Source: Candidatus Manganitrophaceae bacterium (GTDB taxonomy: Bacteria; Nitrospirota; Nitrospiria; SBBL01; JAADHI01). Taken from it: DNA of 33,089 nt. This document shows positions 1 through 33,089 of this stretch, piece after piece; position 1 is the first letter of the stretch, and every line of letters starts with the position of its first letter. The stretch covers positions 1-33,089 of the forward strand of contig JAADHI010000109.1 in NCBI GenBank assembly GCA_013151935.1. The letters run 5' to 3'. The notes beneath the pieces are model-generated. The model saw only the letters and a program-made list of their open reading frames with translations, was not told the DNA's origin and searched no databases. The translations under genes were made by a program, and so were the position numbers.

Positions 1-143
1 GCAAAATGAACCAAAGGATCTGTCAGCATCCATTTCGCATAATCCGGTTTACTTTTAGTCGGCTCAGCACCAAACAAAGCGCTGTAAAATTGGATACTTT
101 CATTGAGATTTTTAACCCCGATGTGAATGTGAAAACGTTTCAT
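1..143 (-). CDS. VOC-family protein, ArsI/CadI (C-As lyase / cadmium-induced protein) type, 5' part only (runs off left edge)
   Basis: Manual reverse-strand translation from ATG at 143: MKRFHIHIGVKNLNESIQFYSALFGAEPTKSKPDYAKWMLTDPLVHFA..., typical of ArsI/CadI N-termini; start overlaps the arsR stop (ATGA). Confidence 0.8.
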   Translation of the reverse strand, partial: MKRFHIHIGVKNLNESIQFYSALFGAEPTKSKPDYAKWMLTDPLVHF

Positions 144-514
144 GTTGTATTCCTTTCCTTGGGCTTGCAACAGTCTGCAAGCTCAATAATAGCGCAGCAT
201 TTTTTTTTATCTTGGCGAATACTGGCAAATTCGAGACTGCAACAATCGTTGACCATGAATGCGATGAGTGCGTGAATCGATTCAAAGTTGGCCGAATAAA
301 TCAAAGATTTCCCCTCGCGCCGCGAGCTGATAACCCCGGCTTGCGATAAATGTTTTAGGTGAAACGACATTGTGTTATGTGGTGTGCCGAGTGCTTCACT
401 CAGTGCGCCTGCGGGTAGGCCATTTGCTCCGGCCTGAACCAATAAACGGAAAGCACGCAGGCGTGTTTCTTGCGAAAGTGCATCAAAAATCTGTATTGAT
501 TTTTTTATATCCAT
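140..514 (-). CDS. arsR: ArsR/SmtB-family metalloregulator
   Basis: ORF with winged HTH (ALSQETRLRAFRLLVQAG...HNTMSFHLKHLSQAGVISSRREGKSLIYSA) and C-terminal vicinal Cys pairs (NDCC, KKCC, ADCC). Confidence 0.9.
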   Translation of the reverse strand: MDIKKSIQIFDALSQETRLRAFRLLVQAGANGLPAGALSEALGTPHNTMSFHLKHLSQAGVISSRREGKSLIYSANFESIHALIAFMVNDCCSLEFASIRQDKKKCCAIIELADCCKPKERNTT

Positions 515-585
515 ATTTCCAGACTAATAGACATATACTCTAAAAGTCAAGCCTTGAGTCTTGATTTTCGTCACAAAAAAATTGC

Positions 586-616
586 TTGACTCTATACTTA
601 GGTATAGGGTTTACAC
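586..616 (+). promoter_or_regulatory. MerR-type promoter/operator: TTGACT - 19 bp - TTACAC with dyad ACTCTATAC-TTAG-GTATAGGGT
   Basis: -35-like TTGACT 586-591, 19-bp spacer 592-610 containing a near-perfect dyad, -10-like TTACAC 611-616, directly upstream of merR (ATG 636). Confidence 0.7.
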
Positions 617-635
617 TCAAAATTGGAGCACAAAA

Positions 636-1073
636 ATGAAGACATTGAGTATCGGACAATTGGCCTTAACAGTGCAGGTGAAAGTTGAAACCATTCGTTA
701 TTACGAGCGGCGGGGATTGATTCCGCCACCGCCGCGTCGTGCATCCGGTTATCGACAATTCTCTCAAACGGACGTGCAACGACTCCGTTTTATAAAGTAT
801 GCCCAGTCCATCGGATTTACGCTCAATGAGATCGCCGAAATGTTAGCCCTAAGCGTAGAATCCGGAGCCACTTGTGGTGATGTGACAGAGCGAATCGACA
901 CCAAATTGCGCGATATTGAAGAAAAATTAAAGACTTTGCTTCGTATGAAAAAGACGCTCACTGAATTAAAGACATCCTGCAAAACACCTGCTGATCCCAG
1001 TAAAGATTGTCCTATTTTGGAATCACTGGATATAGAGGAAGCTAATAAAAATGGAAAAGAAACCCTCAAATAA
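636..1073 (+). CDS. merR: MerR-family mercury-type regulator (start trimmed from 561 to ATG 636)
   Basis: MKTLSIGQLALTVQVKVETIRYYERRGLIPPPPRRASGYRQFS...; HTH plus Cys residues (ATCGDV, TSCKTPADPSKDCP) typical of Hg-sensing MerR proteins. Confidence 0.9.
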   Translation: MKTLSIGQLALTVQVKVETIRYYERRGLIPPPPRRASGYRQFSQTDVQRLRFIKYAQSIGFTLNEIAEMLALSVESGATCGDVTERIDTKLRDIEEKLKTLLRMKKTLTELKTSCKTPADPSKDCPILESLDIEEANKNGKETLK

Positions 1074-1794
1074 ACTTTTAAAAGTTGGTATTGGCGGCAC
1101 AATTATCGCCGCGCTGTGTTGTTTTACCCCCATTCTCGTCATTGTACTCGGGGCAGTGGGTTTAAGTGCAGTGCTTGCATACCTTGACATTGTCCTGTTA
1201 CCGGCGCTCTTTATTTTTATCGGAGTGACGGTCTATGCCTTGTCGAAAAGAAAACAGGAAGATTGTTGTGCGACAAACAATTCTCCGGACAGGGGAGAGA
1301 CAGACAATGACATGAAACAAGAAAGCTGTTGCAGTCCTTGGCCGGAATCAAAGGATCTTAAATCCTCGACCTGCCCGGATAATGAAAAAAAAGGGCAGTC
1401 GGTTGATGCAGAGACACTTCGACATTTGATCAAAAAAGAACGCGGACATGAAATCAAAGATACAGGCTATTATTTCTGCAAAGCGCCCGACTGCGACACC
1501 GTTTATTTTCACCCAAAGAGTGGACAGACCTTTGAAAAATCAGACATTAAGGTTCGTGTGGGTCTGAAAGAAATCGACGATCCGGTGTGGGTGTGTTACT
1601 GCTTTGACATCAGCAAAAAAATGATCGCGGAAGAAATCGAAAACACAGGCTTATCCGCCTCAGGAGATCGCATTCGAAAGGAAGTCGCGGATAAAAACTG
1701 CGAATGTGAGATCAAAAACCCTTCGGGACGTTGCTGTCTCGGAGAAGTGCTTGCAGCAGAAAAAGAAGCACAGAAAAACCGACAGAACGTGTAA
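1051..1794 (+). CDS. MerF-like mercury transporter fused to CopZ-N-terminal/BFD-like [2Fe-2S] and metal-binding metallochaperone domain
   Basis: N-term two-TM MerF signature (GGTIIAALCCFTPILVIVLGAVGLSAVLAYLDIVLLPALFIFIGVTVYA); Cys-rich linker (EDCC, ESCC, STC); C-term YYFCKAPDCDTVYF...VWVCYCFDISKKMI...NCECEIKNPSGRCCLGEV. Confidence 0.8.
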   Translation: MEKKPSNKLLKVGIGGTIIAALCCFTPILVIVLGAVGLSAVLAYLDIVLLPALFIFIGVTVYALSKRKQEDCCATNNSPDRGETDNDMKQESCCSPWPESKDLKSSTCPDNEKKGQSVDAETLRHLIKKERGHEIKDTGYYFCKAPDCDTVYFHPKSGQTFEKSDIKVRVGLKEIDDPVWVCYCFDISKKMIAEEIENTGLSASGDRIRKEVADKNCECEIKNPSGRCCLGEVLAAEKEAQKNRQNV

Positions 1795-1929
1795 CTGTTC
1801 AGCTTGGGTGGGTTTTTCTCTGTGGCAAGGCGCGAGGAGCGCAGAAACGTAGCGTATGGTCTATACGTAAGGCTTTGAGCACCACAGCAACGCCGCCACA
1901 GGGGAAAAGACGCGTAAGCTGAACAGTTA
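1792..1929. repeat. 138-bp nested inverted-repeat element (MITE-like), 14-bp perfect terminal IR
   Basis: TAACTGTTCAGCTT 1792-1805 and AAGCTGAACAGTTA 1916-1929 are exact reverse complements; inner arms 1813-1826/1895-1908 match 12/14; central hairpin CGTAT-GGTCT-ATACG 1853-1867. Confidence 0.75.
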
Positions 1930-1958
1930 TCAGAACGTTTCTTAAAGGAGACAATGTT

Positions 1959-2300
1959 ATGAAAGGATTCATCTCGTCGGTTTCGGCCTTATTTTCATCG
2001 GCCTGTTGTGTTGGCCCTGCTGTTTTGGGTGGCTTGGGTGTCGGGGCCAGTACCGCAGGTATCCTGGGCGGGGTGGCCGGATTTGTTAAAGCCTTGATCC
2101 CTTTTCAGAATTTCTTTATCGCAGGCGCGCTTATTTTTTTGGCATTTAATTTTTATACCGTCTATGGCAATAAGCGGAAAGCCTGCCTTGATGGCAGCAT
2201 TGACGGTGAAAAGAAACTAAAAAGGGAAAAGATGCTGCTTTGGACCAATACGATCGCGGTTATTTTGTTCATTCTCTCGCCTTATTTATTGGCGCTTTAA
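1959..2300 (+). CDS. merT: MerT-like mercuric transport protein
   Basis: MKGFISSVSALFSSACCVGPAVLGGLGVGASTAGILGGV...; CC motif in TM1, three hydrophobic segments; mer context. Confidence 0.8.
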   Translation: MKGFISSVSALFSSACCVGPAVLGGLGVGASTAGILGGVAGFVKALIPFQNFFIAGALIFLAFNFYTVYGNKRKACLDGSIDGEKKLKREKMLLWTNTIAVILFILSPYLLAL

Positions 2301-2321
2301 TTATTCAAGGAGTCAGGTACA

Positions 2322-2759
2322 ATGAAAAAAAAGACAAAAAACCTTCGTTTAATTTTGGGAATCGTTGCTTTTTTAGGCATTGTTTCAGTCCTCGTTTTTA
2401 GCCCCACGGCCTCACATTCAAAGGCCATTGCCTCAGAAAGCCATGCTGAGACAGAACAGGCTGAGGAACCTCTTCAGCACGAGCAAGTATTGCTCAAAGT
2501 CGATGGCATGACCTGTTTTACCTGTCGTTGGGATATCAAAAGGAAATTGATGAAGGTGCCCGGTGTGACATCCGCCCAGATCACTTCAAAACAATTGACC
2601 TGGTGGAATCCCTTTTCAAAATCGGAAGGTAAGGCCCTGATTATCTATGAAGCGGGAACCGTGACGACCGATCAGTTGATTGAGGTGATCGAAGGGGAGA
2701 GCGATGCCGTGTACACCTACAAGGCATCTGTACTGAGTGAATCCTTCATTGAAGAATAA
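2322..2759 (+). CDS. merP: MerP-like heavy-metal-associated (HMA) domain protein, membrane/secreted
   Basis: Signal/TM N-terminus then LLKVDGMTCFTCRWDIKRKLMKVPGVTSAQI (GMTCxxC HMA motif). Confidence 0.8.
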   Translation: MKKKTKNLRLILGIVAFLGIVSVLVFSPTASHSKAIASESHAETEQAEEPLQHEQVLLKVDGMTCFTCRWDIKRKLMKVPGVTSAQITSKQLTWWNPFSKSEGKALIIYEAGTVTTDQLIEVIEGESDAVYTYKASVLSESFIEE

Positions 2760-2779
2760 AATTAACTGGAGTGTCTTCT

Positions 2780-3919
2780 TTATTTTCGGTAAAAGCGGTC
2801 GATGGTATCGACGACAAATTCCTGCATTTTAAGGTTTAGCTCAGGATAAATGGGCAATGCGAGGGTCTCCATAGCCGCTTTTTCTGATTCCGGGAAATCC
2901 CCTTTTTTGTACGATAGATCAGAAAAACATTCCTGTAAATGCAGTGGAACCGGATAATAAATTTCAGCCCCAATCTCTTCTTTGATCAGAAAGGCTCTGA
3001 GTGCATCACGATCTTTAACCCTTAAAATAAATTGATTATAAATATGATAGTGAGGGATATTACTTTTTTCATAAACCGCTTGAGGCAAGCTCAAAAATCC
3101 GTCTTGAATCAATGCACGTTTTTCAAACAGCTCGGCATAATGCCTTGCATTTTCTTGACGTCTTTTTGTCCAGCCGTCGAGATATTTTAATTTAACCCCC
3201 ACAATACCCGCCTGAATCGAATCCAGTCGAAAGTTTCCCCCGATCATTTTGTGATAATACTTGGGATGCCCCCCATGCACACGCATTTTGCGCACCTTGT
3301 CGGCCAATGTCGCATCTTTGATTGAAATAATGCCACCGTCCCCCATCGCGCCCAAGTTTTTACTCGGGAAAAAAGAAAAACAACCCATGTCCCCAAAACA
3401 ACCTGCCCGTTTGCCTTCTGCATCTTCTGCACCTATGGCTTGCGCGGCGTCTTCGACGACCTTTAATCCGTGCCGTTCTGCAATGTCTAAAATAGATGCC
3501 ATATTCGCGACCTGACCGTAAAGATGTACGGGTATGATGAGCTTTGTGCGTGGTGTAATGGCGGCTTCAATTTTTTCAGGATCAATGTTGTAAGTAACAG
3601 GATCGATATCCACAAAAATGGGCTTTGCACCCACACGCGCGATGACACCCGCGGTTGCAAAAAAGGTGTAAGGCGTGGTGATGACTTCATCTCCGGCCCC
3701 AATATCCAGGGCCATGAGGGCAAGCAAAAGTGCATCCGTTCCAGAAGAAACCCCTACGGCAAACTCGGTTTGGCAGTATGCGGCAATTTTCGCTTCCAGG
3801 TCTTTTACTTCGGGTCCGAGAATAAAATATTGGCTCTTGAAAACAGCCTCAAAAACGGAGAAGATTTCGTCTTTAATGGGTGCGTGGTGGGCTTTTAAAT
3901 CAAGTAGAGGGACTTTCAT
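2780..3919 (-). CDS. DegT/DnrJ/EryC1/StrS-family PLP sugar aminotransferase
   Basis: MKVPLLDLKAHHAPIKDEI...VGVSSGTDALLLALMALDIGAGDEVITTPYTFFATAGVI...EDAAQAIGA...FSFFPSKNLGAMGDGG. Confidence 0.93.
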   Translation of the reverse strand: MKVPLLDLKAHHAPIKDEIFSVFEAVFKSQYFILGPEVKDLEAKIAAYCQTEFAVGVSSGTDALLLALMALDIGAGDEVITTPYTFFATAGVIARVGAKPIFVDIDPVTYNIDPEKIEAAITPRTKLIIPVHLYGQVANMASILDIAERHGLKVVEDAAQAIGAEDAEGKRAGCFGDMGCFSFFPSKNLGAMGDGGIISIKDATLADKVRKMRVHGGHPKYYHKMIGGNFRLDSIQAGIVGVKLKYLDGWTKRRQENARHYAELFEKRALIQDGFLSLPQAVYEKSNIPHYHIYNQFILRVKDRDALRAFLIKEEIGAEIYYPVPLHLQECFSDLSYKKGDFPESEKAAMETLALPIYPELNLKMQEFVVDTIDRFYRK

Positions 3920-3943
3920 TTTCTTCTCCTGTTTTTACCTTGT

Positions 3944-5584
3944 TCATTTTTCATTCAAAAATTGAGGAATAATGTGATCCCCCTGGGCCGCATATTGGCG
4001 ATCACACACACTGCATATTGCTTTTTTATTCTTAAAATTGAGTTTTATACCACATTGACAATACCAGCCCTTGAGCCTTGCTGGATTTCCAATCATGAGC
4101 GCGTAATCCGGCACGTCTTTGGTAATCACGGCGCCTGCCCCAATAAAGGCATAGGCTCCAATCGTCACACCACAAATAATCGTACAATTGGCACCGAGAC
4201 TTGCGCCTTTTTTGACCAGCGTCGGTCTAATTTGATCCATACGCCGGATTTCACTTCGGGGGTTGTAAACATTGGTAAACACCATCGAAGGACCGCAAAA
4301 AACATGATCTTCTAGTGTAACTCCTTCATAGACAGAAACATTGTTTTGAATCTTAACACCCTCTCCGATTTCCACATTGGGGCCGATGACACAATTTTGT
4401 CCAATTTGGCATTTTTTACCAATATGAGAGCCTTCGAGAATATGAGAAACATGCCAGATTTTACTGCCTTCTCCGATACTGACCCCTCCATCAATAAAAG
4501 CAGATTCATGTGCAAAATAAGGCAACTTTTTTTCTAAAAAGCCCGAGCGTTTATAACGCGTCTTGCCCGAAAAAGCCTTCTGGCAGGCCTCAAGCACCTT
4601 CAAAACCCGGATACCTTCTTCCCCGTCCGTTCGAGGCGTCGAGCGATTTTTAATGGCTTCTAAAAAATGGAGACACTCGGCCCGAAGCGGCTCACCCGCT
4701 TCGCAGGAAACCACTTCGGCCTCCGCTTTGTTGGGAACAGGAAGATGATTTTTCCAATCAATGGAATGTGGGTAGAGTCTTAATTTGTCTACTGGTTCCA
4801 TGTCATCAAAAACCGCCATCTTGCGATCCCCGACCACAACCAGTTTTTGTTCCTTAAAGGGATGCAACCAAGAGACAAAAATATGGGCTTTTACACCACT
4901 GGGAAAAGACAACATGCTGACGGTCACATCAGCGATTTGTGGGTGTAAATAGTTTCCGCCCTGCGCTTGCACTTCATCGGGTTCCTCATTTAGGAGACCC
5001 AAAATCACCGATATATCGTGTGGCGCAAAAGACCAGAGAATGTTTTCCTCCCGACGAATTTTTCCGAGGTTCAAACGATTAGAATAAATATATTGAATCC
5101 GACCCAGTGTGCCGGTATTTATTAAGGACTTTAGCTTCAAAACCACTGGGTGATACCAAAGCAGATGCCCCACCATCAAAATCCGGTCAAGCTGTTTTGC
5201 AAGTGCGACAAGGGATTCGCCTGTCTGGACAGACAAACAAAGCGGTTTTTCCACAAACACGTCTTTTCCGGCCAAAAGGGCTTGGCGAATTAAGTCATGA
5301 TGGGTTTCCGCGGGCGTCGCAATGACGACACCAGTAATATTTCTATCCGCCAAAATTTCAGAAAACGACAGCATCTGCACATCTTCATATTGTGTGCTTA
5401 AAGTCGCCAAACGCGCTTCGTCTTGATCACAAATTGCAGCAAGCGCTCCCAAATCATAGAGATTACGAACCAGGTTTTTTCCCCAGTAGCCCCCACCAAC
5501 AACAGCGACTTGCGATAGTGCGTCATTTTGCTCGGTTTTTTTCTTCATCACACCACTCATCTTAATGACCCGATTAAATGACAT
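3944..5584 (-). CDS. Fusion: Gfo/Idh/MocA-family oxidoreductase (N) + left-handed beta-helix hexapeptide N-acetyltransferase (C), WbpB-WbpD-like
   Basis: N-term Rossmann [17 protein letters not shown]...FVEKPLC; C-term hexapeptide repeats [60 protein letters not shown]. Start could be internal Met (MKKKTEQ...). Confidence 0.9.
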
Positions 5585-5599
5585 TGTGCCAAAGTGTAC

Positions 5600-6019
5600 T
5601 TACCGACACGCGTGTTTGAGGAAATCACCCTCTTCATCAGCGATACGATCTTGTGCTGATTTTGGATTTGGAAAAAAAATACCCCGGTCAAGCTCAACAA
5701 TGGAAGGTCTCTTTGAAGCAAACGCTTCAACCAAAAACGCAGTTGCAAGTTTAGGTTGAAGCAACTTGCCACAGGTAAAAATATCTACGGCAGCATAAGC
5801 ATGTTCAGGCCAAGTGTGGATCGTAAGATGTGATTCGGCAATGACGACGACACCGCTCACACCAAAAGGACTAAAGCGGTGGAAGCGACTATCGATGATC
5901 GTGGCCTTGGCTTTTTTGGCCGCTTTTAACATCACAACTTCTATTTGTTTTAAATCATCAAGCAACTTGATATTACAGTCTTCCAATTCTAAAAGAATAT
6001 GTATTCCTAATGCTTTCAC
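5600..6019 (-). CDS. speD: S-adenosylmethionine decarboxylase proenzyme
   Basis: VVIAESHLTIHTWPEHAYAAVDIFTCG motif with Ser cleavage site. Confidence 0.92.
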   Translation of the reverse strand: MKALGIHILLELEDCNIKLLDDLKQIEVVMLKAAKKAKATIIDSRFHRFSPFGVSGVVVIAESHLTIHTWPEHAYAAVDIFTCGKLLQPKLATAFLVEAFASKRPSIVELDRGIFFPNPKSAQDRIADEEGDFLKHACR

Positions 6020-6201
6020 GCTAATGTCTCAGACCTTATTTTTTTCAAAAATAGAAGCGCCGCCCACTCCGAAAATACAATGTTAACAGTTTGCAGCAGC
6101 AAAACAACAAAACAGTTTTATATATATGTAAATCCCTCAGTTTGTCAATAAAAACACCCCAGGATATAAGAGAAACAAGAAAGGAAAACGGGCACTTAAA
6201 T

Positions 6202-6234
6202 AAAAAGCACGGTGCGTACAAGACACACCGTGCT
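6202..6234 (-). terminator. Rho-independent terminator at the end of the respiratory operon
   Basis: Minus strand: AGCACGGTG-TGTCTTGTACG-CACCGTGCT followed by TTTTA; perfect 9-bp stem, immediately downstream of CDS ending at 6274. Confidence 0.75.
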
Positions 6235-6273
6235 CAAAAAAATAAAGGGAGGATGCCCCTCTCAAAATAATAA

Positions 6274-7194
6274 CTATCGGTACTGAAGAAAACCCTCGTG
6301 GCTCGCTATTTTAGGGAAGTATTTGGCCGGTATATCTTCCACATCTGGATCTCTCAGAGACAAAGTAAAAACAGTCAGTGCCGTTGCTTCATCTTCAGTC
6401 AAACCCCAGTTAGGCATAATGGTTGGAGAAGTTCTGTCTTTTGGGTCAGGAGCATCCGGCTTACCAGGAACAATCTTTTCTGGATCAAGAAAATGCTCAA
6501 ATTCCCAAACACGGGTGATATGATCATCAGATTCAATCCTTGAAAAATCATGTACCAGGGTAAAAGCAAGTTCGGTTTTGCTGCCCATGTTAGAAATATC
6601 AGGCGCGAGTGCGGCATTTGTTCCAAATTGACGAATCGCATGACAAGCACCACAACCAAGCTCATAAGCCAAATCACGGCCTTTCATCAAGATGTCTGCT
6701 TCAGGCCAATAAACATCACGCGAATAAAGCTCATAATGACATTTCGTACAAGCCGTCTGGACATAAGCCCCGGATAAAGGCTGACGGTCAAGATGCTTCA
6801 CGACACCATGCGTCGCCGCAACCGTGACGGCTTGACCGTTACCTTCATGGCAAATGGTGCATCCAAATTTTTCAAAAGCATGTTTTGAAATATATCCGCC
6901 ATCCTTAAAGTTAGGGTGAGTTGTATAAGGTTGAGGCTCATTTTCAAATGCGGGATTTGCAATACCTGCATGACAAGTCGTACAACGATCCGCACGATTT
7001 AGTTTTTTGTCCCAGATTTGCGTGACTTTAATTGGAGAATTGGCAAGCTTAGGATCACCCACCACTTCAGCAAGTTTTTTATAATACGTGGCTTGATAGC
7101 CTTTCCACTCTGCTGTTTCCTCACGATAAACAAAAATACCCAGCTGAAGAACGATCAAAAAACCCGAAATTGCAAAAACAATATGTTTTACCAT
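6274..7194 (-). CDS. Membrane-anchored tetraheme cytochrome c
   Basis: N-terminal TM; CTTCH, CTICH, CTKCH, CGACH motifs. Confidence 0.88.
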   Translation of the reverse strand: MVKHIVFAISGFLIVLQLGIFVYREETAEWKGYQATYYKKLAEVVGDPKLANSPIKVTQIWDKKLNRADRCTTCHAGIANPAFENEPQPYTTHPNFKDGGYISKHAFEKFGCTICHEGNGQAVTVAATHGVVKHLDRQPLSGAYVQTACTKCHYELYSRDVYWPEADILMKGRDLAYELGCGACHAIRQFGTNAALAPDISNMGSKTELAFTLVHDFSRIESDDHITRVWEFEHFLDPEKIVPGKPDAPDPKDRTSPTIMPNWGLTEDEATALTVFTLSLRDPDVEDIPAKYFPKIASHEGFLQYR

Positions 7195-7268
7195 ACGGTA
7201 ACTCTTCTCCCTTTAAAGCGTGAACCCTAGAGCGCACGCCTCCATACTATAAGAACGATTCAAAGAAT

Positions 7269-7406
7269 CTAGCTATTTGGATCGTCCTTTAAAGCCTTTT
7301 CCAACCACATGGCAATGCCAACGAATACCACCATAAAAGCCACGGTCGAAGCTAGAAAAAAAAGACCAATCCCCAATCGATAGGGATATGCCCAGATATC
7401 ATCCAT
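7269..7406 (-). CDS. Small single-TM protein (45 aa), putative accessory subunit of the bc complex
   Basis: Not in ORF track. Manual translation: MDDIWAYPYRLGIGLFFLASTVAFMVVFVGIAMWLEKALKDDPNS*; sits between cyt b subunit and cytochrome c genes, one clear TM helix. Confidence 0.6.
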   Translation of the reverse strand: MDDIWAYPYRLGIGLFFLASTVAFMVVFVGIAMWLEKALKDDPNS

Positions 7407-7428
7407 TAAAGTACCTCACTGCAGTAAA

Positions 7429-8295
7429 CTAGATTTTGAACCAAGGTGTAACGAGCACATACTTCACATCCGCCAATAATCGCACAAAAATTTTCATCGG
7501 GACACCCATCATCGAGATAAAAAAGAACATCACGAGATTGTATCGAACAAAACCTAACTTCCGATAAAAATCGCGGAAAAATAAAAAGGGAACCGTAAAT
7601 CCGATACCATAAAACGCGCCAAGAATTACCCAGGTGAGGAGATTCGCAGTGGTCACCGCATAACGACCAAGCGTTATAAGAGGAGACTCACTCAAGCCCA
7701 ATGAGCTTTGTAGAATAATTTCCAGGTCAATTAACTTAGCAGCACCAGCGGGCTGGTGAACATGCCAATCATCCCAGGGCCAGTACCACGACCAATCAAG
7801 TCCTCTAAAAAAAACACCCACAAAAATCAAGGCATACCAAAGCCCTAAACCGAAACTAAAAACCAACATCGAGAATTTACGCTCTGAAAACGTATAATAC
7901 CCTTTTCCTCGCGGATTAGGATCCAAATAAGGGATCAAAATAAGACCAACAAGCATCAAGGTGGGAAGTACCATTCCTGCCAACCAGGGATCGAAATACA
8001 CCAAGAGCTCTTGCAAACCCAAGAAATACCAGGGTGCCTTTGTTGGATTAGGCGTGGTATCTGCACTCGCCAATTCTTCCAAGGGGGCGGGAGCAACCAA
8101 AGAGAGAAATAAAATGACGGAAACGGCAACCATCATACAGATCAACTCAAGGTAAACAAGATTTGGCCAGACCAGGACGGTATTTTCTGGCGCAACTTTC
8201 CCGGCAGCGGTTTTCTTGATCATTGCTGAAAGCCGGCTAGACTTTGTTGTAACTTGCGCCGAATCGGAAACTTTTTCAGACATATCTTTCCTCAA
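7429..8295 (-). CDS. Cytochrome b C-terminal-domain (subunit IV-like) protein of a bc complex
   Basis: NPTKAPWYFLGLQELLVYFDPWLAGMVLPTLMLVGLILIPYLDPNPRGKGYY, the Qo PWYF-type motif of split cytochrome b; extra C-terminal TMs. Confidence 0.88.
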   Translation of the reverse strand: MRKDMSEKVSDSAQVTTKSSRLSAMIKKTAAGKVAPENTVLVWPNLVYLELICMMVAVSVILFLSLVAPAPLEELASADTTPNPTKAPWYFLGLQELLVYFDPWLAGMVLPTLMLVGLILIPYLDPNPRGKGYYTFSERKFSMLVFSFGLGLWYALIFVGVFFRGLDWSWYWPWDDWHVHQPAGAAKLIDLEIILQSSLGLSESPLITLGRYAVTTANLLTWVILGAFYGIGFTVPFLFFRDFYRKLGFVRYNLVMFFFISMMGVPMKIFVRLLADVKYVLVTPWFKI

Positions 8296-8308
8296 TTAAG
8301 TCAAACGA

Positions 8309-9079
8309 TTAAAGGGGCCCGGAAAAGCCGTCTTTTCTAATTCTCCAAAAATGGACAGCAATAAAAAGGGCCGTAATCAAAGGCAAAGCGAGACAATGCA
8401 AGACATAAAACCTAAGTAAGGCACTCTGTCCCACAATTGTACCTCCGAGCAACGCAAAGGCCATATCATTCTCAGGACCAAAACCCAGTTCAGGACCAAA
8501 GGGCCCTGCAGCACCAATAAATGGCGTCGCTTCCGCCATTTTACTGCCCACAGTAACAGCCCAAAGGGCCAACTGATCCCAAGGCAGCAAATATCCCGTC
8601 CAACTTAAAACCAAAGTCGTGACCAGAAGAATCACACCCACAACCCAGTTAAACTCTCTCGGCGGTTTATAAGAACCGGTCATAAACACACGTGTCATAT
8701 GCATCCAAACGGAAAAAACCATGGCATGCGCGGACCAACGATGCACCGCCCTAAAAAGACTGCCAAAGTAGATGACCGTCTCTAAATCTCGGATATCATT
8801 ATAGGCACGACGTGTATCGGGGACGTAATAGAACATCAAAATAACCCCGGTAATCGCAAGAAGGATAAAAAATAAAAAGGTCAAGCCCCCCAAACACCAG
8901 GTAAATTTAATTTTGAGTGCACCACGTCGAACTCGAACGGGGTGCAAATGCAAAATAATGTTGCTGAACATGACCAAAGCGCGGTTTCCATCTGTATCTG
9001 GATACCCATGTCTGAAGATGGACTTAAAGACCTGGGTCTTATTAACTGCCTCACGAATTTTTTGCAGTAAACTCAACAT
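8309..9079 (-). CDS. Cytochrome b N-terminal-domain (cytochrome b6-like) protein
   Basis: [67 protein letters not shown]; heme-ligating His and four-helix cyt b pattern. Confidence 0.92.
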
Positions 9080-9101
9080 ACTACTTCTATCTCCTTCGTC
9101 C

Positions 9102-9707
9102 CTATATCTTTAGGAAGTAAGGCTCAATTTCACGACCTAACTCTTCCACCATGAGCCCTTCCGGTGTTCCAACAGGGTCTGGATCTTGTCTCGTATTAAA
9201 ACTAACAACAATTTGACCATCAACCGGGTCAAGAGAAACGGCTGCACGCCACAAGGTTCGAGGCGCAGGGCCACCGACAACATTCCCTCGCGTGTCATAA
9301 ATACTGCCATGACACGGACATCTAAAAAGGCTTTGATCCTGAAAAAAGTTTGGGGTACAGCCCAAATGTCGACAAATCGCAATCATGACATACAATCCGC
9401 GTTCATTTCGCACAACCCAAATCTGACGCTCTTTTTTTAACTTGGTATCAACACCAATACCATACTCTTCAGGGGTGCCAATCTTAAAAATAGTCGGAGG
9501 TTCATAAAGAACCGAGGGCAGCATGTAACGTGCTGCGCCAACGCCAACCCCCCCCAGGGCTGTGAGTAGTCCTCCCCAGCCCACACCGAGACTCATTAAG
9601 GTAAAAAAACGTCTACGGCTGACATCTTCGTCTTGAGTGTTTCCCTTGTTATCTGCAGGTGCCATGCTCTCGTTGCTCCTAATTGTTACCGTGACAGACA
9701 CATCCAA
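9102..9707 (-). CDS. Rieske [2Fe-2S] iron-sulfur protein
   Basis: [40 protein letters not shown]-term [16 protein letters not shown] Tat-like anchor. Confidence 0.93.
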
Positions 9708-9708
9708 G

Positions 9709-10254
9709 TCATTTTTGCTTCCGACTTCGTTTTTCTTTACGTGTGATGGCCTTCTTTTTTTTCTTCATTTTCTTAACAGCAATATAAAACGCGACAAAGA
9801 CGAGAAAAAAAGACACCGAAGTTAAATAAACCCAGTCCTCTGTTTCTTTTGCATCCGCCCCAAAATCAACAGCATCGCTCCTGGTGCTTACAGCGTCTTC
9901 CGTATCAAAAAAAACTTTTATCTTTTTTTCTACATCTTTATAACGAACGATAATCTCATCACCCAGATTGTCATTATGAAGATGAAACAAGATCTCATAA
10001 TAACCACTCCCGTTCGTATTAACTTTTTTCTTCTCTCCTCCTTTATGTTCTAAATGAACCGTCGCATCTTCTATGGCAACACCGACCCCGTCTCTCACAT
10101 ATCCTGAAACAAGGTAACGGTGGTCTGCCTCATGTGTCGCTAACACTGACTCCGAAAAACCGAACAGAGAGAAGAAGAAGAAAGCGAAGATGAAAATATT
10201 TGTAAGTATTCCCGCCCATAGATCTCTAATTTTAATATCAAGATAAGAAGCCAC
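9709..10254 (-). CDS. TM-anchored protein with carboxypeptidase-regulatory-like beta-sandwich domain
   Basis: N-term signal/TM, YLVSGYVRDGVGVAIEDATVHLEHKGGEKKKVNTNGSGYYEILFHL (CarboxypepD_reg-like), C-term TM and Lys-rich tail. Confidence 0.6.
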   Translation of the reverse strand: MASYLDIKIRDLWAGILTNIFIFAFFFFSLFGFSESVLATHEADHRYLVSGYVRDGVGVAIEDATVHLEHKGGEKKKVNTNGSGYYEILFHLHNDNLGDEIIVRYKDVEKKIKVFFDTEDAVSTRSDAVDFGADAKETEDWVYLTSVSFFLVFVAFYIAVKKMKKKKKAITRKEKRSRKQK

Positions 10255-10257
10255 TGC

Positions 10258-11832
10258 TTAAGCACTGGACTTTTTATGATTTTTTCTCAAAATTCTAACA
10301 AGAATAAACTCTAATCCAAACACTAGAACGATCACAACGGGAGGATAATAGTAAACGCTCTTATCCTCTTCCGGTTCCATGAAAACGAAATACCATGGCG
10401 TGATCGATCTTTGTGAACCCGTCTCACCATTTGTGCCGTCCATGGCAAAAAAAGCAATCGGATAAAAAACACCCTTTTCAAATTGAATATCTTTTTCTTT
10501 ATCTGAAGTTTGCAAAGGCCGTTTGATGACCACACGATATTGTCCGTTCTTGTATATGCCTTTAGCAAAAATATCGGACTCGCCTTGCTCCACTTCACTA
10601 TTGTTCCAAATACCGTAGGCATTCGTCTCGAAAGAACGATTGTCTTCGGAGGTCCAGTTCCATAAATTCACGCCTAATTTCTCATCTCCCATGATGAAAT
10701 AGGGTTTTTTCACACCACCGGGTTGCAACTTTTCAGGAAATTGTATGGCGACCTGATCTGTAAATGTTTTTTTTGCTGCACTAGGCTTGCTCGCCTTGCT
10801 CTTACTTCGATCATCCCAAACCAGGAGGAAGGCAATTTCTGTTTCGTTAAAAATAGACTTGACCGTGATATCAGTCACGGAGGGAGTAAACAACCTCTTT
10901 TTAAAAGAAATTTGCCCCATCATCGGAAACCAGGCGGATGCTCCTTCCGCCCAGATGGGGTCATCTGGATCAAGTGGAATGGAACCTTCTATAGGACGTG
11001 CCTTAATCAACGAGCCTCTATCGGGTTTCTTTTCAGGGGAGAGGGATCGAATATAGTTCGCTAAATCCCAACTTTTTTCATTATCTAACTTTTCCGCAAA
11101 AGAGGGCATAGGCGTCCCGTTAATACCGGTGTTGACCCGCATATAAATGTCTTCTGCCTTGCCACCCCCTCTAAAAAGCCAGTTTTTGTTTAGGTTTCTT
11201 GGATAAACAGAATCTCCCCTGTGGTTTTTTAGAACAGAGGCAGTCGGTCCGTCTCCTCGACCTTCATTACCATGACAAAGGGTGCAACCCAGCGCCGTAA
11301 ATTGTTTTTTTCCTCTCTCCAGACTTTCCGGACTTGTCGGAACCACCGTCCCCACAGTAACAACAGGAGGTGAAGCCTCTTCTTTTTCCCACTTATCGGT
11401 AAAGGTTTTAATATATTTAATCACCTGCTTTGTCTTTTTCTTGGAAAGAATATCCGCCCAGGCAGGCATCCCGGTTCCGGGAAGACCAAGCGTAATCGCC
11501 TTAAAAAGGTCATCATCTGTAGGGAGCGTTCCCCGTGGGGTCGTCCGGTACTTATACTCCGCTTTTTTAAAACTTCTTGGTTTTGGCTGGAAGCGATCTG
11601 CTGCGGGTCCGTCTCCATCGCCTTCTATGCCATGACAGGAGATACACAGTTTTTCATAAATCATTTTTCCGGCAGCAAGATCATCCGTCAGAGGTTCATC
11701 TTTCTCAGCCGTCCCAGCCGTTTGCTCTTCATCAGCCAAAAGCAAAGGAGCCCAGCCGAATAAAAGCACCAACATTAAGAACAGAAAGGGAAAAACTCTT
11801 ACCCACCTTTTAATTAACAGACTATTCAGCAT
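10258..11832 (-). CDS. Diheme cytochrome c with C-terminal ethylbenzene-dehydrogenase-like (EB_dh) heme-binding domain and TM anchor
   Basis: CISCHG and CTLCHG; then DDPIWAEGASAWFPMMGQ...ETEIAFLLVWDDRSKSK...DQVAIQFPEK...YFIMGDEKLGVNLWNWTSED... resembling EB_dh/NxrC-type gamma subunits; C-term TM. Confidence 0.75.
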   Translation of the reverse strand: MLNSLLIKRWVRVFPFLFLMLVLLFGWAPLLLADEEQTAGTAEKDEPLTDDLAAGKMIYEKLCISCHGIEGDGDGPAADRFQPKPRSFKKAEYKYRTTPRGTLPTDDDLFKAITLGLPGTGMPAWADILSKKKTKQVIKYIKTFTDKWEKEEASPPVVTVGTVVPTSPESLERGKKQFTALGCTLCHGNEGRGDGPTASVLKNHRGDSVYPRNLNKNWLFRGGGKAEDIYMRVNTGINGTPMPSFAEKLDNEKSWDLANYIRSLSPEKKPDRGSLIKARPIEGSIPLDPDDPIWAEGASAWFPMMGQISFKKRLFTPSVTDITVKSIFNETEIAFLLVWDDRSKSKASKPSAAKKTFTDQVAIQFPEKLQPGGVKKPYFIMGDEKLGVNLWNWTSEDNRSFETNAYGIWNNSEVEQGESDIFAKGIYKNGQYRVVIKRPLQTSDKEKDIQFEKGVFYPIAFFAMDGTNGETGSQRSITPWYFVFMEPEEDKSVYYYPPVVIVLVFGLEFILVRILRKNHKKSSA

Positions 11833-12568
11833 CTAATTCCCAAGTCCTTGGCTTCCATCCGGTATAGTCATACAGAAACATAACGGCTTTCCATCGCTCT
11901 TCTTCGGACAAGATCAATTCCCATCTGGGCATCGCAGAATCCCATGGCGTGGCCTCGTCAGGAAGCCCGATGCCGCCCGTCGTGACCCGCCAGAAGACAA
12001 AAGATTCCTGAAGCATTGAGATGGTTGTCGAATCTGCAAAATTAGCAGGCTTGACGTTCAAAGCCTCCGCAAATAAACCCTTTCCATCCAGCTTATCACC
12101 ATGACAAAAAACGCAGTTTCGATAATAAATGTCTCTTCCTTCCTGAAGATATGTTTCACGATTTTCTTCATCATCTCCGTAAGGATTTACAAAACCAGCA
12201 GCCGATGCCGGTGGGGCAGGATGGATAACACGCGGCGGAAAAGGCGGTTCAAAATTCGGCTGAACGGTCTTGTAGGTACGAAAACCCATGAACAGAGGAA
12301 TCATAACAAAAACAGCAATCCGGCTCATCTTCCGAAAGGAATTATCAGCCTCATCTCCACGAATAAACGTCACAATGGGGAGAAAAAATTGCTGGTAGTC
12401 ATCTTCAAAAATGGAAACATAGATCAGAGTAGAGATCGTGACCAGAATCATGTACATCGCAAGCACACTATAAGGCAGTGGACTCGTGAAAAGGGGAAAG
12501 CCAAACCGTAGAAAAAGGAAGAAACCCAGTACACATGCGACCGCCTTGGCGATGAGAGGAATTTTCAC
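11822..12568 (-). CDS. Membrane-bound monoheme cytochrome c (three N-terminal TMs); likely GTG start at 12568
   Basis: CVFCHGDKLDGKG; ORF-track start at 12631 would overlap the upstream gene by ~60 nt, whereas GTG 12566-12568 directly follows its TAA stop: (V)KIPLIAKAVACVLGFFLFLRFGF... Confidence 0.78.
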   Translation of the reverse strand: MKIPLIAKAVACVLGFFLFLRFGFPLFTSPLPYSVLAMYMILVTISTLIYVSIFEDDYQQFFLPIVTFIRGDEADNSFRKMSRIAVFVMIPLFMGFRTYKTVQPNFEPPFPPRVIHPAPPASAAGFVNPYGDDEENRETYLQEGRDIYYRNCVFCHGDKLDGKGLFAEALNVKPANFADSTTISMLQESFVFWRVTTGGIGLPDEATPWDSAMPRWELILSEEERWKAVMFLYDYTGWKPRTWELDAE

Positions 12569-12569
12569 G

Positions 12570-13418
12570 TTAAACACCCCCTGCTTCGGTATCACCGTCT
12601 TCGGCATCACCTTCTTCTTGCAAAACTTCATTTTGCAGAGAGGCCTCTTTCAGTGTGCTGACGTATAGCGAAATAGCAAGCGCATCCGCTTCATTTAAGT
12701 CCAGGTTGGGCATCCTCGTTTTGGGCACAAATGATTGTGGATTCATAATCCAACGAAAAATAAATTGCGGCTGAAGCATGAAGCCAGCCGCTGACAAATT
12801 CGGCCCCAGAGTCCCTCCTTCTCCATTGACCCTGTGGCAGGCATTACAGCCCACTTCGGCGTAGATTTCTTCTCCTACAGCAACCTGCTCATCAAAAGCT
12901 TCTTCATCCGGGGCCAGGGATTCCAGCAGTTCATCAAACTTTTTCTCTCGCACCATGGGATACCGAACGCGCTTTGTATTAAACAGGGCTTCTTTAGAAT
13001 CAGGTTTTGTAAAAACAATCTCATTCTCTTCATTTGGGTGAAGCGTACGAACATAGGCGACCAGAGACCAGAGTTCTTCTTCAGAAAAAACCTTTCCCCA
13101 GACCGGCATCCCTCCAGAGAGATCGACACCGTAACCACCCAGCTGCAGTACCTCAAAGATTTCATCGTTTGACAGCTTAGCCATATAATCTTCGTCGCCA
13201 TCGGTCAGATCCCTTGGCACAGGATCCATGTTCTTTGCATTGTACCCCGATCCATTTCCAGTGTCTCCATGACAGGGAGCACAGTAACGACTGTAGGCCT
13301 TGTGGCCTTTGGCGACATATTTGTCCTCACAGCCCACGGCAACAAGCATGAATGCCATCAAGAACGGAACAACAAACAACTTCCCTTTTCGTTTCATCAA
13401 CACCAATCTACCTATCAC
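12570..13418 (-). CDS. Diheme cytochrome c lipoprotein
   Basis: Lipobox-like MLVAVGC; CAPCH and CNACH. Confidence 0.85.
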   Translation of the reverse strand: MIGRLVLMKRKGKLFVVPFLMAFMLVAVGCEDKYVAKGHKAYSRYCAPCHGDTGNGSGYNAKNMDPVPRDLTDGDEDYMAKLSNDEIFEVLQLGGYGVDLSGGMPVWGKVFSEEELWSLVAYVRTLHPNEENEIVFTKPDSKEALFNTKRVRYPMVREKKFDELLESLAPDEEAFDEQVAVGEEIYAEVGCNACHRVNGEGGTLGPNLSAAGFMLQPQFIFRWIMNPQSFVPKTRMPNLDLNEADALAISLYVSTLKEASLQNEVLQEEGDAEDGDTEAGGV

Positions 13419-15903
13419 CTGCTTTTTCAGCCATCCTGACGTGATTCTTTTCCTTGAAGGATTCCCATTGCATCATCGCACGTTCTTCAAGGGCTTCCTC
13501 AGACTCTTCTTCAATTAACTCAGCCGGTTTAAGTTCCGGAATCACTTCTAACAACTCTGGAGTCAATTCCGACTCTCCGGGTTTCGGGGCCAACTCCTCC
13601 GGCATCACCGTCACTTTTCCGCCGTTGCTTTGAACGAATGCAACCACGGCAAGCATCTCCTGCTCTGAAAGTCCGATAGGCGCTTTGTTGATGGCAGGCA
13701 TTTGGGCCGAATACTCAACCGGTTTTACAGTATCGAAATCCAGCTTAATATAAGCCGCAGGTTCTATCATCGCTTCATAGATGAATTCACGTGTCAAGCG
13801 CGCTCCCACTCCAGAGAGATTTGGACAGCGTCCATGCCCCTCTCCAATGGCGTGGCACAAGGCACACTGGCCTTTGGAAAAGAAAATCTCCTGTCCAATC
13901 TGAACAACATCAGCTGACGTCTTAATCTTCGTCAGATCCAAGGCTTTCTTTTCCGGGGGTAGGCCAACCTTTTGCGGGACCTGATATCCCACATAGGCGA
14001 AGGCAAATAAAAACACGCCGACGACAGCAACAATCTTCAGAATAACGAAACGGGGTCCCTTGTTATCCGTAGTAACCTCTTGCCGGTGTTCCCCGAAAAG
14101 ATCAACAAGGTACATGAAGACAGAAGGAAGAAAGAAATAGCGTGTGGAAAAACGATTGTGGCGTATCGTGTGTGAAGTCCAAAAAACAACGCCCAACAAA
14201 GTAACGAAGATGATGGTATTCACTACAAAGAGAAAAGAAGCAACGCCCAGGGTCGGAGTATAGCCGTAAGCGGAGGTATCCTCCAGCACACCATAGATAT
14301 GCCAGTGTACACGCGATGCGGAACGGGCATACCCCATCAGGGACATGGTTAAAACGACGAAGACCGCATTGATGACCAATGCGTATTGAGAGCGTTTCGG
14401 CATGACGCCCCACTTCATCTCATGCGTCAGTTTTGCCGATTTGAGAGAAAGGGCCGTCAGGGGTGTGATCGTGGCCAGCACAAAGATAACGGCAAGCACC
14501 TGGGCGACGGAAAGCACATTCACTCGATAGACCGACGGCACAAAATAGCCATAAATGCCCAGCCAGATAATGACAACAACTGCCGCAGTGATTAAGAGGA
14601 CTGTGAATATATTGGCAGCCTTCCCCCACTTTACAGTGATGACTTTGTCTGCTCGCCAATACAGAATGAAACAGATGAAAGTCGTAATAATCATCAGGTT
14701 TACAACGGTTAACTTGGCCGACATGACCCCGAAAACTCCGACAAGGGGATGGTGAGCTCCCCCCATTGCCAGGGTTTCTGAAACACTCGCAACAATGGTT
14801 TTAGGGGTCAGCCACACAGAGAAAGAACCAACCAGAACCACCATCATAAGCAGAATTGGCACCTTGTACTTTTTTGCAGAGTGGGTTCGATAGGCGATGC
14901 CCTGCCAGAAATAGTAGTTTGACCCGACAAAGAGGACTCCAATGAGCACCGCTTGGAGGATAAACAACCAGGAAAGGATCCCTCCCATGAGGGTAATGCC
15001 CATCTGCTGGTTATATTCGTAAACTTCCCGCATCAGCCAATAACCGGCAAAAGGCATGGGGAGCAAGCCGAACACACCGATAAAGTTCCCGGTATAACCC
15101 ATCCAGTCGTAATGCTCCCGCTCTTCCTGTGTCTTCGCCCCTAAATAGGCAACTCCGGCATAAGCCCCGCAGATATAGCCTCCCAGGACAATATTTCCGA
15201 CGATCCGGTGGATATTCACCGGCCACCATGTCGGGTTGTTAATCGCCGTCCAAGCCCTCTCCCATGGCCCTAATTCCGGATTCAAGACCACCGGGCTGGC
15301 TTGAAAGGAGAGGAAGCCACTCGGCAAACACATGATGACAAAGCCGAAGATATTGAGCATCATCCCCCAGAAGAGATGCAGCGCTTTACGGTTTTGCCAT
15401 TTTTCCCACTTGGACCAGTAATAGTAAATGGAGGCCGTCTCCCCCAGGAAAAGGACAAGGTACACATAGTAGGCCGGCTTAAAAATACCCGCCATGACAC
15501 TCATCAATTCAGGGTAGAAAACGAGCAAGGCAAAAAGAAAAAGAATTCCGAGTGTGGCCGTCGTCGCGAAACAGGCGACAATCAGGTCTGTAAATTCCTT
15601 GGCCAGACGATCATATCTTTTCTCTCCTGTCGTAATGCCGATCACCTCGACAATGACGACAAATATGGGCACCCCCAATACAAAGGCGCCAAACAAGATA
15701 TGGGTCTGAGATAAAATCCAGATCAGATTACGGCTGCCAATCCAAGGAATATCTCGGTAACTTACAGCAGAACCGGTTTCGGCAAAGGCAGCACCCGAAG
15801 GCAGTAAGCATAGCGCCATAAGGGAAAAAACGGCCCAGAAAACGGGTTGTTTGATCACTTTAATTAAATGTATGATACGCCCCCCTTCATCATTTTCTAT
15901 CAA
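13408..15903 (-). CDS. Cytochrome bd-like oxidase subunit I superfamily protein (expanded TM region) fused to C-terminal monoheme cytochrome c
   Basis: N-term CydA-like core (LIWILSQTHILFGAFVLGVPIFVVIVEVIG...CLPSGFLSFQASPVVLNP...NPTWWPVNIHRIVGNIVLGGYICGAYAGVAYL), many TMs, C-term QCALCHAIGEGHGRCPNLSGVG; no canonical GRQPW Q-loop motif seen. Confidence 0.85.
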   Translation of the reverse strand: MIENDEGGRIIHLIKVIKQPVFWAVFSLMALCLLPSGAAFAETGSAVSYRDIPWIGSRNLIWILSQTHILFGAFVLGVPIFVVIVEVIGITTGEKRYDRLAKEFTDLIVACFATTATLGILFLFALLVFYPELMSVMAGIFKPAYYVYLVLFLGETASIYYYWSKWEKWQNRKALHLFWGMMLNIFGFVIMCLPSGFLSFQASPVVLNPELGPWERAWTAINNPTWWPVNIHRIVGNIVLGGYICGAYAGVAYLGAKTQEEREHYDWMGYTGNFIGVFGLLPMPFAGYWLMREVYEYNQQMGITLMGGILSWLFILQAVLIGVLFVGSNYYFWQGIAYRTHSAKKYKVPILLMMVVLVGSFSVWLTPKTIVASVSETLAMGGAHHPLVGVFGVMSAKLTVVNLMIITTFICFILYWRADKVITVKWGKAANIFTVLLITAAVVVIIWLGIYGYFVPSVYRVNVLSVAQVLAVIFVLATITPLTALSLKSAKLTHEMKWGVMPKRSQYALVINAVFVVLTMSLMGYARSASRVHWHIYGVLEDTSAYGYTPTLGVASFLFVVNTIIFVTLLGVVFWTSHTIRHNRFSTRYFFLPSVFMYLVDLFGEHRQEVTTDNKGPRFVILKIVAVVGVFLFAFAYVGYQVPQKVGLPPEKKALDLTKIKTSADVVQIGQEIFFSKGQCALCHAIGEGHGRCPNLSGVGARLTREFIYEAMIEPAAYIKLDFDTVKPVEYSAQMPAINKAPIGLSEQEMLAVVAFVQSNGGKVTVMPEELAPKPGESELTPELLEVIPELKPAELIEEESEEALEERAMMQWESFKEKNHVRMAEKAGDR

Positions 15904-15913
15904 CTGATAGTTC

Positions 15914-17449
15914 TCATGTCACATGTCTCAAGAATGCGAGGCGCTTGACCAACCACATAAAGACGAGACTACCCTTTCGATAGATATAGTCCGTATCCAG
16001 GCTGATATAATTTTCCGGCGTCAATTTTTTCAGGAAAAGCATAAAGACCAAGAGCGTAAAGCCCATGTACTGAAAGGCTTTGACCAGATGTCCGGCAGTG
16101 TAAGGCTGATAGTCCATGGGATGCGGGAACATTCCGTAGAGCAAGCCCGGAAAAAGGCCAAAAAAGATACAAATAGACGCAAGGATTCGCATCCCCCACA
16201 ACATATTTGCTGGCGGATCCGTCACGACAATCTTCCGATCCTTAGCCCGATCTTCCCCGAGAAAAACCATATAGATCAGCTTGAGCGGATGGAGCCAGGT
16301 ACCGCAGGCACCAAAGACGAGCATCAAGATGACCCAGCCCTGACCGATTTCAGCCGCCGCAGAAACAACAATCGACTTACTCACAAAGCCTACAAGCGGC
16401 GGCACCCCCGCAATGGCGAAGCCCCCAATCACAAATAGAACAAAGGTCCAGGGCATACTTTTATACAGGGCACCCAACTCGGATTGCTTTCGACCTCCCG
16501 TCATGTGAGTGACTGAGCTGATGCCCATCATGAGCAGGGCCTTATAAATAATATTCGTGAAGGCAAGCGCAACCGCGCCGTTAATCCCCAGCGCCGTCCC
16601 GATACCAATTCCGGTGACCATATAGCCATTTTGACTGATCAGGTGGTAACACCATACCCGCTGGCAATTATTTTCGTTGACCGCATACATGACACCATAC
16701 ACAGCCATAATCGCCCCCAAGACAATCAGGATCGGTGTTCCGGGAAAACCCCGGATCAAGGCATAAATGGCAGTCTTCGTTGTAAAGACACTCAAGAAAA
16801 TCACCCCGGTCAGGGTGGCCTCAGGATAGGCATCTGCCAACCAGGCATGAAGCGGCGGAACGGCCGCATTGATCAGGAAGCCCATCAGTATGAGCGTCGG
16901 CCCCAGGCCCATTTCCGGCATGGCATCAAAAGCGATGCCGCCACCACTCCCGACATGAATCACGATGCCGCCAAAGAGAAGCAGACCCCCGGTAATATGA
17001 ACCAGGAGATAACGCATCCCCGCAGCATTTGAACCCTTTTCCCCTCTCAACCAAATCAAAAACACAGACGAGAAGGAAGCAATCTCCCAGAACAGAAAAA
17101 AGGAAAAGAAATCTCCCGCAAAAATGGCACCTACGGCACTACCCACATAGATCAAGGCGGAAATATGCTCGCGACAATCCTTGACATGCAGGGCAAAGAC
17201 CAGGCTTGCAAAGGCACTCACCATAAAGACAGCCCCAAACCCAAGGCTCAACTTATCAACGCGACCGAAAACCAGCTCCTGTCCGGCAAAAGAAACGACA
17301 CCATGAATGCCCTGCGAAGCGGAGAGCATTGCAAGCAAAGCCATCACTGGGATAGACAGCAATAGAGCAGAGCGGGCTTTTCCTTTCAGAAAAGGTAGAA
17401 TCGCAGCGCCCAGATAGAAGAACAGGGAGGGTTGTACCCACTCAATCAT
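15914..17449 (-). CDS. Proton-conducting membrane transporter subunit (NuoL/M/N - MrpD family)
   Basis: FFSFFLFWEIASFSSVFLIWLRGEKGSNAAGMRYLLVHITGG...LINAAVPPLHAWLADAYPEATLTGVIFLSVFTTKTAIYAL; conserved Glu/Lys antiporter pattern. Confidence 0.88.
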   Translation of the reverse strand: MIEWVQPSLFFYLGAAILPFLKGKARSALLLSIPVMALLAMLSASQGIHGVVSFAGQELVFGRVDKLSLGFGAVFMVSAFASLVFALHVKDCREHISALIYVGSAVGAIFAGDFFSFFLFWEIASFSSVFLIWLRGEKGSNAAGMRYLLVHITGGLLLFGGIVIHVGSGGGIAFDAMPEMGLGPTLILMGFLINAAVPPLHAWLADAYPEATLTGVIFLSVFTTKTAIYALIRGFPGTPILIVLGAIMAVYGVMYAVNENNCQRVWCYHLISQNGYMVTGIGIGTALGINGAVALAFTNIIYKALLMMGISSVTHMTGGRKQSELGALYKSMPWTFVLFVIGGFAIAGVPPLVGFVSKSIVVSAAAEIGQGWVILMLVFGACGTWLHPLKLIYMVFLGEDRAKDRKIVVTDPPANMLWGMRILASICIFFGLFPGLLYGMFPHPMDYQPYTAGHLVKAFQYMGFTLLVFMLFLKKLTPENYISLDTDYIYRKGSLVFMWLVKRLAFLRHVT

Positions 17450-17699
17450 AATAATCCTCTGATTTCATCAGCCAGGCATGCCCGATGGCCTTCGAGAGAA
17501 GGATCATCACGACCGTCGAAATAAATCCATAAAAAGACCACCACCCCGGGATTTTGTCCCATATAAAGTTCACAGCGTCATGAGGGACAAAGAAATCACT
17601 GATCACGACAAGACCAAGAAAGACATAAAAACCTTTTTTTGCCTTCTTGCAAAAAACCTCATCTTCCCCGTATTTTCTAAGAAAATCGCCTAGATTCAT
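17442..17699 (-). CDS. Small membrane protein (85 aa) between the two MrpD-like genes
   Basis: Overlaps both neighbours by 4-8 nt; two hydrophobic segments (GFYVFLGLVVISDFFV; WWSFYGFISTVVMILLSKAI). Confidence 0.75.
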   Translation of the reverse strand: MNLGDFLRKYGEDEVFCKKAKKGFYVFLGLVVISDFFVPHDAVNFIWDKIPGWWSFYGFISTVVMILLSKAIGHAWLMKSEDYYD

Positions 17700-19198
17700 C
17701 CTATCACCTGTTTGGTCAGATCAAGAAGAAGGTCTGGAAAAATACCCAGCAGAATGGAAGTCGCCGCCGTGATGCACAAAGGAATGACACAAAACATCGG
17801 TTCCTTAAAAGAGGACTCCGCTCCCAACACAACGCCGTCCTTATCGCCTGCAAGCGCAAGGGTGAGTTCTTCATCCGGCACCTTAAAAAAAGCCCGATGC
17901 ACAATGGGCAAAAAATAAATTGCATTCAAAAGTCCACTGACCAGCAGCACAAAAACAATAGGCACCTGATTCGCTTCAATCGCGCCCAGAGATAAAAACC
18001 ACTTGCTCAAGAAGCCGCCGGAAGGAGGCACCCCGATCATACTCAGGGTTGCAATGGCAAAGGCCCCCATCGTCCAGGGCATCTTTCGGCCTATGCCGTT
18101 TAACTGAGACACATGGGTCTTTTTTGTCGCCACATAGATCGAACCCGCGCAAAAGAAGAGTGTAATTTTGGCAATCGCGTGATTTGCGATGTGCAAAATA
18201 CCGCCAGTCAGTCCACTGGACGTCAAGAGCACCCCGCCCAAGATCATGTAAGAAAGCTGACTCACTGTGGAATAGGCAATACGCTCCTTGAGGTTGTCCC
18301 TCGACATGGCATAGACCGAGGCCATGATAATAGTAAAGCTTGCAAGGTAGACCGCAATCGACCCGATATCCAAGCTCTCCAACAAGTCCACACCAAAGGT
18401 ATTCAGTACAACCCGTAAGATGCAGAAAGCCCCGGTATTCACAACGGCAACCGCATGCAGAAGCGCACTCACCGGTGTAGGCGCCACCATGGAAGCGGGC
18501 AACCAGGCCGAAAAAGGCATGAGCGCCGCTTTGGCAATACCGAAGAGGTAGAGAAAAAAGATGATCATCAAAGTGGTTGATTCCACGTCGGCAGGAAGAA
18601 TGCCAGTGGCCGTAAAATCGAGTGAGCCTGAGTAGTAATAGGTCAAAAGCATGGCGACAGCCATAAACAGCTTCGAGGTTGCCAACAAATAGAAAAGATA
18701 CTTATTTCCCCCGGCCCAGGCCTCCTTTGTTTCATGATGCACAACCAGGGGATAGGTAAAGAAGGTAATCAATTCATAAAAAAGAAAGAGCGTAAACCAG
18801 TTATTAGAAAAGGCCGCGCCCATTGTTGCAGATAGGGTGACCGCAAAACAGAAATAAAAGCGTGTTTGAGAATGCTCTTTGAGGCCACGCATATAACCGA
18901 TGGAATAGAGGGTTGTTAAGATCCAGGTAAAAGCCGCGACGAGCGCAAAGAGAAGCCCCAAACCATCCACTCGAAACCCAATCGGAACCGTCGGCCAGAA
19001 ATCAAAGAGAACGTAATGAAGCGTTTTCCCGTCAAGTACCGCAGGAATCATACTCAGAACAACAAAAAACATCAGAATCCCTGCTACAAGCGAGCAGGCC
19101 TCCCGAACATTTTTATTCTTCCGAGTTGCAACAATGAATACCCCCCCGATGAAGGGGATCATTACAGCTAAGAGGGGCTTTACGGATTCAAGTTCCAT
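17696..19198 (-). CDS. Second proton-conducting membrane transporter subunit (NuoM/MrpD-like)
   Basis: FRVDGLGLLFALVAAFTWILTTLYSIGYM...NWFTLFLFYELITFFTYPLVVHHETKEAWAGGNKYL...MPFSAWLPASMVAPTPVSALLHAVAVVNTG. Confidence 0.9.
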   Translation of the reverse strand: MELESVKPLLAVMIPFIGGVFIVATRKNKNVREACSLVAGILMFFVVLSMIPAVLDGKTLHYVLFDFWPTVPIGFRVDGLGLLFALVAAFTWILTTLYSIGYMRGLKEHSQTRFYFCFAVTLSATMGAAFSNNWFTLFLFYELITFFTYPLVVHHETKEAWAGGNKYLFYLLATSKLFMAVAMLLTYYYSGSLDFTATGILPADVESTTLMIIFFLYLFGIAKAALMPFSAWLPASMVAPTPVSALLHAVAVVNTGAFCILRVVLNTFGVDLLESLDIGSIAVYLASFTIIMASVYAMSRDNLKERIAYSTVSQLSYMILGGVLLTSSGLTGGILHIANHAIAKITLFFCAGSIYVATKKTHVSQLNGIGRKMPWTMGAFAIATLSMIGVPPSGGFLSKWFLSLGAIEANQVPIVFVLLVSGLLNAIYFLPIVHRAFFKVPDEELTLALAGDKDGVVLGAESSFKEPMFCVIPLCITAATSILLGIFPDLLLDLTKQVIG

Positions 19199-19288
19199 AG
19201 TTCTTCTTAAATATTCCTAATCTTCTTTTATCTTGTCGATAAACGGTTTACAGTTTATCCTCATGAGAAATAGCCTCGCAAAATTCAA

Positions 19289-19813
19289 CTATTTCTCTAC
19301 GGTATTTTCAATTTCCTTGTGCTCATGTACCGCTGGTTTGTTGCCATGAGACCAGGTATGTTCATAAGCAATAACCTTCCAAATTTCCTCTTCGCTCAAT
19401 TCTTTGCCCCAGGCTGGCATCGATGTTTTCTTCACTCCTTCAGAAGTCCGCCAGAACCAGTAACTATCAGAGAGACGATTCATTCTCTTCACTGAACGAA
19501 AATCTTTGGCCCCTCTTTTTTTTGGGCGATCTTTTTTTTCATTGATCCCATGACATGTGGCACAACCGTCCTTTGCCACCTTCTTTTTTCTTTTGTATAC
19601 ATATTCCAATTGTCGCGTTTCAAATATTTTTTTGCCTTCCGCGATGATTTTCGTATCAGTCCACCACCCACTCGGCATATGTTTATCCGCAAATGCCTTG
19701 GGAACTGGCTTTAATGGCTTATCATCATCCTTAGCCGCCTGAGCAAACACTGGAAACAAGAATAGACTTAAGACCACAAAACTTAAGATATAGAGTGAAA
19801 ATTTACCGCGCAT
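19289..19813 (-). CDS. Monoheme cytochrome c, periplasmic
   Basis: Signal peptide; CATCHGINEKKDRPKKRG; SMPAWGKELSEEEIWKVIAYEHT cytochrome c C-terminal motif. Confidence 0.85.
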   Translation of the reverse strand: MRGKFSLYILSFVVLSLFLFPVFAQAAKDDDKPLKPVPKAFADKHMPSGWWTDTKIIAEGKKIFETRQLEYVYKRKKKVAKDGCATCHGINEKKDRPKKRGAKDFRSVKRMNRLSDSYWFWRTSEGVKKTSMPAWGKELSEEEIWKVIAYEHTWSHGNKPAVHEHKEIENTVEK

Positions 19814-19874
19814 TCATTCGTCCTTTCTCAATGATTGATTCTTCAACCCGACCTTCAGACAGACGGTTTATTTT

Positions 19875-21014
19875 TCATTCTGCACCAAGCTGACTATTAA
19901 ACGGATCAATTAAATGACATCCCTTACAATTTTTTGTTTCGAGAATCTTCTTTCCTTTTGCAAGTTTCTCTGGATCAGCAGGTGCTTCACCGGAAACAGT
20001 CACAGCAAGAGAGGCATCACCCGCTAAACTATAGATGTAGGAGAGAATTGAACGAATTTGGTCATCTGGCATATTAAAATTTGGCATAGGGGAATCAGGA
20101 CGGATTCGCTGAGGGTTTTTAATCCAATAAAACATCCACTCAGGACGAATTCGTTCGGCTGCATAGGAGAGATCTGGGCCGACAATACCCCCTTCATCTG
20201 AACCCCGCGTGTGACAACCGTCGCAGGCGTAGTCTTCCTCAAAAAGAATTTGACCTTTTTCGATTTCGGCAGGGTCGGAGGAATCCCAGCCCATCAAAAC
20301 GCTCGGATGAATGCCGTCATCCTTTAGGGTCATCAAGTACTCCACGAGCGCATCAACCTCAGCATCTGTAAAATAAAAATTGGGCATTTTCGCTTTCGAT
20401 AAGGGCATATAGCCGATGGGGCGCAAACGCTCCGGCTGTTTCATAAAATCCGCAACCCATTCTCGATTTAGCTTGCTCCCTTCATGACCAATATTTGGAC
20501 CGATAGGACGCAGTAAGTTTTTCTCTTTAGAGTGGCAAGCGACACAGCCTTCGTCTCCCTGTTTTTCTAAATCTGCAAGACGAACAGCAGCAGCCTCCTC
20601 AGCGCCATTCGCTGCAGACAAAGTTCTAATGTATGCAACAAGGCTCCACATTTGGTTCTCAGAAAACAAGGCACCCCACGGAGGCATATAATAGGAGATA
20701 TCAATGGCAGCCCCTCCCCCATCAATCACTTCATAGATTTCTTCATCGTCTAATTTATCAATGCTCTCCGAAGTTAAATCAGCAGGTTCCACATCACCGA
20801 GACGATCCGCATTTACGCCATTACCCGTCCCCGTGACGCCATGACAAACAGCACAGTAATGTTTAAAGAGGTGTTTCCCCACTTTTGCGTCGGGTGCATC
20901 CGAGGCCTCGACTTGCAGGACGAAGGGAGAAAGCGAAAAACCGACAAGGATGAGGAAAAAGAATGAAAACAGAACAAGATTCAAACGAACACTTTTACTT
21001 TCGAACAAATTCAA
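19875..21014 (-). CDS. Tetraheme cytochrome c (tandem mono-heme domains), exported
   Basis: CAVCH, CVACH, CDGCH, CKGCH; N-term hydrophobic signal segment. Confidence 0.88.
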   Translation of the reverse strand: MNLFESKSVRLNLVLFSFFFLILVGFSLSPFVLQVEASDAPDAKVGKHLFKHYCAVCHGVTGTGNGVNADRLGDVEPADLTSESIDKLDDEEIYEVIDGGGAAIDISYYMPPWGALFSENQMWSLVAYIRTLSAANGAEEAAAVRLADLEKQGDEGCVACHSKEKNLLRPIGPNIGHEGSKLNREWVADFMKQPERLRPIGYMPLSKAKMPNFYFTDAEVDALVEYLMTLKDDGIHPSVLMGWDSSDPAEIEKGQILFEEDYACDGCHTRGSDEGGIVGPDLSYAAERIRPEWMFYWIKNPQRIRPDSPMPNFNMPDDQIRSILSYIYSLAGDASLAVTVSGEAPADPEKLAKGKKILETKNCKGCHLIDPFNSQLGAE

Positions 21015-21150
21015 ACCCTTTCAATGCGTGAAGGCCAACAATCCCTCCTAACTTTGAGTCAGGAAGGTAAAACTTCAAGGTGTTACGCAAATCCGACACA
21101 TATTTGCATCAGACGGGGAAAGAACAACGAGCTCATTTGAGATTAAAATC

Positions 21151-21690
21151 ATGAATAAGCTACAAGCCCTACAGCAACTAATTCACGATGCCTCTAAAAC
21201 GACCTCTGCGGTACGTCATTCATAGTATAATAAAAGCCTTAAATCCGTCCAAACACTTATTAAATCAAATACTTAGGTGTAGACGTCTGCTCTGTATCTA
21301 GCGAAAGTTTTCGAGTTATAGCATACCGAATAAACCTTGTCAAATTATTTTATGAAGACCCGGGAAGCAAGCACACGAATACCAAACAAGAGAATATTCT
21401 TCCTATATTAGAAGGTGCTTTACTTGAGCAGGAAATCCATAAAAAGACTAAGCGTTTTAGAGACTCATAAATATTAAGCCCACTGCTTCCACTTTGATCG
21501 ACAGCGAGACCAAGACAATTAAGCTCCTCGTATTGACACTTTAGAAGGATTAACCTATGATTTTAGCTGAGATTGACTCAAACGCTTCAAAATAGATCTC
21601 AGTCCATGATTGAAGAATCTTTCTGATTTGCCTTAGGAGACACAGATTCAAGCACTCCTGCTTCTTTATTGGAAATAGAGCGTGTGATAT
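21151..21690 (+). pseudogene. Possible decayed coding region(s)
   Basis: No intact ORF; plus-strand fragments MNKLQALQQLIHDASKTTSAV (from 21151), TKQENILPILEGALLEQEIHKKTKRFRDS* and, further on, one frame reading HCFHFDRQRDQDN*APRIDTLEGLTYDFS*D*LKRFKIDLSP*LKNLSDLP*ETQIQALLLYWK* with multiple stops. Confidence 0.35.
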
Positions 21691-22441
21691 GACATCTCCC
21701 ACCCTAAAGAGACGCCTTTCCTCCTTATCTTTTATTTTTCTCCTCTTACTTAGCTTTATCACCAGCGCTTGTACGGCTGGAACACAAAATAGCCTGAAAG
21801 AAGCGTTCCGTTCAGATGCTGAAAAAGGATACGTCGAATTTTATTGTATGCGATGCATGACAGGCTGGGCTGTCTTTAAAAAAGTAGGGGAAGATCAGAT
21901 CAACTTAGCACAGAAAGTTTTGGGAAGAAGGGTGAAGGACTCCGTTGAAATGCCTTCGCGTGAGAAAAAAATACGGATCGCGCTTCCGGTCGGCCCACAT
22001 GAAATCACCATTCGTTTATTGCCCTATACCCGAGTCGATACGGTTTTTAATGTGAAAGACGGCCCCGCAAAAGAAATTCAGGTGATGGTCGACCAAAATC
22101 GACTCACGCCCGTCCGACTCGATTTTATGCGGATTAACAATCGTAGCTTTTCTTGGACGATCAAACAAGGCGATCCGATTCCCTTAAGTGAAAACGCAAA
22201 TACGATTGAGACCTACACCGTATTTCTTAATTCCTCAAATTGGGATACCCGATGGTATGCGACACAATTTTTTGGAGAAATGCAAGGAGAAGTCCCTGAG
22301 TTAGCGCTCGCCCGTTTGGAAAAACTCTCTGGATGGGACACCTTACAAAAATGCCTAAAAAAAACCACGGTTGTGGAATGCGAATCCCTTCGAGAAGAAG
22401 CAGGGATCATCCTTAGAAAAATCGCACAAAGACAATATTAG
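21689..22441 (+). CDS. Putative lipoprotein of unknown function
   Basis: N-term MTSPTLKRRLSSLSFIFLLLLSFITSAC lipobox-like; rest without recognised domain. Confidence 0.7.
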   Translation: MTSPTLKRRLSSLSFIFLLLLSFITSACTAGTQNSLKEAFRSDAEKGYVEFYCMRCMTGWAVFKKVGEDQINLAQKVLGRRVKDSVEMPSREKKIRIALPVGPHEITIRLLPYTRVDTVFNVKDGPAKEIQVMVDQNRLTPVRLDFMRINNRSFSWTIKQGDPIPLSENANTIETYTVFLNSSNWDTRWYATQFFGEMQGEVPELALARLEKLSGWDTLQKCLKKTTVVECESLREEAGIILRKIAQRQY

Positions 22442-22472
22442 ACTCCTTATGATTTGCCTGAAGGGGTCTTTT
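22441..22472 (+). terminator. Weak Rho-independent-like hairpin after lipoprotein gene
   Basis: GACTCCTT ... AAGGGGTC (one G-U) followed by TTTT. Confidence 0.4.
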
Positions 22473-22484
22473 GACTTCAATCCA

Positions 22485-23537
22485 CTAAAATAGGTCAATG
22501 GAACCCGCTTCTTTTTCCTCTACGAGTTCGCCCTTTTCAATTAACAATTCATAATTGTGCGCACAATTTCGACCATGTTCCTTTGCGTAATAAAGCGCCT
22601 TATCCGCATTTTCGAGCACGGTCTGGGGATAGTCATTCTCGGTGATTTTCGAAAAACCAAGACTGATCGTAATCTGATCGATTTGAGAAAAAAGGTGCTC
22701 CGCAATGAGCTTCCGAAAACGATCCACCGTTTTTTGTGCCATTTCAAAAGGAATCGGTTCCAAAACAATCACAAACTCCTCACCCCCAAAACGGAAAAGC
22801 AAGTCCGAACTCCGAAAGGTACTCGTCATTTTTTGTGATAAAGTTAAAAGCACCTCATCACCATAGACATGCCCAAAAGTATCGTTTACACGCTTGAAGT
22901 GATCAACATCCAATATCACCAGCCAAGCAAAAGAGTCCGGCCCTAGATATCTCCTCTGCGGCTTTCCCTTTTTTCTTTCTGAAGAAACATCCTCCTCTTT
23001 TGTCACACGCTGTATCTTCAAAAGGCGACTCAACTTATTATCAAAAGTCCGTCGATTCAAGAGACCTGTCAGTTTGTCTCGTTCACTTTCATTTAAAATA
23101 ATTGAATAATTTTCATAAATTTTAACAACCCCTTCAATCAGTGTTTTATATTCCGATAAACCCTGTGTGCTCTCCAGGCTCAGCACACCAATGATCTCTC
23201 CTTCACAAGACATAGGAATAAGCAATCGTATGCCACTTGAAACTTGATAAAGCACAGGTTTTTTTACGGATAAGGCCTTTTCAAGATTGGAGTCAATAGG
23301 AACAAGTGTTCCAGGATCATGCCAGAAATATTGGGTCTCCCCCACGTCATTTTTGGAAACAGACAGACAAATAGTCTCTTCCACCATTTTTGCATCGCTT
23401 TGAGGCAATCGCCTATAGAGACAAGCCTCATGAATCGGGACCATCTCTGCCAGGGTCGCGACAAGACTGCATTCCAAAGAATCAGCATCGCGCTGACCCG
23501 TCATTTCGATGATCGATTTTAGGATAACATTGCTCAT
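22485..23537 (-). CDS. Diguanylate cyclase (GAF-like + GGDEF)
   Basis: DKLTGLLNRRTF...DVDHFKRVNDTFGHVYGDEVL...RSSDLLFRFGGEEFVIVL; RxxD I-site five residues before GGEEF. Confidence 0.93.
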   Translation of the reverse strand: MSNVILKSIIEMTGQRDADSLECSLVATLAEMVPIHEACLYRRLPQSDAKMVEETICLSVSKNDVGETQYFWHDPGTLVPIDSNLEKALSVKKPVLYQVSSGIRLLIPMSCEGEIIGVLSLESTQGLSEYKTLIEGVVKIYENYSIILNESERDKLTGLLNRRTFDNKLSRLLKIQRVTKEEDVSSERKKGKPQRRYLGPDSFAWLVILDVDHFKRVNDTFGHVYGDEVLLTLSQKMTSTFRSSDLLFRFGGEEFVIVLEPIPFEMAQKTVDRFRKLIAEHLFSQIDQITISLGFSKITENDYPQTVLENADKALYYAKEHGRNCAHNYELLIEKGELVEEKEAGSIDLF

Positions 23538-23721
23538 ATTTATAACTTTACACCATATCTATTTAAATAACGTTTAGAGGAAAGAGGGATGCCGTTAATA
23601 CAAATACATTACAATAAAGCTTACCCATATCTCACATTAAAAAATGGAAACATCCCTTCTCCAAAATATTCAAATAAGGGATATTCAAGGAAACATGCCA
23701 GAAAAACTACAGAGACAAAAA

Positions 23722-23811
23722 TGGTGCCGGAGGCCGGAATCGAACCGGCACGCGCCTTGCGGTGCGAGGGATTTTAAGTCCCTTGCGTCTACCAATTCCG
23801 CCACTCCGGCA
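23722..23811 (-). tRNA. tRNA-Leu (anticodon TAA), CCA encoded
   Basis: Minus strand TGCCGGAGTGGCGGAATTGGTAGACGCAAGGGACTTAAAATCCCTCGCACCGCAAGGCGCGTGCCGGTTCGATTCCGGCCTCCGGCACCA; acceptor stem, long variable arm and T-loop intact. Confidence 0.95.
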
Positions 23812-23930
23812 TCAAGACCTTGAAAAAATCGCGCGTATTTCATGAGATGAAATCAGCGTTTAATCGCAGGCGAGCTTATATCAGTTTAGAGACTTAGCAG
23901 TCAAGATAAGGAGGTGTAACAACGCTCACT

Positions 23931-24311
23931 TTATGGACTGAGCAAAAGAAATGCCCAAACAAAAATAACATTTAAAATCGAAAGCATGACCGCGGCAGAA
24001 CCTGCATCTTTTGCCTTGCCGGACAAGGGATGTTCCTCTACCCCGATACGGTCAATGGCGGCCTCAATCGCCGTATTGAGCAGTTCCACAATAAGCACTA
24101 AGATCAGACTGCCGATCATCAGAACTTTTTCAAATGCATTTCCCCCCAGATAAATCGCCAAAGGGATCGCAATCAAAACAAGACAAAGCTCTTGACGAAA
24201 AGCCGCTTCATCTCGCAGTGTTGCCCTAAATCCCGCAAGAGACCAGCCAATCGCATGTATAAAATGATTTAGACCTGATTTTTTTTGTTCGTTCATGACG
24301 GTATTTTGCAT
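23931..24311 (-). CDS. dgkA: Diacylglycerol kinase (DgkA-type)
   Basis: HAIGWSLAGFRATLRDEAAFRQELCLVL...VLIVELLNTAIEAAIDRIGVEEHPLSGKAKDAGSAAVML. Confidence 0.93.
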   Translation of the reverse strand: MQNTVMNEQKKSGLNHFIHAIGWSLAGFRATLRDEAAFRQELCLVLIAIPLAIYLGGNAFEKVLMIGSLILVLIVELLNTAIEAAIDRIGVEEHPLSGKAKDAGSAAVMLSILNVIFVWAFLLLSP

Positions 24312-24373
24312 GCCGGTATTTTGGACTCCAAAAAGAATTCTCCCTAACCTTTAGCGCTTCATTTTAAAGTGAA

Positions 24374-27169
24374 TTATTCTAAACAGACTTCTTTCGAATG
24401 GGCCGCAATTTTCTTGCGACAAAAATTCCGTAAACGCACCACGTCCCTCCAATCCTTACCTTCAGGATAAATCGCTTCCGAAAAAATCAGAGTCACGGGC
24501 ATCCGGCGCGGTAAAAAGGTTCCACCTCTTAAAAATTCCCGTGTCCCTTGTAAGGTCACGGGGATAATGGGTATTTCTGTTTCGATGGATGCCTTAAAAG
24601 CACCCAACTTAAAAGGTCGTATACCTGCCGTTGCCCGAAAGGTGCCTTCTGGGAAAATCAACACAGAGGCCCCTGACTTAAGGAGGGCTTCAATTTTTTG
24701 CGTTTCCGAAACCCCTTTACTCACATTCGTGCGATCTACTGTAATATGTTTACCTTTGATCAGAACGGTTCTTAAAAAAGGAACCTTTAAAAGTTCTTTT
24801 TTGCTCACAAAATGTAGGTCTTCCGGCAAAGTCGCGATCAAAAAAGTAACATCCAAGTAGCTCGCATGATTTGCCACCCAAATCATCGGACCTTTATTTT
24901 CAGACCCTTCGAAACCTTCAATACGAGGCAATGCACAGGCTAGACGCAAAAAAAGTTTCGCACCTTGTTTTAAGATAAACCCAGTATATTTTGCAGGTAA
25001 GATCAAAACCAGCAGCCAAGCAGGAAACAGCAAGGCCCCCAAAATGGTCACCAGATAGGCACCATAAAATGCACGCCCCATGGTCTTAAACCCTCGTAAT
25101 GCCCACGATTTAAACCACGTCAGACACAAGCTTAAAAATTGAAGTTGAACATGACGGCGGCCTGAGGTGAGACGGCCTTTCAAATAGGCCTCGCGACAGG
25201 CGGAGCGGGCAATTTTTCCACTGGAGGTTTTGGGCACACTTCCCGGTGGCACAAGGCAAATCAAATCGGCGGGCACACCGACGGCATTTAGAATGCGCTC
25301 ATTCACCATTGCGTTTAAAGTTGCTTTTCCCGCCTCCCGCGTCTCTCGCGTTTCGATCACGACAACCAGCTTTTCCGTCCCCAAGGCGGGATCCGGAATA
25401 CCAACAGCAGCAACACAGCCTTTACGCACACCGGGCACTTCACCCGCGACCGCCTCAATTTCATGGGGATGCAGATTTCTCCCTCCCTTTATAATGAGGT
25501 CTTTTTTTCTGCCCGTAATAAAAAGCTCGCCATCGGCCTTGTAGCCCAAGTCCCCCGGAACCAACCAATCCCCATGAAAAAGAGAAGCGGTCGCTTGTGC
25601 ATTTTGATAATAACCCGAAGTACAAGAAGGGCCGCGAAACTCAATCTGCCCTTCCACACGCTCCCCTAAGATTTGGCCTTCATCGTCCACAATGCGTAAT
25701 TCATGCTCCGGCAGGGCGAGTCCACAAGATACAAATTCGAGCGTATTCGCTTCTGAAGGCGAGGCCGGAAAAGCCTCACGTGTGCGCTGAAAACGATCAC
25801 GTGAAATTTTATCTGTACGCGGAACACGGCCCAATGGCGGGAAACTCAGCCCCACAGAAGCCTCGGCCATGCCATAAACCGGCAGATGGGTTTCAGGGCG
25901 AAAACCGTAAGGGGCAAACCGTTTGCTAAAGGCCCTGAGTGTTTCAGGATTCACAGGCTCTGCCCCATTTAGGGCGATGCGCCACCGGCTGAGATCCAGT
26001 CCTTCGATGCTTTCATCTCTAATTTTTTTTGCACAGATTTCATAGGCAAAATTGGGCGCGGCAGAAAGCGTACCCCCGTGACGATGCAAGGTCCAAAGCC
26101 ATTTTTCAGGGCGACTTAAAAAAGCAAAGGGCGGGAGAATCGCAATGGGAATGCCATGGATCAATGAAAAGAGCCACGAACCGATCAAACCCATGTCATG
26201 ATAAAGCGGCAACCAACTCACCCCCACATCACCCGCCGTAATCGCCATGGCTTTTTTCATACAACGAATATTCGCCAGCAGATTTTCGTGTGTGAGAAGA
26301 ACCCCTTTAGGGCTACCCGTACTGCCGGAGGTATATTGAATCAATCCGGCATCCCCTTCTCGCGCCAAAACAAGTGATGCACTAGAATCTGCGCCCAGAA
26401 CCATGAGTGTTTCGGGTATCAGTACAGCCCGTAAGCCCTGAAGACGCGGTCTTAAAAGACGGGCCAGTTTTTCGACCCGCTGGAAAGTAATCAGATAAAC
26501 CGCACCTGCATTTCTTAGAATCTCTTCCTGGCGCGCAGCATATTCCTCTATTTGGTTGGGGCGAAAAGGTGGATAAACCGGGACCGGCACACCTCCCGCT
26601 AAAAGAATGCCACAAAAAGTAAAAAAAAAGTCCTTGCCCGTGGGCAACATGATGGCAACCGTTTCCCCTCGTTCGATGCCTTTTTTAATCAGTCCACGGG
26701 CAATGGCCTCGGCACCGATGAGCAAATCGCGGTAAGTGAGCATTTCTTCTTCCCCGGCATCCGTCGTCAGATAGATATGGGGTCGCTCGGGATCAGCCTC
26801 CGCATGACGCATCAATCCTTCTGAGAGTGTGCGTGCGGGACGAATGATCCGCGCAGCCTTTTTCAAACCCTGCAAACGTTCCACCCCCTGTCTTTTTTCG
26901 GAGGGACTGGCTTTTTGCACAATCATTGCGAGTGCGCGAGGGGTCGTAGCCTCTGCAATCGTCGCGTCAGGCAAAGAAACAGAAAACTCGGATTCGATGC
27001 GAAGCAGGAGTTCAACACGCTCAAGACTGCCCAGCCCCAAATCCCGCTCAAATGATGCGGTTGGAGAGAGCAAAGAAAGCACCCGCTGAGACCCATTTTC
27101 GAGCAAGAGCAGACGGATCACTTCAAGGATTTCGACTTCAATCTGAGTTTGATCGACAATACGATTCAT
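24374..27169 (-). CDS. Three-domain fusion: acyl carrier protein + AMP-dependent acyl ligase + PlsC-type acyltransferase
   Basis: ACP motif DLGLGSLERVELLLRIE; ligase YTSGSTGSPKGVLLTHENL...GDLGYKADGELFITGRKKDLIIKGGRNLHP; PlsC NHASYLDVTFL...FPEGTFRATAGIRPFKLGAF. Confidence 0.93.
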   Translation of the reverse strand: MNRIVDQTQIEVEILEVIRLLLLENGSQRVLSLLSPTASFERDLGLGSLERVELLLRIESEFSVSLPDATIAEATTPRALAMIVQKASPSEKRQGVERLQGLKKAARIIRPARTLSEGLMRHAEADPERPHIYLTTDAGEEEMLTYRDLLIGAEAIARGLIKKGIERGETVAIMLPTGKDFFFTFCGILLAGGVPVPVYPPFRPNQIEEYAARQEEILRNAGAVYLITFQRVEKLARLLRPRLQGLRAVLIPETLMVLGADSSASLVLAREGDAGLIQYTSGSTGSPKGVLLTHENLLANIRCMKKAMAITAGDVGVSWLPLYHDMGLIGSWLFSLIHGIPIAILPPFAFLSRPEKWLWTLHRHGGTLSAAPNFAYEICAKKIRDESIEGLDLSRWRIALNGAEPVNPETLRAFSKRFAPYGFRPETHLPVYGMAEASVGLSFPPLGRVPRTDKISRDRFQRTREAFPASPSEANTLEFVSCGLALPEHELRIVDDEGQILGERVEGQIEFRGPSCTSGYYQNAQATASLFHGDWLVPGDLGYKADGELFITGRKKDLIIKGGRNLHPHEIEAVAGEVPGVRKGCVAAVGIPDPALGTEKLVVVIETRETREAGKATLNAMVNERILNAVGVPADLICLVPPGSVPKTSSGKIARSACREAYLKGRLTSGRRHVQLQFLSLCLTWFKSWALRGFKTMGRAFYGAYLVTILGALLFPAWLLVLILPAKYTGFILKQGAKLFLRLACALPRIEGFEGSENKGPMIWVANHASYLDVTFLIATLPEDLHFVSKKELLKVPFLRTVLIKGKHITVDRTNVSKGVSETQKIEALLKSGASVLIFPEGTFRATAGIRPFKLGAFKASIETEIPIIPVTLQGTREFLRGGTFLPRRMPVTLIFSEAIYPEGKDWRDVVRLRNFCRKKIAAHSKEVCLE

Positions 27170-27382
27170 TTAAAGAAACAAAGACTCCTAAATCAAATGG
27201 ATTGGGCGCGGTCATTTTATGCCTCTTCCCGCTTGATATCAAGCCAAACAAGACTGTGGACGTAAGATCATTCAGATTGATCACCCCGATAAAATTCATC
27301 ACTGAAATGGGATTTTTTTTGTTATACTCTTTATAGCTTTCAGGTCATAGCATCCCGTTTTGAAAACCATTCGGTCACTCTG

Positions 27383-28786
27383 ATGACACTGTTCTCAAAG
27401 CTGCTTGAGAAAAAATGGATATTTATCGCATTCGCGGTCGGCGGCTTTTTGCTTTCAATGCCCACACCGGAAGGCCTTAGCCCCAGGGGGATGCGAACCC
27501 TGGCCCTACTTGTTGTCGTTTTTATCTTTTTTGTTACCGAACCCATTCCACTTCCCGGGGTCGCCCTTTTTATCGCCATTTCTGAGGTCTTGCTGGGGCT
27601 CGCAAAACCGAGCGTTGTCGCCCAGTCTTTTATGAGTGACTCCGTCTTTTTCATCATGGGCTCTCTGATGATCGCAACGGCCTTGGTCAAACAAAACCTA
27701 GACAAACGGATCGCTTTAGCCATCGTAGGCATCACAGGCCCCCGTGCAGATCGCATTATTTTGGGATTGGTGGTTGTTTCCGGCTTACTCGCATCTTTCA
27801 TCGGAGAGCACACGGTTGCCGCAATGATGATGCCCGTAGGCGTCGCGCTGATCAAATACACGCATGATGATTGGCGGAAAATTAGAAATCTATCCGTTGC
27901 GATACTGCTGTCTATCGCCTATGGTGCCATGATCGCCGGAGCAGGAACCCCTTCAGGCGGTGCAAGAAATGCGATTATGCTCGCCTATTGGCAGGAGATG
28001 TTTGATCTGCGTATCAGCTATTTTGAGTGGATCACTTTTGCCTATCCAATGTTGCTCGTGAGTGCGCCAATTATTTCCTTCGTTCTTTATCGCACCTTTA
28101 AGCCCGAAGTAACAGATCTCTCTCCCGCCGTTGCCGCACTCAAAGAAAAAGTCGCTAAAAGTGGAAAAATGTCACAGAAAGAATGGTTAACGATCATCAT
28201 CTTTCTTTTCACAGTATTGATGTGGATGACAATTTCGGATACAATCGGCCTCGGCATTACCGCCTTGATCGGGGCATTGCTCTTTTTGACGATGGGTATC
28301 GTCAAATGGGAAGACTTAAACAACAACGTAAACTGGGGGACAATCTTAATTTATGGGGGCGCGATCTCACTGGGCATCATGATGAAACGGACGGGCGTGG
28401 CCGAATGGCTTTCCCACTCCTTTCTCACCTGGCTTGAGCCAACGGGCATACGAAGCGGCCTACCACTACTGGCGGTCATGAGTTTCATTACAATTTTGAT
28501 GGCCATGGTCATGAGCAGTGGTGCCACAGTCGGCATTTTAGGCCCGATTACCTTGAATATCGCAAGTCTTTCTGGTACCTCGGTCATCGCCGCGGGTTTT
28601 ATCACCGTCATTTCTTCGTCTTTTTGTTTTCTTACGGCAGTGGCGTCTCCAGCCTGTAACATTATTTATGGAAGTGGGTATCTTAAAAAAAGTGATTTTT
28701 TAAAAGCGGGCTGGAAACTCATTATACTCTCCTTTATTGTCATCCAGTTGATTTCGGTGGGATATTGGCGTTTATTGGGACATTAA
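27383..28786 (+). CDS. SLC13/DASS-family anion:sodium symporter
   Basis: Multi-TM; RMRTLALLVVVFIFFVTEPIPLPGVAL...SVFFIMGSLMIATAL...INWGTILIYGGAISLG-like motif (NNVNWGTILIYGGAISLGIMM). Confidence 0.88.
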   Translation: MTLFSKLLEKKWIFIAFAVGGFLLSMPTPEGLSPRGMRTLALLVVVFIFFVTEPIPLPGVALFIAISEVLLGLAKPSVVAQSFMSDSVFFIMGSLMIATALVKQNLDKRIALAIVGITGPRADRIILGLVVVSGLLASFIGEHTVAAMMMPVGVALIKYTHDDWRKIRNLSVAILLSIAYGAMIAGAGTPSGGARNAIMLAYWQEMFDLRISYFEWITFAYPMLLVSAPIISFVLYRTFKPEVTDLSPAVAALKEKVAKSGKMSQKEWLTIIIFLFTVLMWMTISDTIGLGITALIGALLFLTMGIVKWEDLNNNVNWGTILIYGGAISLGIMMKRTGVAEWLSHSFLTWLEPTGIRSGLPLLAVMSFITILMAMVMSSGATVGILGPITLNIASLSGTSVIAAGFITVISSSFCFLTAVASPACNIIYGSGYLKKSDFLKAGWKLIILSFIVIQLISVGYWRLLGH

Positions 28787-28799
28787 GGATTTTTAAAAA

Positions 28800-29738
28800 A
28801 TGAAAGTCTTAATGTGCACAGATGGAGAGGGTTATGCCGAAGATGCGATCCGTTTTGGCGGACGGCTTGCAAAAGCGATGAATGCAGATGTCAGTATTCT
28901 TCATGTGCGTCCCCCCATTTCACCGCGAAACCGGGTGCTACTCACCACAGCACGGAAAAAACTGGGAGAATGGAATTTAGAAATTCCGGGGGTTGATTCT
29001 CTCATTCGGGCAAAAGAAATATTGACGGAAATCGGACTCACGAAAACAGCACCGCTCAAAGAAGAAAAAGTGAGTCGCGCCTTTCGTGTTGATGTGCATG
29101 GTGCAACTGAACTGCATTTGATTGGCCTTCGTGGGGAGATGGTGCGTTTGAGACTGCGAGAAGGACATCCGGTGAATGAAATTCTGGAAGAGGCCGATTT
29201 TGGAGATTATGACCTCGTCATTATCGGGTCCCGTGGGCATAAGGGCTACTCAACACATTTTGTGGGCAGTACGGCACTTCGGGTCTCAGATCTCGCCGCA
29301 TGCAGTGTTTTAATTGCAAAAAATATTAAAGCAGAAAACACCTTCCTGCTTTGTACAGATGGCTCCCGACTGGCTGAGCGAGCAGAGATCATTGGTGCGG
29401 AAATCGCTCAAAAAATGGGCGCAAAAATGACAATTCTTTCGGTTGCAGAAGGCGAAGAGAACAAAGAAGAAGCCATGCAACTGACACGAAGAGCAGATAT
29501 GATTCTCTCTCAACTGGGAGTCAACGCAGAACAAAAAACACGGGTGGGCCGCCCTTCAGAAGAAATTATTGACGAAGCCAAAGATCATGATATTGTGGTC
29601 ATGGGTGCAAGTGGCAGTTCTGCAGTCAAAAAATTCTTTCTGGGCAGCACCCCATTGAAAGTCATTGAGTACGGAGAGTGCCCCGTACTTGTTGTCAGAG
29701 AAAAGCGAGGCAAGATCTCGTTACAAGGCACAAACTAA
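28800..29738 (+). CDS. Tandem universal stress protein (UspA) domain protein
   Basis: Two domains ending in GSRGHKGYSTHFVGSTALRVSDLAACSVLIAK and GASGSSAVKKFFLGSTPLKVIEYGECPVLVVRE. Confidence 0.9.
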   Translation: MKVLMCTDGEGYAEDAIRFGGRLAKAMNADVSILHVRPPISPRNRVLLTTARKKLGEWNLEIPGVDSLIRAKEILTEIGLTKTAPLKEEKVSRAFRVDVHGATELHLIGLRGEMVRLRLREGHPVNEILEEADFGDYDLVIIGSRGHKGYSTHFVGSTALRVSDLAACSVLIAKNIKAENTFLLCTDGSRLAERAEIIGAEIAQKMGAKMTILSVAEGEENKEEAMQLTRRADMILSQLGVNAEQKTRVGRPSEEIIDEAKDHDIVVMGASGSSAVKKFFLGSTPLKVIEYGECPVLVVREKRGKISLQGTN

Positions 29739-29768
29739 AAAAACAACAAACAAGGAGATGAGGGATGT

Positions 29769-29858
29769 ATGTCTAGTGTTATTAAAAAGAGAAGAAAGAA
29801 GATGAGTAAACATAAACACCGAAAACAACTTAAGAAGATGAGACACAAGCGTAAATAA
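29769..29858 (+). CDS. 29-aa AURKAIP1/COX24-domain (mS38/bS22-like) small basic ribosomal protein
   Basis: Below ORF-track cutoff. Translation MSSVIKKRRKKMSKHKHRKQLKKMRHKRK*; matches the SVIKKRRKRMxKKKHRKLLKxTRxxRR pattern of bacterial AURKAIP1/COX24 proteins; preceded by AAGGAG/GAGGG purine stretch. Confidence 0.8.
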   Translation: MSSVIKKRRKKMSKHKHRKQLKKMRHKRK

Positions 29859-29983
29859 CCACTCTTTTAGCACGTCTCTAAGATATCGTAAAAAAACAAG
29901 CGACCCAAAAGATTGTTTCTTTACAAGGGATCTGACCACAAGCTATATTGGACAAATAGAACTTATTTGATCAAGGGGGAGTT

Positions 29984-31060
29984 ATGTCTCAAATTACAGA
30001 AGCCATTGTTTTAAAAGCACTCAAAAAAGTAATTGAACCCGGTCTTTCCGACGACATCGTCACACTCGACCGTGTTAAAAATATCCTCATCAATGGGAAT
30101 AAAGTCTCACTGCAAATTGTGCTTCCCTCCCCCGGAAGTCCCCTAAAAGCCGAGGTCACTCGGCTCGTAAAAACCATGCTACAGGAGAGCATTCCAGATA
30201 TCGGAGACATCAACACCATCTTTCCCGAACAGGGCAATGCCACACAAGCACCCAGTGAAGACAAACTCTTACCCGGTGTTCAAAACATCATTGCGATCAG
30301 CAGCGGAAAAGGCGGTGTCGGAAAATCGACTGTAAGCGTTAATCTCGCTGTCGCACTCGCAAAAGGAGGAGCACGTGTCGGGCTGCTGGATGCCGATATT
30401 TACGGCCCGAATATCCCGCTGATGATGGGGATTAAAACGGCACCTACACCCAAAGGAGACAAAATTTCTCCGGCACAAAATCACGGGGTGTGTTTTATTT
30501 CCATGGCCTTTTTTGTGCCAGAAGACACCCCCATGATTTGGCGTGGGCCAATGGTACATGGCGCAATACAGCAACTGATTCGAGATGTCGCCTGGGGCGA
30601 TTTAGACTACCTTTTGATCGATTTGCCACCCGGAACAGGAGATGCACAACTCTCCATCGCACAACTCGTGCCCTTAACAGGCGCAGTCATTGTCACAACA
30701 CCACAAGAAGTCGCGTTGCTGGACTCTAAAAAAGGCTTGGCCATGTTCAAAAAAGTGAATGTGCCACTCTTGGGTATCATTGAAAATATGAGTTTTTTTG
30801 AATGTCCACACTGTCATGAGGCCACCGAAATCTTTAGCCGAGGAGGAGGTAGAACGGCCGCCGAAAAATTGGATATTCCCTTTCTTGGTGAGATTCCCAT
30901 TGACCCGGCCATTCGTGAGGGGGGCGATGCTGGCATACCGATCATCATCTCCGATCCCGATTCAGCACAGACACGATCATTTATGGATATCTCAAAAAGC
31001 TTAGAAGAACAGGTCTCGACAATGAACGCAGACAAAATTTCCCTCAATATCATTCAATAA
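29984..31060 (+). CDS. apbC: Mrp/NBP35/ApbC-family Fe-S cluster carrier P-loop ATPase
   Basis: ISSGKGGVGKSTVSVNLAVALAKGGARVGLLDADIYGPNIPLMMG; N-term DUF59/MIP18-like; FECPHCHE CxxC. Confidence 0.95.
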   Translation: MSQITEAIVLKALKKVIEPGLSDDIVTLDRVKNILINGNKVSLQIVLPSPGSPLKAEVTRLVKTMLQESIPDIGDINTIFPEQGNATQAPSEDKLLPGVQNIIAISSGKGGVGKSTVSVNLAVALAKGGARVGLLDADIYGPNIPLMMGIKTAPTPKGDKISPAQNHGVCFISMAFFVPEDTPMIWRGPMVHGAIQQLIRDVAWGDLDYLLIDLPPGTGDAQLSIAQLVPLTGAVIVTTPQEVALLDSKKGLAMFKKVNVPLLGIIENMSFFECPHCHEATEIFSRGGGRTAAEKLDIPFLGEIPIDPAIREGGDAGIPIIISDPDSAQTRSFMDISKSLEEQVSTMNADKISLNIIQ

Positions 31061-31120
31061 TCTCAAGGGATAACAACCCTGTCTTAAGTACCCAAATACG
31101 GCGGAGACTGAGATAAAAAC

Positions 31121-32026
31121 TTGAAACACAGGCGGAATTCCCTCGGCGAGATAAAATGTCACACGATTGGCCTTTTCGCAATAACATTGATCGGCCTCTT
31201 GGCGGTACAAACAATGGCCTTCCCTGAACCCGCTCGCGTTTCATCCCCACTCCCCTCTTCACCCCTTAAAATACATTTCATTCATGTCGGTTACGGCGAC
31301 GCCACCCTCATCCAATTGCCCGACGGCGGCAATATTTTGGTCGACACTGGCAAATCAGAGGCAGCGCCACAACTACTGGCGGCGCTGGACCGGCTAAACA
31401 TCCAAACCATCGACACACTGATCATCACACATTTCCACAGCGACCACCTTGGCGGACTATCATCCGTATTGAAACACTTTCCATCAGACAAAAGCAGAGA
31501 GATCCTCGTTCCCTTTGCACCCGAGGATTTGGAAATGAAACCCACGCCCCCTGTCGAACAACTCAAAAAACATGCACTCCGAATCATTCGCGAAGGAGAA
31601 ACCTTATTGAAGACCCCTTCCGTCCACATCGAAGTCCTTCATCCCAAAACACAAACGGGCAATCAAAATGAAGATTCACTGGTCTTAAAAATCGTTCACG
31701 GCGATGTCCACTTTTTGTTGGCGGCGGATATCGGCCCCACCACACAGAAAAAACTAGCTGAAGACTACGGTCATCAACTCAAATCCGATCTACTTAAAAT
31801 CCCCCATCATCTCAATGACACCCGGGTTTTCAGCCCTTTTCTTGAAGCGATCCGTGCAAAAATAGCCATTCTGACAATCGGCGAAAACCCTTACAAGGCC
31901 CCCAATGCAGCCTTGCTCGCCTTGTATCAACAACAAAGCAAGGCCCTTTTTCGTACAGACCAACACGGCACAATCACCGCAACAAGCGACGGGCACACGC
32001 TGCACATCGAAACCGAGCGCTCATGA
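31121..32026 (+). CDS. Exported ComEC/Rec2-like metallo-beta-lactamase-fold hydrolase (TTG start)
   Basis: HVGYGDATLIQLPDGGNILVDTGKSE...DTLIITHFHSDHLGGL...VLKIVHGDVHFLLAADIG. Confidence 0.88.
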   Translation: MKHRRNSLGEIKCHTIGLFAITLIGLLAVQTMAFPEPARVSSPLPSSPLKIHFIHVGYGDATLIQLPDGGNILVDTGKSEAAPQLLAALDRLNIQTIDTLIITHFHSDHLGGLSSVLKHFPSDKSREILVPFAPEDLEMKPTPPVEQLKKHALRIIREGETLLKTPSVHIEVLHPKTQTGNQNEDSLVLKIVHGDVHFLLAADIGPTTQKKLAEDYGHQLKSDLLKIPHHLNDTRVFSPFLEAIRAKIAILTIGENPYKAPNAALLALYQQQSKALFRTDQHGTITATSDGHTLHIETERS

Positions 32027-32514
32027 CACCCTGGGGCAGCGTCCTAATTTATACCGGCTTAATCTATGCTGCCCTTCCCTTCGGCCGAGGCTGGCAGCAG
32101 TTTTTAAGGAAACAGCTCGGATCTGATTTTGGGCTTTCGATCAACCTGCTCTTATTTTTTGCAGCATTGTTCACCGTTTTTTGGATCATCAAAAAAACGA
32201 CCAAAATATATCTTCTACTCTCCATTATTGTGCTTGGCACCCTGCTTTTTTTTGTTGTTCAGATGAACCTGCCCGCCGAACGTATCCATTTTTTGCAATA
32301 CGGCATACTGGGATATTTAATCGCCAGAGCCGTCAAACCACGGTTTCTGGGCATCAGCGGTTTTATCTTCGTTTTAGTTTTAGGGAGCGCAATTGGACTG
32401 GGCGATGAACTGATCCAATGGGTACTGCCCAGCCGCGTTTTTGACTGGTGGGATGTCAGCTACAATATGATCGGAACGGCAATAGGCGCAACACTCTTTC
32501 AATTTCTGAAATAA
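32023..32514 (+). CDS. VanZ-like membrane protein
   Basis: Four TM pattern with RIHFLQYGILGYLIARA...LGDELIQWVLPSRVFDWWDVSYNMIGTAIG; ATGA overlap with upstream gene. Confidence 0.85.
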   Translation: MTPWGSVLIYTGLIYAALPFGRGWQQFLRKQLGSDFGLSINLLLFFAALFTVFWIIKKTTKIYLLLSIIVLGTLLFFVVQMNLPAERIHFLQYGILGYLIARAVKPRFLGISGFIFVLVLGSAIGLGDELIQWVLPSRVFDWWDVSYNMIGTAIGATLFQFLK

Positions 32515-32601
32515 TCCAGACAAACAAATTCAATGGAAGCTCTGAATTAGAAATCGGCGCGGGCGCAATTTTTTCCTTCGAGATCTTACATTGACGAGAC
32601 C

Positions 32602-32925
32602 TCAATGAATGGTCTTGGGCGACGGGTATGGAATCATCCGCGAGACTTGGTGATAGAGAAAAACCAATGCATTTAGGACTTGTTTTTGAGTTGAAATTGC
32701 GACCTTGCTTTTTGTCGCAAGACTTGATAGATATCTCTCGACATGGGCCGCCGTCAATTCTTTTGGATGCGTTTTTCCACCGAAGAAATGGATGTAACGC
32801 AAGATCCACTGGCAATAGGTCTGTTCAGTGCGATAAGCATAATGGTGGTAGCGCATGACCTCATGGACTTGTTCCATCAGTTTCAAATCAGGATTGAGGT
32901 GGAATAGAGGCCTGTTATTTTCCAT
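32602..32925 (-). pseudogene. intI: Truncated integron-type integrase (N-terminal SAM-like domain only)
   Basis: MENNRPLFHLNPDLKLMEQVHEVMRYHHYAYRTEQTYCQWILRYIHFFGGKTHPKELTAAHVERYLSSLATKSKVAISTQKQVLNALVFLYHQV then short unrelated tail and stop; the catalytic R-H-R-Y domain is absent in all nearby frames. ATG at 32925 preferred over GTG at 33066. Confidence 0.82.
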
Positions 32926-33018
32926 CTTTTTCAGTTTAATATCATAAAACATGGAAAACAAAACCCAACCCGGAATGAGATCTGTTTTCCAGCTATTGCC
33001 GCCTGATATAAGAAAACA

Positions 33019-33065
33019 TGGAAAACTTTCCGTATATAGAAGCCGATATGACGGAAAGTTTTCCA
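33019..33065. repeat. 15-bp perfect inverted repeat forming a long hairpin upstream of intI fragment
   Basis: TGGAAAACTTTCCGT (33019-33033) / ACGGAAAGTTTTCCA (33051-33065), extended by ATAT/ATAT (33034-33037, 33046-33049) with one unpaired G. Confidence 0.85.
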
Positions 33066-33089
33066 CTTATTACACTGTTGGGCAAATAA

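Follow-up and report, generated by a model that had tools for sequence, protein, structure and literature searches.

A bd-like protein of the OR-N family is fused to cytochrome c and encoded with two MrpD-like antiporter subunits in Nitrospiria

The window, by which we mean the whole analysed stretch of 33,089 nucleotides, contains an 831-aa open reading frame at 13408-15903 on the minus strand, surrounded by genes for c-type cytochromes, MrpD-like antiporter subunits and a Rieske/cytochrome b complex. A preliminary description of this DNA had placed the frame correctly and left out its strand; a plus-strand gene at these positions was rejected, as that reading yields no gene. The start codon is uncertain, being TTG here and ATG about 8 codons further in in the closest homolog. 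Chance can be ruled out as the source of the frame because an ortholog is conserved in 150 of the 396 sampled Nitrospirota genomes (E <= 1e-165), all in the class Nitrospiria among the matches listed. In order of transcription, the cluster reads:

19875..21014, minus: tetraheme cytochrome c, 379 aa (conserved synteny)
19289..19813, minus: monoheme cytochrome c, 174 aa (conserved synteny)
17696..19198, minus: MrpD-like antiporter subunit b, 500 aa (profile/sequence match)
15914..17449, minus: MrpD-like antiporter subunit a, 511 aa, without the C-terminal extension of complex I paralogs (profile/sequence match, length comparison)
13408..15903, minus: bd-like oxidase subunit (OR-N type) fused to cytochrome c, 831 aa (ORF, Pfam, fold matches, orthologs)
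12570..13418, minus: diheme cytochrome c, 282 aa (Pfam, synteny)
11822..12631, minus: monoheme membrane cytochrome c, 269 aa (Pfam, synteny)
10258..11832, minus: NxrC-like heme b/c protein with two heme c and an ethylbenzene-dehydrogenase-type heme b domain (Pfam, synteny)
9709..10254, minus: small, carboxypeptidase-regulatory-like membrane protein, conserved in the cluster (Pfam, synteny)
9102..9707, minus: Rieske iron-sulfur protein (Pfam)
8309..9079, minus: cytochrome b6-type subunit (Pfam)
7429..8295, minus: cytochrome b C-terminal or subunit IV-like protein (weak match below cut-off; position after cytochrome b6)
6274..7194, minus: tetraheme cytochrome c, 306 aa, conserved cluster end (synteny)

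From N- to C-terminus, the 831-aa protein consists of an apparent signal peptide, a 13-helix CydA-like membrane part, one extra helix and a cytochrome c domain. It had been described as beginning like cytochrome bd subunit I and as carrying a CALCH cytochrome c domain after the membrane part, and both statements hold: Pfam Cyt_bd_oxida_I (PF01654) matches aa 64-299 (E 4.5e-16) and Cytochrom_C (PF00034) matches aa 668-759 (E 2e-7). Structure prediction, which had been proposed as a check, agrees. An AlphaFold2 model (mean pLDDT 58, membrane core about 80, alignment depth only 18 sequences) has 13 helices in the CydA-like part, or 14 counting the helix that precedes cytochrome c, with extra helices in place of the Q-loop. 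A PDB fold search returned ten matches with E <0.001, every one of them a CydA chain of a bd oxidase, at TM-scores of 0.41-0.56 (by target length). From the signal peptide, the number of helices and the basic loops that precede helices 4, 12 and 14, we infer that the N-terminus and the cytochrome c domain lie in the periplasm. The parts and residues of the protein considered below are:

14155..15732, minus: CydA-like membrane part, aa 58-583, 13 predicted helices (AlphaFold2 model; best PDB folds are CydA chains)
15700..15702, minus: His68, equivalent of E. coli CydA His19, invariant in 59 homologs (alignment)
15460..15462, minus: Tyr148, invariant, at or adjoining the place of CydA Glu99 (alignment)
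15439..15441, minus: Glu155, equivalent of CydA Glu107 (E in 56 of 59 homologs)
15208..15210, minus: His232, invariant, TM5 start, candidate for CydA His186 with the register 5 residues off (alignment)
14800..14802, minus: Lys368, codon AAA, His in 58 of 59 homologs (alignment)
14749..14751, minus: His385 of the motif HHP, invariant in orthologs, in the loop before TM9 (alignment)
14335..14337, minus: Met523, invariant in 59 homologs, in the helix matching the CydA Glu445 helix (alignment)
14299..14301, minus: His535 in SxRVHWH, the remnant of GRQPW, invariant in 59 homologs (alignment)
13609..13923, minus: cytochrome c domain, probably periplasmic (Pfam PF00034)
13852..13866, minus: CALCH heme c motif, aa 680-684 (sequence)

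Conservation of the CydA heme ligands, which the preliminary description had singled out for scrutiny, was assessed by aligning the protein to E. coli CydA and 59 non-redundant homologs, and the outcome was mixed. The equivalents of His19 and Glu107 are kept, as His68 (59/59) and Glu155 (56/59). Glu99, Met393 and Glu445 are lost: Tyr148 takes or adjoins the place of the first, Met393 is aligned with Ala, and Glu445 has no acidic counterpart, residues 503-535 being free of Asp and Glu, with the invariant Met523 in the matching helix. His186 is aligned with Asn237, and the invariant His232, which lies five positions before Asn237 where that helix begins, is a candidate replacement judged from the alignment. 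In E. coli, His186 and Met393 are the ligands of heme b558, with Glu99 and Glu445 acting at hemes d and b595 (PMC6853902). Retention is thus clear for a single canonical heme ligand, and the remaining ones must be replaced or lost; the ligand set is in this respect as unconventional as had been suspected. Position 368 is His in all homologs except one with Ala, and the 58 with His include one that is 87% identical to the protein described here, which has Lys. The Lys codon is two changes away from a His codon, and Lys368 means either that a possible ligand has truly been lost or that this single metagenome assembly contains an error. Conserved His384-His385, His533 and His535 are found in two loops that would be periplasmic in the predicted topology.

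The motif GRQPW, which had been reported as lacking, is indeed absent; at the aligned place stands SxRVHWH, in which only the R and W are left. Its designation as a Q-loop motif was less exact, because GRQPW occupies residues 447-451 of E. coli CydA, near Glu445 and outside the Q-loop, and so is strictly no Q-loop motif. An intact Q-loop was not found in the alignment.

CydB (PF02322) is missing from the window, as had been noted, and also from the rest of the genome (91% complete) and from the seven other genomes of its family, f1 (eight genomes, six of them 95-99% complete). No cydB adjoins any ortholog locus examined. Heme-copper oxidase subunit I (PF00115) likewise has no match in any of the eight f1 genomes. 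Bd-like proteins are thus the sole oxidases of these classes in the family, and any oxygen respiration there must use them or another enzyme class. Two more bd-like genes on contig C164 of the same genome resemble the second bd-like pair of Nitrospira-type genomes; the window cluster holds one only. Outside the family, heme-copper subunit I is carried by f5 genomes (the group of Ca. Manganitrophus, by gene order) and CydB by some Nitrospiria genomes (f6). Type II DMSO-reductase alpha subunits were not found over the cut-off in the family, but this cut-off was reached in none of the 21 genomes overall, which makes the negative a poor guide to whether nitrite oxidoreductase is encoded.

Two identities were rejected on these grounds. 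A heme-copper oxidase is contradicted by the lack of both a PF00115 match and a fold match. Canonical CydA of CydAB shares the fold of the N-terminal half and the His19 and Glu107 equivalents, but the present protein lacks the Q-loop, GRQPW, CydB, Glu99, Met393 and Glu445 and carries additional helices as well as a cytochrome c domain.

The protein is instead a member of an already described family, the OR-N bd-like oxidases, and its gene cluster matches TO_2 of Ca. Manganitrophus. The preliminary description missed this family; the protein is no uncatalogued oddity. OR-N proteins have been described from Nitrospirota that oxidise nitrite or manganese, and terminal oxidase function is ascribed to them in Nitrospira, in Nitrospina and in Ca. 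Manganitrophus, which oxidises manganese. In this family, the N-terminal heme ligands are kept, helices replace the Q-loop, and all quinol-binding residues are missing (PMC3578206). OR-N CydAA' is said to oxidise cytochrome c, not quinol, and was biochemically uncharacterised as of PMC10839748 and PMC12342949. The features of the family recur here: a CydA-like N-terminal part with His68, no Q-loop or quinol residues, about 14 helices, and no CydB in any of the eight genomes. Like OR-N proteins of Nitrospirota and Nitrospinota (Nitrospira bd-like_2/CydAA'), the protein has a suggested cytochrome c donor and Rieske/cytochrome b, NxrC-like and c-type cytochrome neighbours. It differs in that its cytochrome c is fused rather than separate, in the two MrpD-like genes, and in having one bd-like gene in the cluster, whereas OR-N theory holds the enzyme to be composed of two CydA-type subunits (CydAA').

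The Nitrospira-type ortholog is about 58% identical (57-60%) and is located beside complex III. Its surroundings comprise, in order, a small membrane protein, cytochrome c, bd-like_1, cytochrome c, Rieske protein, cytochrome b, a further membrane protein, the bd-like ortholog, a separate cytochrome c, a monoheme c, an NxrC-like protein and a diheme c. Matched by gene order and description, this region fits the bd-like_2/complex III region of PMC6606698, in which N. moscoviensis has complex III_1 with bd-like_1, bd-like_2 (the proposed terminal oxidase) and alt_nxrC_1. In most Nitrospiria, the cytochrome c is encoded by a separate adjacent gene; since it is fused here, the donor and the membrane part appear to belong together.

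TO_2 of Ca. Manganitrophaceae was described as a bd-like protein with two MrpD-like subunits and periplasmic and membrane cytochrome b (PMC9040806), all of which have counterparts in the window, the periplasmic cytochrome b being NxrC-like. The gene order in Ca. Manganitrophus GAC4 is the same apart from one cytochrome, the diheme cytochrome gene being positioned differently; the bd-like proteins are 57-65% identical, and Lys368 is a further difference. In the GAC4 record (L046 8005-12416), two frames stand in place of the bd-like gene and two in place of one MrpD-like gene, probably owing to sequencing errors. Ten related genomes of the order keep the cluster order mostly or wholly; the exceptions are one contig that ends early, the diheme cytochrome being elsewhere in f5, and four genomes with a more distant second MrpD in the same place.

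In each of the two MrpD-like subunits, TM5 retains its Glu and TM12 its Lys, and a central Lys is present as well. Their closest known counterparts are the MrpD-like subunits of complex I (rhizobial green complex I, Complex_I_3), and paralogs about 52-60% identical to them lie in complex I-like clusters of the same genome. One such cluster (contig C113; L101 1415-9536) has five antiporter-type subunits, a hallmark of Complex_I_3 in Ca. Manganitrophaceae (PMC9040806), which makes it probable that the organism belongs to or adjoins that family. MrpD-like a measures 506-574 aa beside bd-like genes and 564-765 aa beside complex I genes, and thus mostly lacks the C-terminal extension in the former setting. 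The copy in the window, in contrast to those of complex I, has no such extension and adjoins the bd-like gene rather than nuo genes. At L056 11798-13327, the MrpD-like a that adjoins a bd-like gene falls together with a copy from complex I, which hints that it was replaced in this cluster.

TO_2 has been reported as confined to Ca. Manganitrophaceae (PMC9040806). We found the fused bd-like/c gene with adjoining MrpD-like b and a in three Nitrospiria genomes outside the order as well (G194, G031 and G036), where the MrpD pair is on the other side of the gene (L087 10518-16324; L062 4114-9946; L065 10040-15905). Second copies, consisting of MrpD-MrpD-fusion without bc complex or NxrC-like gene, occur in two genomes (L049 9544-14960; L051 6512-12183), which suggests that the MrpD-like pair and the bd-like/c fusion form the functional core. 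Both the link to MrpD beyond the family of the original report and the minimal unit without bc complex are new. Cytochrome c is fused in every MrpD-linked copy examined in full, and two fused copies (L060, L064) have no MrpD gene nearby. In a tree restricted to Nitrospirota homologs, a constraint joining all MrpD-linked bd-like proteins was not rejected (AU p = 0.47), and the data are compatible with either one or two origins of the link.

We consider it probable that the protein is the catalytic subunit of an OR-N-type bd-like enzyme with a fused cytochrome c donor, and that it reduces O2 within a Rieske/cytochrome b-cytochrome-MrpD assembly. Such an assembly would comprise the Rieske/cytochrome b complex, several c-type cytochromes, the NxrC-like heme b/c protein and two MrpD-like subunits, in the TO_2 arrangement. 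The bc complex or donors in the periplasm would deliver electrons to the cytochrome c domain on the periplasmic side, and the electrons would pass on to b-type hemes near the periplasmic face, for which His68, His232, His535 and Met523 are candidate ligands, and from there to O2. Ion transport through the MrpD-like subunits may be powered by this reaction, or an ion gradient may act through them to push electrons back to quinone. That cytochrome c is a likelier partner than quinol, as proposed from the outset, is supported by the absence of Q-loop, GRQPW and CydB, by the fusion itself, and by the cytochrome c specificity ascribed to OR-N. Because Glu99, Met393 and Glu445 are missing, a bd-type diheme site for O2 reduction remains putative. 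Other observations weigh against this reading: the real oxidase could be encoded by the two bd-like genes of contig C164, an almost universal His has given way to Lys368, and the cluster has one of the two CydA-type subunits that OR-N theory expects.

The foremost alternative, to which we assign a minor share of the probability, is a non-oxidase module that shuttles electrons between cytochrome c in the periplasm and either the quinone pool or the bc complex, with reverse transport driven by an ion gradient through the MrpD-like subunits. It is kept alive by the missing oxygen-site glutamates, and fits the minimal MrpD-MrpD-bd-like units, the quinone-reducing or bifurcating roles proposed for bd-like complexes (PMC3578206, PMC9040806) and the location of relatives of bd-like genes next to NXR in anaerobic anammox bacteria (PMC3578206). 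It is countered by the invariant or nearly invariant His19 and Glu107 equivalents, by genomes otherwise devoid of CydAB and heme-copper oxidases, and by the lack of any recognisable known quinone site. It is quite improbable, in our judgement, that the CydA-like fold hosts a CuB-type site with heme-copper-like cytochrome c oxidase chemistry, an idea formerly raised for bd-like_2 of Nitrospira. For bd-like_2, putative copper-binding sites have been cited (PMC6606698), and the conserved His384-His385, His533 and His535 could be read in this way, but they are in loops and not in membrane helices, His368 is Lys here, and sequence and fold match no heme-copper oxidase. Scarcely credible is a quinol oxidase of canonical type whose quinol site has diverged and whose CydB is lost or unlinked. 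The CydA homology of the N-terminal half speaks for it; it is largely contradicted by the alignment, by the lack of Q-loop, GRQPW and CydB in genome and family, and by the family-wide loss of quinol-binding residues (PMC3578206).

The fused cytochrome c offers a convenient single-chain test of bd-like proteins as cytochrome c oxidases, and the association with a pair of antiporter subunits is relevant to energy conservation by bd-like enzymes. The f1 genomes appear to be dependent on the fusion and its paralogs. Going further, and as a speculation that we hold only tentatively, the fusion and the two MrpD-like subunits may be one machine, a redox-driven ion pump or a gradient-driven device for reverse electron transfer, portable across Nitrospiria with or without a bc complex and serving as a main terminal oxidase of these organisms.

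Elsewhere in the window, 24374-27169 on the minus strand encodes a 931-aa fusion of an acyl carrier domain, an AMP-binding acyl ligase and an acyltransferase, adjoining a diacylglycerol kinase gene.
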